Shown here: positions 1 to 64,000 of the stretch, in pieces
Numbering within the stretch: the first letter of the stretch is position 1
How the letters are laid out: the number at the start of each line of letters is the position of its first letter
Origin: an uncultured Sediminibacterium sp.
GTDB taxonomy: Bacteria > Bacteroidota > Bacteroidia > Chitinophagales > Chitinophagaceae
Length of the DNA stretch: 64,000 nt
Assembly (NCBI RefSeq): GCF_946481145.1
Contig: NZ_CAMLMJ010000001.1
Span: 248,001 to 312,000, forward strand
Direction: 5' to 3'
Notes under the pieces: generated by a model
What the model was told of the DNA's origin: nothing
Seen by the model: the letters and a program-made list of their open reading frames with translations, nothing else
The model's database searches: none
Program-made: the position numbers and the translations under genes

Positions 1-122
1 GTACTAAAGAACGAGGGAGTAAATCCTGTTCTGGGTTGTTCCTCCAGTAGCTTTTTACAACCGCTGGCAGTAAAAAGTACGATGCCAAGGAAAAGGCTGT
101 ATTTTAATATTTTATGTCTCAT
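1..122 (-). CDS. SusD/RagB-family outer-membrane lipoprotein, N-terminal fragment
   Basis: The reverse strand from the ATG at 120-122 reads MRHKILKYSLFLG followed by a lipobox (TASGC) and then KKLLEEQPRTGF, the usual opening of a SusD/RagB nutrient-binding lipoprotein. Only 40 codons lie in the window, so domains cannot be checked. It starts 18 bp after the SusC stop codon, the standard SusC-SusD order, so the two should be cotranscribed. By family it would cap the SusC barrel and bind an oligosaccharide or other nutrient at the cell surface. Substrate unknown. Confidence 0.85.
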   Translation of the reverse strand, partial: MRHKILKYSLFLGIVLFTASGCKKLLEEQPRTGFTPSFFS

Positions 123-140
123 TAAATTAAATTTTAGCAA

Positions 141-3100
141 TTAAAATTTCACATTGATACCGAAAATAATCTGACGTGTTGGAGGAACACCCATACCAAC
201 AGTGATAGCACGACCAGCAACAGCAGTTGCACCACCACCTTGTGTTCCTACAGCATTACCATTACCATTACCCTCTGGATCAATACCCAGACCATCTCTT
301 ACAAGTGGAGCCCATAAGATGAATGGATTCTGTGCTGATACATAAGCTCTCAAAGAAGTGATACCGGTTTTTGCCAGCAGTTTACTTGAGAAATTATAAC
401 CAAGATCAATAGTTCTGATTTTGATGAATGAACCATCTCTGTAAGTAAGGGTAGAAGTAAATGGAAGACCATCTACAGCAGCATCAGGCTGAGGGAAATC
501 GTTGGTTGCATTTCTTGGTGTCCAGTAGTCAACTTTTTGTTGGTTCACACGGCTATTCAGGAAGAATGGATAACCTGCGCCACCACCATCAGCAGACAAG
601 TAAGTAGCAACTACTGTTTGACCGAAACGACCAAACATAACGATGTTCAGATCAAAGTTTTTGTATTCAAAACGGTTCGTTAAACCCGCAACAAGTGTTG
701 GTTGGAAATTACCTACTACACTTCTGTCAGCGGCTGTGATAGCATTGTCTTTGTTCCTGTCTTCAATTTTGATATCACCTGGTTTTGCACCATATACAGC
801 TGCCTGAGTGGCTTCGCTAGTTTGCCAGATACCTAATTTTTTGTAGTCAAAAATTACGGTAACAGGGTAACCAACAAACCAACCATTACCTAAATCCTGT
901 GAAAGGTTATTCTGTAATGCATCGATACGCTCTCTGTTGAAGAACATGTTCAGGTCAGAAGTCCAGGTAAAGCCTGTTCTGCTCTTAATGTTCACACTGC
1001 TTAAAGAGAATTCCATACCATAAGATGAAGTACGTCCGGCATTGGTTAAGATTGAGTTGGTACCATTACTACGTGGCAACTGACGTTGTAAGAGGATATC
1101 TGTTGTTTTGGTATTATAGTATTCGATAGAACCACTCAAACGATTTTTAAACAATGAGAAATCAACCCCGATATTTAAACCAGCTGTTTTTTCCCAGGTA
1201 AGGTTCGGGTTAGGACTTGTATTGATTGAATACCCATTTACATAGTTCGTTCCGATATTGGTTCCTTGTCCGAAATTGTAGAAGCTGGTTCCTAAACTAC
1301 CCAGGGTAGTATAAGGGTTGATACCGGCATTTGAGCTGATACCATAACCTGCTCTTAATTTCAGGCTTGAAACAAACTTCACATTCTCCATGAATTTCTC
1401 TTTGTCAATATTCCAACCTGCAGAAACGGCGGGATAAGTTACCCACTGGTTTCCTGGAGAAAGTACAGAAGCTCCATCTGTTCTAACGGTAGCGGTGATG
1501 CTATACTTATTATCGAAAGTATAGATAGCACGACCCATATAACCAATTACAGCAGACTCACTGAAGTTACCACCTTGCGGTGTAACAGTATTAACCTGCT
1601 GCCAGTTATAGTCTTGCATGAAGTCTGCAGGTACACCAACACCATTAAATTGTTGTGCCCTGAAATGGTTCTTCTGAACTTCCTGTAAGGCAAGTACCTG
1701 TAATTTATGTTTGGTACCGATGTTTTTGTTGTACTCTAATGAGTTGTTCAACGTGTACTGCCATCCTTCTGAGTTAGCAGTGCTTAAGCCAGCGTTTGCT
1801 ACGTTGGTGTTAACATTGAATACGGTATTTGGACCAGTATAGTTGCTATTGAATGTCTGTGACCAACCAAAACCGAATGTTGATTTAAATTTCAGGTCTT
1901 TGATGATACCCACTTCTGCATAAAAATTATGCTGAACCTGGTATCTGCGCTGAAATGCTTTGATGAGGTCGTTGTTACCTATAGAGGTAAGTGGGTTGAT
2001 CTGCTGATCATCCACACCCTGGCTTGAAGCCGGACGGAAATTCAGCGTACCATCATCATTATATGGTTTGAACAATGGTCCGAGTCTTGTACCCGCACCA
2101 TATGCGTTTGTTCCAAGTCTGTTTGATCTTAATAAAGTATTGAAACTGGTAAAACCAACTTTAAGGCGATCAGATACTTTATGATCGATATTTACATTGA
2201 ATGAGAAACGCTCCAATTTCTGGTCGGTAATAATACCAGTTTCCTGATAATAACCCATACCAAAGAAATATTGCGTTCTATCATTACCACCTCTAACATT
2301 AAGGTCGTGACTGGTTCTTAAACCAGTGGTAAGTAAAAGTTTCTGCCAGTCAGTGCTTACACCTGCTGCGAGGTTTGTTTGTTCAATTGGGCGAAGTGCA
2401 TAGAGGTTGGCACCAGCAGTGGTTGAATTACCTTCAGCGGCATCTGCCTTGAACTGGGCATATTCAGCACCATTGAATAAACGGTAAGTATTAATAGCGC
2501 TTACCACACCTACATAACCATTATAGGTTGTTTCTGGTTTTCTGGAAGAGCTACCACGTTTGGTAGTAACGATGATTACACCGTTCGCACCACGAGAACC
2601 GTAGATAGCAGTTGCAGATGCATCTTTTAAGATATCTACACTGGCAATGTTTTCCGGGTTCAGGTCGTTTACGCTACCGCCGTAAACCATTCCGTCTACT
2701 ACGATCAATGGGTTATTATTACCTGTAATTGAACGGTTACCACGAATTCTGATTTCACCACCTGCGCCGATTTGTGAGCTATTGCTTACAATATCAACAC
2801 CTGCAGCGCGTCCTTGCAACTGGTTAAAGATGTTTGGCGCTTTGATTTCGTTGAGGGTTTCGCTTTTAATGGTGATGGTTGAACCGGTAACATCTTTTTT
2901 CTTCTGTGTACCGTAACCAATTACCACTACTTCACCGAGGTCGTCGGTGATACTGGTAAGGCTTACATTCACTGTATTACTACTACCGACCGTTATTTCG
3001 CGGGGGGCATAGTTAACACTAGAAACTACCAGTACAGCACCACGCGCTGCAGCAATACTATAATTACCTGCATTGTCGGTAGTGGTACCGGTGTTGGTGC

Positions 3101-3296
3101 CTTTAACCTGTACGGAAGCACCTGATAAAGGCTCGCCGGAAGCATTTGTTACACGGCCGCGCACAGTGTTTGTCTGTGCAAGCGCATTGTCGGATATGCT
3201 AAGCAATCCCAACAATATCACTCCAGACAGCACCCATGCTTTAACCCGAAACAAGCTCTGTAAGATTTGTTTTGTTTTGTTTAGAGGCTTTTTCAT
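141..3296 (-). CDS. SusC/RagA-family TonB-linked outer-membrane receptor
   Basis: This 1051-residue protein has a signal peptide (cut near ALAQ, residue 41), a carboxypeptidase-regulatory-like beta-sandwich (about 43-118) with the phrase VRGRVTNASGEPLSGASVQV, a TonB-dependent plug (about 125-250, with VVVIGYGTQKKKDVTGS and the conserved GANGVIIVTTKRG), and a long barrel ending in an aromatic residue (GINVKF). It imports a nutrient across the outer membrane using TonB energy, together with the SusD partner that follows it. The divergent LacI gene and matching operators suggest sugar-responsive control. No glycosidase is visible here, so the substrate cannot be named. Confidence 0.93.
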   Translation of the reverse strand: MKKPLNKTKQILQSLFRVKAWVLSGVILLGLLSISDNALAQTNTVRGRVTNASGEPLSGASVQVKGTNTGTTTDNAGNYSIAAARGAVLVVSSVNYAPREITVGSSNTVNVSLTSITDDLGEVVVIGYGTQKKKDVTGSTITIKSETLNEIKAPNIFNQLQGRAAGVDIVSNSSQIGAGGEIRIRGNRSITGNNNPLIVVDGMVYGGSVNDLNPENIASVDILKDASATAIYGSRGANGVIIVTTKRGSSSRKPETTYNGYVGVVSAINTYRLFNGAEYAQFKADAAEGNSTTAGANLYALRPIEQTNLAAGVSTDWQKLLLTTGLRTSHDLNVRGGNDRTQYFFGMGYYQETGIITDQKLERFSFNVNIDHKVSDRLKVGFTSFNTLLRSNRLGTNAYGAGTRLGPLFKPYNDDGTLNFRPASSQGVDDQQINPLTSIGNNDLIKAFQRRYQVQHNFYAEVGIIKDLKFKSTFGFGWSQTFNSNYTGPNTVFNVNTNVANAGLSTANSEGWQYTLNNSLEYNKNIGTKHKLQVLALQEVQKNHFRAQQFNGVGVPADFMQDYNWQQVNTVTPQGGNFSESAVIGYMGRAIYTFDNKYSITATVRTDGASVLSPGNQWVTYPAVSAGWNIDKEKFMENVKFVSSLKLRAGYGISSNAGINPYTTLGSLGTSFYNFGQGTNIGTNYVNGYSINTSPNPNLTWEKTAGLNIGVDFSLFKNRLSGSIEYYNTKTTDILLQRQLPRSNGTNSILTNAGRTSSYGMEFSLSSVNIKSRTGFTWTSDLNMFFNRERIDALQNNLSQDLGNGWFVGYPVTVIFDYKKLGIWQTSEATQAAVYGAKPGDIKIEDRNKDNAITAADRSVVGNFQPTLVAGLTNRFEYKNFDLNIVMFGRFGQTVVATYLSADGGGAGYPFFLNSRVNQQKVDYWTPRNATNDFPQPDAAVDGLPFTSTLTYRDGSFIKIRTIDLGYNFSSKLLAKTGITSLRAYVSAQNPFILWAPLVRDGLGIDPEGNGNGNAVGTQGGGATAVAGRAITVGMGVPPTRQIIFGINVKF

Positions 3297-3591
3297 ATTT
3301 AATTATCGCTTTGAGAAGTATACATAATTATAGATAGGTTGTGTTGAGTAGCCAGAAAGCTATCCATCCCTAATGTTGAACTTAAAAGGATGCCTGTCGC
3401 GGATAGAAAAGAGACAGGATTGCAGTACCGCTGAGGTATTAGTATGATGAAGTAAGTAAGGTTGGGGAAACAGAACTGACCGGCCATCGTGCATATAGAC
3501 GCGCACGATGCATGGAAGAGAAAGTGGCAAGTTCATTCTATTCATCATATAGCAGCAATTGGTCGTAGAACTTTGTTTGACAAAGTTTTTA

Positions 3592-3605
3592 TGCAATCCG
3601 TTGCA
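3592..3605. promoter_or_regulatory. LacI-type operator 1 (in the susC leader)
   Basis: TGCAATCCGTTGCA has perfect 5-bp inverted arms (TGCAA/TTGCA) around 4 bases. It lies about 300 bp upstream of the SusC start and matches two other sites in the same intergenic region. LacI-family repressors typically bind such 14-bp palindromes, so the neighbouring LacI protein is the likely binder (inference). Confidence 0.55.
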
Positions 3606-3662
3606 CAAGTGTAAAAAAAACAATTATTCTGGTGCTGATTGCCTTTTCAGGCTATCCCCAGC

Positions 3663-3720
3663 TTATCCGGCACACTGCATACTTTCGTATGTATTGGCTT
3701 TTGAAATGCAGTGTGGATAA
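3663..3720. repeat. Long inverted repeat in the susC-lacI intergenic region
   Basis: TTATCC-GG-CACACTGCAT at 3663-3680 pairs with ATGCAGTGTGGATAA at 3706-3720, with a 3-base bulge and a 25-base loop. It lies between operators 1 and 2. It lacks a T-tract, so it is not a simple terminator. It may be a leader hairpin of the susC mRNA or a binding site. Confidence 0.45.
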
Positions 3721-3804
3721 AGGTTTCACAGCTTTTTTACCACTATTGCTTCGGAATTGCGCTTGATTTTCGTTTGACTAATGTAAACAAATTTTTAATA
3801 AAAA

Positions 3805-3818
3805 TGCAATCGCTTGCA
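3805..3818. promoter_or_regulatory. LacI-type operator 2
   Basis: TGCAATCGCTTGCA is a 14-bp palindrome with a central CG, 12 of 14 positions symmetric. This is the classic LacI-family layout, and it agrees with the sites at 3592 and 4331. It lies midway between the divergent SusC and LacI genes. Confidence 0.6.
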
Positions 3819-4330
3819 TAAATTTCTAAAAAAATTGCTTTTTAGCCCATTTTCGCCCACCCATCATAACCGGGATTTGAAAATTTCTCATTAGTCAAGC
3901 GCCACTTAGAACCAGGCCAGCCGTATAATTCGGATTATGCGCACTACCAAACCTACCCAGGCTCCTGCTCCAGTCAAAAGTTGCCTATCGTTTTACCATT
4001 TGAAGATGAAGACAAGACTGTTTTAGGACCAAAACGAATTAATTATGCCGACACTTTGCATATTTTAACCCTGCTCACGCTTATAATAACCCATTAATCT
4101 CTCTGGTACTTCCTTTAGGCTACATTATCCCACCTCAAGCGTGTTGATTTATGAAATCGGTGGAATATATTCTGGATTAATTTTGCGATCCGGTTGACAA
4201 TTGGATGACTAAACCAACTGATTTTTGTTCGAAATGATCGCTTTGCAAAATTTTTAAACCCGCAATTCATATACCCGTGAACACTTTATGATTGATTTCT
4301 TTGTAAATTGTATTTAATATAAAAAGCCCT

Positions 4331-4344
4331 CGCAACCGATTGCA
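4331..4344. promoter_or_regulatory. LacI-type operator 3, touching the lacI start codon
   Basis: Read on the minus strand this is TGCAATCGGTTGCG, agreeing with operators 1 and 2 (TGCAATC-NN-TTGC). It ends one base before the ATG at 4346, where a bound repressor would block initiation, so autorepression of the LacI gene is likely (inference). Confidence 0.6.
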
Positions 4345-4345
4345 A

Positions 4346-5386
4346 ATGAAGCCCAAAAAAGAGACCACGATTTACGATATAGCGGCACACCTTAATCTCT
4401 CATCAGCCACTGTAAGTCGCGGATTACAAGACCATCCTGCGATTAATAAGAATACCAAAAAGCGCATTCAGCTTGCCGCCAAAGAACTCGGCTACCGTCA
4501 TAACAATTTTGCCAGCAACCTTCGCAAACAAAAAACCAATACCATTGGCATCATGATGCATGAGTTGAACAGTAACTTCATGTCTTCCGTTCTTGCCGGT
4601 ATTGAAAAGATTACCACCGAAGCTGGTTATGATATCATCATTGCCCACTCATCTGAAAGCTATGAGAAAGAAGCAGCCAATGCGATGAACCTTTTTCATA
4701 AAAGAGTAGACGGCCTAATCGCCTCTCTTTCCTTCAATACAAAAAACCTGGAACACTTTGAATCCTTTAATGAAAAGGGTATTCCCATCGTATTTTTTGA
4801 CCGTGTTGAAGAACAAAGTGAGAATACCAAGGTAATTATTGATAACCAAAAATGTGGCTACTACGCTACCGAACACCTGATTGAGCAAGGCTGCAAGAGA
4901 ATAGTATTGGTTACCGCCAACCTACAACGAAATGTATATGCCCAACGCCATAAAGGTTATGTAGATGCGCTGAAAGACAACCATATACCCTTCGATAAAA
5001 GCCTGGTACTTATTAAAGACCTTAGTGAACAGGGCGGCAGAGAAGCCGCTATGGAAATCCTGAAAATGAAACCATTACCGGACGGTGCATTTATTACCAA
5101 CGATTTCTCTGCAGCCGTATGCATGAAAACCCTCAAAGAAAATGGTATTCGCATACCGGAAGATATTGCCATTGTTGGCTTTAACAACGATGCCATCAGT
5201 AAAATCATAGAACCCCAGTTAACCACCATCCATTACCCCGGTATCGACGTAGGAGAAATTGCCGCACGTAACCTGATTAACCACCTCAAAGGGGTATCTA
5301 ATTTGAAACATACACAAACTATTGTGGTGAGGTCGGAATTGGTGATCCGGAAATCGTCTTTGAAAAAAGGTTTGAAGAAAAATTAG
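4346..5386 (+). CDS. LacI-family transcriptional regulator
   Basis: The protein has an N-terminal LacI HTH (TIYDIAAHLNLSSATVSRGLQ, then the hinge KRIQLAAKELGYRHN) and a periplasmic-binding-like sensor domain (TIGIMMHEL near residue 67, then VDGLIASLS and IPIVFFDRV, ending with VGEIAARNLINHL). An upstream in-frame TTG exists at 4340, but the ATG at 4346 is preferred because it gives the standard N-terminus, about 346 residues, normal for the family. It should bind the TGCAA-N4-TTGCA sites in the intergenic region and respond to a sugar or sugar phosphate, controlling the divergent SusC/SusD operon and itself. Confidence 0.93.
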   Translation: MKPKKETTIYDIAAHLNLSSATVSRGLQDHPAINKNTKKRIQLAAKELGYRHNNFASNLRKQKTNTIGIMMHELNSNFMSSVLAGIEKITTEAGYDIIIAHSSESYEKEAANAMNLFHKRVDGLIASLSFNTKNLEHFESFNEKGIPIVFFDRVEEQSENTKVIIDNQKCGYYATEHLIEQGCKRIVLVTANLQRNVYAQRHKGYVDALKDNHIPFDKSLVLIKDLSEQGGREAAMEILKMKPLPDGAFITNDFSAAVCMKTLKENGIRIPEDIAIVGFNNDAISKIIEPQLTTIHYPGIDVGEIAARNLINHLKGVSNLKHTQTIVVRSELVIRKSSLKKGLKKN

Positions 5387-5441
5387 TGTTGTTGATTAGG
5401 CTACTAACAACGGCAGTATCGGCTATGTTGTGAATCTATAC

Positions 5442-6212
5442 TTATAAAAAGTACCCAGAAGCGAATACTTGTTTCGCAAATGCTTCCGGATCAGCTATGC
5501 CTAGTTCTGTTGCCATTTTTTTCAGTTTGGCTTTTTGCTCCTCTTTCGTTAGTCGTTTTCCCTTGGTTGTTGGAGGCGCTACTTCCGACTCATCTACTTC
5601 CGCAAGTTCAATTTTAGTGGCAGTCCATACGGAACTAAGTCTGGGTATTGCCAACTGCAAAATCATCCCGGGCAAGCCAGAAAAACCTTCTGGTCCACCT
5701 TTTATTACCAACTCTTCCGCATAAAAAGCAACTACATACAGTGTATCGAAAATGCGTCCTATCGCTTTGCGGCAATTATATCCGGCAATACTCCTTGTTT
5801 CCTGCTCAATTTTCCATTGAACAGGAGATATGCTGTCTTCAAGGATTAGTGTTTCCTGAATTATTTGTTTTTTAACCACACGCTGACCTTTACCATAATG
5901 ACTGTACATGATGTTTGGGGTTTTACCAAAACTCACATCTTGCCCATCCATCTCTTCCGATAAACGTGTTTCTTCTTTTCCAGCCTTATATAATGCCCTT
6001 TCTCCAGAAAATGTTAACTCAAAAAAAGAGGTCACTGATTCAGGGAATACCATTCCATTCGGTAATTGAGCATTAGAACGTGCGAACTGCTTTCGCATGT
6101 TATCTTTTTTTTCATAATAGATTTTCCCCTTTGTAACAAAATCCTGGGCACGAATTGTGTCACCTGCTAGTAGCAGTATAACAAATGTTAGTAAGCGATA
6201 TTTTAATTTCAT
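5442..6212 (-). CDS. GLPGLI-family secreted protein
   Basis: A 256-residue protein with a signal peptide (cut near IRAQ, residue 23) and the family signature near residue 180, here EGFSGLPGMILQL. Such proteins are Bacteroidota-specific and of unknown function. They are often encoded directly after a TonB-type beta-barrel protein, as here, where the start lies 6 bp after the barrel gene's stop. An inserted Cys (YNCRKAIG) matches the usual conserved region. The tail (KLKKMATELGIADPEAFAKQ) is helical. Likely envelope, possibly a partner of the barrel. Confidence 0.88.
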   Translation of the reverse strand: MKLKYRLLTFVILLLAGDTIRAQDFVTKGKIYYEKKDNMRKQFARSNAQLPNGMVFPESVTSFFELTFSGERALYKAGKEETRLSEEMDGQDVSFGKTPNIMYSHYGKGQRVVKKQIIQETLILEDSISPVQWKIEQETRSIAGYNCRKAIGRIFDTLYVVAFYAEELVIKGGPEGFSGLPGMILQLAIPRLSSVWTATKIELAEVDESEVAPPTTKGKRLTKEEQKAKLKKMATELGIADPEAFAKQVFASGYFL

Positions 6213-6218
6213 ATTCAG

Positions 6219-8921
6219 TTATAATCTGGTAGAGAAATTCCAAATAAAGGACAATAGTGCATACCTGGGTATATAATTATTCGACGATTCATAAAAACCA
6301 TTTCCATTTATACTTCTATAGAATCCAGTATATTGATTTAAAATATCAAAAACAGATAAATTAAGTATCGCCTTATCATTTTTTAAAAACTTCTTTTGTA
6401 AGGAGGCATTCCATTTAACTATATTTCGGGCATTTCCGAACGACCCGTTTGCCGGCTGAAACTGCATATTGGCATTGGTTTCCAGCTCTATCCTCCAGGG
6501 TAAATAAATAGTGGCTTTGGGGGTATGATTATGTGTAAACATTTTGGTTGCACCGATATTACCAATATTGGCATTACTCGCAGTAAATCTAACTTCAAAA
6601 GAATATTGGAGCGTTAATTTATTGTATTTGAAATACATCAAATTGGCTCCTACTGATAAACCCTTCTGTCTGGTAATGATCTCCTGATCATTCAATATTT
6701 GCAAATAACCATAACTAGATCCATTAATATGAATACCTAAATTGACAGATTTTGTTGAGTTTGATTTTAAGAGTGGTTTGTTGAAATAAAGAAAGAAAGA
6801 ACCAGAAGGAAGATTGTTTCGATTGATGTATTGTGTTACAGATCGGTTGAATTGGTCAACGGTTTGCTTACTTGTAAAAGCATTAATTGTTTGTTGCCAG
6901 CTAACTGATAAATTCAAACTATTTCCTTTGAAATCATATTTTGAAAAACTAATTCTCAGCGAATGATCAAATGATGGGCGAAGATTTGGGTTACCGATAT
7001 TGGTATAAAGCGGATTACTATTATCTCTTAACGGTTGTAGTTGTTCAATTGAAGGTTGTCTGGTATTTCCATTGTATTGAAGCTCTATTCTGCTTTGTTC
7101 TTTCAGCGAAAGACTTATCCTTGCTGTTGGAAAATAATTGTTGAACCTCCTTATTACCGTTTGTTTAAGGTTCAGGTTCTGCTGTTCCAGTTCGCTAAAA
7201 TTAATTTTACTTCCCCCTGAAATGGAAATTTTTTTGGTTTTAAACTGTATTGTCAGACCGGGTATGTGTGAACGAATATTAAAATGATAATTATTACTCA
7301 ATGTATCAATCGGATCATCGTATTTACCCATTGCACTTTGACCAAATACATTGCGGTTCCTGTCGCTAGCAATGGAACTCCAGGTATATTCTGAACTAAT
7401 GAGCAAATTTTTGGAAATCGGTTCAGTGAAAGTTAACCTGGCTCTGGTTTTGTTTGTTTTCCCAGTATTATCCTGTAACTGGTTCAACGTATCTGCAGTT
7501 GGGTTGTTATTACTATAAAAGAAATTAGTTGTTTCTGCCAGCTTAATAGATGTTCTCTCCTGGTTGTCCTTTTCAAAATACAAACTAGCCACTCTGCCTA
7601 TTTTGCGAAACCTTTTTTGCCAGATAAAGTTACCTGCTACCGATTGCTGTTTGCCATTCTGGGTAACTTGCTGATTGCTTTTATTCAGAAAATTACCCAT
7701 CCCATCTTTTGATTCTTCATAATTATAGTTGGCACTGCTTGTTTCTCCTGATAGGCCGTTCAATGATATTCTTACCATAGAGAAAGAATCAATCTTTGTT
7801 TCATATACTGCAACTGCATTGTGTTTATTGTTTAATGAAAAGAAATTGTTATTGCCATTAATTGCCCTGATACTATAGTCGGGCAGAAGTTGTGATCCGC
7901 TATGTGTTTCCCACCCAGTTGACTGTACCCTGCTGAAGGAATAATTAAGGTTGATGTACTGTTTGTCTTGTTTCCATTTATTTACATACTGCGAACCCAC
8001 ATTTGTACTGGTTGGAATACCTGAAGAATAGCCTTCATCAAAATCCATTTCATACATTATTTCATCGTCATCCTCTATGGAAATCCTACTCTGTGTATTA
8101 GTTAAGAATTTAGCTCTGTCATCGTAACCTAACCCCATTCTACCAGTATTAGAAGAAATCCCAAAAACAGCCATTTTCTCTTTTCTGTTGAATTTATTAA
8201 CCATGCCTTCATGGCTGTAAAATCCATCCCCATTTGAGCCTGCAGATAATTTTCCGAATAAACCTTTTTTACTGTCTTCTTTAAGGGTGATATTCATGGT
8301 TTTGTTGGTAACACCATCATCAATTCCTGAAAACTCCGCTTCTAAGGATTTTTTATCAAAAACCTGTACCTTATCTACGGATGATGCTTTCAGGTATTGG
8401 GTTACCAAGGTTGGGTCGTCCCGAAAAAATTCATCCCCATCTACCAAAACAGTATTTACAATTTTTCCCTGCGCTTTTATTTTTCCATCCGGACCTATCT
8501 CAATACCTGGCAACCTGCGCAATAATGCCTCAACATTTGCACCAGGTGCTACCTGAAAACTATCTGCTTTGTACTCAAGTGTATCTCCCCTCATCCTGAT
8601 GGCTTTTCCAGCCCTTACCGTTACTTCCTCCAGGAGGTGGTAGCGTGATGTCATTACTATTTTACCAATATCCAATATACCTGTGTCAGCCAGGTTTATG
8701 TCTATCAGAAAATCTGCCATTTCCGGATAGGTAAGCATCACCGTATATGATCCAGGTTTAATTTTTTCTAATTGAAATTTACCCTCCGTATTACTGCGAA
8801 TGGAATTAATTAATGTAGAATCTGCTTTACTGATTAAAGCAATTACAGCATAATGTAATGGCTGCTTTCCGGTTGTGTCAGTTATTGAGCCTTTAAACCC
8901 CGCTTTTTGTCCATATAGCAC
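6219..8921 (-). CDS. Outer-membrane beta-barrel protein, TonB-receptor-like (CarboxypepD_reg + OMP barrel)
   Basis: At least 900 residues. Order: carboxypeptidase-regulatory-like domain (FKGSITDTTGKQPLHYAVIAL, about 8-90), a plug-like region (GDTLEYKADSFQVAPGANVEALLRRLPG, about 100-200), then a large barrel ending in FIWNFSTRL. This fits the outer membrane beta-barrel family that pairs with GLPGLI genes. The first canonical start is GTG at 8919-8921, but that cuts the signal peptide in half. The open frame runs upstream to a TAG at 8997-8999 and encodes a good signal peptide (FYNRLKLTFLLALFSTAVLYGQ) with no ATG, GTG or TTG. A CTG at 8979-8981 is the only near-cognate start that gives a normal signal sequence. 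Substrate unknown. Confidence 0.88.
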   Translation of the reverse strand: MLYGQKAGFKGSITDTTGKQPLHYAVIALISKADSTLINSIRSNTEGKFQLEKIKPGSYTVMLTYPEMADFLIDINLADTGILDIGKIVMTSRYHLLEEVTVRAGKAIRMRGDTLEYKADSFQVAPGANVEALLRRLPGIEIGPDGKIKAQGKIVNTVLVDGDEFFRDDPTLVTQYLKASSVDKVQVFDKKSLEAEFSGIDDGVTNKTMNITLKEDSKKGLFGKLSAGSNGDGFYSHEGMVNKFNRKEKMAVFGISSNTGRMGLGYDDRAKFLTNTQSRISIEDDDEIMYEMDFDEGYSSGIPTSTNVGSQYVNKWKQDKQYINLNYSFSRVQSTGWETHSGSQLLPDYSIRAINGNNNFFSLNNKHNAVAVYETKIDSFSMVRISLNGLSGETSSANYNYEESKDGMGNFLNKSNQQVTQNGKQQSVAGNFIWQKRFRKIGRVASLYFEKDNQERTSIKLAETTNFFYSNNNPTADTLNQLQDNTGKTNKTRARLTFTEPISKNLLISSEYTWSSIASDRNRNVFGQSAMGKYDDPIDTLSNNYHFNIRSHIPGLTIQFKTKKISISGGSKINFSELEQQNLNLKQTVIRRFNNYFPTARISLSLKEQSRIELQYNGNTRQPSIEQLQPLRDNSNPLYTNIGNPNLRPSFDHSLRISFSKYDFKGNSLNLSVSWQQTINAFTSKQTVDQFNRSVTQYINRNNLPSGSFFLYFNKPLLKSNSTKSVNLGIHINGSSYGYLQILNDQEIITRQKGLSVGANLMYFKYNKLTLQYSFEVRFTASNANIGNIGATKMFTHNHTPKATIYLPWRIELETNANMQFQPANGSFGNARNIVKWNASLQKKFLKNDKAILNLSVFDILNQYTGFYRSINGNGFYESSNNYIPRYALLSFIWNFSTRL

Positions 8922-8999
8922 CGCCGTACTGAATAGTGCCAGTAGAAATGTAAGCTTTAAACGGTTATAGAATTGGTGCAGATAGCAGGCTTTGAACTA

Positions 9000-9292
9000 T
9001 AAATATAATAATAAAATATATAATAAAAAGTTATAGTGAGGCTTTTAACTTTTGGCTATTAGTCTTTGCGCTCTGATTGCCATTAAAGTATGTAGACTGA
9101 ACTCTTGCGAGGAACAAATGGAACACGGATTTATCATGATTATCATGATAAATCATGATAAATCTGCGTTCAATTTATTTCTTCTAAAAAATATTGAAAT
9201 CTATTATTTATAAGGCCTTCTAATTGTCATTGAGTAAATCACCACCCTAAACAACTGCTAATAGCTAATAGCTAATGGCTACAAACAAATGG
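9000..9292. other. Intergenic region with nested palindromes
   Basis: About 290 bp without a gene between two leftward genes. It holds GGCTATTAG near 9055, a 51-bp palindrome (9121-9171), and 7-base word repeats (AGCTAAT) near 9260-9285. This resembles the nested arrangement near 53.0-53.3 kb. No promoter motif could be assigned. Confidence 0.5.
9121..9171. repeat. Dispersed palindrome, copy A
   Basis: The outer 20-base arms (GAACACGGATTTATCATGAT and its near-complement) pair with two mismatches around a TATCATGATAA core. Two relatives with the same GAACAC-GATT...AATC-GTGTTC ends are at 53062-53126 and 57730-57797. It lies between genes, beyond the promoter side of the barrel gene and downstream of none, so its role is unclear. 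Confidence 0.75.
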
Positions 9293-10225
9293 CTACAAAA
9301 AAACACTAAAATGCACCATCACCCTATTCTCTGCCTTAATCATGCCCTTCATCAGTTTTTGCTGAAGCGGTGTTTGCCAGTTGGCGCCGAATGAAAATTT
9401 ACCGGTTCCGCTTTCAAGTCCAATGGTTCCCATGAGCAAATTACCTCCCGATAAATTTACTTGCAATTGTTGGTCGCTGTCTTGTGAGGATTGTTCATAT
9501 TGTAAACCCATATTTGGTGCAAGCAACCATTTTCCATGAACCCGGAATTTATAGTATGCCTGTAAACTATTGCTCCATTTATTGCCATACTTATACTGAT
9601 AGTTGTTTACTGTATTTATCTTGTACATGGTATTAGCATTCAGTCCAAAATCCTGATATCGTATATCATACATGGCATGCAAACTAAAATCAGTACTGCC
9701 TGTGCCTAACTGAAACAGGTTTGCATTTTGTACAGATGCATTTTTATCTGTCGGGTTATATTTTCCTGTTGCGAATTTAATAGAGCTACCTACCCAAAGA
9801 CTTTGCACCAATAGTTTTGTGTTGACTTGTTTTCTTGTATTGATCAAGGCATAATATCCTGCCACACTTATATCGCCTATTCCCTGCTTGGCCTGTTTCA
9901 ATCCCTGGTTATATTTTTCATTCAGGTGATAAGGTAGGGTTGCCATTATTCTGAAACGTTTTGAGATATTGAAGCCCGTCCAGCTTTCTAAGGTTCGGTA
10001 ATGCTCTTCGGTAGTGAGGTATGAAGCTGTACCACCTGTTGCAACATGCGTTAGTAATGCATTCGTCCGATATCGGATACCAAATACCTTTTGCTGAAAA
10101 TCTGGAAGTATGCCTATATATGCATTGCCTACTCCGCACCCGCATATATCACATGCATAAACTTTTACCCTGCCCGATGCCATCATTATTAGCATACATA
10201 TTATTATTCTGATTTTATAATTCAT
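9293..10225 (-). CDS. Putative outer-membrane protein with N-terminal CxxCxC motif, MbnH/MbnP-linked
   Basis: 310 residues. A signal peptide ends at VYA(24), so the mature protein would begin C25-D-I-C28-G-C30-G, a compact metal-binding-like motif. The rest is rich in alternating strands with aromatic ends and finishes FSVFL, typical of an outer-membrane barrel. Its ATG overlaps the stop of the upstream di-haem peroxidase-like gene (ATGA), so it is the third gene of an operon with the MbnP- and MbnH-like genes. The copper setting suggests a role in metal movement or sensing at the outer membrane. Function is inferred from context only. Confidence 0.7.
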   Translation of the reverse strand: MNYKIRIIICMLIMMASGRVKVYACDICGCGVGNAYIGILPDFQQKVFGIRYRTNALLTHVATGGTASYLTTEEHYRTLESWTGFNISKRFRIMATLPYHLNEKYNQGLKQAKQGIGDISVAGYYALINTRKQVNTKLLVQSLWVGSSIKFATGKYNPTDKNASVQNANLFQLGTGSTDFSLHAMYDIRYQDFGLNANTMYKINTVNNYQYKYGNKWSNSLQAYYKFRVHGKWLLAPNMGLQYEQSSQDSDQQLQVNLSGGNLLMGTIGLESGTGKFSFGANWQTPLQQKLMKGMIKAENRVMVHFSVFL

Positions 10226-11238
10226 GGTTCTGACAATAATTTATTGGTGATAAAACTGCGATCGTTCAGTGTTTGTAAAAATGCTAATAGTGCTGTGCGC
10301 TCTTCTGTTGTAAGACTGATACCATTCACTAGTAAAGGATCGAGGTTAACGGTTGACTGCACCCCACTTACATAATGATCAAGAACTGCATCTAATGTGA
10401 GTAGCCTTCCATCATGCATATAGGGTGCTGTGTATGCCAGGTTGCGCAGACTCGGTACTTTAAACCTATACCTGTCTGTAACCTGCTGGGTAACGAGGTA
10501 ACGGCCTTCGTCGTTTACTAAAGAAGGAGCTAAACCATTGTTTCGAAATGAATAATCTGTAAACAATGGTTCTACATGGCAGTTACTACATTTTGTTTTG
10601 AATAAGGCATACCCCTGATTTTCAAGTGGCGTAAATACCGCTAGCTTTCTCATCACACTATCATATCGTGCATTAGCACTTACACAGATCAGCATAAATT
10701 GAGAAAGCGCTTTTAAAAAACGCACCCCGGTAATTTCAGGATCACCGTAGGCTTTTGAAAACAGTGTTGGATAAACAGCACTTGCTTTGAGTTTTTTCAG
10801 CACATTATCCATCGTTTCATCCATTTCCAGGTGGTTGGTAATGGGTGCTATGGATTGCAGATCGAGATCGAATATGCCGCCATCCCACATGAAAGATGTA
10901 TTCCACGCGAGATTCATGATAGGTGGACTATTACGCGTTCCCATTCTGTCGAATATGCCATGACTGAATGCATGTCCGTGGTGGGTAAATGCAGATGTTT
11001 GAATATGACAGGTTCCACAACTAATGGTATTGTTGGCAGAAAGAATGGGGTCATAAAATAATTTCCTACCCAGCTCAAATGTTTCTTTTTTAATGGTATT
11101 AGTAGAGAAATGATAGGCCGGTGCAGGAAATCCTTCAGGCTGTATAAAGCCTGTAAATACTTCGCGGATTACTTCCTTACTGCACGCTATTAAAGCGGCA
11201 GCAAGGAAAATTCCGGTGATCAACTGATTTCGTTTCAT
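10222..11238 (-). CDS. Di-haem cytochrome c peroxidase-family protein (MauG/MbnH-like lipoprotein)
   Basis: An ATG at 11238 gives MKRNQLITGIFLAAALIACSKE, a lipoprotein signal. The longer frame from 11283 overlaps the upstream gene and is not preferred. Two haem c sites, CGTCH (about residue 76) and CSNCH (about 219), plus the conserved RNSPPIMNLAWNTSFMWDGG and PSLRNLAYTAPYMHDGR segments, place it in the bacterial di-haem peroxidase/MauG family. It follows the MbnP-like gene by 4 bp. In methanotrophs, MbnH oxidises a tryptophan on MbnP, and the same pairing here suggests an analogous protein-modifying role rather than peroxide removal (inference). Confidence 0.88.
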   Translation of the reverse strand: MKRNQLITGIFLAAALIACSKEVIREVFTGFIQPEGFPAPAYHFSTNTIKKETFELGRKLFYDPILSANNTISCGTCHIQTSAFTHHGHAFSHGIFDRMGTRNSPPIMNLAWNTSFMWDGGIFDLDLQSIAPITNHLEMDETMDNVLKKLKASAVYPTLFSKAYGDPEITGVRFLKALSQFMLICVSANARYDSVMRKLAVFTPLENQGYALFKTKCSNCHVEPLFTDYSFRNNGLAPSLVNDEGRYLVTQQVTDRYRFKVPSLRNLAYTAPYMHDGRLLTLDAVLDHYVSGVQSTVNLDPLLVNGISLTTEERTALLAFLQTLNDRSFITNKLLSEP

Positions 11239-11242
11239 GGTA

Positions 11243-12022
11243 TTAGTTTTCAGTATGATCGTGTGTAAACATGAAGGCTGCATTGTTGGCCACTGGTGTT
11301 CCGGCAGTAGCTGAATGTATCATGGCTACTGATGCAAAGCTCATATTGCTTGTTCCGTTAAATGCCTTCAGCAAATCAGCAAACAAGTGTATGTTGGATG
11401 ATTTACCAGCTTTTACTTTTGCAGTTCCTCTTGCAGAAAGATCGATGGTAATTTTTCTCAGGTTATTTACCGTTGGGGTGCTGTAACCTCCAAAGCCACC
11501 TACATGAAATGCAAAGTTGCCCCCATTGGCTGCTGTACTTGTTCCTTCTGCTTTAAAGAAAATATATCCACTGTTCCATCCCCAGTACATATCGGCCGCG
11601 GATGTTGTTGGGTCTAGTACACCTGTGCGTTTCGATACATCCATGGTGTTTCGTAAACTGTCTACCCCCAACACAAAACTGAGGGTTTTATATTCCCCCT
11701 CGGGTACTTTTAAAACCGGCCTTGTAGATGATGAAGCAGATTCATCTATCAGAAAATAGCAACTGTCTTGCGGAATAGTATAGGTACTGCCATCTGCTTT
11801 TGTTAAGCTGAAATTGCTTACATAATATTTCAGCTTGGTTACTTTGAAGTTTTCTCCGGCTGCATTAGTATAAGTACCTGTATTTAATTGCAGGTCTGAT
11901 GTTCCTGCAATATTATCGAACTCTACAGAGAGGTTTCCTGTAAGATTACTATTGTATGGGTTGTCAGTTTCTTTTTTGCATGAGGCAAAAAGAATTACTG
12001 ACGCAAAAATGATGCGTTTCAT
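11243..12022 (-). CDS. MbnP-family copper-associated lipoprotein
   Basis: 259 residues with a short lipoprotein signal (VILFASC). The features are those of the MbnP-like family: GNLSVEFDNIAG at the start, FKVTKLKYYVSNFSLTKADG, a segment MYWGWNSGYIFFKAEG, and AFHVGG followed later by IHLFADLLKAFNG. The Trp-rich WGWNSGY segment is the likely target region of the di-haem partner encoded 4 bp downstream. MbnP proteins bind copper through an oxidised Trp product. First gene of the three-gene operon. No methanobactin precursor is visible nearby. Confidence 0.85.
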   Translation of the reverse strand: MKRIIFASVILFASCKKETDNPYNSNLTGNLSVEFDNIAGTSDLQLNTGTYTNAAGENFKVTKLKYYVSNFSLTKADGSTYTIPQDSCYFLIDESASSSTRPVLKVPEGEYKTLSFVLGVDSLRNTMDVSKRTGVLDPTTSAADMYWGWNSGYIFFKAEGTSTAANGGNFAFHVGGFGGYSTPTVNNLRKITIDLSARGTAKVKAGKSSNIHLFADLLKAFNGTSNMSFASVAMIHSATAGTPVANNAAFMFTHDHTEN

Positions 12023-12129
12023 TTTGTACTAATTAAAATAAATCAATAGAATTACTGATCGCTTGCGAACGAACGATTAAAATGCGGGACTATCAATGGT
12101 TGAGAATTGGGAACTTGCGTATGGGCCAA

Positions 12130-12206
12130 AGACCAAAGACCATAGACCATAGACCATAGACCATAGACCATGGACCATGGACCATGGACTATGGACTATC
12201 GACCAT
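12130..12206. repeat. Eleven tandem 7-bp units (consensus DGACYAT), self-complementary
   Basis: Read in register, 11 consecutive heptamers: AGACCAA, five AGACCAT, two GGACCAT, two GGACTAT, CGACCAT. The right half is nearly the reverse complement of the left around CCATGG, so the array can fold. A shorter relative with the same words is at 20382-20414. It lies between two leftward genes, after the 124-aa gene. Confidence 0.85.
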
Positions 12207-12243
12207 AAGCTCTTCCAACCCTTGATTCGCCTAATATGTACTG

Positions 12244-12618
12244 TTAAACCGTGGGTGGATGAAACACAGATTGTGCAATGCCAGAAAATTTTCCTGGCTG
12301 GTAGTAATCGAAATAAGTTGATCTTAATGTAGTAAGCTTTGTAAGAGAAGGATAAAATGATTTAGAAGAAAGCACCACTTCATTTTTATTATCTAACCTT
12401 CGCTCAGGATTCTGCTGGTCTTTTTTCTCTTCCGCTTTAAGTTGCTTCATCATCTGGCATTTACCATGACAAGCCAGCTGTGGTTTTGCTTTGTTCTCAC
12501 AGTTTTTTTCGTAGGCTGCTTTATTGGTATAATAGCTGGTAACAATGGCTGCACGGTTAAATAACTGACAACTAAATGCCAGTAATATTATTGCCGTGAA
12601 GAATTGTTTGAGGAACAA
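12244..12618 (-). CDS. Small secreted Cys-containing protein of the copper cluster
   Basis: 124 residues from a TTG start (no ATG in frame before the stop at 12643). An N-terminal hydrophobic segment (FFTAIILLAFSC) is followed by C40-x9-C50-HGK-C54-QMMKQLKAEEKK, a Cys/His/Met patch that could hold copper. Small proteins with this CNGKC/CHGKC motif are commonly annotated as hypothetical beside Bacteroidota copper genes. It lies 118 bp after the multicopper oxidase, on the same strand. A TATCTTTG element at 12633-12640 (minus strand) could be its own -7 box. Function not established. Confidence 0.65.
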   Translation of the reverse strand: MFLKQFFTAIILLAFSCQLFNRAAIVTSYYTNKAAYEKNCENKAKPQLACHGKCQMMKQLKAEEKKDQQNPERRLDNKNEVVLSSKSFYPSLTKLTTLRSTYFDYYQPGKFSGIAQSVFHPPTV

Positions 12619-12736
12619 GGGGAAAATTTTTGCAAAGATATATTAAGCATGATATGATTGAACTAAATGACTAAAATATATTCTTTTGAAATAAAGTCAT
12701 AACCGACTTGAAAAAAAATTTATGAAATAGCAAACA

Positions 12737-14920
12737 TCAATAACTAATAGATACACCAGCTCCAAATCCCATATCACTGTCGTAATGCGATGAGAGAGAT
12801 ATGTACTTACTAAGTATGTACCTAAAGCCGGTCATATACTCTTTATCTGTGTTCCACATAAAATTAAAACGAAGTCTGCTGGTGAGTGGCATATCTTCTC
12901 TGCCAAACTGAACCCTGATTTTTCCATCCATATCAACTCGCGCATCGGCTCTTAACAACATTGGTAATGTATATTGTACTCCTACACAAATAACTCCCCG
13001 TTGATCTTTTGTATTTGTTTGCCCAAACAGATTCTTCTCTACCTTATCATGCTTTCGATATCGCCAATCGAAACCAAGGTATGGCATTAGCCACTGATTA
13101 CGACCTACTAAACGGCCTACATGAAATTCATTTTCGAAACCCTGTTCCTTATTGGTACCCAAGCGCCATTCATTTTGAATCATCCACCTGGTATTGGAAT
13201 ACATAAGCTCACCATCGGAGCCGTTTGTTTCCAAACCAATTTGTGCCCCAAGGTAAAAGCGCCTATCGTCAGCATAAACTTTTCGTAAAGCTTTTTTTGC
13301 ATCTGGTATTTGCGGATTAGGTGGTGAGTTTTCATAAGAGAATATGCGTCCCATGCCACTCATCATGTGATAGAGAATATGACAATGAAAATACCAGTCG
13401 CCATATTTTTCTGATGCATGAAACTCAATTGTATCGGTTTCCATTGGCATTATATCCAATACGGTTTTCAACGGCGAGTAATCGCCCTGCCCATTCAGCG
13501 TACGAAAAAAATGTCCATGCAAATGCATCGGATGACGCATCATGGAATTATTGGTCAGTATGATCCTGATATTCTCACCTTGTTTGATCAATATTTTATC
13601 TGATTCCGAAATTGTTTTATTATTCAGTGTCCAAACATACCTGTTCATATTGCCCGTTAGCTCAAATTTCATTTCGCGTACAGGGCCCTCGGGTAAAGTG
13701 GTTTTCTGCGGAGCTTTCAGCATAGCATAATTCAGTGTAACAATATTTTGGTTGCTGTCTACAATCTCCGGATACATCACCGTATTCATATCCATCTGTT
13801 GCAGGCTCATTTTCATACCCATATCATTCATCGTACCATCGGCATTCATCATATCGTTCATCATCTTCATTCCCTCGAAATATTTCAGCCTTGGTAAAAC
13901 CGGTGCGTACTTTTTTTCTCCCGAACCCAACCAGAGTGAGGTACTGCGTGTTCTGTCTTCCGCTGTTGCCCGTAACTCTACACTGCCCGATTCTGGAACC
14001 GTTACCAGCACATCGTAAGTTTCTGAAACGCCAACAATAAATCTATCCACTTCAACCGGCGTTACTTCAGCCCCATCATTAGCAATAACAGCCATTTTCC
14101 CTCCGCCATAACCAATCCAGAAATAAGTTGATGAACTACCATTGATGATACGAAGGCGAACCTTATCGCCAGGCTTATACGATGGTTTTACCTCCTCTGT
14201 TTTACCATTGGTAAACAGCGCATCATAATACACATCACTTACATCCATGGCCATCATACGTTTCCACTCATTCGTTATTTTTACGCCTAACTTCTTTTCT
14301 TTAATTGCCTGCCAATAATTTTGTGTGGCCCCCTTTTTAATGGCATACCAGTCTGTTGCATAATGAAGTGATCGTTCAACCTGGTTCGGATTTTCATCTG
14401 TCCAGTCGCTCAATAACACCACTTCTTCCGGAATATTGGTTTTTTCTTTCGGTTGAATAACAATTGCGCCATACATGCCACTCTGTTCTTGTAACATGGT
14501 ATGCGAATGATACCAATAGGTACCATGTTGTACTATTGGAAACCGAAATACATGGGTACTATGCGCTTTAATAGGAGCAGTTGTTAAATAAGGAACCCCA
14601 TCCTGTTCATTGGGCAATATCAATCCATGCCAGTGAATGGATGTTTCCATGTGCATCAGGTTATGCACCTGAATTTCTACGCTATCTCCTTCCGTGAAAT
14701 AAAGTGTTGGAGCCGGTATACTGCCATTAATAGCAACTCCATTTGCTTTTTTACCAGTATAATTCACCACAGTATCTGTAACATATAAATGATACAACAG
14801 TTTATTACCTACCCTTGTAACAAAAGGCTTTCTATTACCTTGTTCCATCGCAGGCATGTACTGTGCTTTAACACCGGCGAATAATATCATCACAAAAAAG
14901 AAAAGAGCGCAGCGTTTCAT
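12737..14920 (-). CDS. Multicopper oxidase (CopA/PcoA type) fused to a CopB-like C-terminal barrel domain
   Basis: 727 residues. Signal peptide to about 19. The cupredoxin domains carry all four copper-ligand motifs: HWHG (about 95), HSH (about 138), HPMHLHGHFF (about 465) and HCHILYHMMSGM (about 513, the type 1 site). A Met-rich loop (KMMNDMMNADGTMNDMGMKMS, about 350-370) resembles the copper-binding loops of cuprous oxidases. After residue about 555 the sequence changes to FYLGAQIGLETNG...FHVGRL...YLGFDWRYRK...FGAGVSISY, resembling the outer-membrane protein CopB. It would oxidise Cu(I) outside the inner membrane. It starts 4 bp after the DUF3347 gene. Confidence 0.9.
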   Translation of the reverse strand: MKRCALFFFVMILFAGVKAQYMPAMEQGNRKPFVTRVGNKLLYHLYVTDTVVNYTGKKANGVAINGSIPAPTLYFTEGDSVEIQVHNLMHMETSIHWHGLILPNEQDGVPYLTTAPIKAHSTHVFRFPIVQHGTYWYHSHTMLQEQSGMYGAIVIQPKEKTNIPEEVVLLSDWTDENPNQVERSLHYATDWYAIKKGATQNYWQAIKEKKLGVKITNEWKRMMAMDVSDVYYDALFTNGKTEEVKPSYKPGDKVRLRIINGSSSTYFWIGYGGGKMAVIANDGAEVTPVEVDRFIVGVSETYDVLVTVPESGSVELRATAEDRTRSTSLWLGSGEKKYAPVLPRLKYFEGMKMMNDMMNADGTMNDMGMKMSLQQMDMNTVMYPEIVDSNQNIVTLNYAMLKAPQKTTLPEGPVREMKFELTGNMNRYVWTLNNKTISESDKILIKQGENIRIILTNNSMMRHPMHLHGHFFRTLNGQGDYSPLKTVLDIMPMETDTIEFHASEKYGDWYFHCHILYHMMSGMGRIFSYENSPPNPQIPDAKKALRKVYADDRRFYLGAQIGLETNGSDGELMYSNTRWMIQNEWRLGTNKEQGFENEFHVGRLVGRNQWLMPYLGFDWRYRKHDKVEKNLFGQTNTKDQRGVICVGVQYTLPMLLRADARVDMDGKIRVQFGREDMPLTSRLRFNFMWNTDKEYMTGFRYILSKYISLSSHYDSDMGFGAGVSISY

Positions 14921-14924
14921 CCTT

Positions 14925-15407
14925 CTATTGTTTAATGGTTTCTTTTATACTTCCACAGGTTAACATCATATTTCCATAATACGGGTTCTTAATGGGTTTT
15001 TCGATGCTTAACCAGGATGCTTTTTTCATCGGGCAATAATCCACATATAATTCTGCTTCGCTTAGTGAAGTGGTTTTCGCCAACCGTATCATCTGGTCAG
15101 ATAGTGCGGCAAAAGCTTCCCTTTGCTGGGCTATTGACTGTTCTTTTAAGAACAGTTGTAAACTGCCTAACAGTTTCTCCTTTATCGGACTAACTGCTTT
15201 CCAGGTTTCTTCATCAACAGACTTTGACTGAATAGCTTCAAGTGCTGTTTTTAAATCTATTGCTGACTTTTTACTATTTGCTGCATTACCGGCCACCAGC
15301 TCATTTTTTAAACCGATGTAGTTCTTAAGCACATCCTGCATAGGCTTTAATTGTGCCGATACCAGTTGTGTAATAAACAGGAAAAAAAGTGTTACTAATT
15401 TTTTCAT
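14925..15407 (-). CDS. DUF3347-type secreted copper-cluster protein
   Basis: 160 residues with a signal peptide (LFFLFITQLVSAQ). A helical N-terminal part (LKNYIGLKNELVAGNAANSKK) matches DUF3347, and the C-terminal stretch YVDYCPMKKASWLSIEKPIKNPYYGNMMLTCG has the Cys/Met pattern of heavy-metal-binding domains linked to CusB-type proteins. It lies 40 bp after the CopZ-like gene and 4 bp before the multicopper oxidase. Likely a periplasmic copper carrier or partner of the oxidase (inference). Confidence 0.8.
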   Translation of the reverse strand: MKKLVTLFFLFITQLVSAQLKPMQDVLKNYIGLKNELVAGNAANSKKSAIDLKTALEAIQSKSVDEETWKAVSPIKEKLLGSLQLFLKEQSIAQQREAFAALSDQMIRLAKTTSLSEAELYVDYCPMKKASWLSIEKPIKNPYYGNMMLTCGSIKETIKQ

Positions 15408-15447
15408 ATAATGATTTGTTGGTTACATAATAGTAAAGCAGTACCTG

Positions 15448-15663
15448 TTATTCAACAGGTGCTGCTTTATATCCGGCCTCCTGCACTGCTTTAATAATAT
15501 CCGCCGCCTGCACTGATCCGTTCGTCTGAACTTCCAGAATTTTATCAGGATGCTGAATATCTACCTTCCAGTTGTCATTACCGGCTACTTTGTTGAGGTT
15601 GGGTGTAGCATTAGCCACACAACCCATGCATTTAATGGTTGTTTTAAATTGTAAGGTTTCCAT
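15448..15663 (-). CDS. CopZ-like HMA-domain copper chaperone
   Basis: 71 residues, a single heavy-metal-associated domain. C12-M-G-C15 in the first loop is the metal site, and AADIIKAVQEAGYKAAPVE is the usual last helix and strand. No signal peptide, so cytoplasmic. It should pass Cu(I) to the P-type ATPase encoded nearby or buffer it for the regulator. It is the first gene of the chaperone-DUF3347-oxidase operon and is preceded by the shared 65-bp promoter block. Confidence 0.9.
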   Translation of the reverse strand: METLQFKTTIKCMGCVANATPNLNKVAGNDNWKVDIQHPDKILEVQTNGSVQAADIIKAVQEAGYKAAPVE

Positions 15664-15706
15664 GTTGCTTCATTTCATTATCTGAGGGAATATCCCATTA
15701 GATTGA

Positions 15707-15771
15707 TAATGCAAAGCTAGTATTGGCTCAAGGCTGAATTGTTATATAATCGTTGTTCCGATGTATATAAT
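15707..15771 (-). promoter_or_regulatory. Copper-regulon promoter block, chaperone operon copy
   Basis: Reading leftward from 15771: ATTATATACAT, then CAGCC at offset 35, then ACTAGCTTTGCA containing the -7 element TAGCTTTG (15712-15719). The same three parts occur at the same spacing upstream of the ATPase gene. No TTG -33 element is seen at the normal distance, which points to activator-dependent transcription, probably by the adjacent HMA-AraC protein. Confidence 0.7.
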
Positions 15772-15789
15772 TTTCCGAAACAGTTACAA

Positions 15790-16365
15790 TTAGTCGTTGA
15801 TTTTATCCAACGGTTTCCTTTTATTGTCTTTCAGTTGTTTAAAATGCGAGGGAGTAAGACCGGTTGTTTTTTTGAATTGTTGTGATAAGTGCTGTACGCT
15901 GCTGTAACCCATTTCAAAAGCTATTTCACTGAGACTTTTCTCATCATATATCAACAATTCTTTCACGCGCTCAATTCGCTGTAAAATTGCATAACGTTCA
16001 ATAGTTATGCCTTCTACAGCCGAAAACAATGAGCTTAAATAGTGATAGTCCAAGCCTGTTTTTTCTTCAAGAATTGCAGAGAGTTTCAGGTTAAATTCTT
16101 CATCCTGGCTACCATGTATCAATGATACAATGACCGTTTTGATGCGTTCAACCGTTTTTGCTTTCTTGTCATCCAGTAATTCAAACCCAAGCTCCTGCAG
16201 CCTGTTTCTAAGTATTTCCAGTTGTGTGGTATCAGGTTCTGTATTCAGGGTTATTTGTCCGAGTTGAATATTAGAGAGAATATGTCCGTTTTGTTCAAAC
16301 AAATCCTTTACCACCATTATACAGCGATCGCAGACCATATTCTTTATGTGGAGTGTAACAGACAT
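15790..16365 (-). CDS. AraC-family regulator with N-terminal HMA copper-sensing domain
   Basis: 191 residues. Residues 3-70 are an HMA-like fold (LHIKNMVCDRCIMVVKDLF) with C12-D-R-C15 as a metal site. Residues about 80-185 are an AraC/XylS HTH pair (IERVKELLIYDEKSLSEIAF, then MGYSSVQHLSQQFKKTTGLTP). It is divergent from the copper ATPase and downstream of the chaperone operon. The fold suggests that Cu(I) binding to the HMA part controls DNA binding, replacing CueR- or CsoR-type regulators. A TATCTTTG element (16370-16377, minus strand) lies 5 bp before the ATG, so its mRNA may be leaderless. Confidence 0.85.
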   Translation of the reverse strand: MSVTLHIKNMVCDRCIMVVKDLFEQNGHILSNIQLGQITLNTEPDTTQLEILRNRLQELGFELLDDKKAKTVERIKTVIVSLIHGSQDEEFNLKLSAILEEKTGLDYHYLSSLFSAVEGITIERYAILQRIERVKELLIYDEKSLSEIAFEMGYSSVQHLSQQFKKTTGLTPSHFKQLKDNKRKPLDKIND

Positions 16366-16445
16366 TGTACAAAGATAAAATATTCCTGCCTGACAGCTAT
16401 CTTTCTCTATGATGGTCTATGGTATTAACAAAACCGGAACAAAAA

Positions 16446-16510
16446 ATTATATACATGTTATAAGTAATTGTGTAAAACTACAGCCAGTGGCTGCAACTAG
16501 CTTTGCAGTA
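16446..16510 (+). promoter_or_regulatory. Copper-regulon promoter block, ATPase copy
   Basis: ATTATATACAT (16446), CAGCC (16481, part of the inverted repeat CAGCCAGTGGCTG) and ACTAGCTTTGCA with the -7 element TAGCTTTG at 16498-16505. Aligned without gaps to the chaperone promoter I count 43 identical bases of 65. The ATG follows 16 bp after the -7 box. Confidence 0.7.
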
Positions 16511-16521
16511 AATATTTCTTT

Positions 16522-18759
16522 ATGCAAACAGAACAGTCATCATCTTCCTTTATAAAAAAAAGATTTCCGGTTCTTGAAATGACCTGTGCCGCATGTGCCG
16601 TAAGTGTAGAATCGATGTTACAATCCGTTGAAGGCGTGAAAGAAGCCAATGTAAACTTTGCTAACCAGGATGCCTGGGTTATTTATGATCCCTCCATTGC
16701 CAGTCCGGAGAAGTTTCGATTAACAGTTCGTTCCATAGGTTACGATCTTGTTATTGAAGAAGATAACCAGCAACAGGCAAAAGAAGATGCTCAACAAAAG
16801 CATTATGCCCGTCTCAAAAAAAGAACGCTCTGGTCTACGGTTTTATCTATACCGATCGTTATGATAGGTATGTTCTTTATGGATATGCCTTATGCCAATT
16901 ATATCATGCTGGCACTCTCCACGCCTGTGGTATTTTATTTCGGACGCAGTTTCTTTACTACTGCCTGGAAGCAGGCTAAATACGGGAAAGCCAATATGGA
17001 TACACTGGTGGCCTTAAGTACAGGTATTGCCTGGGCATTCAGTTTTTTCAATACTTTTTTTGCTTCATTCTGGCATAGCCGTGGTTTACATCCGCATGTG
17101 TACTATGAAGCTGCCGCAGTGATCATTGCATTTATCTCACTGGGCAAACTGCTGGAAGAAAAAGCCAAATCAAACACTTCTTATGCCATTAAAAAACTGA
17201 TTGGTTTACAGCCGAAAACAGTAACCATTGTATTAGACAATGAAGCAACTGAGGAAATACCTATTGCTGCTGTACAACAAAATGCAATAATACTGGTGAA
17301 GCCCGGAGAGAAAATTCCTGTGGATGGTACGGTAACCAGTGGTAGCTCTTTTATAGATGAAAGCATGATTACGGGTGAGCCGGTACCTGTAGAAAAAAAT
17401 GCAGGGGCTGCTGTTTATGCAGGTACCATCAACCAAAAAGGAAGCTTTCGTTTCCGGGCTGAAAAAGTGGGTGCTGATACTTTTCTTGCACAGATCATCA
17501 AACTGGTTGAGCAGGCACAGGGTAGTAAAGCGCCTGTACAAAAACTGGTAGATAAAATCGCCGGCATTTTTGTTCCTGTAGTAATGGGTATTGCCCTACT
17601 AACTTTTATCGTTTGGTCTTTTTCGGGTGTAGAGAACGGCTTTACACTTGCGCTCCTGAATGCGGTAACTGTTTTAGTCATTGCATGTCCATGTGCTTTA
17701 GGACTTGCCACACCAACTGCTATTATGGTTGGTATTGGTAAAGGTGCTGAAAACAATATACTGATTAAAGATGCTGAAAGCCTGGAGTTGGCACATAAAA
17801 TAAACAGCATAGTATTAGATAAAACAGGCACCATTACAGAAGGAAAACCGGAACTGAGTGATATCGTGTTTGCAGAAAATACGGATGAACAAAAAATGAA
17901 AAGCCTGCTACTGGCCATTGAAGCACAGTCTGAACATCCATTGGCAGAGGCCGTGGTTAGGTATCTTGAAAATGACCATACCACAAAGGTGATGGTTGAA
18001 CAGATAACCAGTATTACCGGTAAAGGCATTCAGGCAAACTACCAATCGCATGTTTACCTCCTGGGGTCTCCGGTATTAATGCAGGAGCAGCAGGTAATAG
18101 TTGATGCTGCTTTAAGTGAAACCGTACAACGTTTACAGCAGCAGGCAAAAACAGTGATTCTTTTTGCTGAGGACCGGCAGGCGAAAGCAGTAATTGCCAT
18201 TACAGATAAAATAAAACCCAGTTCAAAACAAGCTGTTGAGGCATTAACAGCAATGGGTATTGAAGTATTTATGCTTACCGGCGATAATGAGCAAACAGCA
18301 AGGGCCATAGCTGCTGAAGTAGGAATTACACATTATAAAGCGGAGGTATTGCCAGCAGAAAAGGGTGCATTTATTGCTGCATTGCAGCAGCAGGGAAAAA
18401 CTGTTGCCATGGTTGGAGATGGCATTAATGATAGTCATGCGCTTGCCATGGCAAATGTTAGTATTGCCATGGGTAAAGGAAGTGATATAGCGATGGATGT
18501 TGCTAAAATAACCCTCATCGGTTCTGAGCTTACAAGTATCACCAAGGCAATCAGGCTTTCTAAGTCGACCGTTGCAACGATTAAGCAGAATTTATTCTGG
18601 GCATTTATCTATAACCTCATTGGTATACCTGTTGCTGCGGGTTTGTTGTATCCTGTAAATGGTTTTCTGCTGAATCCTATGATTGCCGGCGCAGCTATGG
18701 CACTAAGCAGTGTAAGTGTGGTGGGTAATAGTTTGAGGCTAAAATTTTCAAGGCTTTAG
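16522..18759 (+). CDS. copA: Copper-exporting P1B-type ATPase
   Basis: 745 residues. One N-terminal HMA domain with [11 protein letters not shown] (about 20-30), eight predicted membrane helices, the transport motif CPC ([14 protein letters not shown], about 389), the TGE actuator loop ([10 protein letters not shown]), the phosphorylation motif DKTGT (about 433), SEHPLAEA in the nucleotide domain, and [13 protein letters not shown] (about 633). The YN and MSS-like residues of helices 7-8 ([20 protein letters not shown]) fit Cu(I) specificity. It pumps Cu(I) out of the cytoplasm. It is transcribed divergently from the HMA-AraC gene from a promoter shared with the chaperone operon. Confidence 0.95.
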
Positions 18760-18818
18760 TGGAGGTGGAATAATTTATCGTGCGATTGGGTGGAGGAATT
18801 TTTGGAAAGTCTCCATTG

Positions 18819-18842
18819 ATTGTTGGTCAGGCGACCAACAAT
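18819..18842 (+). terminator. Hairpin after copA
   Basis: ATTGTTGGTC and GACCAACAAT form a perfect 10-bp stem with an AGGC loop, 60 bp after the ATPase stop. No T-run follows, so termination is only likely. A second hairpin (AGGAGG/CCTCCT, 18876-18895) follows before the next gene. Confidence 0.5.
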
Positions 18843-18898
18843 GGCGAGAGTTGTTGGCTAATCGATCTATAATGGAGGAGGTTTAACAGCCTCCTAAA

Positions 18899-18928
18899 TT
18901 GAAAAGTAAAGCAATTGCTTTACTTTTG
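18899..18928 (+). promoter_or_regulatory. Promoter with overlapping 26-bp perfect palindrome
   Basis: TTG (18899-18901), 19 bp, then TACTTTTG (18921-18928) is a full Bacteroidota promoter. A perfect 26-bp palindrome (arm AAAAGTAAAGCAA, 18902-18927) fills the spacer and the -7 box. An HTH protein bound there would block RNA polymerase, and the downstream gene encodes such a protein, so autorepression is likely. Confidence 0.7.
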
Positions 18929-18960
18929 TAGAAATTAAGTCAACATATAACTTTACCATT

Positions 18961-19419
18961 ATGCCTAAGCACTTATTACAACTGCAGCAGTTGAATAACA
19001 AAATGATGGCTTTTTCTGCGTTAAAAGAAGTAGCCATTCCGCCTACGGGATGGATAAAAGCCATTCGTACTGCTATAGGAATGTCAATGTTTCAATTGGG
19101 AAATAAACTATCTATTTCAAAGCAGGCCGTATTAGATATTGAAAGAAGAGAAAAAGATGGATCCATTACTATTAAGTCGCTAAGAGAAATAGGAAAGGCC
19201 ATTGATATGCAATTGGTATATGGTTTTGTACCAAATGATGGTTCATTGGATGCCTTGATAGAAAAACGGGCAGCATCACTTGCTGCTGAAATTGTAATGC
19301 GGGCTTCCAATACAATGAAACTCGAAGACCAGGGTAACTCACCTGAAAGGATTGAAAAGGCTATAAAAGAAAGAACAGCAACAATAATCAATGAAATGCC
19401 TAAGATTTTATGGGATTAA
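18961..19419 (+). CDS. Mobile mystery protein A (HTH, antitoxin-like)
   Basis: 152 residues. The phrase GWIKAIRTAIGMSMFQLGNKLSISKQAVLDIERREKDG, then ITIKSLREIGKAIDMQLVYGFVP, matches the mobile mystery protein A family (XRE-type HTH). These genes usually precede mobile mystery protein B, a Fic-domain protein, in mobile regions and look like a toxin-antitoxin pair. Here the partner survives only as a short stub starting inside this gene's last codons. The protein probably represses its own palindromic promoter. Confidence 0.85.
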   Translation: MPKHLLQLQQLNNKMMAFSALKEVAIPPTGWIKAIRTAIGMSMFQLGNKLSISKQAVLDIERREKDGSITIKSLREIGKAIDMQLVYGFVPNDGSLDALIEKRAASLAAEIVMRASNTMKLEDQGNSPERIEKAIKERTATIINEMPKILWD

Positions 19420-19466
19420 TAATGGAATATATTGAAGGACAAACTTCGCTGGATGTAGATGAATGA
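19410..19466 (+). pseudogene. Stub of mobile mystery protein B (Fic partner)
   Basis: The frame from the ATG at 19410 overlaps the end of gene A and reads MGLIMEYIEGQTSLDVDE, then TGA. Intact B proteins typically begin with an EYxEGxTPLDxDE-like segment, so this is its N-terminus cut at codon 19. The next 100 bp show no further recognisable B sequence in any frame I read, implying deletion of the Fic domain. Confidence 0.6.
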
Positions 19467-19568
19467 TATGTCTACATAACTACACCATACCGCTTATGAC
19501 CCTAAAATGCCAATCAGCCTAAAGCATTCGATACATTGATCGGCTTTTATCAGTTTTGCAAACTGAAG

Positions 19569-20366
19569 ATGAAGTCGAAAGTATATATACCATCCCAGTC
19601 TGCACTGAGCAGCTATATTACTGCTATATGGGAAACCCAATCGCAGGGTATTTCTAAAGAAATGATTTTACCAAAAGGGATGGTAGAAATGGTCTTCAAT
19701 TTATCGGACCCCATGATGGGTATTTTACCTCATCAATCGAAGGCCAGTAATGCCCCCAACTGTTTTATTCAGGGCTTAAATACACACCTGGTTAATGTTC
19801 GGTATTCAGGCGAACAGCATTTGTTTGGTATTAACCTGGAAACCTATATGGTAAAACCTTTGCTGGGAATATTGCCATCTGAGTGCAAGGATACTTTAAT
19901 TGATCTCACTTTAATCAACCCGCTTTTTAACCAGGTATGGCATCAATTAAAGGAAGCATCCAGCTTTCAGGAAAGAGTGGCTGTTATTGAACATGTTTTC
20001 CCTGATTTGGACCAGGTAAAATGTACCAGGACACACCATTTCTGTAACATCTTCTCCAATTCAATGATGGAAGTGCCCACTTCTGTTGATATGCTTACAA
20101 AACATATCTGCTATTCTTCGAGGCAGTTGAATAGAAAATCTCAAAGTTTATTTGGACTAACAACCGAAGAACTCCTGATCCACAAAAAATTCCGGACTGC
20201 AGTATCACTCATGCATGATGATGCCAAACCATTGACCAGTATTGCCTATGAAGCCGGATTTTATGACCAGGCACATTTCTGTCGTGTGTTTAAAAATTAT
20301 ACCGGTCTCACCGCTAAAGATTACCAGCTCCAAAAAAGCGATCTCCCCTTTCATATTTTTTCATGA
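19569..20366 (+). CDS. AraC-family transcriptional regulator
   Basis: The ATG at 19569 (MKSKVYIPSQSALSSYITAIWE) is chosen over 19536 because it gives the usual start of this family, about 265 residues. The N-terminal half resembles the DUF6597-type sensor (LPKGMVEMVFNL, then GLNTHLVNVRYSGEQHLFGINL). The C-terminal half is an AraC HTH (SVDMLTKHICYSSRQLNRK; PLTSIAYEAGFYDQAHFCRVF). The cupin gene 115 bp downstream on the same strand is a plausible target. Confidence 0.85.
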   Translation: MKSKVYIPSQSALSSYITAIWETQSQGISKEMILPKGMVEMVFNLSDPMMGILPHQSKASNAPNCFIQGLNTHLVNVRYSGEQHLFGINLETYMVKPLLGILPSECKDTLIDLTLINPLFNQVWHQLKEASSFQERVAVIEHVFPDLDQVKCTRTHHFCNIFSNSMMEVPTSVDMLTKHICYSSRQLNRKSQSLFGLTTEELLIHKKFRTAVSLMHDDAKPLTSIAYEAGFYDQAHFCRVFKNYTGLTAKDYQLQKSDLPFHIFS

Positions 20367-20381
20367 GCTGACCAGAACCAT

Positions 20382-20414
20382 GGACGATAGACCATAGACC
20401 ATGGACTATGGACT
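20382..20414. repeat. Short 7-bp word array (GGACGAT / AGACCAT / GGACTAT)
   Basis: GGACGAT, AGACCAT, AGACCAT, GGACTAT, GGACTCC in register, folding around CCATGG. Same words as the 11-unit array at 12130-12206. It lies just after the AraC stop. Confidence 0.75.
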
Positions 20415-20481
20415 CCTATAACAAACATGTCCGATACGTACAATTTGAGTGATCGTACTATGGGCACCTTTGTACGAATAA

Positions 20482-21168
20482 ATGACAACTACTATGTTCA
20501 AGAAAAAATTAAAAAAGACAGCTATGTATTTTCTCATTGTGCTGGCAGCCTATCTCGCTATTGGCTACTTATTGCATCTGGTGATCTTTCCGGAGAAAAA
20601 ACCCGAAATCAGTAATTATTTTAAACCGGGCGATGTTTTTTATTCTACCCAGGAAAAGGTTAGTCAAACCGTTGTTAAACAGGAGAATGGATATGTGTAC
20701 TGTGCCTCCGAAATTCAACCTTATGCGCCCGGACCACCCGTACATATTCATACCACATTTGATGAAGTGTTTGAAGTAACCAATGGCGAATTGAGTATAC
20801 TGGTAAATGGTGAAGTGAAAAAGATACGTCCGGGTCAGTCGTTACATATTCCCAAAGGCACGCCACATAAGCCTTTCAATGAAACGGCTGATACCATTCG
20901 CACCAAAGACCTGATTGCATTTCCGGAAGAGTTTGCTTTTTACCTTGTACAGGTGTATGGTTTGCTAGCTCATGATCCCAAATTTGGTAAATCAATTGGT
21001 ACCATGTTTCAGATGACAATGCTCAACAGTGCAGGGTTCGATTCTTACCTGGATAAACCACCGGTAATTTTACAAAAGCTAACCGGGTTTCTGTTAACAC
21101 CTGCCATCAGGCTATTTGGGTATAAGAGTTACCAGAAAGCGTATGATGTGAATGTGAGAAAGCAATAA
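20482..21168 (+). CDS. Membrane-anchored cupin-domain protein
   Basis: 228 residues. An N-terminal membrane helix (MYFLIVLAAYLAIGYLLHLVIF, about 15-36) is followed by a cupin barrel (about 55-160) with the metal-ligand pattern PPVHIHTTFDEVFEVTNGELSI and LHIPKGTPHKPFNE: two His and one Glu in motif 1 and a His in motif 2. The tail (LLTPAIRLFGYKSYQKAYDV) is common in such proteins. The reaction is unknown. Probably extracytoplasmic, tethered to the inner membrane. Confidence 0.75.
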   Translation: MTTTMFKKKLKKTAMYFLIVLAAYLAIGYLLHLVIFPEKKPEISNYFKPGDVFYSTQEKVSQTVVKQENGYVYCASEIQPYAPGPPVHIHTTFDEVFEVTNGELSILVNGEVKKIRPGQSLHIPKGTPHKPFNETADTIRTKDLIAFPEEFAFYLVQVYGLLAHDPKFGKSIGTMFQMTMLNSAGFDSYLDKPPVILQKLTGFLLTPAIRLFGYKSYQKAYDVNVRKQ

Positions 21169-21258
21169 AGTAATAGTAAATTGGAACGTTTAAAGAATTT
21201 TCAATTGAAAAGAATTGATTTTCATTTTGAAAGAAAATCAATGCAACCTTCTGCAAAA

Positions 21259-21295
21259 GAAAAAGCAGCTATGAATTTTTAGTTCATAACTGCTT
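21259..21295 (-). terminator. Displaced terminator of the tRNA gene (left end)
   Basis: On the minus strand, AAGCAGTTATGAA...TTCATAGCTGCTT followed by TTTCTTTTG is a rho-independent terminator. The same stem is at 36662-36698 after the intact tRNA gene. Its position next to the attL core shows it was the original tRNA terminator before integration. Confidence 0.7.
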
Positions 21296-21304
21296 GCTTT
21301 CTAT

Positions 21305-21352
21305 GTGGGCCCACCTGGGCTTGAACCAGGGACCCCCTGATTATGAGTCAGG
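21305..21352. repeat. attL core: 48-bp direct repeat with tRNA 3' part
   Basis: The 48 bases from GTGGGCCCACC to ATGAGTCAGG are identical to 36708-36755. They correspond to the tRNA from its anticodon stem to its 3' end on the minus strand, after which the tRNA match stops (AGAAAGAT instead of TGCTCTAA). This is the truncated copy left when an island integrated into the tRNA gene. Confidence 0.92.
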
Positions 21353-21474
21353 AGAAAGATTTTTTTGATATTTCTATTTCATTTTAAATACTCCTTTGAA
21401 AAGCAATATAAAAAAGGATTACAGGCCAAGTGTCTGAATATTTTCTTTTTGATGTTTCTTGTTTATTGCTAATT

Positions 21475-21500
21475 TTATAGTGCAAATTACAGTGCAAATT
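21475..21500 (+). promoter_or_regulatory. Putative integrase arm-type sites, left
   Basis: TTATAGTGCAAATT-ACA-GTGCAAAT: two GTGCAAAT direct repeats, directly before the integrase start. The same TTATAGTGCAAATT plus second GTGCAAAT occurs near the right end (36637-36661). Confidence 0.6.
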
Positions 21501-21508
21501 TTCAAATC

Positions 21509-22738
21509 ATGGAAAATATACCAACCATTACCTTCTTTTTTGATCCTCGCTCAGAAAAAAAAGGCGGAATATTTCCTATTAAACTGAGCGTGTACTATCT
21601 CGGTAAGACAAGGAGGTTTAGAACGAAGTATAGCTTATCACTATCCGACTGGAAAAAAATAAACAGTGCTCGATTGAAAGATGCGAGCTTGAAAGATGTA
21701 AAGAGTGGGTTGGCTAAAGTGGAGCAAAATGCAAAGGCAATTATTGCTAAAATGGAAGAGTTCGATTTTGACGATTTCAAGGCACTCTATTTGGGATCTG
21801 GAAAAAGCAAAAATACAAAAAGAGATTTGGTGGATCTGTACAATGAGATAATTGAAATGAATAGGAAAAAAGGGAATGAGGGATCAGCACGTGCATATCA
21901 GGAATCTCTTAATGCGTTTACTCGATTTAAAAAAGGTCTTTCTTTTAAGGACCTAACTCCTGAGTTTTTGTCTTCTTTTGAAAAAAAATTCTTGGAAAAT
22001 AAAAAGAGTCTTACTACAGTTGGTATATACACCCGTCAATTGAGAGCTGTATATAATGAGGCAATTAATAGAGGTCTGGTAAAAAAAGAATTATACCCAT
22101 TTACGCGCTATAAGATTCCAGGTGGTTATAATACTAAAAAGGCGCTTACAAATTCCGAAATAAAAGCTGTTATGGCTTTTGAGTCGGAATCACCACTTGA
22201 ACAAGAAGCGATTTCATTCTGGAAGCTGTCATACCTATGTGGAGGAATGAATATTGGCGATATTCTCAAACTTAAAAACGAAAACATTCAGGAAAAGTTT
22301 ATTCTTTTTAACCGTTCAAAAACGGTCAATACAAAAAAGTCTGAACAAAAAACAATTCAAATTCCATTGCGCGAAGAAACGAAAGCGATTATACAACAGC
22401 TACGGGCAATTAATTGTCACAAAAAAGACGATTTGATATTTAGCGTATTGAATAGAAAAATGACTCCAAGTGAAGAAAAAGATGCAATTAAATCTTTCAA
22501 TCGAAAAATCAATCAGCAGTTGGAAAAAATAGCAACTAAACTCGAGCTTGGCGGCCGCTTGTCAAATATGACAGCCAGGCATTCATTTGCTACCATGTTG
22601 AAAAGAGGCAATCAGCCTATTGGTATTATTAGCGATATGTTAGGCCATAGTAGTTTAAAAACAACGCAAAATTATTTGGGGAGTTTTACTGATGATACTT
22701 TGTTAAATGCAACAGATGCGCTATTTAACTTTGATTAA
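21509..22738 (+). CDS. Tyrosine recombinase / site-specific integrase
   Basis: 409 residues. An arm-type DNA-binding domain (about 1-95: TITFFFDPRSEKKGGIFPIK), a SAM-like core-binding domain (about 100-200), and the catalytic domain with TARHSFATML (about 355), MLGHSSLKTTQNYL and the nucleophile Tyr near 388. The first catalytic Arg position is Asn (CGGMNIGDILKL), and the usual His of the HxxR box is Met. As far as I recall, such substitutions occur in a subgroup of Bacteroidota integrases. It integrates the island at the tRNA site. It lies just inside attL and transcribes inward. Confidence 0.92.
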   Translation: MENIPTITFFFDPRSEKKGGIFPIKLSVYYLGKTRRFRTKYSLSLSDWKKINSARLKDASLKDVKSGLAKVEQNAKAIIAKMEEFDFDDFKALYLGSGKSKNTKRDLVDLYNEIIEMNRKKGNEGSARAYQESLNAFTRFKKGLSFKDLTPEFLSSFEKKFLENKKSLTTVGIYTRQLRAVYNEAINRGLVKKELYPFTRYKIPGGYNTKKALTNSEIKAVMAFESESPLEQEAISFWKLSYLCGGMNIGDILKLKNENIQEKFILFNRSKTVNTKKSEQKTIQIPLREETKAIIQQLRAINCHKKDDLIFSVLNRKMTPSEEKDAIKSFNRKINQQLEKIATKLELGGRLSNMTARHSFATMLKRGNQPIGIISDMLGHSSLKTTQNYLGSFTDDTLLNATDALFNFD

Positions 22739-22772
22739 AAGGCGTATTTATAAGACATTAGCCTAATGGGCG

Positions 22773-23774
22773 TTAACTGATCTTTTTATAGTCGGGAAGA
22801 AATTGTTTGATATTTACCCAACCAGAAACGGCACGTTGGTTTCCGCCAATCTCCTTGCCGTAGACTGTTAATACGCCATTTGGCAATAATTCAAGGCGGT
22901 GTTCAATTGTACAATCACCCTTAATAAATGATTTGATGTTGATAAGATTTAATTCCAGAATAGTTCTTGAAGTGATATCAAATTTCTGAACAGTTATTTT
23001 GACAGCTTTCTGATTATCAAAAGCTGTTGTGCCATTTTTTATCCCGGTATAAGGAAGTTTTTGAAATGCAGGTATAACAACTTCATATCCCTTTTGAAAA
23101 TTCAGACCAATTTCAAACGGGCTGACAACAAGTTCGGTATTGTTATACTTGCTTAAGATCTCCGTTCTTGTTTTCTGAATTTCAGGTTGGTTTGAGTTTA
23201 TTTTAAGAAGTTGTGTATAGATCTTACCGACTTCCAGTTCATTGCCTTTCCCCATTTCTGCTTTAGCCTGAAACAGGTAATCCGTTTGAAGATAATCCAG
23301 ATCGTTTATTGCCATCTGTTGATTCGCAGACTTACTTTGGTCGGTTACTAATGTATGGGCAGAAATCACTCTGGCAAATTCCTCAACATAAGCTGTCACA
23401 ACCCCAATATCAGTTAAAGTGACAATATTTTCCCAGTTTCTGTTTTCAGCATAATAGGTCCAGTTGTACGAACCAGTTATGACTTTTTGATCATCAAAAA
23501 TGCAAAACTTATGGTGCACCATCGCATCGCTTGTACTATAATAAAATTTCCCATTTAGATTAATCAATTCTTGAAACGGTACACCCTCTCGTTTATTGTT
23601 GATTCGGTCATTCAGCACAATAAGTTCTACGGAAATGTTTGCCTCACGGATCCTCCTGATGATGGCATCAAAGATATCACGATTGGTAAACCATGTTACT
23701 GCAATCTTTAAACTGCGTGTGCAAATGTCAATTTGCGAAATGATTTCTTTTTGGATATCGGTAAACCTTTGCAA
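22773..23774 (-). CDS. Phospholipase D-like (single HKD) domain protein
   Basis: 333 residues from a TTG start (no in-frame ATG upstream or early). One PLD motif, VHHKFCIFDDQKVITGSYNWT (HxKx4D, about 87), with the fold seen in Nuc-type endonucleases that work as dimers. The C-terminal half (about 150-333) is unassigned and strand-rich. It is the last gene of the leftward restriction operon, 48 bp after hsdR. By context a nuclease that helps attack foreign DNA, or a regulator of the system. Confidence 0.8.
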   Translation of the reverse strand: MQRFTDIQKEIISQIDICTRSLKIAVTWFTNRDIFDAIIRRIREANISVELIVLNDRINNKREGVPFQELINLNGKFYYSTSDAMVHHKFCIFDDQKVITGSYNWTYYAENRNWENIVTLTDIGVVTAYVEEFARVISAHTLVTDQSKSANQQMAINDLDYLQTDYLFQAKAEMGKGNELEVGKIYTQLLKINSNQPEIQKTRTEILSKYNNTELVVSPFEIGLNFQKGYEVVIPAFQKLPYTGIKNGTTAFDNQKAVKITVQKFDITSRTILELNLINIKSFIKGDCTIEHRLELLPNGVLTVYGKEIGGNQRAVSGWVNIKQFLPDYKKIS

Positions 23775-23822
23775 AATGATATGTATTAATAGTTAACTTA
23801 ACTTCTATAAATGTGAAATGCT

Positions 23823-26800
23823 TTATCCCGTGATATCATTTGCCATAATCTCTGCCTGTTTCAATATAGTTTCCGTAGCCAGCATTTGCATGTCAGGTGG
23901 ATAGCCATATTTTCTTAAAACTCTTTTGACAGCTATTTTCAATTTTGCTTTTACACTCTCCTTAATTGTCCAGTCTATAGAAGCATTCTGTCGGATAGTC
24001 TCGGTTAATACAACCGCCAGTTCTCTTAGTTTATCCTTTTGCATAAGTTCTACAGCACTATCGTTATCTGAAACTGCTGTATAGAACGCATACTCAAAAT
24101 CTGTCAGGCCAAGCTGCTTTGCATGATTGTCTGTTTCTACAATTTCTTTACTGAGTTTGATTAATTCATCAATCACCTCGGCGGCCGTAAGTATTTTGTT
24201 ATGGTATTTCTGTATGGCATTTTCAAGCATTTCCAGGAATGTCCGGCTTTGGACCAGGTTCTTTTTAGCTCTTACTTTTAACTCATCATTCAACAATTTC
24301 TTTAATACTTCTAACGCTATATTCTTGTGTTCCATTCCTTTCAATTCAAAAAGGAATTCATCTGAAAGAATTGAAATATCCGGCTTCTTGATACCCGCCG
24401 CATCAAATACATCAATGACCTGTTCAGAAACCAATGCTTTGTCAACTACTTGTCGAATAGTGGTTTCAATTTCTTCGTCTGTTTTTCCTGATCCTGTACT
24501 ATCAAACTTTACCAATCTTGCTTTTACAGCTTGGAAAAAAGAAACTTCATCTTTTACATCCATAGCCTGATCATGAGGGATGGCAATGGCAAATGCCTGT
24601 GATAAAGCACTTACTTCGTTTATATATCTCTTCTTGCCATCTTCCAAACCTAAAATATGTTCCTCAGCTGCCAGAATCATCGACAGCTTTTGTGATGTGG
24701 TTGCGTCAAAATATGTTTCATATTCAAAACCATGAAACATGTTGGCTACCACTTCCAGCTTCTCCAGCATTAGTTCAACTGCCTGTTCCTGTGCAATAGT
24801 TGGATCTCCTTTGCCACCGGCATCGGAATAGAATGAAAGTGCTTTTTTCAAATCAGAAGCAATACCCAGGTAATCTACGATCAACCCACCAGGCTTGTCT
24901 TTGTAAACCCTGTTCACCCTGGCAATGGCTTGCATCAGGTTATGCCCCTTCATCGGCTTATCAATGTAGAGGGTATGCATACTGGGGGCGTCAAAGCCGG
25001 TAAGCCACATATCGCGGACGATAACTAATTGTAGCTCATCTGCCGGATTCTTCATTCTGTCAGCTAATACTCTTCTTTGCTCTTTTGTAGTATGGTGTTT
25101 TGAAATTTTGGGACCATCAGAAGAAGCGGAAGTCATGACCACTTTTATCACGCCTTTATTCAAATCGTCTGAATGCCATTCGGGTTTCAACTCTATGATT
25201 GCCTCATACAATTCAGCGGCAATTCTTCTACTCATGGAAACAATCATTCCTTTCCCTTCAAACACTTCCTGCCGCTGGCTAAAATGCGCAATAATATCTT
25301 TCGCTATATTTTTAATCCTGTTCTCACTGCCCACTAAAGCCTCCAGCTGGGCCCATTTCGCTTTTGCCTTTTGTGTATCGGTTAAGTCTTCTTGTGATAA
25401 TTCATCATCGAGTTCATCCACCAACTTCTTGCCTTCTTCGCTTAAAGCCACTTTGGCCAGACGGCTTTCATAATAGATACGAACGGTGGCGCCATCTTCT
25501 ACTGCCTGCGCTATATCATAAATATCTACATAGTTGCCGAATACAGCCGGTGTATTTACATCGGTACTTTCAATGGGTGTACCAGTAAATCCTAAATAGG
25601 TTGCATTAGGCAAGGCATCGCGCATGTACTTTGCAAAGCCGTACACAATTTTCTTACCGATAACATTACCTTTTTCATCTTTTACATCAATGTTCTTAGC
25701 ATTGAACCCGTATTGTGTTCTATGGGCTTCGTCAGCAATGACAACAATATTCTTTCTGTCAGAAAGTTGCTCATATACATTCCCTTCGGTTGGCTGAAAT
25801 TTTTGAATAGTGGTAAATATCACGCCTCCAGAAGCTACTTTCAGCAACTCTTTTAAATGATTTCTATCTTCTGCCTGAACTGGCTCCTGTCTTATCAGTT
25901 GTTTAGACGCTGCAAACGTATCGAACAACTGATCATCCAGATCATTGCGATCTGTAATTACCAATACAGTAGGATTGCCTAATGCGAGTACAATTTTACC
26001 AGTATAAAACACCATTGACAGAGATTTGCCACTTCCCTGTGTATGCCATACAACACCTCCTTTTTTATCCCCAATCGGTTGCTTCTTTACAGCAGGCAGT
26101 CCATAGCTTTCAGGATCTTCCTGTAGTATATTTAATGAGTCTCCAATAGCCACTGAATATCCTGTTGCTCTGAGTGTTGATTCAACAGCACGATTAACAG
26201 CATAATATTGGTGGTAAGCCGCCAGTTTCTTTACGGTGGCGATAGTTGTAATACCAGTTTTAAGATCCCCTTTCTTAGATTTTTCGAACACGATGAAGTG
26301 CCTGATCAAATCAATCAAAGTTGTTTTATTGAGCATGCCATGAATCAATGTCTCTAATTGACTCACCAGATGCGAAGCCTCCGATTTACCATCCGCAGAT
26401 TTCCAGGACATAAACCTGCTGAAACTTGCAGAAATAGAGCCAGCTTTTGCTTCAAGCCCATCTGAGATGATAGAAAAAGCGTTAAAAGTAAATAGTCCGG
26501 GTATAATGGATTTGTAAGTTTCTACTTGTTTAAATGCCGAGCGAATGGTTGTTTTTTCATCTACAGCATTCTTTAACTCTAATAATACAAGTGGTATGCC
26601 ATTAACGAAAAGCAAAAGATCAGGTCTTTTGTTATGCCCATTTTCTATTATGGTGTACTGATTAACGGCCAAAAATTCGTTATTCGTTGGGTTGTTGAAA
26701 TCGATCAACCAAACCCTATCACCTCGATCATCGCCATCAATCCTTTGGGATACCGGTATGCCTTCGGTTAACAGACGATGAAAAGTTTCATTGTTGGTGA

Positions 26801-27047
26801 GCAGTTCCGGCGAAGCGATACGTTGTATCTCTTTGATCGCCTCTTCCTGTACATCAGAAGTAAGGTCAGTGTTTATTTTACGAACTGCATTACGAATCCG
26901 TTGCAGCAGCAATACCTGTTCAAAGCTATCGCGTTCTGGTGTGTCACTGTCAAATGCAATATCGGGACCGTAAATATAATTATAGCCCAATTGTTCGAGG
27001 CGTTCAATTGCGAGCAGTTCAATATGGTTTTCGGAGATATGGGTCAT
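23823..27047 (-). CDS. hsdR: Type I restriction enzyme, R (endonuclease/translocase) subunit
   Basis: 1074 residues, full length for the family. N-terminal nuclease with the PD-(D/E)xK core (RPDLLLFVNGIPLVLLELKN, about 152-172). Superfamily 2 motor with TQGSGKSLSM (Walker A, about 337), DEAHRTQYG (about 438), FTGTPIE, and later QAIARVNRVY (motif VI). C-terminal helical region for contact with the methylase core. It translocates and cuts DNA lacking the host methylation. The start codon is 3 bp after the unknown 267-aa gene, so it is expressed with the defence module before it. Confidence 0.96.
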   Translation of the reverse strand: MTHISENHIELLAIERLEQLGYNYIYGPDIAFDSDTPERDSFEQVLLLQRIRNAVRKINTDLTSDVQEEAIKEIQRIASPELLTNNETFHRLLTEGIPVSQRIDGDDRGDRVWLIDFNNPTNNEFLAVNQYTIIENGHNKRPDLLLFVNGIPLVLLELKNAVDEKTTIRSAFKQVETYKSIIPGLFTFNAFSIISDGLEAKAGSISASFSRFMSWKSADGKSEASHLVSQLETLIHGMLNKTTLIDLIRHFIVFEKSKKGDLKTGITTIATVKKLAAYHQYYAVNRAVESTLRATGYSVAIGDSLNILQEDPESYGLPAVKKQPIGDKKGGVVWHTQGSGKSLSMVFYTGKIVLALGNPTVLVITDRNDLDDQLFDTFAASKQLIRQEPVQAEDRNHLKELLKVASGGVIFTTIQKFQPTEGNVYEQLSDRKNIVVIADEAHRTQYGFNAKNIDVKDEKGNVIGKKIVYGFAKYMRDALPNATYLGFTGTPIESTDVNTPAVFGNYVDIYDIAQAVEDGATVRIYYESRLAKVALSEEGKKLVDELDDELSQEDLTDTQKAKAKWAQLEALVGSENRIKNIAKDIIAHFSQRQEVFEGKGMIVSMSRRIAAELYEAIIELKPEWHSDDLNKGVIKVVMTSASSDGPKISKHHTTKEQRRVLADRMKNPADELQLVIVRDMWLTGFDAPSMHTLYIDKPMKGHNLMQAIARVNRVYKDKPGGLIVDYLGIASDLKKALSFYSDAGGKGDPTIAQEQAVELMLEKLEVVANMFHGFEYETYFDATTSQKLSMILAAEEHILGLEDGKKRYINEVSALSQAFAIAIPHDQAMDVKDEVSFFQAVKARLVKFDSTGSGKTDEEIETTIRQVVDKALVSEQVIDVFDAAGIKKPDISILSDEFLFELKGMEHKNIALEVLKKLLNDELKVRAKKNLVQSRTFLEMLENAIQKYHNKILTAAEVIDELIKLSKEIVETDNHAKQLGLTDFEYAFYTAVSDNDSAVELMQKDKLRELAVVLTETIRQNASIDWTIKESVKAKLKIAVKRVLRKYGYPPDMQMLATETILKQAEIMANDITG

Positions 27048-27050
27048 TTA

Positions 27051-27854
27051 TCAATCTTTTGATGTTTTTAAATGTTTTCCTATATATCCGATATATATGT
27101 GATTATTTTCTGGTAAAAAATGAAAACGAAGATTTCCTGTTTTTATATGAAGTTCGAAGCATTCTCGCCTTCCATCAGGAAGGCTAAAAACTCTCAAATT
27201 TACTAAATCCTCGCGTTGCATTGTTGATTCGGACTCCGGTGAAATATTCAATGAAGTACGATTGTTTGCATCATTATAATTGAAGTTTCCATTAGCCCAG
27301 AATGCATCCACATATTTATCGAGCTCTCGTATTCTGTCAACTATTTGATCAAGATATTGTCCACCAATTGCTAATACTTGGGCTTCAACTGATGGGCATA
27401 GTATGATTTTTGAAAAAAGTTCAGTGCGTCTTTCCCAAAATGTTTCGGGAGTTAGATTCCAATTATTGTTATCTCGAAATGTGGTATAAGAGAACAAATC
27501 TACTATTTGGAATTCTTGGTGCGGGCCAGTAAAATTGATTCCATAAAAAGCATTATAAATCCGATATCGATTATTGAAATCTTGAATAGAGACAATTGGA
27601 TTTTCAATTGATTCTATTTGCTGCAAGAGCTGAGGTAGCACCTGAATCGAAAACTGCTTATCAGTAAAAGCAGAAAAGGCTACTTCCGCAAACGTACCAT
27701 TAGCAACAAGTACATTCCAAATAGAGTCATGCTTATAAAAACTCTCGTTAGCCTGGCGGCCAGTAAAAATAACTTGTAGATTTTGAAGATTGACTTCCAA
27801 ATCGTTAGTTGAAGCATTTACATAGCTCGGATTGAAAAGATAATAGTTAAACAT
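27051..27854 (-). CDS. Unknown protein, third member of the DUF262/DUF3696 module
   Basis: The ATG at 27854 (MFNYYLFNPSYVNASTND) is chosen. It overlaps the ATPase stop by 8 bp, as in other couplings of this operon, giving 267 residues. I do not recognise the family. Visible features: aromatic-rich, no membrane segment, a segment EFQIVDLFSYTTFRDNNN, ILCPSVEAQVLAIGG, and a C-terminal strand-rich part GRRECFELHIKTGNLRFHFLPENNHIYIGYIG that resembles a small beta-fold. Its tight packing behind the ATPase suggests it is that protein's partner or effector. Confidence 0.6.
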   Translation of the reverse strand: MFNYYLFNPSYVNASTNDLEVNLQNLQVIFTGRQANESFYKHDSIWNVLVANGTFAEVAFSAFTDKQFSIQVLPQLLQQIESIENPIVSIQDFNNRYRIYNAFYGINFTGPHQEFQIVDLFSYTTFRDNNNWNLTPETFWERRTELFSKIILCPSVEAQVLAIGGQYLDQIVDRIRELDKYVDAFWANGNFNYNDANNRTSLNISPESESTMQREDLVNLRVFSLPDGRRECFELHIKTGNLRFHFLPENNHIYIGYIGKHLKTSKD

Positions 27855-28983
27855 GCTTCCGCAATCGTAAAAGATGTGAATAATCAAGTTGCGTTTGATC
27901 AAAAAAGCCTTTGGGCCAATCTGTAAGTTCACCCTTATCCTTAATTTTAATAGGCTGAACTTCTGGCTCTGGGCTTGTTTTTATGTGACTGAAAAAGTTT
28001 ACAGTGATTTGATCATTTTTTAACCAATTCTCGGCAACAGCTATTTGAATCCCATTAACTAAATGGTCGCTATGTGTCTCAATAACTATATGTATTCCAG
28101 CGCTGGCGACCATGGATAAAAATCTACCAATTCTAGATTGTGCCGACGGATGCAAATGAGCTTCTGGATTTTCAACAACAAAAAAACATCCCTTCTTTGC
28201 TATTAATCCAGTCGCAATTATTGGGAGGATATAGCTTATGCCAAATCCTAAATTAGTGGAAACTGTAGGGTCGGAAGCTATAAAATGATTTTCAATTAAT
28301 ACTTGAGCACTTAATGTGTTTGGATTTGTTTCGACGCGAACCTTTACTCCTTCCATTATAAAGTCCAACCAATAATTTACCTGGTCAATCAAAAAGTTAG
28401 TTTGAGTCCCCTTAAATCGTCTGTCATCATCTATTTTATAATATCCATTTTCTAAACCGATCAACTGAGCAGTTGTTTCTCCTTGCCAACCCGCGTTTGG
28501 ATAATCAAAAAACTGTAGCGACTGGCTTACTCTCGGACCGAAACGTTCAGCATTCAAATAATAGAACTCTTGCTTAAAAATTGGGAAATTAGCAACATCA
28601 GATTTATCTACTGATTTAGGGGTTAAATGAAGTTGTGTATTCCTATTATCAACATCATATACCACAATAATTTTCTCTCGCTCATTACTTAAACCAATTG
28701 TAAGTTCGCTTACTTCAGCATTTCTGTTTAATACAAAACTACTATTGCCGAGGGCTAAACAATATGCACCATTAAGCTGAACATTAAGGCCATTTATTTT
28801 GTTCAATTGATACATGCCATCTATCCATTCACCACAATGTTCTATCGTTCTTCTTAAATACAGTAGTGCTTGTATAGCGGTACTTTTCCCGTTACCATTT
28901 GCACCAGCCATTACTGTAAGTTGATTGATCTCAATAGAAGCATTTACAAAACACTTAAATTGGTTTATTTTTAATTGATTCAT
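27847..28983 (-). CDS. SMC/OLD-like AAA ATPase with C-terminal DUF3696
   Basis: 378 residues. Walker A GANGNGKST (about 28-37) right after a LKINQFKCF strand typical of ABC/OLD-like ATPases, the family segment GFGISYILPIIATGL, Walker B FFVVENPEAHLHP (about 264), then HIVIETHSDHLVNGIQ. The end (VQPIKIKDKGELTDWPKGFFDQ) matches DUF3696. It starts 4 bp after the DUF262 gene and overlaps the next. Such ATPases act as sensors or motors in defence systems. From memory, DUF3696 ATPases occur in the three-gene Menshen system. Confidence 0.88.
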   Translation of the reverse strand: MNQLKINQFKCFVNASIEINQLTVMAGANGNGKSTAIQALLYLRRTIEHCGEWIDGMYQLNKINGLNVQLNGAYCLALGNSSFVLNRNAEVSELTIGLSNEREKIIVVYDVDNRNTQLHLTPKSVDKSDVANFPIFKQEFYYLNAERFGPRVSQSLQFFDYPNAGWQGETTAQLIGLENGYYKIDDDRRFKGTQTNFLIDQVNYWLDFIMEGVKVRVETNPNTLSAQVLIENHFIASDPTVSTNLGFGISYILPIIATGLIAKKGCFFVVENPEAHLHPSAQSRIGRFLSMVASAGIHIVIETHSDHLVNGIQIAVAENWLKNDQITVNFFSHIKTSPEPEVQPIKIKDKGELTDWPKGFFDQTQLDYSHLLRLRKHV

Positions 28984-28987
28984 TTCT

Positions 28988-30355
28988 TCAAATGTTATTT
29001 ATCAGCTGGTTTGCTGCAGTAAATGCAGCCTGAATATTTGTTTTAGAATTGGTGCTGTATGTCAAGTAGAGAAACAATTCAGTATTTGCAGATACTTTTT
29101 CAGCTAATGGCATCGCCAATGATTCAAATTGAGAGGAAGACTGTACGATATTATTATCTATATTACTAAGAAGTACACTAAAGCTAACAAAAAGAGCTTT
29201 GTTAATCAGTTGTCTATTTGCATCTGAGTTAATATGTTCAACTTTACATTTTCTAAACGAATATCTACCAAATAAGTGATATGCATTTTTCATGGCGTTA
29301 TCAAATAATTCCAAATAATAATTGCTATCAAACTTTCTGTCTTTACTTATTGTTTCTGTCAATGTATTCAACTCTGATTCTATATTCCCGCTATAATTAT
29401 TTAGGGTATTATCAGATGTATATTTCTGATGAAATAAAATAAAACGCAATGCCAGCTCCTGTGCTTCCATGCGAACATCTTTGATACTATGGCCAGTCGC
29501 TTCTTTAAAACTTGATAATGCAGTCATTTTACGAAGAGCGATACGAAGTTCATCGCTTGATAAGCAATTCCTGATCTCTTGCGCATTCAACGGCTGGCCG
29601 CCAGTATTGATTCTTCTAAAAATATCATATTTGAGTTTGAATGGTGAAGATGGGTCTATTACGTTAACAGTGATTTGAGTCATATTAAACCATCTATAAT
29701 ACTTAGCATCTATAGCCTTTTTAGGGTTTTCATGCGTATAAACCTTCCCATTACATTTCTCCCCTAAATATTCGAGCTTTCGTAAATGAAATTTATTGTC
29801 CATGAAATCTCGTATTGTACTTAGTCGTTGCAATCCATCTACTACCGAGATTCTACCTTCATCATCTTGAGCAAAATAAAACATAGGCAAAGGAATTCTC
29901 ATGAGTATAGATTCGATCAATCTGGATTTTCTTTGATTATCCCAAACAAGATTCCGTTGAAAATCAGGAGTCAGATTTATGTCTTTGCTTTCAATCATAT
30001 CATAAATCTGGCGCAATGAGAAGTTTTTTGTATCAACCCTGATCTTATCTGGATCATACGGAGTTACATCGTCTTCATCTTCTGTTTCTGTATCTTCTGA
30101 GCCAAACAAATCATTTGGATTTTGCTCAACAAGCCACTCTTCAATAACTTCATTTAATTTATCCTCTGGTTCATCAAGATCTGGATGTTTGTCAATAATT
30201 TTGAACTTACTGCCCACTAACTCAATAGCAAGATGAACCCGTCCCCCGGACAAAGGGACAAATCTGATTATATTTTCTTCCTCTTTTTTATCAGTGAATC
30301 GAAGAGGCTTTAGGCGAACTTCAATATCACCTTTTAGTTTTATGCTGATTTCCAT
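28988..30355 (-). CDS. DUF262 (ParB/GmrS-like) domain protein
   Basis: 455 residues. DUF262 core: LRQIYDMIESKDINLTPDFQRNLVW, RKSRLIESILMRIPLPMFYF, DGLQRLSTIRDF (about 174, the DGxQR motif that binds and hydrolyses nucleotide in GmrSD-type enzymes), YDIFRRINTGGQPLNAQEIRN. An acidic N-terminal extension (about 60-105, EDTETEDEDD) and a helical C-terminus of unknown role. No DUF1524 HNH domain is seen, so DNA cutting by itself is unlikely. First gene of a three-gene set inside the type I operon, 24 bp after hsdS. Confidence 0.88.
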   Translation of the reverse strand: MEISIKLKGDIEVRLKPLRFTDKKEEENIIRFVPLSGGRVHLAIELVGSKFKIIDKHPDLDEPEDKLNEVIEEWLVEQNPNDLFGSEDTETEDEDDVTPYDPDKIRVDTKNFSLRQIYDMIESKDINLTPDFQRNLVWDNQRKSRLIESILMRIPLPMFYFAQDDEGRISVVDGLQRLSTIRDFMDNKFHLRKLEYLGEKCNGKVYTHENPKKAIDAKYYRWFNMTQITVNVIDPSSPFKLKYDIFRRINTGGQPLNAQEIRNCLSSDELRIALRKMTALSSFKEATGHSIKDVRMEAQELALRFILFHQKYTSDNTLNNYSGNIESELNTLTETISKDRKFDSNYYLELFDNAMKNAYHLFGRYSFRKCKVEHINSDANRQLINKALFVSFSVLLSNIDNNIVQSSSQFESLAMPLAEKVSANTELFLYLTYSTNSKTNIQAAFTAANQLINNI

Positions 30356-30379
30356 ATATAATATTGTTCTTTTCTAAAA

Positions 30380-31552
30380 TTAATTATTTGTTTCCACTCT
30401 GACCTCTCCACTCATCAGCTTCGGCAATAAAGTGTCCCTTAAAACGGTGAGGGTGTGAATTTGGTTGTTGTTGCTGATTATTTTTTCAATCAATGGTTCG
30501 GCATTATCAGTCATTGTTTTTAGTTCTTGTGAAGTGGGTATTAATACTGCTGCTTCGTCTAAATCTCCACGCTTAATATGCCCCATCGTAGTAGCATGAC
30601 TCGCTGCTATTGAAATGAACTCTTCCAAATGGTGTTTGCACCACAAATAATAAAACCACTTAGGGAAATTATCGGATGTTACCTTAAACAAGTGTTGATT
30701 TAAGATACAGTCCTGACCATCCCAAATTTTAACCATCAATGAAGCAGACCAGGCAAATATTATATCGCCATTTCTCACAACATATTCAGGTTTTACATCA
30801 TTACTTGCCCAATCTGAGTTATTAGTAATTCCACCGCTTAATTCCTTTATTTTCAGAACAGGCAGCTTGTCTATTTCATTTTTCGGAGGAAATTTTTGGC
30901 AAGCCAACCCGTTTAAAAAATTTGCCATTTGGCTCAGTGGCATAGTATCCCAATCCTCCTTTGCCCCCTCCACAAACCACTGCCTAAACAATGTTTCCGC
31001 CATTTTTTCTAAAGTTGCATTTTGGCGTTGCAGCAGGTCTTTTTTATCGTCTAAACTGCTGAGGATAGAGGCAATAGCGGTTTGTTCTGGGAGAGGGGGA
31101 AGAAGAATGTCTAAAGATTCAATATCATTAGGTTTCAAGGATGGATATGCAGAAGTAGAAGCCTCTGCAATGGAATGTAGATATTCTGTTGTTTGTGACT
31201 GCGTTAAATTGTAATAAAGAAATAGCGGATCAAGTAGTTCTTTTTTGCAAGTTATAGTTACAAACCCAGTAGAGACTACTAAATTGTCTGGAGGATCCTT
31301 TATAAAGCCATAATGAAGTTGGTTCGGTCTTACCGCTGAGTAAATAATATCATTTTCATCAACTAATCTTTTTGCTCGACTTGGAGCCTCTTTCAAACTT
31401 AATTTTTGAAATGAATCAATGCGGTTACAGGTTATTGAACCTGTATCTAAATATGATATATTTGAGTAGGGATAGCTGTTATTAATACTCTTCCTGTTAG
31501 TCTCGATACCATCGCCTAATCTAAAATCTTTCCACTCTTTCATATTACCCAT
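30380..31552 (-). CDS. hsdS: Type I restriction enzyme, S (specificity) subunit
   Basis: 390 residues with two target-recognition halves. The first (about 1-150) ends in DIESLDILLPPLPEQTAIASILSSLDDKKDLLQRQNATLEKM, the conserved helical spacer. The second (about 190-345) ends similarly (LIPTSQELKTM, then NNNQIHTLTVLRDTLLPKLMSGEVRV). It decides which bipartite DNA site the HsdM/HsdR complex reads. It overlaps the 86-aa gene by 8 bp. A start at 31543 is equally possible. Confidence 0.94.
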   Translation of the reverse strand: MGNMKEWKDFRLGDGIETNRKSINNSYPYSNISYLDTGSITCNRIDSFQKLSLKEAPSRAKRLVDENDIIYSAVRPNQLHYGFIKDPPDNLVVSTGFVTITCKKELLDPLFLYYNLTQSQTTEYLHSIAEASTSAYPSLKPNDIESLDILLPPLPEQTAIASILSSLDDKKDLLQRQNATLEKMAETLFRQWFVEGAKEDWDTMPLSQMANFLNGLACQKFPPKNEIDKLPVLKIKELSGGITNNSDWASNDVKPEYVVRNGDIIFAWSASLMVKIWDGQDCILNQHLFKVTSDNFPKWFYYLWCKHHLEEFISIAASHATTMGHIKRGDLDEAAVLIPTSQELKTMTDNAEPLIEKIISNNNQIHTLTVLRDTLLPKLMSGEVRVETNN

Positions 31553-31805
31553 TTATCGGTTGTGTACTAATCCAATGTATCTGAATCTCATTTCCAATTT
31601 CACTAACAGTAAAACCCAAACTTTTCTTTTTCAGTACATCCCTACCTCGAAACTTGAATGTTTTAGAAAAGGGTTTGCATTCGTGTTTTATATTCACCAC
31701 AAGTGTATCATTAGGCGTAATGCCGTTAATCGCTACACGGTAATTGAGGCTGGTTGCCTGCCTGGTGTTCGGCCTGATGGTTCGGTTCCTGATGATCTCA
31801 GCCAT
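31545..31805 (-). CDS. Small protein coupled between hsdM and hsdS
   Basis: 86 residues, overlapping hsdM by 8 bp and hsdS by 8 bp, so translation is coupled. Basic N-terminus ([16 protein letters not shown]) and a mostly strand-forming body ([37 protein letters not shown]). No known motif. Overlap at both ends argues that it is real and tied to the methylase complex. Confidence 0.7.
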
Positions 31806-33327
31806 TGGTAGTAAGATTTATCTTTTGCAAATTCGCTTTAATAATATCGTTTAGGGTCGCCTCTTCTTTTAGTTGCTCTTCCAACTTGGCTTTTAAAGCA
31901 CTAAAGCGTTCGGTAAAATTGAAATCATCTTCTTCATCAGGCAATCCCACATAGCGGCCTGGAGTTAGTACATAATCAAGTTCCGCTACTTTAGATATGG
32001 GGGTAGCTACACAGAAACCCGCAATGTCTTCATAATTGCCATCAGGGTTTCTCCAGTTGTGGTAGGTGCCGGCAATTTTTTGTATATCATCAGCACTTAA
32101 TTCACGGGTTCTACGGTTAATCAGGTGGCCCAGGTTTCGTGCATCAATAAAAAGAATCTCTTTACTTCTGTCTCTGAATTTGCCGTTTTTCCGGTTGCGG
32201 CTCATAAACCAAAGAGCTGCGGGTATTTGTGTATTAAGGAACAGTTTTGCGGGGAGGTTTACAATGCAATCAATCAAACCATTTTCTATCAACGCCTTTC
32301 TTATTTCCCCTTCGCCGGATGTTTTTGAGGTTAAAGCTCCTTTCGCCAATACCACACCCGCCTGTCCATTGGGCGCTAAATGATAGATAAAATGCTGCAG
32401 CCACGCAAAGTTGGCATTACCGGTGGGCGGCACCCCATATTGCCAGCGGCCATCAGTACGCATTAGGTCGCCGCCCCAGTCACTCACGTTAAAGGGTGGA
32501 TTTGCAATAATATAATCGGCTTTCAAGTCTTTATGGGCATCATTCAGAAAACTTCCCTCATTGTTCCACTTTACCTGTGAGGCATCAATACCACGAATGG
32601 CCAGGTTCATCTTTGCCAGTCGCCAGGTAGTTTGGTTGCTTTCCTGCCCATATATAGAAATATCATTTACCCGGCCCTGGCGATCGGCCACAAATTTTTC
32701 ACTCTGTACAAACATACCGCCGCTGCCGCAGCAGGGGTCAAACACCCTGCCTTTATAAGGCTCCAGCATTTCTACAAGCAATTCAACCACAGATCTGGGT
32801 GTATAGAACTGGCCGCCCTTCTTGCCTTCCGCCAAAGCAAATTCACCCAGAAAATATTCAAACACATGTCCCAGTAGATCTGCACTTCGGGCTTTGGCAT
32901 CACCCAATGCAATGTTTCCAATAAGATCTATCAATTCACCCAAACTGGTAGGATCAAGGTTTTGCCGGGCAAATACTTTGGGTAATACACCTTTCAGGGA
33001 TGGGTTTTCTTTTTCAATTGCATCCATGGCATCGTCTACAAACTTGCCAATTTCAGGCTGTTTGGCTTTTGACTGGAGGTAGATCCAGCGGGCGTCCTGC
33101 GGAACAAAGAATACATTTTCGGCTTTGTACTCGTCTTTGTCTTCCGGATCGGCACCATTGGTTTCATCCGCCTTTAGTTTGGCGTACAAGTCTTCAAAAG
33201 CATCCGAAATATATTTCAGGAAGATCAGGCCCAGTACAATATGCTTGTACTCGGCAGCATCAATGTTTTTGCGAAGTTTATCAGCAGCTTTCCAAAGGGT
33301 TTTTTCTAATGCCAGGGTATCACTCAT
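31798..33327 (-). CDS. hsdM: Type I restriction enzyme, M (N6-adenine methylase) subunit
   Basis: 509 residues. N-terminal helical HsdM domain ([35 protein letters not shown]), SAM-binding motif [11 protein letters not shown] (about 197) and catalytic NPPFN (about 279, motif IV of N6-adenine methylases). With HsdS it methylates the recognition sequence and, with HsdR, forms the restriction complex. First gene of a leftward operon of about 10.5 kb. A promoter lies at 33361-33391. Confidence 0.96.
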
Positions 33328-33360
33328 AACTATTTCCTAATGTCTTTTTTTTATAATTCG

Positions 33361-33400
33361 CTAAAGTAAAAAATGAACGAACGCTTAACAAGGTTTAAGC
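33361..33400 (-). promoter_or_regulatory. hsdM operon promoter with overlapping palindrome
   Basis: On the minus strand TTG (33389-33391), 20 bp, TACTTTAG (33361-33368), one base off the TAnnTTTG consensus. The sequence GCTTAACAAGGTTTAAGC (33383-33400) is a palindrome (GCTTAA-N6-TTAAGC) lying over the TTG box, a likely operator. Confidence 0.45.
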
Positions 33401-33677
33401 AATGGTTTATCAGTAATAAGCCACAGCTAACTGATTTTACTGGATTTTTTAGCGTCCTAAAAAAGATTGTTTGCCATTGTATTCACAAAATCAAGGTGGT
33501 TACAATCGATTTTAATGAGGGGGAATTGAAAATCAAGATAATAAACAATTTGTCAATGTTCAATATCATTTTAAAAAACGTGCAAATTAGATGGTTTCAG
33601 CTCCTGTATTCCTAAATTTGGGCTATAAAATTGAAATTATAAGGATATAAGAAACGGTAATAGCGAGAAAATATAAT

Positions 33678-33852
33678 CATGCGTTAAGCATGCGAACCCA
33701 GTTATCGAAATCGGCCAAATTTCACCATATCACGGGGGAAGCAAGCGAGACGCCTACGTTAAGCGTGGGCGTTGCTTTGCTCCGTGGTAGGGCTCGGCCG
33801 AGCCTCGATAACGGGCATTGTCAATGGCCCACGTGTTTTTTGTGGGCCAGTC
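33678..33852. ncRNA. Multi-branched GC-rich structured element (candidate RNA)
   Basis: Hairpin CATGC-GTTAA-GCATG (33678-33692). Closing stem GTTATCGA (33701-33708) with TCGATAAC (33805-33812), enclosing a long imperfect hairpin (about 33731-33787; CACGG/CCGTG, AAGCAA/TTGCTT, ACGC/GCGT) and the perfect palindrome GGCTCGGCCGAGCC (33791-33804). Then TGGCCCAC/GTGGGCCA (about 33824-33849). The folding lies directly before the 135-aa gene and is much richer in GC than its flanks. Strand unknown. It may be an RNA, a leader or a recombination site. Confidence 0.4.
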
Positions 33853-33872
33853 AACCACGTAAAACGGAAACT

Positions 33873-34280
33873 ATGCATATCATCTGGCTGATCTTAAAGA
33901 TCCTGATTGTCTTCTTCGTCTTGAAACTTGTCCTGGTACAGTTGAACAACTGGGTATTCACCATCTGGCGCAAACCTCAGATCTGGATTATAAGCGTTAC
34001 TATTCTCGGATTTTTATTTGTAATTGGCTTATCCAGATTAGCGGATGCCAAAAATGTGATCGCATGGGCAGGTATTATGGGCTTTTTTTCGATGTTTCCG
34101 CCTTCTTTAAAATCTAAAGCTGCACAACAGGAAGCAAACCGATTGATGGATGAGGAATATGCGGAAATGGGCATGCCAAATGGAAGAAGGCTCTACTGGA
34201 CTGGCATTTTCCTGTTTTTGGTGGGAATGGTTATTGGTTGGGTACTCTCTTTTGGAGAAATCTATACACCTGCCAGCTGA
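33873..34280 (+). CDS. Unknown small membrane protein of the island
   Basis: 135 residues from the ATG at 33873. The frame extends upstream to 33690, but that part runs through the folded element and has no protein-like features. Three hydrophobic helices: IIWLILKILIVFFVLKLVLVQL, IWIISVTILGFLFVIGL and LFLVGMVIGWVLSF, with a charged middle (LKSKAAQQEANRLMDEEYAEMG). Unrecognised. The next gene follows after 6 bp, forming a two-gene unit. A membrane protein beside an unknown soluble protein on a defence island may be a toxin or effector, but that is only context. Confidence 0.65.
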   Translation: MHIIWLILKILIVFFVLKLVLVQLNNWVFTIWRKPQIWIISVTILGFLFVIGLSRLADAKNVIAWAGIMGFFSMFPPSLKSKAAQQEANRLMDEEYAEMGMPNGRRLYWTGIFLFLVGMVIGWVLSFGEIYTPAS

Positions 34281-34286
34281 TTAATC

Positions 34287-34982
34287 ATGGAAAATTACAA
34301 TCCGGTATCAGTTCAGGAATTCATCCATCAATTCAAAAGATTGTTGGAACAGGATCAGTGGGACCATCGACATATTGAAGCAGCATTCAGGCTACTGACA
34401 GAGATCTCTGTTTTGAAAGGCAAAACCCGATTTAACCTGGAACAGGCACTCAATGTTTCAACTCGCATACTCGATACAAACGCTTTCAGAGAGATCCAGC
34501 GGCTGAATAAATGGAATACGACAGATCCGGAAGCAATATTTGAACAGTTTGCTATTTCAGCATCCAAACAGCTAATAGCACAATTGAATATTATGCAGGA
34601 GGAAATGCGGTCTGCGATATTAACTCAGACACATCCTGATTACGAAAAATACACGTCTCCCTATCAATACTCCCAACGGCCTGAATTCCTATATAAATAT
34701 CTGCAGGATGAAATGGATTGGAACGAAGTAAAAAGGCTTGAAGAAAATCTGAATAAACAACTGGAAGAAGCTGGTATTGGGAAGTATGGGATGCTATTAA
34801 AAATGTATTTGCGTGACAATAACATCAGTCAGTATAGACAAATGCTCGAAAATGATTCCGTAAAAGATTTTATTCTGAAGAGAGAGGGGGAGTTCTTGGT
34901 GGCATTTAATTCTTCGATTGCAAAAGGGATGTCCGAAAAACACGCTGAAAGACTTAACTGGGATATTCTCATAAGAGTCTAA
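34287..34982 (+). CDS. Unknown soluble protein paired with the membrane protein
   Basis: 231 residues, mostly helical, no signal peptide or membrane segment. Sequence signs: FIHQFKRLLEQDQWDHRHIEAAFRLLTEIS, a KRLEENLNKQLEEAG stretch, and a C-terminal EFLVAFNSSIAKGMSEKHAERLNWDILIRV. I recognise no family. It ends 3 bp before a long inverted repeat that separates it from the convergent Rep-like gene. Confidence 0.65.
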   Translation: MENYNPVSVQEFIHQFKRLLEQDQWDHRHIEAAFRLLTEISVLKGKTRFNLEQALNVSTRILDTNAFREIQRLNKWNTTDPEAIFEQFAISASKQLIAQLNIMQEEMRSAILTQTHPDYEKYTSPYQYSQRPEFLYKYLQDEMDWNEVKRLEENLNKQLEEAGIGKYGMLLKMYLRDNNISQYRQMLENDSVKDFILKREGEFLVAFNSSIAKGMSEKHAERLNWDILIRV

Positions 34983-34984
34983 TC

Positions 34985-35077
34985 TACCCCCGCCCGACCC
35001 TATGGAAAGGCATCGAAACGACCTGAAAAATTAAACAATTTTTTGTCTTTCCATAGGGTCGGGTGGGGGGTATGGGG
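34985..35077. repeat. Long inverted repeat with G-quadruplex motif
   Basis: A 25-base left arm (34985-35009, TACCCCC...GGAAAG) pairs with 35047-35072 with one extra base. The loop contains a smaller AAAAATT/AATTTTT hairpin. The right arm holds GGGTCGGGTGGGGGGTATGG (35056-35075) plus GG, a G3-N2-G3-N1-G6-N3-G4 motif able to form a quadruplex. There is no T-run on either strand, so it is not an ordinary terminator, though it sits between convergent genes. Confidence 0.8.
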
Positions 35078-35245
35078 TCCTAAAAAAAAATTGGAGTTAT
35101 ATGCGGGTGGACCTTGTGCTTTGAAAGATGGGGGGTATAATCATCAGTTGGGGATTGAGGGCAATAATTCGTTTCGTGTCTGGTCCTAAAAAATCGATCC
35201 ACTCAATGCAAGCCCAGACCCCCTTGCCCACCTGAACAAGTAAAG

Positions 35246-36172
35246 TCATATTTTATTAACAAGCGAGTTTTGATACATTTCGCCAGCATATATACTGTGT
35301 TGAAATGCATCACATATAAATTCATTGAATATCTGCTCTGATTTTCTAATAATGATTTCATTTACCATAGGTAAGCCTGCTTTTTTATGTAAGGTTTTTA
35401 GTTTGCGTTTGGTATTGTATCTTTTACAACTTCTTCCTGAATCGCCAGTTTTACCCCATTGATAGCCATTCATGCATTTATTCACAAAGATTTGTTCACG
35501 GTTTATCTCTTCGGTAATTAATTCAGGGTTAACAGTGGTTAAATTCCCCATACATTTAATAAAGTATTGAAAACAATTCTTGATTGTAGTTTCATTTAGT
35601 AAACTGTCGAGTGTTGTTACTCTTAATTTTCTTAATTGGTAAGATTTTTTCATTTTAATCTCAATTCTGGCAAGCAATTCATCGTCACCGATATGTCTTC
35701 CTTTGTCGTAAATTTTTATTTGAATATAACTACTTGAGATTGCAATTTCGTCACCTCTACCTAAATGATAATTTCTCTTATAATCCATAGTCCTGCAGCC
35801 GATAATGCTATGAATAAAAAAATCTGTATTAATATTCGGATAGTTAAATCCTATTTCGAGATTTATTATTAAAGAAGCGGAAGGGTCAATCAAATAATAA
35901 GAGGATAGAAATTCGATTGTTTTTTTGATTTCAGTGAGTGAAATATTTTGGCCTCGCTTATTTCTCTTCAAAAGTTCGTTGAAACTGAAATTGTATTCGA
36001 TATGATATCTGTAAATTTTTATCTCCAATCCATTTGACGGATCTTTAAATAATCTTGGATACAAACAATTTGGAAATTTCTTCGGGCAGAATGGGCCGAA
36101 AATAAATCGACTTTCCAAATCTGATGTAATAGATCCAATTATTGGCTGAATGAGCTTCACAAAATCGACCAT
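35246..36172 (-). CDS. Putative Rep-like protein of the island
   Basis: 308 residues. The order SASLIINLEIGFNYP, then SYIQIKIYDKGRHIGDDELLARIEIKMKKSYQL, then VTTLDSLLNE resembles the rolling-circle replication initiators of small Bacteroidota plasmids and phages (a strand-rich core with a Tyr before DKG), though I cannot confirm an HUH pair. A basic Cys-containing C-terminus (GRSCKRYNTKRKLKTLHKKAG) suits DNA binding. It starts 2 bp after the excisionase-like gene, and its 3' end faces the inverted repeat, a possible origin. It may replicate the excised circle. Confidence 0.45.
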   Translation of the reverse strand: MVDFVKLIQPIIGSITSDLESRFIFGPFCPKKFPNCLYPRLFKDPSNGLEIKIYRYHIEYNFSFNELLKRNKRGQNISLTEIKKTIEFLSSYYLIDPSASLIINLEIGFNYPNINTDFFIHSIIGCRTMDYKRNYHLGRGDEIAISSSYIQIKIYDKGRHIGDDELLARIEIKMKKSYQLRKLRVTTLDSLLNETTIKNCFQYFIKCMGNLTTVNPELITEEINREQIFVNKCMNGYQWGKTGDSGRSCKRYNTKRKLKTLHKKAGLPMVNEIIIRKSEQIFNEFICDAFQHSIYAGEMYQNSLVNKI

Positions 36173-36174
36173 GG

Positions 36175-36456
36175 CTAATTTTCATGCTGTTGATTTTTTA
36201 TCCATCTTGTCAACTCTCCGCGATAAAAGATCAATTTTTTACTCCCAAGTGGTTTATGGAAAGGAATTGTTTTTTGTGAAGTGTGTGTATAAATCGCGGA
36301 CCGACTCAACCCTGTCATTTGCATTGCCATTTCAATTCCTCCAACTTCAGCGACATATTCTTGTGTTTGTTTGGTCAGCAACTTTTCTCCAATAGCATTG
36401 ACTTGCTCAGTAAGCATATCAAGTTTTGCTTCTAAAGTTTCAAATGGATTGTTCAT
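36175..36456 (-). CDS. Excisionase-like HTH protein
   Basis: The ATG at 36456 (MNNPFETLEAKLDMLTEQ) is preferred to a GTG at 36474. 93 residues: a short coiled N-terminus, then a MerR/Xis-type winged HTH (GGIEMAMQMTGLSRSAIYTHTSQKTIPFHKPLGSKKLIFYRGEL). Such proteins direct the integrase to excise the element. It lies 252 bp inside attR and heads an operon with the Rep-like gene. Confidence 0.85.
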   Translation of the reverse strand: MNNPFETLEAKLDMLTEQVNAIGEKLLTKQTQEYVAEVGGIEMAMQMTGLSRSAIYTHTSQKTIPFHKPLGSKKLIFYRGELTRWIKNQQHEN

Positions 36457-36636
36457 TATTAACGATTGTTGCACAAACCTATATTCAACTTCTGGAAAAA
36501 GGAAGCGACACCAATGGGCTTTTACTATTTAGTAAATTCAAGAAATATCAACAATGAAGAATAACCTATTTGGCCGCCGTCATTCGATAAGATGCAAATA
36601 TTTGCAGTTAATGGTTAAGAATGCTTTGCAGAAGAG

Positions 36637-36661
36637 TTATAGTGCAAATTTGTGTGCAAAT
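36637..36661 (+). promoter_or_regulatory. Putative integrase arm-type sites, right
   Basis: TTATAGTGCAAATT-TGT-GTGCAAAT: two GTGCAAAT direct repeats, 47 bp inside the attR core. The first 14 bases are identical to the left site at 21475. Confidence 0.6.
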
Positions 36662-36698
36662 AAAAAAGCAGCTATGAGACAGATCTTCATAACTGCTT
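36662..36698 (-). terminator. Rho-independent terminator of the tRNA gene
   Basis: On the minus strand AAGCAGTTATGA and TCATAGCTGCTT form a 12-bp stem (one G-U) followed by six Ts. It lies inside the island, so the element supplies both a new tRNA 3' end and a new terminator. Confidence 0.85.
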
Positions 36699-36707
36699 GA
36701 TATTCAC

Positions 36708-36755
36708 GTGGGCCCACCTGGGCTTGAACCAGGGACCCCCTGATTATGAGTCAGG
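36708..36755. repeat. attR core: 48-bp direct repeat within the tRNA gene
   Basis: Identical to 21305-21352. It covers the tRNA from the anticodon stem through the 3' end and ends where the D-side of the tRNA begins. Confidence 0.92.
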
Positions 36756-36782
36756 TGCTCTAACCAGCTGAGCTATAGGCCC
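36709..36782 (-). tRNA. tRNA with CAU anticodon (Met or lysidine-type Ile2)
   Basis: 74 nt on the minus strand: acceptor GGGCCTA/TGGGCCC (one G-U), D arm AGCTCAGCTGGTTAGAGC, anticodon stem CCTGA/TCAGG with loop CTCATAA (CAU at 36746-36748), T arm CCTGG-TTCAAGC-CCAGG, discriminator A, no encoded CCA. Elongator Met and minor Ile tRNAs both have CAU. The GGGCC acceptor leans to Ile2, but I cannot decide. Confidence 0.95.
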
Positions 36783-36836
36783 GAAAACAACGAATGTTGT
36801 TTTCAAAATGGTTATGCCTACAAAACACTTTTAAAA

Positions 36837-36873
36837 GTGCTCTTACTCCGCCTTAGGCGGAAGCTATAGGCCC
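36837..36873 (-). pseudogene. Degenerate tRNA 5' half
   Basis: On the minus strand GGGCCTATAGCT (36862-36873) is identical to the first 12 bases of the intact tRNA, then TCCGCCTAAGGCGGAG replaces the D loop, then TAAGAGCAC, close to TTAGAGCAC of the tRNA. It stops there. Probably a broken copy lying 55 bp upstream of the working gene. Confidence 0.4.
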
Positions 36874-37306
36874 AGAGTAACCATTTCAGGTTGCTCGTGG
36901 GCGGCAAAAATAGTGAATTACAACTAATATCTGAAAGCTAATTAGACTTTACTAATGGCGATCATTTTCTTTTATTATCTATCCAAAACCTCCTACTCAA
37001 AAACAAAAAACACTTTTCGGCCAGTCTGTCAGAAAATAACACTTCCCGGCTTTAATGGTAGTTTTCAGGGGTTTTCTCCTAGGGCATTTACACACCATCA
37101 ACACATCATCTACACAGTTTAACACTGTTTTTGTGTTGAGGGCTGTTTTCTATATGATAGAAAAGTGCAGTTGTAGCGAAGATAATTCGGGCAATATTGA
37201 AGGTAAATAGGGCCTGCGGGGTGACTGATAGGTGGAAGGAAAAGTGAGGTAAGGAATCTGCCGCTAATTAAAACATATCCATAGAGCATACCCAGGTAGG
37301 CCCACA

Positions 37307-37335
37307 AAGCGAAGATGAAAGTCTTCGCTTTTTTT
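37307..37335 (+). terminator. Rho-independent terminator with no obvious gene
   Basis: GCGAAGA-TGAAAG-TCTTCGC followed by TTTTTTT on the plus strand. There is no plus-strand coding gene in the preceding 2 kb. The same stem recurs inverted at 38849-38886. Confidence 0.75.
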
Positions 37336-37380
37336 GTGTCAGGCGAGTTCGCCGTGTAAATTATTGGCTCGCCTCTGTGT

Positions 37381-37414
37381 AACTTTTGGAAAGTTTCGGA
37401 ACTTTCCAAAAGTT
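37381..37414. repeat. Perfect 15-bp hairpin with TCGG loop
   Basis: AACTTTTGGAAAGTT, TCGG, AACTTTCCAAAAGTT. It lies about 160 bp beyond the Fic gene's 3' end. No T-run on the minus side. A likely transcript-end structure. Confidence 0.6.
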
Positions 37415-37575
37415 GATCACCGCATTTTAACCCATGGCCCGTCCCGGCCGAAGTCGGGATGGGTCATCAAGCCTATAGCCCATATGCCATGACCCATAAG
37501 CTATAAGCGATATACCAGTTCCCCTTCACCCCTTGATTCGCATTATTAGCTAATGCCCAACTGAACCCTTTTTAC

Positions 37576-38682
37576 CTATCCAAAGTTTTCACTCAATACA
37601 TAGCTGGTGCTTCTACCGCCAGCATCTTCTTTTACAAGAACTCCTTTATCCATCAAATCCTGAACATCCCGCAAGGCTGTATCTGTAGAACATTTTGCAA
37701 TATTTGCCCATTTCGATGTATTCAATTTTCCATCAAAACCATCCAGTAGTTTATTTAGCATTAAACGCTGGCGACTATTAATTTCCATACCGCCTACAGC
37801 ATCCCAAAACTGTGTTTTGCGATTCGCCTCTTTTAATGTAGTTTCTATCTTATCAAATGCCCTGATTAAACATCCGAGAAACCATTCAAGCCATGCTGTA
37901 ATATCGGGTGTACCTTTCTGTGTTTGTTCCAGCATATTATAGTAATCATTGCGTTCGATGCGAATTTGCGCCGACATGCTATAGAACCTCTGCGATGTTT
38001 TATCCGCCCTCGCAAGTTGCATGTCAGCTATGGCTCTGGCAATACGTCCGTTACCATCCTCAAAAGGGTGAATGGTTACAAACCATAAATGTGCGATAGC
38101 TGATTTTAAAACTGGATCAAGATCAGCTTCATTATTGAACCATTCAAGAAAAATATTCATTTCATTTGACAGCCTCGATGCTTGCGGTGCTTCAAAATGA
38201 ACCTTCTCTTTGCCAATAGCTCCTGACACTACCCGCATAGGGCCGTTTTGTCCCGTACGCCACGCACCGATAGTGATTTTATGGATACTGCTGCGACCGG
38301 TGGGGAAAAGAGCTGCCTGCCAGCCATATAAACGCTCATGAGTAAGTGGTTGCTCAAAATGCTGTGTTGCATCCAGCATCATTTCAACAACCCCCTCTAC
38401 ATGGCGATCAGAAGGAACCAGTCCGCTGATATCCATACCCAGGCGGCGTGCAATGGATGACCGAACCTGTTCGATATCCAGGTTTTCACCCTCGATCTCA
38501 CTGGATTTAACTACTTCCTGCGTAAGATTTTCTAAACTGGCTTCTGACTGAACGGAAAAACCCAGCGCTTCCATTCTGCCGAGCATTTTGCCCTGCTTGT
38601 GACGTGTTTCTGCCAGTAATTTCGTCAGTCTTTCACTGTTCCAGGTAAAATGTGGCCAATCAGGATGTTCATGGATATACAT
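37576..38682 (-). CDS. Fic-domain protein with DUF4172 N-terminus
   Basis: 368 residues. DUF4172 start (HPDWPHFTWNSERLTKLLAE), inhibitory-helix motif SSEIEGE (about 60), Fic motif HPFEDGNGRIAR (about 204) and a C-terminal winged-HTH-like part (INSRQRLMLNKLLDGF, then WANIAKCSTDTALRDVQDLMDKGVL). All catalytic residues are present, so it can transfer AMP or a similar group to a target protein, restrained by its own helix. Single gene, flanked by inverted copies of a GCGAAGA hairpin. Different from the Fic lost next to mobile mystery protein A. Confidence 0.93.
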   Translation of the reverse strand: MYIHEHPDWPHFTWNSERLTKLLAETRHKQGKMLGRMEALGFSVQSEASLENLTQEVVKSSEIEGENLDIEQVRSSIARRLGMDISGLVPSDRHVEGVVEMMLDATQHFEQPLTHERLYGWQAALFPTGRSSIHKITIGAWRTGQNGPMRVVSGAIGKEKVHFEAPQASRLSNEMNIFLEWFNNEADLDPVLKSAIAHLWFVTIHPFEDGNGRIARAIADMQLARADKTSQRFYSMSAQIRIERNDYYNMLEQTQKGTPDITAWLEWFLGCLIRAFDKIETTLKEANRKTQFWDAVGGMEINSRQRLMLNKLLDGFDGKLNTSKWANIAKCSTDTALRDVQDLMDKGVLVKEDAGGRSTSYVLSENFG

Positions 38683-38848
38683 TATTTCCCGCTTTTATGC
38701 GGTAAATATAACACTTATTCCCCGCACAGGCAAGCATATTCGCCGCAAGAATACGGCGATTAAACTAACTAATAACCGCATCGCCTTTCGCCTTTATTTC
38801 GATTAAACACGGGTATTCCGACCGCTGATCAGCGCATATTGTAGCGTT

Positions 38849-38886
38849 CTACAAAAAAGCGAAGACATTCATCTTCGCCTTTTGTA
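38849..38886 (-). terminator. Rho-independent terminator of the PhnA-type gene
   Basis: On the minus strand GCGAAGA-TGAATG-TCTTCGC followed by TTTTTT, inside an outer CTACAAAA/TTTTGTAG stem. It lies about 105 bp after the leftward PhnA-type gene. Confidence 0.75.
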
Positions 38887-38935
38887 GTCAATTGTTCTAT
38901 AAAAATTTTCGATATAAGAACTACTATTAAAAAAT

Positions 38936-38982
38936 AATCTGTGAATCTGTGGCTTATTATTCTAGCCACAGATTCACAGATT
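38936..38982. repeat. Palindrome of the ATCTGTGGCT family
   Basis: AATCTGTGAATCTGTGGCT and its exact complement (19 bp) around a 9-base loop, just after the PhnA-type stop. A relative is at 63207-63252. Confidence 0.8.
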
Positions 38983-38990
38983 AAGAGTAA

Positions 38991-39572
38991 TTAGGCTTGT
39001 TTTTTTACATATTTAGTCAATATCACAATCATCTGGTTTTCAATCTTACCCTCAATCTGCTCTATATTATCCCTTACCAAACGGATATTCTTTACCACCG
39101 TTCCCTGGCGGGCCGTAAAACTGGTGCCTTTTACATCGAGGTTTTTTACCAGTACCACCGTATCGCCTTCCTGTAAAAAATTGCCAAAAGCATCCGTATG
39201 TAATGCAGCTTCCCCATCCAGTTCATGATCGCCCAGCGCCTTGGCCCAGGCAAGGGTTTCTTCGTCGAGGTACAGCATATCCAATTGATCTACCGCCCAG
39301 CTTTCTTTACGTAACCTGTTCAACATGCGCCAGGCCATTACCTGTACCCCCGGCACTTCACTCCACATTGTTTCAGTTAGTTTCTTCCAATGGTTGTAAT
39401 CCAATGGCTCTTTTTTTTCTGCCTGCGCCTCACATTTGGCACAGATCATCACGGTGTTTTCTGGATAAGCATGGTCCTGCGGCGGCACTTTATACATTTG
39501 AAGTTTTTCATTCGCCCCGCATAACTCACAGGCTTGTCCTGCTCTTTGCTGTAAAATTTCTTCCAGTTTCAT
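38991..39572 (-). CDS. PhnA/YjdM-type zinc-ribbon protein
   Basis: 193 residues. N-terminal zinc ribbon CELCG (15-19) and CAKCE (about 44-48), and a C-terminal PhnA domain (HTDAFGNFLQEGDTVVLVKNLDVKGTSFTARQGTVVKNIRLVRDNIEQIEGKI, about 125-190). The family was named after the phosphonate gene cluster, but no role in phosphonate breakdown has been shown. Monocistronic, with its own terminator. Cytoplasmic. Confidence 0.9.
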   Translation of the reverse strand: MKLEEILQQRAGQACELCGANEKLQMYKVPPQDHAYPENTVMICAKCEAQAEKKEPLDYNHWKKLTETMWSEVPGVQVMAWRMLNRLRKESWAVDQLDMLYLDEETLAWAKALGDHELDGEAALHTDAFGNFLQEGDTVVLVKNLDVKGTSFTARQGTVVKNIRLVRDNIEQIEGKIENQMIVILTKYVKKQA

Positions 39573-39600
39573 TTTTAAGGATTAAGGCGGAAAGGTAAAG

Positions 39601-39722
39601 AAACAGATGAATAGAAGAACAGAGGAATATCGAATGTCCAATATCCAATGTCGAAGTGGTATGCTGCTGGTAGCAGTATATCACTTCGACATTGGATATT
39701 CTTCTGTTCCTCTGTTCTTCTG
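39601..39722. repeat. 122-bp long palindrome with word repeats
   Basis: The inner stem AATATCCAATGTCGAAGTG (from about 39640) pairs with CACTTCGACATTGGATATT (to about 39700). The outer arms AGAAGAACAGAGGAA and TTCCTCTGTTCTTCT are also complementary. It lies between leftward genes, next to the terminator of the giant gene. Confidence 0.85.
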
Positions 39723-39760
39723 TTAAAAAAAGACCCGCCTTTTACAAGACGGGTCTTTGG
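39723..39760 (-). terminator. Rho-independent terminator of the giant gene
   Basis: On the minus strand AAAGACCCGTCTT and AAGGCGGGTCTTT form a stem with one mismatch, followed by seven Ts. It lies about 60 bp after the stop of the 3360-aa gene. Confidence 0.85.
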
Positions 39761-39819
39761 GTTATTCAGCAGGGGGTAATTTAAGTGCAACTCGTTTTTA
39801 ATCCCCCCGGACTATGTAC

Positions 39820-42800
39820 TTATCGCACTTTTATTAGCTGAATAGTTTTTCTGCGATTACCCTGCACAAACTCGGCGAAGTAATTGCCAGCATTATAATT
39901 GTGTCCTACCTGTATAGTGCTGTTCGATCCGATCTGAGTACGGCTCTCTACCACTCTGCCTGATGCATCTACCATTCTCATGGTTACCGGTGCATCATAC
40001 TTGCTTTCCAGCTTGATGGTAAAGAATGTTCTGGTCGGGTTCGGCATCACTACCACTTTCAACTCTTCTTCAGATTTGCTTGCAGCCTGCAGCTTGAGGC
40101 TTGAAGATTCTTCCGTAACAGTTGCTTTGTTGTTGCTCGATACTACTGCATCTACCGGTGCAGAACCTGCACCACAACTAAAGCTGTTCCAGATTACGTT
40201 TTTGCCCTCGCTTTCTACTTCTTCTGCAATGAAGAGACCAGTCATGTAAACATCATCGCGACAATCTTTGTCTCCATGTCCGCGGTGGTCGCAGTCGTGG
40301 TGACCATGTCCTCTGTGACGGCAGCTGTTAGCACTATGTGGTCTGTGATCACACTTGTCATCACCATAATTACCACCAGTTACTTTCAGTTTACCATCAG
40401 GTAAGATGATGTTGGCTGTTATCCTGGTATCATCACCCTTCACATGGAATTTCTCTTCATCTCTTCTGTTATCGGCCATGTAGAAAGTTACCTGGTAGGC
40501 TTCCGGATTCACAATTACATCGCTGCCAATTGTTACCTTCTTGCTCACCCTGATACTAGTATTTGGTGCAAATCTGATATAGCTGTATCCGCCGTTCTTA
40601 GGTCCTTTTTCAATTTGTATTTCAGCTACATCAATGGTGGTTGAAGTAAAGCGTACGCTTGCGCCTTCTTCCAGTTTAATTTTGCCAAACACCGTACCCG
40701 TTAAGGTTACATTCGATCCTTTCTTCAGGGTTACTTCATCATAGTTACCACTTACCGTTGCAGTAACATTTGAGTTGATGGTTTTATCCTGCAGGTATCT
40801 TGTATTACTTACATTATACTGCATCGTTGGCAGGGTTACACTTGCAACACCATAGATCTTACTGTTGATGGTTACACCTTTATCAGTATCGATTCTTGGT
40901 GCTTTTACAAAGCTTCCCGCGCCTGTTACTGAACTGTATTTCTCAAACTCTGCCTCTCCTCTGCTGCTCATTACACCTACACTTCCGCTTTCTACCTTAT
41001 CGTACTGACCGAGTTTTACTTCTTTCGTAGCTAAGATGGTATAGCTGCTCACCAGTGTTTGTTTCTGGTAGTTATAGGTAGCAGGCAGTTCACTTCTGCA
41101 ACCATTTGCATCAGTTGTGTATACGCTGTATACTCCATCTGCATCTGTTAAGCCAAGGCTTAACTGTTGGGTAGTTGCTTTGGTGTTGTTGCCGAACATC
41201 CACTGGTAGGTGAATGGTCCGCTGAGGGTGCTGTTGGCAGTTAATGTAAACTGGTTACAGAATGCATCTGCTGTTGGCGCCGCAATGCTGGCTACCGGTA
41301 GCGGGTTGATGGTTACCGTAAAGCTGCATGTGCTTACATTACCATGAATGTCTGTAACAGTATAGGTTACTGTTGATGTTCCGATCGCAAAGCTTCCGCT
41401 TGCATTCGTACCATTACCTGTTCTGTTGGTTGCACCAGTTACAGTATAAGTAGTGCTTGCAATACCACAGTTGTCTGACTGGTTAAGGACAGGAACTGTG
41501 TATTGTGTATTTCCACCAGTGTTGGCACAGAATACCTGATTTGCTGCACAAGCGATTACTGGTTTTTCATTGTCAGTCACCACAATGGTTTGTGTTGCTG
41601 TTTTAACATTACCATTTACGTCTCTTACAGTCCAGGTAATGATGGTTGTTCCTACAGGATAATCTTCTGTCAACAGTTTATTATCGCTGCGAACACCCAT
41701 TACTGTTGCCACACCACAGTTGTCAGCGGTTTCAGGTAGACTGATCGCTACGGTTGCTCCACACTTACCGGCATCATTATTCACGCTGATGTTATTTACC
41801 GTTATGGTTGGGTTCTCATTGTCTATCACCACCACCTCCTGTGTGGCTGTATCGGTAACATTACCGTGGATATCTGTAACTGTCCAGCGAACAATGGTTG
41901 TACCCACTGGGAACAATGCTGGTGCATTATTCGTTACCGTTGCCACTCCGCAGTTATCGCTGGTTACAGGTGTACCCAGGTTAACACTAGCTGTGCATAA
42001 GCCTGGTGTATTTACCACGCTTACCATGGCTGGTGCTGTTATGCTTGGTTTTTCATTATCTGTTACTACAATGGTTTGTACCGCTGTTTTAATATTTCCG
42101 TGTATATCGGTAACTGTCCAGGTAATGGTTGTTGTACCTACAGGGTAAGTTGCGGTTAACGGTTGGTTATCGCTACGTACACCAACTACCGATGACACAC
42201 CACAGTTGTCTGCTGTTTCCGGCTGATCTACGGTTACAGTTGCAAAACATTTAGTAGCATCGTTGTTAACACTGATATTACTTACAGTGATGGTCGGATT
42301 CTCATTATCGATCACCACTACTTCTTGTGTAGCCGTATCTGTTACATTACCATGTATGTCGGTAACTGTCCAGCGAACGATGGTAGTACCTACAGGGAAC
42401 AATGCTGGTGCATTATTGGTTACTGATGCCACACCACAGTTGTCACTGGTTTCAGGTGTACCCAGGTTTACTGCTGCCATACATGAGCCAGGTGTATTCA
42501 CTACGCTCACCATGGCCGGTGCTGTAATAGATGGTTTGATATCATCTACCACAGTTACTACTGCAGTTGCTGTTGATACATTACCATTTACATCTGTAAC
42601 AGTTAGTATCACATTGTTTGTTCCAACATTGTTGCAACCGAAACTGGTTTTGCTTAAGCTGATAGATGCAATACCACAGTTGTCGCTTGATCCGTTATTG
42701 ATCAGCGCCGCAGTTACGCTTGCTGCACCATTCGCATCAAGGTTCACTACCAGGTTTTGTGCAATAGCTATTGGCGGTGTGATATCTGAAACAATCACAT

Positions 42801-45800
42801 CAAACTCATTCACTACCGTACTACATGGGTTAACAGCAGTTACCACTACATGTGTTGTTCCTTTGTTGAAGGTTTTTCCACTACCTGTTCCTGCATCGCT
42901 ACCTGTGGTTGCGCCGCTGAAACTATAGCTTAATCCCGGTGCAGGTATACCTGTTACCGACAATGGATAGTTTACTACTGCATTACATGTTGTGGCCGTT
43001 GTATTGGCCTGTACCTGTGCATTGGTATTTACAAATACCGGATTGGTACAGGTTACTTCTGCTTTCACGGTAAAGCTGTAAGCCGCTTCTGTGCAGTCGT
43101 TGTTATATACCGTTACCACTGCTGTTTGTACACCAAGTGATACTGAAGCAAAGCTCAGGGTAAAGCTGGCCGACTGACCAGGCTGTATGGTTGCTGGTAA
43201 GCTGATACCACTTCTGGTGAAGGCTGCATTGCTGATATTGATTGATGATATAGTAAGTGCGGCAGTACCGTTATTGGTAATTACATAAGTTTTACTGATT
43301 GAACTACCTGGTATGGTGCCTCCCAGATCTGTATGATCTGTTGCAGATGGTGTATTATCACCACTTACTATCTCTGTTGCATTACCACTGATGCTGATCT
43401 CTGGTGCATTTACCGTTACGGTAAAGCTACAGGTTGATTTATTACCTGCCAGATCAGTAGCTTCAAAGGTATTAGTGGTTGTACCGATCGGGAAGGTTGA
43501 ACCCGATGGCAAACCTGCTTTTTGTACAATTGATATAGATGGACCAGAACCGATACCGAAGGTTCCACAGGTGGTGCTTGCACTACCAATGCTCCATCCG
43601 GTATAATCGCCCGTTTCAAAGCTACCATTTACGAGGCTGCTGCCTGGTAAAGTGATATTGTCTAATTGTACATCTATAAAGTAATTATTTATAGTTGCAT
43701 CTACTACCTGCAAACGCACTTGCTGACCAGCATAAGCCGACAGATCGAATGTGTAGTGCGTCATAGGTGTTGATTGTGCTGCACCCGGATTTGTTTTAAA
43801 CAGGGTTGCAATGATTGCATTGGTTGAAGGATTTCTTAACTCAATAGCAATAAACTGACTTGCACTGAAACCAGATGCATAATGGTTGGTGTACTTCATG
43901 TCTAGCCCAAGTGAAATAGGTCCACTTGAAGGCAGGGTAACATTCTGGTACATATAATGGGTAGAACCACAGTTAACAAGGAATACCGCCAGTTTCTGTC
44001 CATCGGTTGGGAAGAATGTCATTGGTAAACCTGGACTGTTCTGTGTTTCCATCCTGTTGTCTGCATAGTCAAAGAACTGAGTACCGCTCGTTAATGTATG
44101 CACGCCAGATGTGCCAGATGAACAATTATCTGTTACGGTAGGCTGAGGGAATGTTACTACCGCACCACACTGGTTATTTGGTGCTATGGTGGTAATAGGT
44201 GCAGGGCAGTTGATTACCGGTGGTGTAACATCTTTCACAATCACAGTTTGTGTTTGTGTGCTGAAGTTACCTGCAGCATCCGTGTATTTCCATACGATGG
44301 TATATGTACCCTGTGTATTGTATGATAACGGACTGGTAGTGGTTGCTGTAATTTGTGCGTTACAGTTGTCCGTAGCTTTTGGTATAGTTGTTACAGTTAC
44401 TGAACACTCTCCATTGATATCAGGCAATGTAGCCACATTTGGTACAGGCGCTGTTTGATCTTTCACCGTTACCGCCTGAGTTGCCGTTGCAATATTACCT
44501 GAAGCATCTGTTACTGTCCATACCACATTGGTAGTACCGATTGGGAATACCGTTGGTGCATTATTGGTTACTGATGCTACCGAACAATTATCTGAAGTTA
44601 CCGGTGTGCCGAGGCTAATACCAGTTGCAGTACAGTTAGCACCTGCCGGTACAATAAGGTTGGCCGGTGCTGCAATTACAGGGTTTACGTTATCTGTAAC
44701 GGTTACAGTAAATGAACAGGAAGCTGTGTTGCCACAAGCATCTGTTACAGTTGCAGTAACGGTTGTTGTTCCTATCGGGAAGAATGAGCCTGATGGATGA
44801 GAATAGGTTATGGTTGGGTTAGCCGGGCCAGCCGTTACTGTTGCTGCAGGATAGCTAACATTAGCGCCACACTGGTTAGCTAAACTGTTGGCGGTAATAT
44901 TTCCAGAACAACTAATTGTTGGCAACGCATAATTACTGATCGTTACAGGTGCCGATGTAGCTGAGCAACCATTTTCATTGGTTACGGTTACTGCATAATT
45001 ACCTGCAGCGGTTGCAACAATCGACTGACTGGTTTCGCCGTTTGACCATAAATAGGTGCTGGTACCGGATGATGCTGAAGCAGGTGCGTCTGTAGAACGT
45101 GTTGGATTATTTACCATCGTTCCATTGTTTACACCAGTAGCATCGGTGATGGCATTGCCGGAAGCTTCATTGAATGAATAAGCAGCAACCAGTCCACTGG
45201 TTGATGGGCTTACCGACTGATTATAGAATGCACTAATATCTGAAGCTGTTCTTGCGAAGTTCCATACACGTACTTCATCAATTTTTCCATTGAAGAACCT
45301 TGAATTAGCACCCCCGTTAACGCCATTACCCGGACCATCATATCCACCAAAATACATATTAGCTACATTCGGCGTAAGGGTATATGGCCAGCTTGTTTGT
45401 GATGTTAATGCACCATTTACATACAGTTTAATATGATTTGATGAAAGACTTGCATCAAACACAACTGCTATATGGTACCATGTATTCAGTGAAGGTTGGA
45501 AGCCGGTGTTCCACTGAATCGGGTTGGTCCAGGTACCAAGTCTTGAATGAACAACCGATAATTTAGTTGGATCACCTGTTTCACCCATATTCACCATCCA
45601 GCCTCTGTTGTTGTTATCATCTTCAAATTTAGAAATGATGGTTCCGTATTGGTAACCATTCACTTTAATCCATGATTCAACGGTGTACTGAGAGGTGAAG
45701 TTTAAACTATTATTATGTGGTATTACAATATTATTAGATCCATTGAAATCAATAGACTTACCAAATGTTTGTCCGCCAGGAGCTGTTAATGTAACCGGGC

Positions 45801-48800
45801 TACCTGCACAAACCAATGTAGGACCAGATGTACTGATTACCGGTGTGGCTGGTAATGGATTTACTGTTACAGCTACTGCTGCGGATGTATTGCCGCATCC
45901 GGTTGCACTGGTAAGCGCAACACTATAATTTCCGGATTGTGATACAGTGATAGATTGCGTTTGCTGTCCGCTGCTCCATAAATACGAAGCGCCAGCAGGT
46001 GCAGATAGTGTTACAGAACCTCCCTCACAGAAAGTGGTTGGTCCATTAGGTGTAACAGTAACCACTGGAGTTGGGTTAACCACAAAGTTTACCAGTCTTG
46101 AAGTACCACAACCCATTGTTTCACCTTGGAAATAAGATACAACCAAATAGTTGGCATTCACTTGTTGATTGCTGCTGTTAACCGCAGTAAACGAAGGAAT
46201 CACCGCGCCTTCCCCGTTGGCTAAACCAATGTTTACAGAAGGATCGAGGTTGGTCCATTTAAAGGTAGCACCTGGTACAGAGCTGGTAATATTTATAACA
46301 GCCGATTGTGCACCATTGCACAATGTTTGTGCGGCTATCGGATCTATTACAGGTATTGGGTTCACACGAATTACAAAACTTACCGGTGTACCAGTGCAGG
46401 TATTTCCATCAACAGTAAATGATGGTGTTACTGTTATGTTGGCATACACCGGAACGGTACCTGGATTTTGTGCCGTAAATGAGGAAATATTTCCTGTACC
46501 ACTTGCACTTAAACCGATAGAAGGGTTGTCGTTTGTCCAGATATATGTTGCGCCTTCAACTGAACCTGCGAAATTGATAGCTGGTACGGCAACTCCATTA
46601 TGGCATACTTCAATATTGGTTACCGGGTTTACGGTTGGTAATGGGTTTACCGTAATGGTCGGTGTTGCTGACATCTGTTGGCTACATACAGCTCCACATA
46701 CAACATTTCCGGCAGCCCAGGTTGCAGTTCCTACAATATTGCCATTATTAGCCGATTTTGAATCAACAACTGTTGAACCATTTCCATCATCCATTTTATA
46801 CAATGCAATGAGGCCTGTTTCAGTACCGGACAAACAATTGTTCATGCCCCCAGCAATTTCTGAAGCTGAGCGAACTGTGTTCCAAACACGAACATCGTCT
46901 AATTTTCCGTTGAAGTAATTACAGCCACAACCAGTACCCTGACGACCGATAATCAGGCTTTCTGTATTATCATTGATCTGAGCAATAGGGGATGTTTTAT
47001 TGCCCACATTAACACCATTCAGGTAAAGTTTAACCGAGAGGCTGGATCCGTTATCCTGTACAGTAACTGCTACATGACTCCATGTATTAGCTGGTACAGT
47101 TACATTAGACCAGGTATCATAAGCATTTCCGGCTCCCTGATCCCAGAAATATAATCTGTTAGATGCATCTATCGCCATTCCATAACCATAAGCACCCTTC
47201 ATCAGAATATTTCTCCATTGGCCAGTGATAGCCGGGTTAACCCATGCTTCCATGGTTAACTGTCCACCTGCGCTAACATTCAGGTTTGCATTATGTGGTA
47301 TGGTTACGTAGGTTGACCCATTTAAACTAAGTGCACCTGTAGGACCAGTTTCTGCCAACACATTATAAGTAGTTGTGGCAGAAATATTTCCTGTATTGAA
47401 GTTAATAGCTGCACCGGTTCCAGCGATAGGACCTGCTATAATAGTATTATCAGCATTATTACGTAGGGTATAGTTAACGCCTAACTGAGAGGCAGCAAGT
47501 GTTATTGTTGACGACCCAGTTCCACAAATATTGATAGGTGCTGCTGTAACAGATTGATTATTGATAGTTGTTACAGTTACCGTTTTTGCTACCGAAGTAG
47601 CTTTACAGCCTCCTGCTGAAGCCACTGTTACACTGTAGCTACCTGCCGCACTTACTGTTATTGATTGAGTAGTTGCACCATTGCTCCACAGGTAACTGCT
47701 TCCCGCTGACGCAGTTAATGTTACAGATCCTCCTGCACATAAATTGGTTGATCCATTTACAGTTATTGTTGGAAGGGTTGTTACATAAGCGCCACAAGTA
47801 CCGGTATTCGTAGATCCTGAAGTTGCCCAGTTTGAACTAGTACCATTCAGTGTAAAATTATTAAGGGTACCATTTCTGTTCTTGCCACTAAAATCAGTTA
47901 AAGTAGTAACACTAGAATTGTTTTCATTTACATAGCCCTGATTGAAAGTATAATATTCTTCAAGACCATTTTGCGTAGCTGGGTTTAATAGCTGGCAATT
48001 CTTATTATTGTTAATTTCATCTGCACATAGCTCGCGGCTCCATATACGCACTTCATCAATGGTCATGGTTGCATACCTGTTATTCGGATCATTATTTGGA
48101 AAATTGCGGGTTGCGTATCGTACATCTTTCCCGATATGAATAACTGAAGCAGCATCAGTTATAATATTACCAGATACACCAGGACCAGTATGCACAAGCA
48201 CTCCGTCCACATAAAACTTAGTGCTTGTTGCACTGGATGTTGCCGCATAATGATGCCATGAGCCTGCTATTATGTTACAATTGGTTCCCCTTAAAGTACC
48301 ACCATCATTCACATAGAAAGTCATGGTGCCATTCGTATTCGGGTGCATTAACCATGAATAATTCTGATCAAGATTTGTAGGGCCCTGACCCATTACCGAC
48401 CCGAAAGGCAGGTTAGCATCGGGAGCGTACATCCAGAATTCAACTGTCATTTCTTTTTGAAAGGCTCGGAATGGATTAGCTATATCCACATAATTGAGTC
48501 GGCTATTATCTCCTGCCGGTAAGCTAGGGTCAAACTTCAAAGCACTGGCAGGTATTAACACCGGTGCAGTAACCGTAACAGTAAAGCTGGTACTTCCTGC
48601 ATTAAAATAACCTGATGCAGCCTGATTAGCAGTAATGGTAGCCGTACCCTGTGCATTCAATGTAAGTGTATTACCACTTACTGACACAACAGAAGGATTG
48701 CTGCTGGTGTAAGTAATTGCACCATTGCTATTGCTGGTAGGATTGGTAAGGGTAATAGGGCCCTGATTAAGTGCCCTTGAAATATTAGGCATCGCAGATA

Positions 48801-49902
48801 TGGTAGGAGCACTATACACCGTGATGGTAAAGTTTTGGTCGGCTGTAGCAGAACCATTGGAAACACGCACACTGACATTATTTACTCCCATTGCTGATAA
48901 TGGTGGGGTTCCGGTTAAAGAAGCACCAGTTTGTAATTTGGCTATACGGTTTCCACTATAATCTCCAAATACTAATGCACCAGTTGGCGTAATTGACATA
49001 CCCCAAACATAACTTGAGGTAGTGTAAACGGTTATAAAAGAGGAAAAGTTAGGTGTATATTTTCTTACATACTGGTACCCTGAAACATATACATTGTCGT
49101 AGGCATCTACTTTTACATCACTCGGATTTTGTAAACCTGTGACTACAGAAGTTAACACATTTGTAGCAGGATTAAACGAGTAAATGGTTCCACTTGTGTA
49201 AGATGCAACATATAAAATACCGGAAGAATTAAAACCAAGCCCGAAAGGACCGCTAATGTTGGTTATAACATCGTTTGCAACATTGTTGCTCAAATTAACC
49301 CGAATTACCTTAGACAATCCATAACCAGCAATATATAAATAACCTGCTCTGTGAGTCATCGAGAGAAAGGCAGAGCCAGAATTAGGATTTAGGTAAACAT
49401 CTGTTTCTCCTGCTCCGGGATTTGTTAAAGAGATTTTAGTGATTTTACTCCTCGAAACGGTAGAATTATAATAGTATGAAACATACAAGTAACCATCGTA
49501 TGCAAACATACCATATACGTTTCCGGATTGTCTGGTAAACCAGTTTGTAGTAGTTCCATCCGGAGCAATTTTATAAATAGCGGTGCCATTTAACTGGGTT
49601 GCATAAATATTTCCTAGATCATCGCCTGCTACACCACCTGGTGTTGAAATAGTTGAACCAAACTGTGAAGCAGTACTTTGGCCATTATTATTCAACGTTA
49701 ACCACGATGGCAATGTAAGTGCCGAGAAATTGAGCGTGTTGTTCGACGGATCAGTTGCCGATATACCATAGGTATATGGACTTCCCACTGTGGCTGTTGT
49801 TACCGGCGTAGAGGTAAAAGTTGGTTGAGCTGTTAAAACACCGATCGCCGTCGTACATGACAGCAATAACAGGCTTACTACTTTGCGTAGAGCTGATTTC
49901 AT
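39820..49902 (-). CDS. Giant T9SS-secreted multidomain adhesin-like protein (HYR, LamG, Ig-like)
   Basis: 3360 residues. Signal peptide to about 25. Cadherin-like segment (25-80). NHL/SMP-30-type propeller (about 80-335, DDLGNIYATQLNG). Ig-like (340-445). Three LamG/concanavalin modules (starting about 452, 856, 1382) separated by PKD/Ig-like pieces with SYLWSNGATTQSITV. HYR cluster (about 1660-1930). A jelly-roll-like part (about 1930-2100). An anchor-type Ig domain (about 2167). A second HYR cluster (about 2375-2870) with a near-duplicated pair. A late part with a His-rich loop near 3190. C-terminal T9SS type A sorting domain (VVVMPNPTRTFFTIKLESK, then GNYFAEFVQGNRRKTIQLIKVR). Exported and anchored on the surface, probably for adhesion or binding polysaccharide. 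Confidence 0.93.
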   Translation of the reverse strand: MKSALRKVVSLLLLSCTTAIGVLTAQPTFTSTPVTTATVGSPYTYGISATDPSNNTLNFSALTLPSWLTLNNNGQSTASQFGSTISTPGGVAGDDLGNIYATQLNGTAIYKIAPDGTTTNWFTRQSGNVYGMFAYDGYLYVSYYYNSTVSRSKITKISLTNPGAGETDVYLNPNSGSAFLSMTHRAGYLYIAGYGLSKVIRVNLSNNVANDVITNISGPFGLGFNSSGILYVASYTSGTIYSFNPATNVLTSVVTGLQNPSDVKVDAYDNVYVSGYQYVRKYTPNFSSFITVYTTSSYVWGMSITPTGALVFGDYSGNRIAKLQTGASLTGTPPLSAMGVNNVSVRVSNGSATADQNFTITVYSAPTISAMPNISRALNQGPITLTNPTSNSNGAITYTSSNPSVVSVSGNTLTLNAQGTATITANQAASGYFNAGSTSFTVTVTAPVLIPASALKFDPSLPAGDNSRLNYVDIANPFRAFQKEMTVEFWMYAPDANLPFGSVMGQGPTNLDQNYSWLMHPNTNGTMTFYVNDGGTLRGTNCNIIAGSWHHYAATSSATSTKFYVDGVLVHTGPGVSGNIITDAASVIHIGKDVRYATRNFPNNDPNNRYATMTIDEVRIWSRELCADEINNNKNCQLLNPATQNGLEEYYTFNQGYVNENNSSVTTLTDFSGKNRNGTLNNFTLNGTSSNWATSGSTNTGTCGAYVTTLPTITVNGSTNLCAGGSVTLTASAGSSYLWSNGATTQSITVSAAGSYSVTVASAGGCKATSVAKTVTVTTINNQSVTAAPINICGTGSSTITLAASQLGVNYTLRNNADNTIIAGPIAGTGAAINFNTGNISATTTYNVLAETGPTGALSLNGSTYVTIPHNANLNVSAGGQLTMEAWVNPAITGQWRNILMKGAYGYGMAIDASNRLYFWDQGAGNAYDTWSNVTVPANTWSHVAVTVQDNGSSLSVKLYLNGVNVGNKTSPIAQINDNTESLIIGRQGTGCGCNYFNGKLDDVRVWNTVRSASEIAGGMNNCLSGTETGLIALYKMDDGNGSTVVDSKSANNGNIVGTATWAAGNVVCGAVCSQQMSATPTITVNPLPTVNPVTNIEVCHNGVAVPAINFAGSVEGATYIWTNDNPSIGLSASGTGNISSFTAQNPGTVPVYANITVTPSFTVDGNTCTGTPVSFVIRVNPIPVIDPIAAQTLCNGAQSAVINITSSVPGATFKWTNLDPSVNIGLANGEGAVIPSFTAVNSSNQQVNANYLVVSYFQGETMGCGTSRLVNFVVNPTPVVTVTPNGPTTFCEGGSVTLSAPAGASYLWSSGQQTQSITVSQSGNYSVALTSATGCGNTSAAVAVTVNPLPATPVISTSGPTLVCAGSPVTLTAPGGQTFGKSIDFNGSNNIVIPHNNSLNFTSQYTVESWIKVNGYQYGTIISKFEDDNNNRGWMVNMGETGDPTKLSVVHSRLGTWTNPIQWNTGFQPSLNTWYHIAVVFDASLSSNHIKLYVNGALTSQTSWPYTLTPNVANMYFGGYDGPGNGVNGGANSRFFNGKIDEVRVWNFARTASDISAFYNQSVSPSTSGLVAAYSFNEASGNAITDATGVNNGTMVNNPTRSTDAPASASSGTSTYLWSNGETSQSIVATAAGNYAVTVTNENGCSATSAPVTISNYALPTISCSGNITANSLANQCGANVSYPAATVTAGPANPTITYSHPSGSFFPIGTTTVTATVTDACGNTASCSFTVTVTDNVNPVIAAPANLIVPAGANCTATGISLGTPVTSDNCSVASVTNNAPTVFPIGTTNVVWTVTDASGNIATATQAVTVKDQTAPVPNVATLPDINGECSVTVTTIPKATDNCNAQITATTTSPLSYNTQGTYTIVWKYTDAAGNFSTQTQTVIVKDVTPPVINCPAPITTIAPNNQCGAVVTFPQPTVTDNCSSGTSGVHTLTSGTQFFDYADNRMETQNSPGLPMTFFPTDGQKLAVFLVNCGSTHYMYQNVTLPSSGPISLGLDMKYTNHYASGFSASQFIAIELRNPSTNAIIATLFKTNPGAAQSTPMTHYTFDLSAYAGQQVRLQVVDATINNYFIDVQLDNITLPGSSLVNGSFETGDYTGWSIGSASTTCGTFGIGSGPSISIVQKAGLPSGSTFPIGTTTNTFEATDLAGNKSTCSFTVTVNAPEISISGNATEIVSGDNTPSATDHTDLGGTIPGSSISKTYVITNNGTAALTISSINISNAAFTRSGISLPATIQPGQSASFTLSFASVSLGVQTAVVTVYNNDCTEAAYSFTVKAEVTCTNPVFVNTNAQVQANTTATTCNAVVNYPLSVTGIPAPGLSYSFSGATTGSDAGTGSGKTFNKGTTHVVVTAVNPCSTVVNEFDVIVSDITPPIAIAQNLVVNLDANGAASVTAALINNGSSDNCGIASISLSKTSFGCNNVGTNNVILTVTDVNGNVSTATAVVTVVDDIKPSITAPAMVSVVNTPGSCMAAVNLGTPETSDNCGVASVTNNAPALFPVGTTIVRWTVTDIHGNVTDTATQEVVVIDNENPTITVSNISVNNDATKCFATVTVDQPETADNCGVSSVVGVRSDNQPLTATYPVGTTTITWTVTDIHGNIKTAVQTIVVTDNEKPSITAPAMVSVVNTPGLCTASVNLGTPVTSDNCGVATVTNNAPALFPVGTTIVRWTVTDIHGNVTDTATQEVVVIDNENPTITVNNISVNNDAGKCGATVAISLPETADNCGVATVMGVRSDNKLLTEDYPVGTTIITWTVRDVNGNVKTATQTIVVTDNEKPVIACAANQVFCANTGGNTQYTVPVLNQSDNCGIASTTYTVTGATNRTGNGTNASGSFAIGTSTVTYTVTDIHGNVSTCSFTVTINPLPVASIAAPTADAFCNQFTLTANSTLSGPFTYQWMFGNNTKATTQQLSLGLTDADGVYSVYTTDANGCRSELPATYNYQKQTLVSSYTILATKEVKLGQYDKVESGSVGVMSSRGEAEFEKYSSVTGAGSFVKAPRIDTDKGVTINSKIYGVASVTLPTMQYNVSNTRYLQDKTINSNVTATVSGNYDEVTLKKGSNVTLTGTVFGKIKLEEGASVRFTSTTIDVAEIQIEKGPKNGGYSYIRFAPNTSIRVSKKVTIGSDVIVNPEAYQVTFYMADNRRDEEKFHVKGDDTRITANIILPDGKLKVTGGNYGDDKCDHRPHSANSCRHRGHGHHDCDHRGHGDKDCRDDVYMTGLFIAEEVESEGKNVIWNSFSCGAGSAPVDAVVSSNNKATVTEESSSLKLQAASKSEEELKVVVMPNPTRTFFTIKLESKYDAPVTMRMVDASGRVVESRTQIGSNSTIQVGHNYNAGNYFAEFVQGNRRKTIQLIKVR
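41570..42540. repeat. Internal ~480-bp tandem duplication encoding two HYR modules
   Basis: Two consecutive copies of about 160 residues share long identical runs such as KPSITAPAMVSVVNTPG and TNNAPALFPVGTTIVRWTVT, including the following HYR module (NENPTITV-NISVNNDA). A recent gene-internal duplication. Most likely a site of length variation. Confidence 0.8.
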
Positions 49903-50130
49903 AATAGTTAGTTTGGTTGTACAAAACGTTATCCGCAGATAATCGTCTGATTCAAATAATCACCTGGTAATGATCTTTTCGGGGATATTGGATATGTATG
50001 TGATGCTGAATAGCTACGAAATAATGGTTCGCAACCATTCGAAATCATATGAAAATTATAAAGAGGGAAGCGCAACTTTGAATAAATGGTACCAAATGCA
50101 ACAAAAAGGGTATGAAATATAAATATGATA

Positions 50131-52095
50131 CTATGCCTTAAGCCTGCTTTGAGGAATATTGAAAATAAAAGATGTTCCGTTATTGACTTCGCATCTAACA
50201 GTGCCTTTTAGCTGACGCGTTAATTCCCGTATAATCAGGAAGCCTAAGGATTCGGACTTATGTTCTTCAAATGAGAAAGGCAATCCTCTGCCATTATCCC
50301 TGACTATAATAGTTAATATCTCATTCGAATTAGACTCGCAGGAAATGGTAATCGTGCCTTGCTGATTTTCATCAAATGCATATTTCAATGCATTGGTGAT
50401 TACTTCGTTTAGTATGAGACCTAATGGAACAGACCTTTCAATATCAAATTCAAACTGTTCTGCCGGTGCGGTGCAGATCAGTTCAATATGGCCTTTATTA
50501 TATAATTGCCGCAGATCGCTGTATAGTTCACGGATATAGTCTGTAAAAGATACGGTACTCAGGTCATCAAATGCATAGAGGTTTTGGTGTATCAATGAAA
50601 TGGCTTTTACCCTTTTCTGACTCGCCATCAATGCATCAATAGCTTTCTGGTCAGTCATGGTAGCGGCCTGCAGGTTCAGCAAGCTCGATACTACCTGAAG
50701 GTTGTTTTTAACCCGGTGGTGTATCTCTTTTAATAAAATATCTTTCTCCTCGTTCTGTCTTTCGATCAGCTGTTTCTGGTTTTCGAGTACCTGGTTTTTC
50801 TGTTTGATTTTTCTATTAGCAAAAATGATGAACAAGGCGGCAAGTAATAAAACACAGGCAACGGCAGCAACAAAGAGATTACTATTGCGCAATCTTGCGT
50901 TTAAGGACTTCAGCTCAACATTCTCTTTTGCCTGTAATGTTTCTTTCATCCTGTTCTCTGCATCAGCGATGGTTTTTTCTTTGTTCTCATTGAAGATGCT
51001 GTCGTTCCAATATTTATACTGCTTAAAGAACAGCATGGCACTGTCCAACTGTCCGCGCTTTTCCGCTACTTCAGATAATACCTTATTGGCATTTCGCAGG
51101 AATAGTTTCGACTTATATTGTTGGGCCAGGTATAAGAGTGTTCTTCCAAAATCACTGGCTTTATTATACTGGTTACTTTCAATATAAAGGTTGGATAAGG
51201 CGGATAATACGATGAGTTTATTGTCTTTTGTTTTTAAGCTATCGAGAATCTGGTAGGCTTGCAACAGGTATTGTTCGGCTTCTTTGTAGGATTTAAGTTT
51301 GGTGAGGATCTCTCCAATATCTGTTGCACAGGTTGCATACACATAACCTTTGGTCTTTACTTTATTCAGGTATCCAATAGATATGTTGGCTTCCAATTTG
51401 GCGGAATCGGGTTTGCCCACCATCATATATTCTTTGGCCATATTGGAATGAATCATTCCGGCATATTGCCAGTTTTCCCTGGGTAATACTTCTTTCAAAG
51501 CCTTCTCATAAAAGGGTCGGGTAAAACTGATGGGTCTTCCGGCATCTGAGTAGGCTTCTGCCATACAGTTGGCACTGAAGGCAATCATTTCAGAGCTTTT
51601 GCTTTCTTCGGCGGCTTTATTTGCTTCTAAAAAATACTGTATGGCTTTATCGAAATCAGCTTTATCCTGGTACATGCCCCCTATCAGGTTCAGGATGGAT
51701 GACTCATAATATTTACTTTTTGCCTTCTTAGCATAGAACATCGACAGTTCATACATTTTAAGACAACCTTCGATATCCTGGTTCACCACTTTTACAAAAC
51801 CCTTGATGCGGTAAGCCTCTGCCAGTCTCAGGTAATCGTTGCTACTGTTCGCAATCATTACCATACTATCTGCCAGTTCTACTGCTTTTGGCTGATTGGA
51901 AAAACGCATTTCCCAACCCAGTATTCCATAAAGCCTGCATCGGGTTGTGTCGCTTTTCGCCTGGTTTATTTGTTGTCTTATTTGTTCGGTATCTACATAA
52001 TTATATTGTGCCTTTGATTCCGTCAGGAATAAAAAGCAACAAATCAAAGCAGGTGTAAGCCTGACTTTGGAGCATATCGACAACAATTGTAACAT
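50131..52095 (-). CDS. Sensor histidine kinase with TPR-type sensor (HisKA_2)
   Basis: The ATG at 52095 gives MLQLLSICSKVRLTPALICCFLFLTESKAQ, a signal peptide. Upstream starts at 52170 and 52179 are possible but spoil it. Periplasmic TPR repeats (about 40-370), one membrane helix (LFVAAVACVLLLAALFIIFA, about 405), a coiled link, HisKA_2 with EIHHRVKNNLQVVSSLLNLQA (about 460), and an HATPase with LGLILNEVITNALKYAF (about 565) and VRDNGRGLPFSFEEH. It follows the LytTR regulator gene and should phosphorylate it. Signal unknown. Confidence 0.9.
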   Translation of the reverse strand: MLQLLSICSKVRLTPALICCFLFLTESKAQYNYVDTEQIRQQINQAKSDTTRCRLYGILGWEMRFSNQPKAVELADSMVMIANSSNDYLRLAEAYRIKGFVKVVNQDIEGCLKMYELSMFYAKKAKSKYYESSILNLIGGMYQDKADFDKAIQYFLEANKAAEESKSSEMIAFSANCMAEAYSDAGRPISFTRPFYEKALKEVLPRENWQYAGMIHSNMAKEYMMVGKPDSAKLEANISIGYLNKVKTKGYVYATCATDIGEILTKLKSYKEAEQYLLQAYQILDSLKTKDNKLIVLSALSNLYIESNQYNKASDFGRTLLYLAQQYKSKLFLRNANKVLSEVAEKRGQLDSAMLFFKQYKYWNDSIFNENKEKTIADAENRMKETLQAKENVELKSLNARLRNSNLFVAAVACVLLLAALFIIFANRKIKQKNQVLENQKQLIERQNEEKDILLKEIHHRVKNNLQVVSSLLNLQAATMTDQKAIDALMASQKRVKAISLIHQNLYAFDDLSTVSFTDYIRELYSDLRQLYNKGHIELICTAPAEQFEFDIERSVPLGLILNEVITNALKYAFDENQQGTITISCESNSNEILTIIVRDNGRGLPFSFEEHKSESLGFLIIRELTRQLKGTVRCEVNNGTSFIFNIPQSRLKA

Positions 52096-52183
52096 GGTGG
52101 TCTGTAAATATGCAGTAAATGCGAGGATCGGGCAAAAAACAGGTACCAACTGCCTTATTTTGGGTACCATTTGGCTCAAAAGG

Positions 52184-52918
52184 CTATAAAATTCTTTTTA
52201 TACAGGCAAAAAAATCGTCTTTATACATTCGGCTGAGTGGTATTTCCTTTCCGTTGATGGTGATATCTGTATGTGAAAAAGCATCTACTTTATTGAGGTT
52301 AATCATATATGATTTATGTACCTGTAAAAATTTAGCATCTGATACATGTTGTTGAAAGTCGCGGAAATTTGAGCGTATAATATGTTTACCTTTTTCGGAT
52401 ATAATATAGAGGTAGTTATGTTCTGATTCGATCCACTGTATATCATCAATATTAACCCGAACAAAATTTTTATCGTTCTTTATAAACAGGGCATCTTTAC
52501 AAACTACTGCAGTATTTTCCTGTTCTATTATATCCTGTCCGCTGTAATTACTCAGTGCCACTTCAATAGCGGTATACAGGTCATTCGATTCGAAGGGTTT
52601 CAGGAGATAGCCATTGGGTTTGGTTCCCAAGGCATCATCCATGGTTTTTTTATCTGAATGTGAGGTTACATATATAAATGGTATCCGGTATTGTTGTTGT
52701 AATAAGGCCGAGAGGTCAATACCGGTTTTGGTATCATTCAGGGTAATATCTAGTAGTACCAGATCCGGTTTATTTTGTTCAATGGATTGAACAGCGGAAG
52801 CATAACTATTTACATTGGGTATTATATCATAGCCCAGGTTAAGCAGCATACGCTCCATATCCATAGCTACAAGCGACTCATCTTCAACAATGAGTATACG
52901 GCATGGTTGCATCAGCAA
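52184..52918 (-). CDS. LytTR-type response regulator
   Basis: 244 residues. Receiver domain ILIVEDESLVAMDMERML with the phospho-acceptor Asp in LVLLDITLN (about 55), T/K residues YVTSHSDKKTMDDALGTKPNGYLLKPF, then a LytTR DNA-binding domain (about 140-240, IDDIQWIESEHNYLYIISEKGKHIIRSN, FLQVHKSYMINLNKVDAF). First gene of a two-component operon with the TPR kinase. Confidence 0.93.
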   Translation of the reverse strand: MLMQPCRILIVEDESLVAMDMERMLLNLGYDIIPNVNSYASAVQSIEQNKPDLVLLDITLNDTKTGIDLSALLQQQYRIPFIYVTSHSDKKTMDDALGTKPNGYLLKPFESNDLYTAIEVALSNYSGQDIIEQENTAVVCKDALFIKNDKNFVRVNIDDIQWIESEHNYLYIISEKGKHIIRSNFRDFQQHVSDAKFLQVHKSYMINLNKVDAFSHTDITINGKEIPLSRMYKDDFFACIKRIL

Positions 52919-53289
52919 GGTTAGTTTGGTATAAGCAATGCCAAAATAATTGCTTTAAACTATAAAACAATGATTTTCTGAGAGATATAAGGGTATTTTA
53001 AGCTTCAAGCGACAAGCTGCAAGCTGCTCCAAAGGAGTCCTTCGGACAAGTCTAGCGTAGGATAGAACACAGATTTTCATGATTTTCAAGATCTATCATG
53101 ATAAATCATGAAAATCTGTGTTCTATTAATAACAGCTAGTGCATTTACAGCAATCTAATATTTCTTTAATCACCTTATTTAAAATAGCTAATTCTCGGGC
53201 CTTTTCATTTATCCAATTATTAGCAGAAAGCTTAAAATATACTCCAATCAAGGCTTGCAGCTTGCAGCTTGCGACTTGAAGCCCTCTAC
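52919..53289. other. 370-bp intergenic region built of nested palindromes
   Basis: Outer arms GCTTCAAGCGACAAGCTGC (about 53002) and CTTGCAGCTTGCGACTTGAAGC (about 53260-53281) are near-complements, enclosing palindrome copy B and an AGTCCTTCGGACAAGTC hairpin. No gene. Confidence 0.7.
53062..53126. repeat. Dispersed palindrome, copy B
   Basis: Perfect 24-bp arms (ATAGAACACAGATTTTCATG plus ATTT and complement) with a 17-base loop CAAGATCTATCATGAT-like. Related to copies at 9121 and 57730. Confidence 0.9.
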
Positions 53290-53973
53290 TTACTCCGCTG
53301 ATTTAAAAATAGCTTTTGCGCCTTCTTTTTGTTGTTCAGTAATACCTATAAAACCATACTTCCTTTCCAGGTCGGTATACATAGCAACTGTTTTTCTGAT
53401 CCGGTTAAAATCTGTTTCAGGAATTTTATTGATTTCTAAAGCTTCCTTTTGCTTCCATACCTCGGCTTCTATCAACATATCAGCTTGCTTTCCGTTTACT
53501 TCAAGCTTATCCATCAGGGTTCTGCGGAATTTGGTGCGGAACATTAATTGCAATTGTGGCTTGGCAATAGTATCGTAGTTTTTATTGACTGTCAGGGTAA
53601 TGAGTGGACAGGGTTCACTTAGACTTTGTTTTCTTTTCTCCGTTAAGTTTTTTAACTGATCGCCGGAAAGTCCCAATGCTTTGTATTTTTTAATGACAGC
53701 TTCTTCTACTTCACCATCGGTAGCAAATGTGTCGTTCGCATTTTTCTGGATTTGTATTTTGGTAAGCCTGGCCCAGTGATTGATCTGTCCAATTTTATCT
53801 GCATTGGCTTCGGATATTTTCAATTGTTTAATCAGGTAGGGTTTTTCGCAGTAGCCAAATAATTCAACCAGTTGCTCGGGAGTCCATTCTATACCGCTCT
53901 GTGCAAAACTGCCTGAGGCAAGTAAAAGCGAAAGACAAAACACCATAAACCGTAAACCCATTCTCTTGCGCAT
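53290..53973 (-). CDS. Secreted protein of unknown function
   Basis: The ATG at 53973 (MRKRMGLRFMVFCLSLLLASGSFAQ) gives a clean signal peptide. 227 residues. Mostly helical mature part with repeated charged helices (EANADKIGQINHWARLTKIQIQKN, LSGDQLKNLTEKRKQSLSE, TKFRRTLMDKLEVNGKQADMLIEAEVWK), resembling Spy/LTXXQ-type periplasmic proteins in style, but without the motif. It follows the MORN/TonB gene by 39 bp on the same strand. Unrecognised. Confidence 0.75.
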   Translation of the reverse strand: MRKRMGLRFMVFCLSLLLASGSFAQSGIEWTPEQLVELFGYCEKPYLIKQLKISEANADKIGQINHWARLTKIQIQKNANDTFATDGEVEEAVIKKYKALGLSGDQLKNLTEKRKQSLSEPCPLITLTVNKNYDTIAKPQLQLMFRTKFRRTLMDKLEVNGKQADMLIEAEVWKQKEALEINKIPETDFNRIRKTVAMYTDLERKYGFIGITEQQKEGAKAIFKSAE

Positions 53974-54012
53974 AACAATATATTTAGGTTTTAAAATTAC
54001 TAAATACAATTG

Positions 54013-55047
54013 CTAAAACGATTTTACCAGTGTTAAAGATTGCATATTAAGCATGGGTATCATGCGGTTATTGTGCCAGGCTGCAGTCCACTTTTTTGAT
54101 TTTTTAAAAAGATCGATGATTTCCTGATCAAAGCTCTTGTTCACCGTATTATCCAACATAAAATCAGACTTTGTTCCATCCGGGTTTGTCATAAAGTAAG
54201 CCACATAGGTGATGGTTTTTGATGGACCATTGGATTTATTGATCATATCAGGTAAATAACCAGATAAATAATTTGACCAGGCATTTACCCCTCCCGGATA
54301 TAACGGTACTGTATTCACTATTTTACAATCAGGTTGTTGTACGCCATTCGTATCATAACAAATGGTATTGGTGTATTCGATGGTTGAATCGTAATAAGCA
54401 TATTCATAAATATCATACTTAAGCCTGGGTTCCAGCATGGCCGTATTGCTTTCAATATTTGCATATTGCAAAACCGACGCTCTTTGTCCATTCGGGTGAT
54501 AATAAAACCAATTCCCTGTTTTACGCAATCCCGGAGCCAGTTTGCCTTTAAAAGATACCACCCCATTATCAAAAAAACCAATAACAAGTCCGGACCCATT
54601 CCCCAATGTATCCAATTGCATTTCTGTTCTCGGATTACCATTTGGGTACCAGCTAATGCAATTACCATAAGGAATACCCTGCTTAAACTGAATTGAATCG
54701 CTGACCATTCCATTGGGATAAACAGCAATATGCGATCCTATTTTTTGGTTGTTTGCATAAGTTTCTCTTGCCTTGATTTCGCCATTACCAAAAAAATATT
54801 CGAATACCCCATGTTTGATAGTACAGTCGGCATCTTTATAGAACCCATGTTTTATTAACTGACCGGTATTAGCGCTATAGTCTGCCCTAAACCAACCTGT
54901 ATCATTCTTCACCAGTTCTGCTGTATAAAAAGCTTTATCGGCTGAAGATGGTTTCCATTTATAATCGAAATAAATACGACTGCGTTGTGCTGCTGCCTGG
55001 GTTAATTGCAGTACTACAATAAAATAAATGATCAGTGTTCGTTTCAT
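54013..55047 (-). CDS. Secreted MORN-type repeat protein with TonB-like C-terminal domain
   Basis: 344 residues. Signal peptide (FIVVLQLTQAAAQ). Five to six YwqK-like toxin-antitoxin/MORN repeats (HGVFEYFFGNGEIKARETY, IAVYPNGMVSDSIQF, ISWYPNGNPRTEMQL, NWFYYHPNGQRASVL, about 60-205), then a TonB-C-like part (CKIVNTVPLYPGGVNAWSNYLSGYLPDMINK, VAYFMTNPDGTKSDFML, FDQEIIDLFKKSKKWTAAWHNNR). This pairing is known in Bacteroidota secreted proteins. Role unknown. Likely envelope. Confidence 0.8.
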   Translation of the reverse strand: MKRTLIIYFIVVLQLTQAAAQRSRIYFDYKWKPSSADKAFYTAELVKNDTGWFRADYSANTGQLIKHGFYKDADCTIKHGVFEYFFGNGEIKARETYANNQKIGSHIAVYPNGMVSDSIQFKQGIPYGNCISWYPNGNPRTEMQLDTLGNGSGLVIGFFDNGVVSFKGKLAPGLRKTGNWFYYHPNGQRASVLQYANIESNTAMLEPRLKYDIYEYAYYDSTIEYTNTICYDTNGVQQPDCKIVNTVPLYPGGVNAWSNYLSGYLPDMINKSNGPSKTITYVAYFMTNPDGTKSDFMLDNTVNKSFDQEIIDLFKKSKKWTAAWHNNRMIPMLNMQSLTLVKSF

Positions 55048-55166
55048 TTTTTCTCTTCTGTTTCGAAAATACAGCTTTCAAAAATGATAAAAATTGAAAA
55101 TATGCGTTTATCATAAGGTTCTACACCTGCCGAAATTTTTTTACCTTAACATGCTAAACCTGCCGT

Positions 55167-55847
55167 ATGAAAAAGTCCGTTATTTTTTTTAGTTTCTTTA
55201 TACTCATTGCTGTTGCCGGTATTTTTTATGGTAACAGTATCAGTAGCCAATTTACCGGTCTTAGACTGTGGAATTTTGAAAATGTGGCTTTGTTATTAAT
55301 CGGACTGCCTTTTATTTTTTTTCAGCGTAATGCCGGCCTGCCTGAAGTTTGGAATAACGAGCATCCATTGGCTTCCAGGTTATTTAAACCACTGCTCATC
55401 GGTTTACTGTTTGGTATAGCTGATCTTTTTGTCATAGAATATTGTCTTACCCAAACAGCACATACCAGCTTACCTCCTTACACACAGCCATTTCCTTATT
55501 CCATTTTTTTATACAGCTCAGGTGCATTTGAAATAGAAATCTTTTACCGACTAATACCTATCACACTGGTACTATTGATTTTCAGTAAAATTAAACAAGG
55601 CATTTATCAGCCACAGGCATTTATTGTAATAGCCATCCTTACTTCATTAAGAGAACCTATTGAGCAACTCCCCACAGGGGCTGGATGGTTTATAGCATAC
55701 TCCCTGATTACCGGATTTGCCATGAACCTGTTACAGGCTATCTATTATAAACGTTATGGATGGTCTTCATCCTTATTTATCAGACTCGGACATTACCTCA
55801 TCTGGCATATACTGAATGGCATATATATTCAATACTTTGTTTTATAA
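55167..55847 (+). CDS. CPBP-like intramembrane protein
   Basis: 226 residues with seven to eight hydrophobic segments. The stretch AFEIEIFYRLIPITLVLLIF resembles the ExxxxR core of CPBP/Abi intramembrane proteases, and RLGHYLIWHI supplies later His residues. The usual double Glu is shifted, so activity is uncertain. Single gene, ahead of the GNAT gene by 36 bp. Confidence 0.65.
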   Translation: MKKSVIFFSFFILIAVAGIFYGNSISSQFTGLRLWNFENVALLLIGLPFIFFQRNAGLPEVWNNEHPLASRLFKPLLIGLLFGIADLFVIEYCLTQTAHTSLPPYTQPFPYSIFLYSSGAFEIEIFYRLIPITLVLLIFSKIKQGIYQPQAFIVIAILTSLREPIEQLPTGAGWFIAYSLITGFAMNLLQAIYYKRYGWSSSLFIRLGHYLIWHILNGIYIQYFVL

Positions 55848-55883
55848 TTTTGGGCTTCGGTATCGTTTAAACAGTATTCAATT

Positions 55884-56597
55884 ATGATTCATGCCCTGTT
55901 AAATCCAGTATGGGAGGCTTTGTCTACGCATCATTCTTTTTTAAACCAGGGAAATGAGGTTCTAAAATATTACCCGGGGGATATTTGTCCATTTGTAGCT
56001 TTAAAAAACTGGGATGAAACTGATTTTACCGTACTGGCATCCCAATTACCCTCCAACAGGATTTTTTCAGTTCCCTTTGCAAGAGAAATAAAGTTCACTC
56101 CGGCATTTGAAGTGCTTTTTACCATACCGCTTTACCAGATGGTATGTCATCAACTTAATCCGTTTGAAAACAACGTGAGCAATTTGGTTCCGCTCACAAA
56201 AGCAGAGGTACCGCAAATGCTGGTTCTCACCGAAAAAACCAAACCCGGACCGTTCTATCAAAGAACCATTGAATTTGGCAACTATTATGGCATTTTTGAC
56301 GGAGACAAGCTGGTGTCTATGGCCGGACAAAGACTTCAAACAAATACACATACCGAGGTAAGTGCCATTTGTACAGATCCGGATTATTTGGGCAGGTCGT
56401 ATGCCAAGAGACTTACCTCACATATTTGTTCAATGATAATTGACGCAGGCAAAACACCCTTTCTGCATGTAAGACAGGATAATGCAGCAGCAATTGGTCT
56501 TTATAAACAACTAGGATTTGACATAAGTACTGAAATATTTTTCGCCGTTTTCAAAAAAAAATTTTCTGCATCTGATTTAAATCCGGAGCAGGAATAA
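55884..56597 (+). CDS. GNAT-family N-acetyltransferase (FR47-like)
   Basis: 237 residues. The first part is family-specific. From about 115 it has KAEVPQMLVLTEKTKPGPFYQRT, then the acetyl-CoA core TEVSAICTDPDYLGRSYAKRLTSHICSMIIDAGKTPFLHVRQDNAAAIGLYKQLGF. It should acetylate an amine of unknown nature in the cytoplasm. Confidence 0.85.
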   Translation: MIHALLNPVWEALSTHHSFLNQGNEVLKYYPGDICPFVALKNWDETDFTVLASQLPSNRIFSVPFAREIKFTPAFEVLFTIPLYQMVCHQLNPFENNVSNLVPLTKAEVPQMLVLTEKTKPGPFYQRTIEFGNYYGIFDGDKLVSMAGQRLQTNTHTEVSAICTDPDYLGRSYAKRLTSHICSMIIDAGKTPFLHVRQDNAAAIGLYKQLGFDISTEIFFAVFKKKFSASDLNPEQE

Positions 56598-56629
56598 GAT
56601 GTCTTATATTTATTGCATAATTGTTAGCC

Positions 56630-57535
56630 ATGAATTCAACGAGAAGGTCTTTTTTAAGGAACAGCAGTCTGGCTTTAGCCGCAACCACCGTATTACCACG
56701 TAATTTATTTGCACAGGGCAATACAAAACAGCTCACAGGTGTACAGTTGTATTCGGTAAGAGCGGCCATGGGCAAAGACCCGATCGGCACATTAAAAGCC
56801 ATTGCCGAAATGGGCTATAAGTATGTGGAGCATGCCAATTATGTTAACCGCAAATTTTATGGCTATACTGCCAAAGAGTTTAAGAAAATACTGAACGATT
56901 TAGGCATGCAAATGCCCAGCGGTCATACAGTAATGGGTAAAGCCCATTGGGATGCCGACAAAAAACAATTCACCGATCTCTGGAAATATACCATTGAAGA
57001 CGCCGCCATTATGGAGCAGGAACTGGTGATTAGTCCATGGTTAGATGCCGACTTACGCAAAACCTACGATGAAATGCTGGCCTATATGGATGTATTCAAC
57101 AAAAGCGGAGAACTATGCAAAGCCGCAGGTATGCGCTTTGGTTACCATAATCATGATTTTGAGTTTACGGCCACCCTCAATGGACAAAAAGTATATGATA
57201 TCATCCTGAAAAATACAGACCCATCATTGGTTGTTCAGCAGCTTGACATGGGTAACTTATACCACACAGGTGTTAATGCACTTGAAATCGTTAACAACTA
57301 TCCCGGTCGCTTTGTATCTATACATGTAAAAGATGAGACCAAGACGGCCGATGGTAAATCTTTTGAAAGTACTATACTCGGCAAAGGTGTTGCCAATACC
57401 AAAGCCATTACCGATCTCTGCAAATCGAAAGGTGGTACCCTCCATTTTATCATTGAACAGGAAGCTTACCAGGGTATAGACCCCATTGAATGTGTAAGAC
57501 AAGATCTTGCTGTGATGAAGCAATGGGGGTATTAG
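56630..57535 (+). CDS. Sugar phosphate isomerase/epimerase-family TIM barrel, Tat-exported
   Basis: The ATG at 56630 (MNSTRRSFLRNSSLALAATTVLPRNLFAQ) gives a twin-arginine signal. The frame from TTG at 56621 is not needed. 301 residues. AP-endonuclease-2-type TIM barrel with GVQLYSVRAAMGKDPIGTLKAIAEMGYKYVEHAN, FGYHNHDFEF, QLDMGNLYH, VSIHVKDETK and FIIEQEAY, holding the His/Glu/Asp metal ligands. Probably acts on a carbohydrate in the periplasm. Confidence 0.9.
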   Translation: MNSTRRSFLRNSSLALAATTVLPRNLFAQGNTKQLTGVQLYSVRAAMGKDPIGTLKAIAEMGYKYVEHANYVNRKFYGYTAKEFKKILNDLGMQMPSGHTVMGKAHWDADKKQFTDLWKYTIEDAAIMEQELVISPWLDADLRKTYDEMLAYMDVFNKSGELCKAAGMRFGYHNHDFEFTATLNGQKVYDIILKNTDPSLVVQQLDMGNLYHTGVNALEIVNNYPGRFVSIHVKDETKTADGKSFESTILGKGVANTKAITDLCKSKGGTLHFIIEQEAYQGIDPIECVRQDLAVMKQWGY

Positions 57536-57963
57536 GTAGAAAGTTTCAGGTTGCAAGCTATTGCTGTCTGGGGAAAAATGGCTTCAAGCTGCAAGCCGCT
57601 AGCTACAAGCCTTGATGGGTGCTTATTTTAGAATTTCTGCTTATATTGGAATAAAGGGGGGTAGAAAATTTAAAGTCGGTTGCTTAAAGAAATATTTGGT
57701 TGCTGTAAATGCATTATCTGCTATAAATAGAACACGGATTATCATGATTTTCAAGATCTATCATGACAGATCTTGAAAATCATGATAATCTGTGTTCCAT
57801 CATACGCGACACCTATAGCTCGCGGTTAAATTTTCCAGGACAGCAATGGCTACAAGCCACAAGTTTTTACATTACATCATTATTCCCAACCCTGCTCCGG
57901 ATTTAAATAGGGAGCTGGGTTGGGAAAGCTTTTTTATATTTGGTATTATTCAAAACCAATACC
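57536..57963. other. 430-bp region with palindromes and word repeats
   Basis: Contains TTGCAAGCTA, GCTTCAAGCTGCAAGCC and TACAAGCCTTG words (57548-57612), palindrome copy C (57730-57797) and GGCTACAAGCCACAAG (about 57849-57865), echoing the region at 53.0-53.3 kb. No gene called. Confidence 0.6.
57730..57797. repeat. Dispersed palindrome, copy C
   Basis: 30-base arms (GAACACGGATTATCATGATT plus TTCAAGATCT) with one mismatch around an 8-base loop. Shares ends with copies A and B. Longest copy. Confidence 0.9.
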
Positions 57964-60135
57964 ATGCGTTTACTGCTTTGTTGTTTGCTCTTTTCTTCTT
58001 TTGCTATTGCCCAACCCTTTACTCCTGCAGAAATTAGCAGATGGGAGTCGCAGGCGAAAAATATTAACATTATAAAAGACAATTGGGGTATCCCGCATAT
58101 TTATGGTAAGTCCGATGCCGATGCAGTGTTCGGATTATTATACAGTCAGTGCGAAGAGAATTTTTCTCGCGTTGAAAGAAATTACCTCGAAGTATTGGGC
58201 AGACAAGCAGAAGCCGATGGTGAACGAATGCTGTATGCAGATTTACAAATAAGACTGATCGTAGACAGCGCGGAAGCTATTAAAGATTATAATAACAGTC
58301 CTAACTGGTTTAAAAAACTCCTGAATGCTTTTGCAGACGGTATTAATTTTTACCTCTATAAACACCCTGAAGTAAAACCGAAAGTATTAACCCGTTTTGA
58401 GCCATGGTTCCACCTGATGTTTACTGATGGCAGCGTTTCTGCTACACGCACCGGTGGTATAGCGCTTGATGAAGTGAAGACTTTTTATAATGGCAACACA
58501 AATGCAACAGCTTATCAACCCATCATTAATAAAGATATTGAGCTGAGTGGCTCGAATGGTTTTGCCATTGCACCCAAACTTACTACCAGTGGGAATGCCA
58601 TTCTCTACATCAATCCCCACGTACCTTTTTATTTCAGACCAGAAATGCACATGGTTAGTGAGGAAGGTTTAAATGCTTATGGTGCTGTTACCTGGGGACA
58701 AATGTTCATCTACCAGGGCTTTAATGAACATTGTGGATGGATGCATACTACCAGTTATGCTGATGTTGCCGATCTCTATGAAGAAAAAGTTTCGAAGGTG
58801 AATAATAATTGGGTGTATGAATATGAGAAGGAAATGAAAGCGGTAAAGACAAAACCTATCACAGTAAAATACCTGAAAGATGGTCAGCAGGTAGCCGTTC
58901 CTTTTACAGGTTTCTACACACACCATGGCCCGGTAATGGGTAACAGGAATGGTAAATGGCTGGCATTGAAAGAATTCAATCGTTCATTAAGTGCACTGAT
59001 TCAATCGTGGGTGAGTATCAAAGCGAATAACCTGGAAGAATTTAAGAATGCCATGCGTATGGTTTCCAATACCACCAACAATACTGTTTATGCGGATGAT
59101 AAAGGCAATATAGCCTACTGGCATAATGACTTTGTTCCAAAACGTAACCCTGGTTATGATTATACCCGTCCGGTTGATGGAAGTATAAAAGCTACAGAAT
59201 GGCAAGGTGCTCATGCACTAGAGGAAATTGTTCAGGTACATAACCCTTCTGTTGGCTGGATACAAAACTGCAACTCCACGCCTTTTACTTCGGCAGGAAA
59301 AGATAGTCCTGATAAGAATAAATATCCTTCTTATATGGCCCCTGACGGACAAAATGCCCGCGGTATCAATGCCGCACGTTTACTGGAGAATGCAAATAAT
59401 ATTACCCTCGATAAAATCATTGAAATCGGTTATAATCGTTACCTCGCAGCATTTGATTTCCTGATACCTGCACTGAGTAAAGATTACGACTTCTACAATG
59501 GCCCATTAAAAGCTGAACTAAAAGAAGCAGTGGAGCTATTGCGTACCTGGGATAAAACAGCAGCTCTCAACTCTGTTGCAACTACAGTTGCTATTGACTG
59601 GGCCAACCAACTCAGTAATTTTCTTCCACGCGCCGAAACCATGGAAGAAGGTACTAATGCTGTGAAAAGATTTGAAGACATGGCCAAAACCACCCCAGAC
59701 CAAAAAATGCAATCATTGAAAAAAGTATTGGATGATCTTACCAGAACCTATGGTAACTGGCACCAGCCCTGGGGAGAGATCAACCGGTATCAGCGCGTGC
59801 CTGATGGACAAAGATTCGATGATAACAAACCTAGCATCGCTGTACCTTTTTCTTCCTCACGTTGGGGCTCTTTACCTGCTTTTGAAAGCAGATCGGGCAA
59901 TGGTTACAATAAACGTTACGGCACATCAGGCAACAGTTTTCTTGCAGCTGTTGAATTTGGTAAAAAGCTAAAAGCCAAAACCATTCTTACCGGCGGACAG
60001 AGTACCGATCCTAATTCACCAAACTTTACCGACCAGGCGGAAGGATTTGTGAATGGTAAGTTTAAAGACATTTACTTTTACAAAGATGATGTTGAGAAAC
60101 ACAAAGTGAAAGTGTATCATCCGGGAGAGAAATAA
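57964..60135 (+). CDS. Penicillin acylase-family Ntn hydrolase
   Basis: The ATG at 57964 (MRLLLCCLLFSSFAIAQ) gives a signal peptide. 723 residues. Features: NIIKDNWGIPHIYGKSDADAVFGLLYSQCEENFSRVERNYLEVLGR (spacer and entry of the alpha part), then SNGFAIAPKLTTSGNAILYINPHVPF (the Ser of SNGFAI should be the beta-chain nucleophile), SYADVADLYEEKV, NTTNNTVYADDKGNIAYWHNDFVPKR. It hydrolyses amide bonds of acyl side chains or acylated lactones. Substrate unknown. Single gene in a secreted-enzyme context. Confidence 0.92.
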   Translation: MRLLLCCLLFSSFAIAQPFTPAEISRWESQAKNINIIKDNWGIPHIYGKSDADAVFGLLYSQCEENFSRVERNYLEVLGRQAEADGERMLYADLQIRLIVDSAEAIKDYNNSPNWFKKLLNAFADGINFYLYKHPEVKPKVLTRFEPWFHLMFTDGSVSATRTGGIALDEVKTFYNGNTNATAYQPIINKDIELSGSNGFAIAPKLTTSGNAILYINPHVPFYFRPEMHMVSEEGLNAYGAVTWGQMFIYQGFNEHCGWMHTTSYADVADLYEEKVSKVNNNWVYEYEKEMKAVKTKPITVKYLKDGQQVAVPFTGFYTHHGPVMGNRNGKWLALKEFNRSLSALIQSWVSIKANNLEEFKNAMRMVSNTTNNTVYADDKGNIAYWHNDFVPKRNPGYDYTRPVDGSIKATEWQGAHALEEIVQVHNPSVGWIQNCNSTPFTSAGKDSPDKNKYPSYMAPDGQNARGINAARLLENANNITLDKIIEIGYNRYLAAFDFLIPALSKDYDFYNGPLKAELKEAVELLRTWDKTAALNSVATTVAIDWANQLSNFLPRAETMEEGTNAVKRFEDMAKTTPDQKMQSLKKVLDDLTRTYGNWHQPWGEINRYQRVPDGQRFDDNKPSIAVPFSSSRWGSLPAFESRSGNGYNKRYGTSGNSFLAAVEFGKKLKAKTILTGGQSTDPNSPNFTDQAEGFVNGKFKDIYFYKDDVEKHKVKVYHPGEK

Positions 60136-60176
60136 AAAATAAAGCCTGCCCTTGGCTTGTCGAAGGGAAATAAGCA

Positions 60177-60611
60177 ATGAATAAGTATTTATCAGCAGTA
60201 TGTTTGATAGGTTTGTTATTTGCATCTGGGAATGTTGCAGCGCAATCAGCCATTTATGTATGTGAGAAAACAGGAAAATGGGGAGCAACGGGTGATAATG
60301 GTGAAGCCCCCAGAGCTACCATGAAGGAAGTTAAAGATGCTGCATTAAAAATGTGTAAAGAAAGTGGAGGTGAAGATTGCGTGTTATACTATAGCAGCAC
60401 TAAAAATGGGTATTTTAGTTTTATGGGTGGGAATAGCAGAGATGAATTTGTTTTTGCCCTCGGAATATCGCAACAATCTGAAAGGGATGCTATGAAAAAG
60501 TCTATGGACAACTATTTAAAACAAGGAGGCATTGTCAGGATTGGATTAGAATCCGTTTCCTGGCATTGTCCAAAAGACCCAGTTCAAAAAAAGAAATCTA
60601 CCAAAAATTAG
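60177..60611 (+). CDS. Small secreted protein, DUF4189-like
   Basis: 144 residues, signal peptide (AVCLIGLLFASGNVAAQ). The mature part has IYVCEKTGKWGATGD, ATMKEVKDAALKMCKESGGEDCVLYY, resembling the Cys/GG pattern of DUF4189 proteins, and a Lys-rich tail (KKKSTKN). It follows the acylase by 41 bp on the same strand. Function unknown. Confidence 0.65.
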   Translation: MNKYLSAVCLIGLLFASGNVAAQSAIYVCEKTGKWGATGDNGEAPRATMKEVKDAALKMCKESGGEDCVLYYSSTKNGYFSFMGGNSRDEFVFALGISQQSERDAMKKSMDNYLKQGGIVRIGLESVSWHCPKDPVQKKKSTKN

Positions 60612-60797
60612 TCGTTGGGTTTAAGATCTGACTCGGTTTTAAAATTGAAATTTTCCTCCATTAACCCAGGTTGTTTCTCAACTACTATCCTGTAACTTTA
60701 CATAGGTTTTATCTGAGCAATAATAACAACAGTACCCTCCCTTTCTAAAACTTTAGATTGGACCGTATTTCTGGTATCTATTAATCAGATAAATAAA

Positions 60798-61544
60798 ATG
60801 ATAAAACAGCTTTTGTTATGCATCCTTTTATTACCGGCATGCATATTTGCGCAAGACAAAAAAATTAATAACACCACACAACTGTGGTCTGAGATTGACC
60901 TCGCCGGAAAATTCAGCAAGAAACTAAAATGGCAATGCGATTTTCAGTATTCCAGACAAAGTCCTTATGAGAAACTAGCATTTCTGGAATATGGTGAGCA
61001 GTTAACCATCAGGCCATGGATTCACTATTTCCCCAAACCAACTGTTAAGCTTTCTGCCTTCGCGGGTATCTGGTATAATTATTTTATTGGCGACAATGTT
61101 AACCAAAGAGCCTATCCTGAATACCGCACCGCTTTGCAAGTGCAATTATTCAAAGTGCTTAACAGAAACACTTTCTCCTTCCGGTTCAGAACTGAATTAA
61201 GAGAAATAAAAGACAAACTTCAACACTTTGAAACAGTATTCAGAGAAAGAACCATGTTCAAGTTCCAACACCTAATTACCCATAACAGTTACGACAAAAA
61301 CAGCACCTATTTTATAGCCCAAGACGAAATCTTTATCAATGATGGCAGCCCTGTTACTGGTCATCACCTCTTCGATCAGAATCGGATTTTTCTTGGGCTT
61401 GGCTATAATGTAACCAATAATATCGCTGTAGAAACCGGCTACTTTAACCAATTCATTCACCACGCTAAAGATGATCACTTCGATTCAAACCATGTTTTAC
61501 AACTTACATTGGTAGTGGATAACTTGACTGGAGTGAGGTTGTGA
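60798..61544 (+). CDS. DUF2490-family outer-membrane protein
   Basis: 248 residues, signal peptide (LLCILLLPACIFAQ). Alternating strands: LWSEIDLAGKFSKKLKWQCDFQYSRQSP, FSFRFRTELREIKDKL, ERTMFKFQHLI, FIAQDEIFINDG, FDQNRIFLGLGYNVTNNIAVETGYFNQF. This matches DUF2490, a predicted small barrel of unknown role. Single gene. Confidence 0.85.
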   Translation: MIKQLLLCILLLPACIFAQDKKINNTTQLWSEIDLAGKFSKKLKWQCDFQYSRQSPYEKLAFLEYGEQLTIRPWIHYFPKPTVKLSAFAGIWYNYFIGDNVNQRAYPEYRTALQVQLFKVLNRNTFSFRFRTELREIKDKLQHFETVFRERTMFKFQHLITHNSYDKNSTYFIAQDEIFINDGSPVTGHHLFDQNRIFLGLGYNVTNNIAVETGYFNQFIHHAKDDHFDSNHVLQLTLVVDNLTGVRL

Positions 61545-61547
61545 GAT

Positions 61548-61615
61548 GTGAATTGTGAATGGTGAATTGTCAATAGGTTGTCGATCTCATTCACCATTCA
61601 CAATTGACAATTCAC
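61548..61615. repeat. Word-repeat hairpin (GTGAATTGTGAATGG)
   Basis: GTGAATTGTGAATGGTGAAT then TGTCAAT on the left pairs with ATTCACCATTCACAATTGAC then AATTCAC on the right, a near-complement built of 7-8-base words. It lies between convergent genes, a likely transcript-end structure. Confidence 0.75.
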
Positions 61616-61619
61616 AACA

Positions 61620-62060
61620 CTATCGCCCCCCTCCTATCAACGGTAACAACTTGCCCTGTAAATATTGTGCCCAGGCTGGGGTACAGTTGTCAAAACATTC
61701 TGAGGCGGGTGTTAGGCCCTCGTGGGTAAACTTTACATTAGTTTGGTCTCCTTCGCTGGAAATTTCAAATATTATTTTGGTGCCGGTCCATTCGTCCTGC
61801 TTTTCGAGAAAACTTAGTTTGCTATCTGTTACCAGCCACACGACTTTTTTATTGGGCACTAGTTCAATCAGCTTTTGTTTTGAGTAATGAGCCCCTTCTC
61901 CGGCATGAAAGATGAATTCTTCGTTTAATTCTGTTGATATTCCTTCAAAACTTTCCGCAAAATATCCGGACCACCAGCTCCGTACATTTAAAACGGTTTG
62001 GAATACCTGTTCTGGTGATTGTGATGTGGTTAGCGTTCTGGTAAAATCTGTAGTGAGCAT
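61620..62060 (-). CDS. SRPBCC (AHSA1-like) protein
   Basis: 146 residues. DFTRTLTTSQSPEQVFQTVLNVRSWWSGYFAESFEG, then VVWLVTDSKLSFLEKQDEWTGTKIIFEIS and TNVKFTHEGL, the usual AHSA1/START-like helix-grip pattern. These bind a small hydrophobic ligand or a chaperone. No signal peptide. Divergent from the GlxA-type regulator, a plausible regulator. Confidence 0.85.
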   Translation of the reverse strand: MLTTDFTRTLTTSQSPEQVFQTVLNVRSWWSGYFAESFEGISTELNEEFIFHAGEGAHYSKQKLIELVPNKKVVWLVTDSKLSFLEKQDEWTGTKIIFEISSEGDQTNVKFTHEGLTPASECFDNCTPAWAQYLQGKLLPLIGGGR

Positions 62061-62180
62061 TGTTCAATCTTTAATAAGTCAAACCTACTGTCTAAAAGAG
62101 ATATCTAAGGGGTGTAAAAAGGACATTCTTAGGGTGTAATTAGGACAAACTGTTGTGCTACCTTTAAACAAATTACTGGT

Positions 62181-63161
62181 ATGAAACATATTACCATCCT
62201 CGTTCCCAATGGAAATAATAATCTAAGCAGTATTGTCGGCACTTACAAAATACTTACCAGGGCCAATAATTATTGGAAACAAAAACACAGGCGAACAATT
62301 TATTCCATTGAAATGGCGGGCGTTTCAAAGGAAGTAGATTTTCATGGCGGATTATTTAGCGTTAAACCACATACCCATATTAATAATATACCCCGAACTG
62401 ACTTAGTTATTATTCCATCATTGAGTCATAACTACGAACAAACCATAACAGAAAACAAAGCGATTGCAGTTTGGATAGAACATCAATATAAATGCGGGGC
62501 TGAGTTAGCTAGTATTTGTACCGGTGCTTTTTTACTGGCTTCATTAGGATTACTTGATCATAAAAGTTGCTCCACACACTGGGCCTTTGCCGATAGCTTT
62601 AGGGAAATGTTTCCCAAAGTAAATTTACAGACCGATAAGTTAATCACCGATGAAAATGGGATTTATACCAATGGCGGTGCTTTCTCCTTTTTGAATCTTG
62701 TATTGTATCTGGTTGAAAAATATTTTGACAGAGATACAGCTATCTTTTGTTCCAAAGTATTTCAGATTGAACCTGACAGAGATAGTCAGTCGCCCTTTAT
62801 CATTTTCACCGGACAAAAAAAGCATAATGACGATATCATTAAGGAAGCACAGGTTTATATAGAAAATAATCTGCAGGAAAAAATATCAATAGATTCCCTT
62901 TCTTCATTGTTTGCTATTGGAAGGAGAAACTTCGACCGGCGTTTTATAAAAGCTACCGGTAATTCGCCTTCAGCATATGCGCAACGTGTAAGGGTTGAAG
63001 CAGCTAAAAAACTATTGGAAACAAGTCGTAAAAATATCCATGAAGTGATGTATGAAGTTGGATATGCAGATGTAAAAGCGTTTCGTGATGTATTCAAAAA
63101 AGTAACAGGCATATCTCCTTTAGCTTATCGGAACAAATATAATAAGCTTGTTTTTTCTTAG
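62181..63161 (+). CDS. GlxA-type AraC-family regulator (DJ-1/PfpI + HTH)
   Basis: 326 residues. DJ-1/PfpI-like domain (about 1-190): ITILVPNGNNNLSSIVGTYKI, then GAELASICTGAFLLASLGLLDHKSCSTHW, with the conserved nucleophile-elbow Cys (CTGAF), and NGGAFSFLNLVLYLVE. AraC HTH (about 220-320): ISIDSLSSLFAIGRRNFDRRFIKATGNSP, YEVGYADVKAFRDVFKKVTG. Likely controls the flanking AHSA1 genes. Confidence 0.92.
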   Translation: MKHITILVPNGNNNLSSIVGTYKILTRANNYWKQKHRRTIYSIEMAGVSKEVDFHGGLFSVKPHTHINNIPRTDLVIIPSLSHNYEQTITENKAIAVWIEHQYKCGAELASICTGAFLLASLGLLDHKSCSTHWAFADSFREMFPKVNLQTDKLITDENGIYTNGGAFSFLNLVLYLVEKYFDRDTAIFCSKVFQIEPDRDSQSPFIIFTGQKKHNDDIIKEAQVYIENNLQEKISIDSLSSLFAIGRRNFDRRFIKATGNSPSAYAQRVRVEAAKKLLETSRKNIHEVMYEVGYADVKAFRDVFKKVTGISPLAYRNKYNKLVFS

Positions 63162-63206
63162 CTGGCAGTTGAATTATTAAGCTTCCCTTTGCGTATTTAT
63201 TTGTTG

Positions 63207-63252
63207 GCCACAGATGCACAGATTATAAACGATTAATCTGTGCATTTGTGGC
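63207..63252. repeat. Palindrome of the ATCTGTG-GGC family
   Basis: GCCACAGATGCACAGATTA pairs with TAATCTGTGCATTTGTGGC with one mismatch. Its last base overlaps the stop codon of the leftward AHSA1 gene. Related to 38936-38982. Confidence 0.8.
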
Positions 63253-63710
63253 TAAATCATTCCCATTAATACTACCTCCAGCTTATCAAAATTTTCTTCA
63301 TTTTTATCCACCACAAATGGTTTCATTTTTCTACAGGTCTCAGCATCCTCAAAAACCATATTGAAAACCAATTTTGTACTATTAGCAGAAACAGGTTCAA
63401 AAACTGCCCTTACCTGAAATAAGGGTTGCGAATAGCGTTTCCATGCAATTAATGAAGGTGCTTCAATTTGAATAAACTCACAATCGTTTTCATAATTTCC
63501 CTTTTCTGGTCCATGCATGGTAAAGCGCCACCTGCCGCCTACCCTAAAATCAAATTCATGAAAAGTATTGGTAAACCCTTTGGGTCCCCACCAGTTTTTC
63601 AGGTGCATTGGGTCAGACCATGCATGAAAAAGTAGTTCCTGTGAAACTGGAAAGATCCGTGTACTGGTAATAATGGTTTCAGGCGTGGTATTGGGTATTT
63701 CAGTTACCAT
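63252..63710 (-). CDS. SRPBCC (AHSA1-like) protein
   Basis: 152 residues. TSTRIFPVSQELLFHAWSDPMHLKNWWGPKGFTNTFHEFDFRVGGRWRFTMHGPEKGNYENDCEFIQIEAPSLIAWKRY matches the AHSA1 family closely (FHAWSDP and GGRWRFTMHGP are signature pieces). It ends FDKLEVVLMGMI. No signal peptide. Convergent with the GlxA-type gene. Confidence 0.93.
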   Translation of the reverse strand: MVTEIPNTTPETIITSTRIFPVSQELLFHAWSDPMHLKNWWGPKGFTNTFHEFDFRVGGRWRFTMHGPEKGNYENDCEFIQIEAPSLIAWKRYSQPLFQVRAVFEPVSANSTKLVFNMVFEDAETCRKMKPFVVDKNEENFDKLEVVLMGMI

Positions 63711-63758
63711 ACTACGATAATGTTAATTGAATGATGATAGAAAACAGCAAAACATGTT

Positions 63759-64000
63759 TTATGACCTGTTTTTGATCATATAGACAAGATATGGCATAAA
63801 CAAAAGACATAAAAGAAATACCAGCCAAATACGTCCGGTTAAAATATTGTAGTTTTCAAACAGGTATTCCCAGGATTTGTTTGTTAACCGACCCAACGTA
63901 AATTCAAATATTACTGTAAGTACTACCCATAAGCATCCGGCTACAATTGCTTGTCGTGGCTGCTGAATATTCAGTTGTGGAAATATAAACCAGGTGTAAA
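63759..64000 (-). CDS. Membrane protein, C-terminal fragment
   Basis: The frame runs off the window edge and ends in a TAA at 63759-63761. Its last 79 or so residues contain two hydrophobic stretches (AIVAGCLWVVLTVIFEFTLG; IWLVFLLCLLFMPYLVYMI) separated by a charged loop. No family can be named from this fragment. Confidence 0.7.
   Translation of the reverse strand, partial: YTWFIFPQLNIQQPRQAIVAGCLWVVLTVIFEFTLGRLTNKSWEYLFENYNILTGRIWLVFLLCLLFMPYLVYMIKNRS

Follow-up and report, generated by a model that had tools for sequence, protein, structure and literature searches.

Menshen, a three-gene defence system consisting of NsnA, NsnB and NsnC, was reportedly described by Millman et al. in 2022. 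Among systems linked to type I restriction (hsd) genes, PrrC and RloC couple an ABC-type ATPase to an RNase effector in a single polypeptide, having AAA_13 and HEPN nuclease parts, and PrrC, encoded beside EcoprrI, is set free once the restriction enzyme has been disabled by an anti-restriction protein of a phage. RloF of Campylobacter jejuni was reportedly described by Miller in 2005, and DarTG2 is a DNA ADP-ribosylating toxin–antitoxin pair.

The ptuXYZ operon, as presented by Gerdes (mBio 2025, PMC11980606), encodes a DUF262 protein, a P-loop ATPase and a third protein with PIN-like and BECR/YoeB-like halves, the PIN-like one being devoid of its catalytic residues. Defence genes nested in type I operons are also on record. 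PMC11411939 describes TgvAB of V. cholerae VPI-2, two genes related to GmrSD that lie inside a type I operon, target phages with hypermodified genomes and are responsible for phage protection, which for several phages is 10- to 100-fold weaker without the rest of the cluster. As reported via PMC4619093, the DUF262 gene rloF of C. jejuni lies between hsdS and hsdR, and PMC12255303 places DarTG2, a defence system in its own right, in the hsdS–hsdR interval of the EPEC RRDM island, a site that its authors consider a potential recombination hotspot. The locus studied here, found in a window of 64,000 nt (the whole stretch of DNA analysed), shares with TgvAB the embedding of defence genes in a type I operon, with RloF a DUF262 gene between hsdS and hsdR, and with DarTG2 the position in this slot, the difference from the latter being that DarTG2 is not Menshen. 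With RloF, TgvAB and DarTG2 already in print between hsdS and hsdR, the arrangement itself is not new.

Results

All ORFs of the locus were called on the minus strand, in the order hsdM, an 86-aa ORF, hsdS, nsnA, nsnB, nsnC and hsdR, confirming that three genes separate hsdS from hsdR. The type I restriction–modification subunits were all found with their motifs using PADLOC, Pfam and a motif check, namely the methyltransferase gene hsdM (31798..33327, minus strand; N6_Mtase 3.7e-107, NPPF motif), hsdS for a specificity subunit of 390 aa (30380..31552, minus strand; Methylase_S 2.6e-31) and the restriction subunit gene hsdR (23823..27047, minus strand; HSDR_N, SWI2_SNF2 and T1RH-like_C, with ELK nuclease, GSGKS and DEAH motifs). 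The 86-aa ORF (31545..31805, minus strand) overlaps both hsdM and hsdS by 8 nt; PADLOC, Pfam and NCBIfam searches left it without a match at the chosen cut-offs, and phmmer at E 0.01 gave none in any fetched locus.

Coordinates and sequence revealed a 24-nt gap between hsdS and nsnA, a 4-nt gap between nsnA and nsnB, an 8-nt overlap of nsnB with nsnC and a 3-nt gap between nsnC and hsdR. The earlier description of junctions overlapping or at most 4 bp apart thus holds for the latter three but not for hsdS/nsnA, and the 3-bp overlap claimed between the last gene and the hsdR leader is instead a gap. The mechanical ORF of nsnC opens at a GTG (27932, giving 293 aa), but the ATG at 27854 is to be preferred, as conservation across 58 sequences reaches at least 90% at M1, F2 and N3, and the length of 267 aa first given for this protein therefore stands. 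From the spacing of 3–24 nt we infer that the hsd and nsn genes share one transcript. A promoter scan was uninformative in number (32 found versus 33.2 expected); terminator-like sites exceeded expectation (14 versus 7.3 ± 2.5), but across the hsd–nsn genes the ones on the operon's strand fell inside genes.

In the PADLOC search, Menshen models matched all three proteins: PDLC03877 (NsnA) the DUF262 protein at 1.5e-109, PDLC03878 (NsnB) the DUF3696 ATPase at 7.9e-101, and PDLC03912, the best of several NsnC models, the third protein at 1.3e-42 when searched as the 293-aa mechanical ORF. The A-B-C order was found in related loci too, and the module is not a chance arrangement, since full-length homologues of its proteins occur there in the same order. 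On these matches the module is identified as the published Menshen system (NsnABC) and the 267-aa protein as NsnC, the copy here being distinguished by its place inside an hsd operon. The link to Menshen suggested in the initial annotation was hence right. That annotation had also proposed a variant or a distinct system, to be given up if all three proteins matched a published one; as they did so, with an architecture that also matches ptuXYZ, the claim of novelty falls, and the module is a good example of an already described system.

The DUF262 and DUF3696 assignments made at the outset were both borne out. NsnA (nsnA, 28988..30355, minus strand; 455 aa; ptuX by architecture) matched GmrSD_N (DUF262) at 2e-25 as its sole Pfam family at E up to 1, with the DGLQR motif identical in all 23 aligned NsnA sequences, and had no PDB match by sequence at E up to 1. 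A DUF1524 (GmrSD_C)/HNH nuclease domain was also missing from Pfam matches at E up to 1, which rules out type IV restriction of the GmrSD/BrxU type. NsnB (nsnB, 27847..28983, minus strand; 378 aa; ptuY by architecture), an OLD/AbiEii-like ABC-type ATPase, matched AAA_15, AAA_21 and DUF3696 (2.6e-09) in Pfam, with the Walker A GxNxxGKS/T and the ENPE-H-HP motifs conserved in 23 of 23 aligned sequences, and its one PDB match by sequence was the OLD-family protein 6p74 (4.8e-05). Gabija and OLD nucleases were ruled out because NsnB lacks a TOPRIM family match (Pfam, E up to 1). Unlike PrrC and RloC, the system here has neither an AAA_13 match in NsnB nor a HEPN match in NsnC (Pfam, E up to 1).

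NsnC (nsnC, 27051..27854, minus strand; ptuZ by architecture) was modelled by AlphaFold (AF2) with a pLDDT of 93.6, and its C-terminal domain alone (residues 137–267; 27054..27446, minus strand) with a pLDDT of 94.6 and a pTM of 0.88. All 50 of the VIA structure matches listed for this domain belonged to the RelE/ParE superfamily. According to the model, the C-terminal half has a RelE/YoeB (BECR) fold, in support of the earlier notion that the third protein may be an effector. At the sequence level, hhalign against YoeB gave probabilities of 11.8 and 32.7, with shuffles reaching 16.5, and the register was not recovered; the only PDB match of NsnC by sequence, peptide arginase 8brp at E 0.019, was off-target and rejected. 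The N-terminal half is possibly PIN-like as modelled; within residues 1–134 the acidic columns include E20 (57/58), D65 (56/58), column 37 (D/E in 58/58) and column 57 (D/E in 55/58).

Conservation of the C-terminal domain was determined from 72 sequences, leaving out L008, L033, L067 and L068, where the C-terminal model gave no match or one that stopped short, and merging the duplicates L070 with L011 and L072 with L012, to yield 66 distinct domains. Among these E207, R221, H236, K238, R243 and H261 were nearly invariant, and these six polar residues could form an RNase site; through them it can be tested at once whether killing by Menshen is due to RNA cleavage. Alternatively, the RelE-fold domain might not be an RNase but a gyrase poison like ParE, or a non-catalytic docking part, with NsnA doing the killing. 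ParE structures do occur among the VIA matches, one relative departs at both E207 and H261, and PtuX is called a putative nuclease by Gerdes (PMC11980606); we nevertheless hold this to be unlikely, in view of the six near-invariant residues, the statement in that paper that the catalytic residues of BECR RNases are absent from ParE, and the missing DUF1524/HNH domain of NsnA.

In a comparison of architecture with ptuXYZ (PMC11980606), the C-terminal half of the NsnC model is in agreement, the N-terminal half weakly so. Because the module architecture matches that operon, Menshen and ptuXYZ appear to be two names for overlapping systems; a text search showed no use of the word Menshen in the Gerdes paper, and section 26 (PMC11980606) does not contain the residue conservation seen here. 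The previously unassigned gene is settled, with two literatures indicated to describe overlapping systems.

Discussion

We propose, with a probability of roughly 0.7, that the locus holds a Menshen cassette in the hsdS–hsdR slot of a tRNA-Met island, acting as an independent second defence layer through an NsnC RNase gated by NsnA and NsnB. NsnA, a ParB/Srx-fold DUF262 NTPase, and the ABC-type ATPase NsnB would sense infection or phage DNA and keep NsnC inactive until triggered, whereupon NsnC would be released and its RelE/YoeB-fold domain would cleave RNA, the probable target being mRNA at the ribosome, and thereby bring translation in the infected cell to a halt before the phage can spread. 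On a shared transcript, restriction would then act against unmethylated DNA and Menshen against whatever survives it.

It could instead be imagined that the Hsd complex keeps NsnC in check, NsnC being freed once a phage anti-restriction protein disables Hsd. The position inside the hsd operon with junctions of 3–24 nt would suit such wiring, an ABC-type ATPase with an RNase-fold effector would resemble the logic of PrrC, and in one related operon (L127) the same slot holds an AAA_13 protein, which we take to be of PrrC/RloC type. Relatives of the module were, however, found in two settings, within hsd operons and at places where no hsd gene was detected in the vicinity, the latter applying to the fetched flanks of 8 of 15 loci of the same subfamily and to the surroundings of L108, the nearest NsnAB relative. 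Identities were also discordant: the window's HsdR has its closest counterpart in L012 (71%), where NsnB is only 46% identical, its NsnB is closest to that of L005 (73%), and L014 combines an NsnB of 51% with an HsdR of only 24% identity. As their closest relatives differ and L014 is mismatched, HsdR and NsnB do not co-evolve. We therefore regard control of NsnC by Hsd as highly improbable, and it is just as improbable that guard effectors set off by Hsd loss use the slot as a general docking site, which would then be more than a recombination hotspot.

The preferred reading, already put forward initially, of an antiphage module complete in itself and lodged within a type I operon is supported. 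Since both contexts occur and the tree needs at least 4–5 switches between loci inside hsd operons and loci without a detected hsd neighbour, the module is a portable cassette rather than a component of the restriction enzyme. NsnB was found in 54 of 395 genomes, which is not a count of Menshen because only 15 of 30 loci returned by the NsnB genome search have an NsnA neighbour. The NsnC C-terminal domain is also carried by 10 actinobacterial loci; Pfam, run on three of them, gave no domain over its cut-off.

A 15.4-kb element that has inserted at tRNA-Met (36708-36782, minus strand) carries the operon, with an att repeat inside this tRNA gene (36708..36755) and an exact 48-bp copy of the gene's 3' part at 21305..21352. 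The element encodes a tyrosine recombinase (21509..22738, plus strand; Phage_integrase 3.6e-14, Phage_int_SAM_5 2.8e-18), a PLD-family protein downstream of hsdR (22773..23774, minus strand; PLDc_2 1.2e-21) and an AlpA/HTH_17 regulator, probably an excisionase (36175..36474, minus strand; Phage_AlpA 1.3e-06). Such an island context might suit passengers that have lost their defence function, but intact frames, the nsnA, nsnB and hsd motifs, the conserved nsnC residues and strong conservation in relatives make this barely credible.

The hsdS–hsdR slot is a known cargo site for defence genes. It was wider than 300 bp in 33 of the 36 related operons examined, and its cargo within one type I family comprised Shedu, Schlafen, TIR, SIR2, Fic, RhuM, GmrSD, PD-T4-2 and others, a census that takes the hotspot idea beyond E. 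coli, for which it was raised, to another bacterial phylum.

Identity and layout of the embedded module

On the minus strand of the window, an operon for a type I restriction enzyme was found to run from hsdM (33327..31798; Pfam N6_Mtase, with an NPPF motif) through an 86-aa ORF (31805..31545), overlapping each of its neighbors by 8 nt, to hsdS (31552..30380; Methylase_S). For the small ORF, neither a family match nor a homologue was found, the latter among all the loci fetched. After a 24-nt gap follows nsnA (30355..28988), encoding a DUF262 protein of 455 aa (Pfam GmrSD_N, 2e-25), and 4 nt further nsnB (28983..27847), encoding an ATPase of 378 aa (AAA_15/AAA_21; DUF3696, 2.6e-09). The latter overlaps by 8 nt with nsnC (267 aa, from an ATG at 27854 to 27051; the mechanical ORF starts at 27932), which is separated by 3 nt from hsdR (27047..23823; HSDR_N and SWI2_SNF2, with ELK, GSGKS and DEAH motifs), these junctions being read from both coordinates and sequence. 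The initial annotation had placed a DUF262 protein, a DUF3696 ATPase and a third gene between hsdS and hsdR, and the ORFs and Pfam matches confirmed that description. Directly 3' of hsdR we also noted a PLD-family protein (22773-23774, minus strand) with a weak likeness to DrmC of DISARM (2.3e-08).

The PADLOC models for NsnA (1.5e-109), NsnB (7.9e-101) and NsnC (1.3e-42, using the 293-aa mechanical ORF as query) matched in gene order, identifying the three proteins as Menshen components. The suggestion that DUF3696 ATPases belong to Menshen was thereby upheld, whereas the proposal of a variant or distinct system had to be given up, as all three Menshen models matched; the module is a further example of a known system, at a known kind of site. 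Pfam gave nothing above cut-off for NsnC, and NCBIfam nothing at E up to 0.1 for NsnA or NsnC. The motif DGLQR was present in all 23 aligned Menshen NsnA sequences, whereas the motif of GmrS is reported to be (I/V)DGQQR.

Menshen protection is described as abolished when the DUF262 gene is mutated or deleted (Mariano and Blower, PMC10952713), and a 2026 review states that the mechanism of Menshen is unknown (PMC12926258). The ptuXYZ system has been described as combining a DUF262 protein with a PtuA-like P-loop ATPase and a two-domain third protein, of which one domain is PIN-like and said to be without catalytic residues and the other is a YoeB-like BECR domain (Gerdes, PMC11980606). That architecture is the one found in the window, where the N-terminal half of NsnC is possibly PIN-like, and the word 'Menshen' had 0 uses in a count over the same paper. 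Compared by architecture, Menshen and ptuXYZ therefore appear to be two names for overlapping systems. The title of Li et al. 2025 names Menshen domain polymorphism, and all of the points made here may already have been published there.

The carrier element

The 3' part of a tRNA-Met gene (36708-36755) was found as an exact 48-bp direct repeat at 21305-21352, and the two copies bound a 15.4-kb element. Because of these flanking repeats, together with a tyrosine recombinase (21509-22738) just inside one end and an AlpA-like regulator (36175-36474) just inside the other, we conclude that the whole hsd-Menshen operon is cargo of an integrated element. Another protein of the element, with 308 aa (35246-36172, minus strand), had no match above cut-off in Pfam or NCBIfam.

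Portability of the Menshen module

An alignment search with NsnC gave 64 genome loci, 15 of which were of the same subfamily and matched from residue 1 (L001-L014 and L021). Four of these 15 had the module between hsdS and hsdR (L005, L011, L012 and L014) and in one, hsdM-hsdS preceded the module and the contig ended downstream of it (L008). In two that start near a contig end, hsdR was missing downstream (L001 and L006). In the remaining eight (L002, L003, L004, L007, L009, L010, L013 and L021), profiles detected no hsd gene within flanks of about 1.4-10 kb. Loci not belonging to this subfamily included one with hsdM-hsdS upstream and hsdR 3.3 kb downstream (L048), one with hsdS upstream and a contig end (L044), and one followed by hsdS (L019). 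In the nearest relative by NsnA and NsnB (L073, equivalent to L108), hsd genes were undetected in 19.5 kb.

In a tree of NsnA plus NsnB with 23 rows, 5 embedded in an hsd operon and 9 free-standing, the embedded state changed at least 4 times, or 5 times with L001 and L006 added. A single clade of the 5 embedded rows was rejected on that tree (p-AU 1.7e-73). Among the relatives compared, the window HsdR was nearest to that of L012 (71%), where NsnB was 46% identical, and the window NsnB was nearest to that of L005 (73%); in L014, NsnB was 51% and HsdR 24% identical to those of the window. The Menshen module moves independently of its host hsd operon. These observations also bear on a possible role of Menshen as a guard of the restriction enzyme, by analogy with PrrC, which is such a guard. 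We disfavor that role because of the free-standing copies and the discordant relationships of HsdR and NsnB; Menshen most likely acts in parallel with restriction.

On one contig (G302:C20, carrying L068 and L121), a free Menshen set and an hsdR belonging to the same family as that of the window were separated by about 12 kb, the set being near that hsd operon and outside it.

A candidate RNase site in NsnC

In the mechanism that we consider most likely, NsnA and NsnB would gate NsnC which, once freed by a presumed trigger, would cut RNA and thereby stop translation in infected cells. The C-terminal domain of NsnC (residues 137-267) has a predicted RelE/YoeB fold. Taking one ORF per locus from 72 loci including the window, we obtained this domain from 68, of which 66 were distinct. 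R221, H236 and R243 were found in all 66, with E207 in 64/65, H261 in 65/66 and K238 in 63/66. In YoeB-family ORFs, one Glu, one Arg and a His near the C-terminus were kept in 11/11 (of 13 match places, leaving out L105 and L102, the latter with a stop before the His), corresponding to the YoeB catalytic E46, R65 and H83. Profile-profile alignment of NsnC to YoeB gave weak values (11.8 and 32.7, with 16.5 for the best of 60 shuffles) and did not bring the conserved NsnC residues into register. Furthermore, NsnC of the closest NsnAB relative (L108:10376-11200) carries Asp in place of E207 and Lys in place of H261. For these reasons the putative RNase activity is argued here from predicted fold and conservation, and the changes in that relative suggest that exchange or alteration of NsnC may occur without a matching change in NsnAB.

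Some actinobacterial ORFs of about 550-800 aa, read from stop to stop, also end in the NsnC C-terminal domain (L052, L055-L058, L060, L061, L063 and L064). Neither NsnA nor NsnB was detected in those loci, and Pfam gave nothing over cut-off for the three ORFs scanned.

Contents of the hsdS-hsdR slot

A search of 395 genomes from one phylum found relatives of HsdR in 74 of them, at 82 match places (E up to 1e-150). Upstream DNA was obtained for 40 of these places (L109-L148), picked according to rank and the length of flank available, with the two known Menshen carriers, L011 and L012, set aside. An hsdS gene was present in 36 of the 40, and in 33 of those 36 operons the hsdS-hsdR gap exceeded 300 bp and held differing genes, many from known defense families. 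The gap between hsdM and hsdS exceeded 300 bp in 18/32, so that this second gap is used too. With L011 and L012 excluded beforehand, a full NsnABC set was seen in the slot in 0/36.

We counted 74 interposed ORFs with a length of 100 aa or more, of which 30 were scanned with Pfam and 10 of those 30 also with PADLOC. Their families included Shedu (L110), Schlafen AlbA_2 (L113), Abi_C (L116), PD-T4-2 (L119), AAA_13 (L127), TIR-STAND (L131), SIR2 (L133), OLD-TOPRIM (L134), RhuM (L123, L145 and L146), Fic (L136, L137 and L146) and GmrSD (L137 and L138). Not obviously defensive were DUF3307 with SatD (L109), DUF1828/1829 (L115), a phosphorylase (L139) and IrrE-like proteins (L125 and L140). Pfam left six of the 30 unmatched at 0.001 (L112, L114, L117, L124, L126 and L130), and for one more (L140:1791-2873) the sole match was below cut-off. 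Embedded defenses are reportedly the subject of a 2024 preprint (Payne et al.). Among individual cases described in the literature, TgvAB lies within an hsd operon of V. cholerae (PMC11411939), and the hsdS-hsdR interval is occupied by RloF in C. jejuni (PMC4619093) and by DarTG2 in E. coli, a site that the authors of the DarTG2 study regard as a potential recombination hotspot (PMC12255303).
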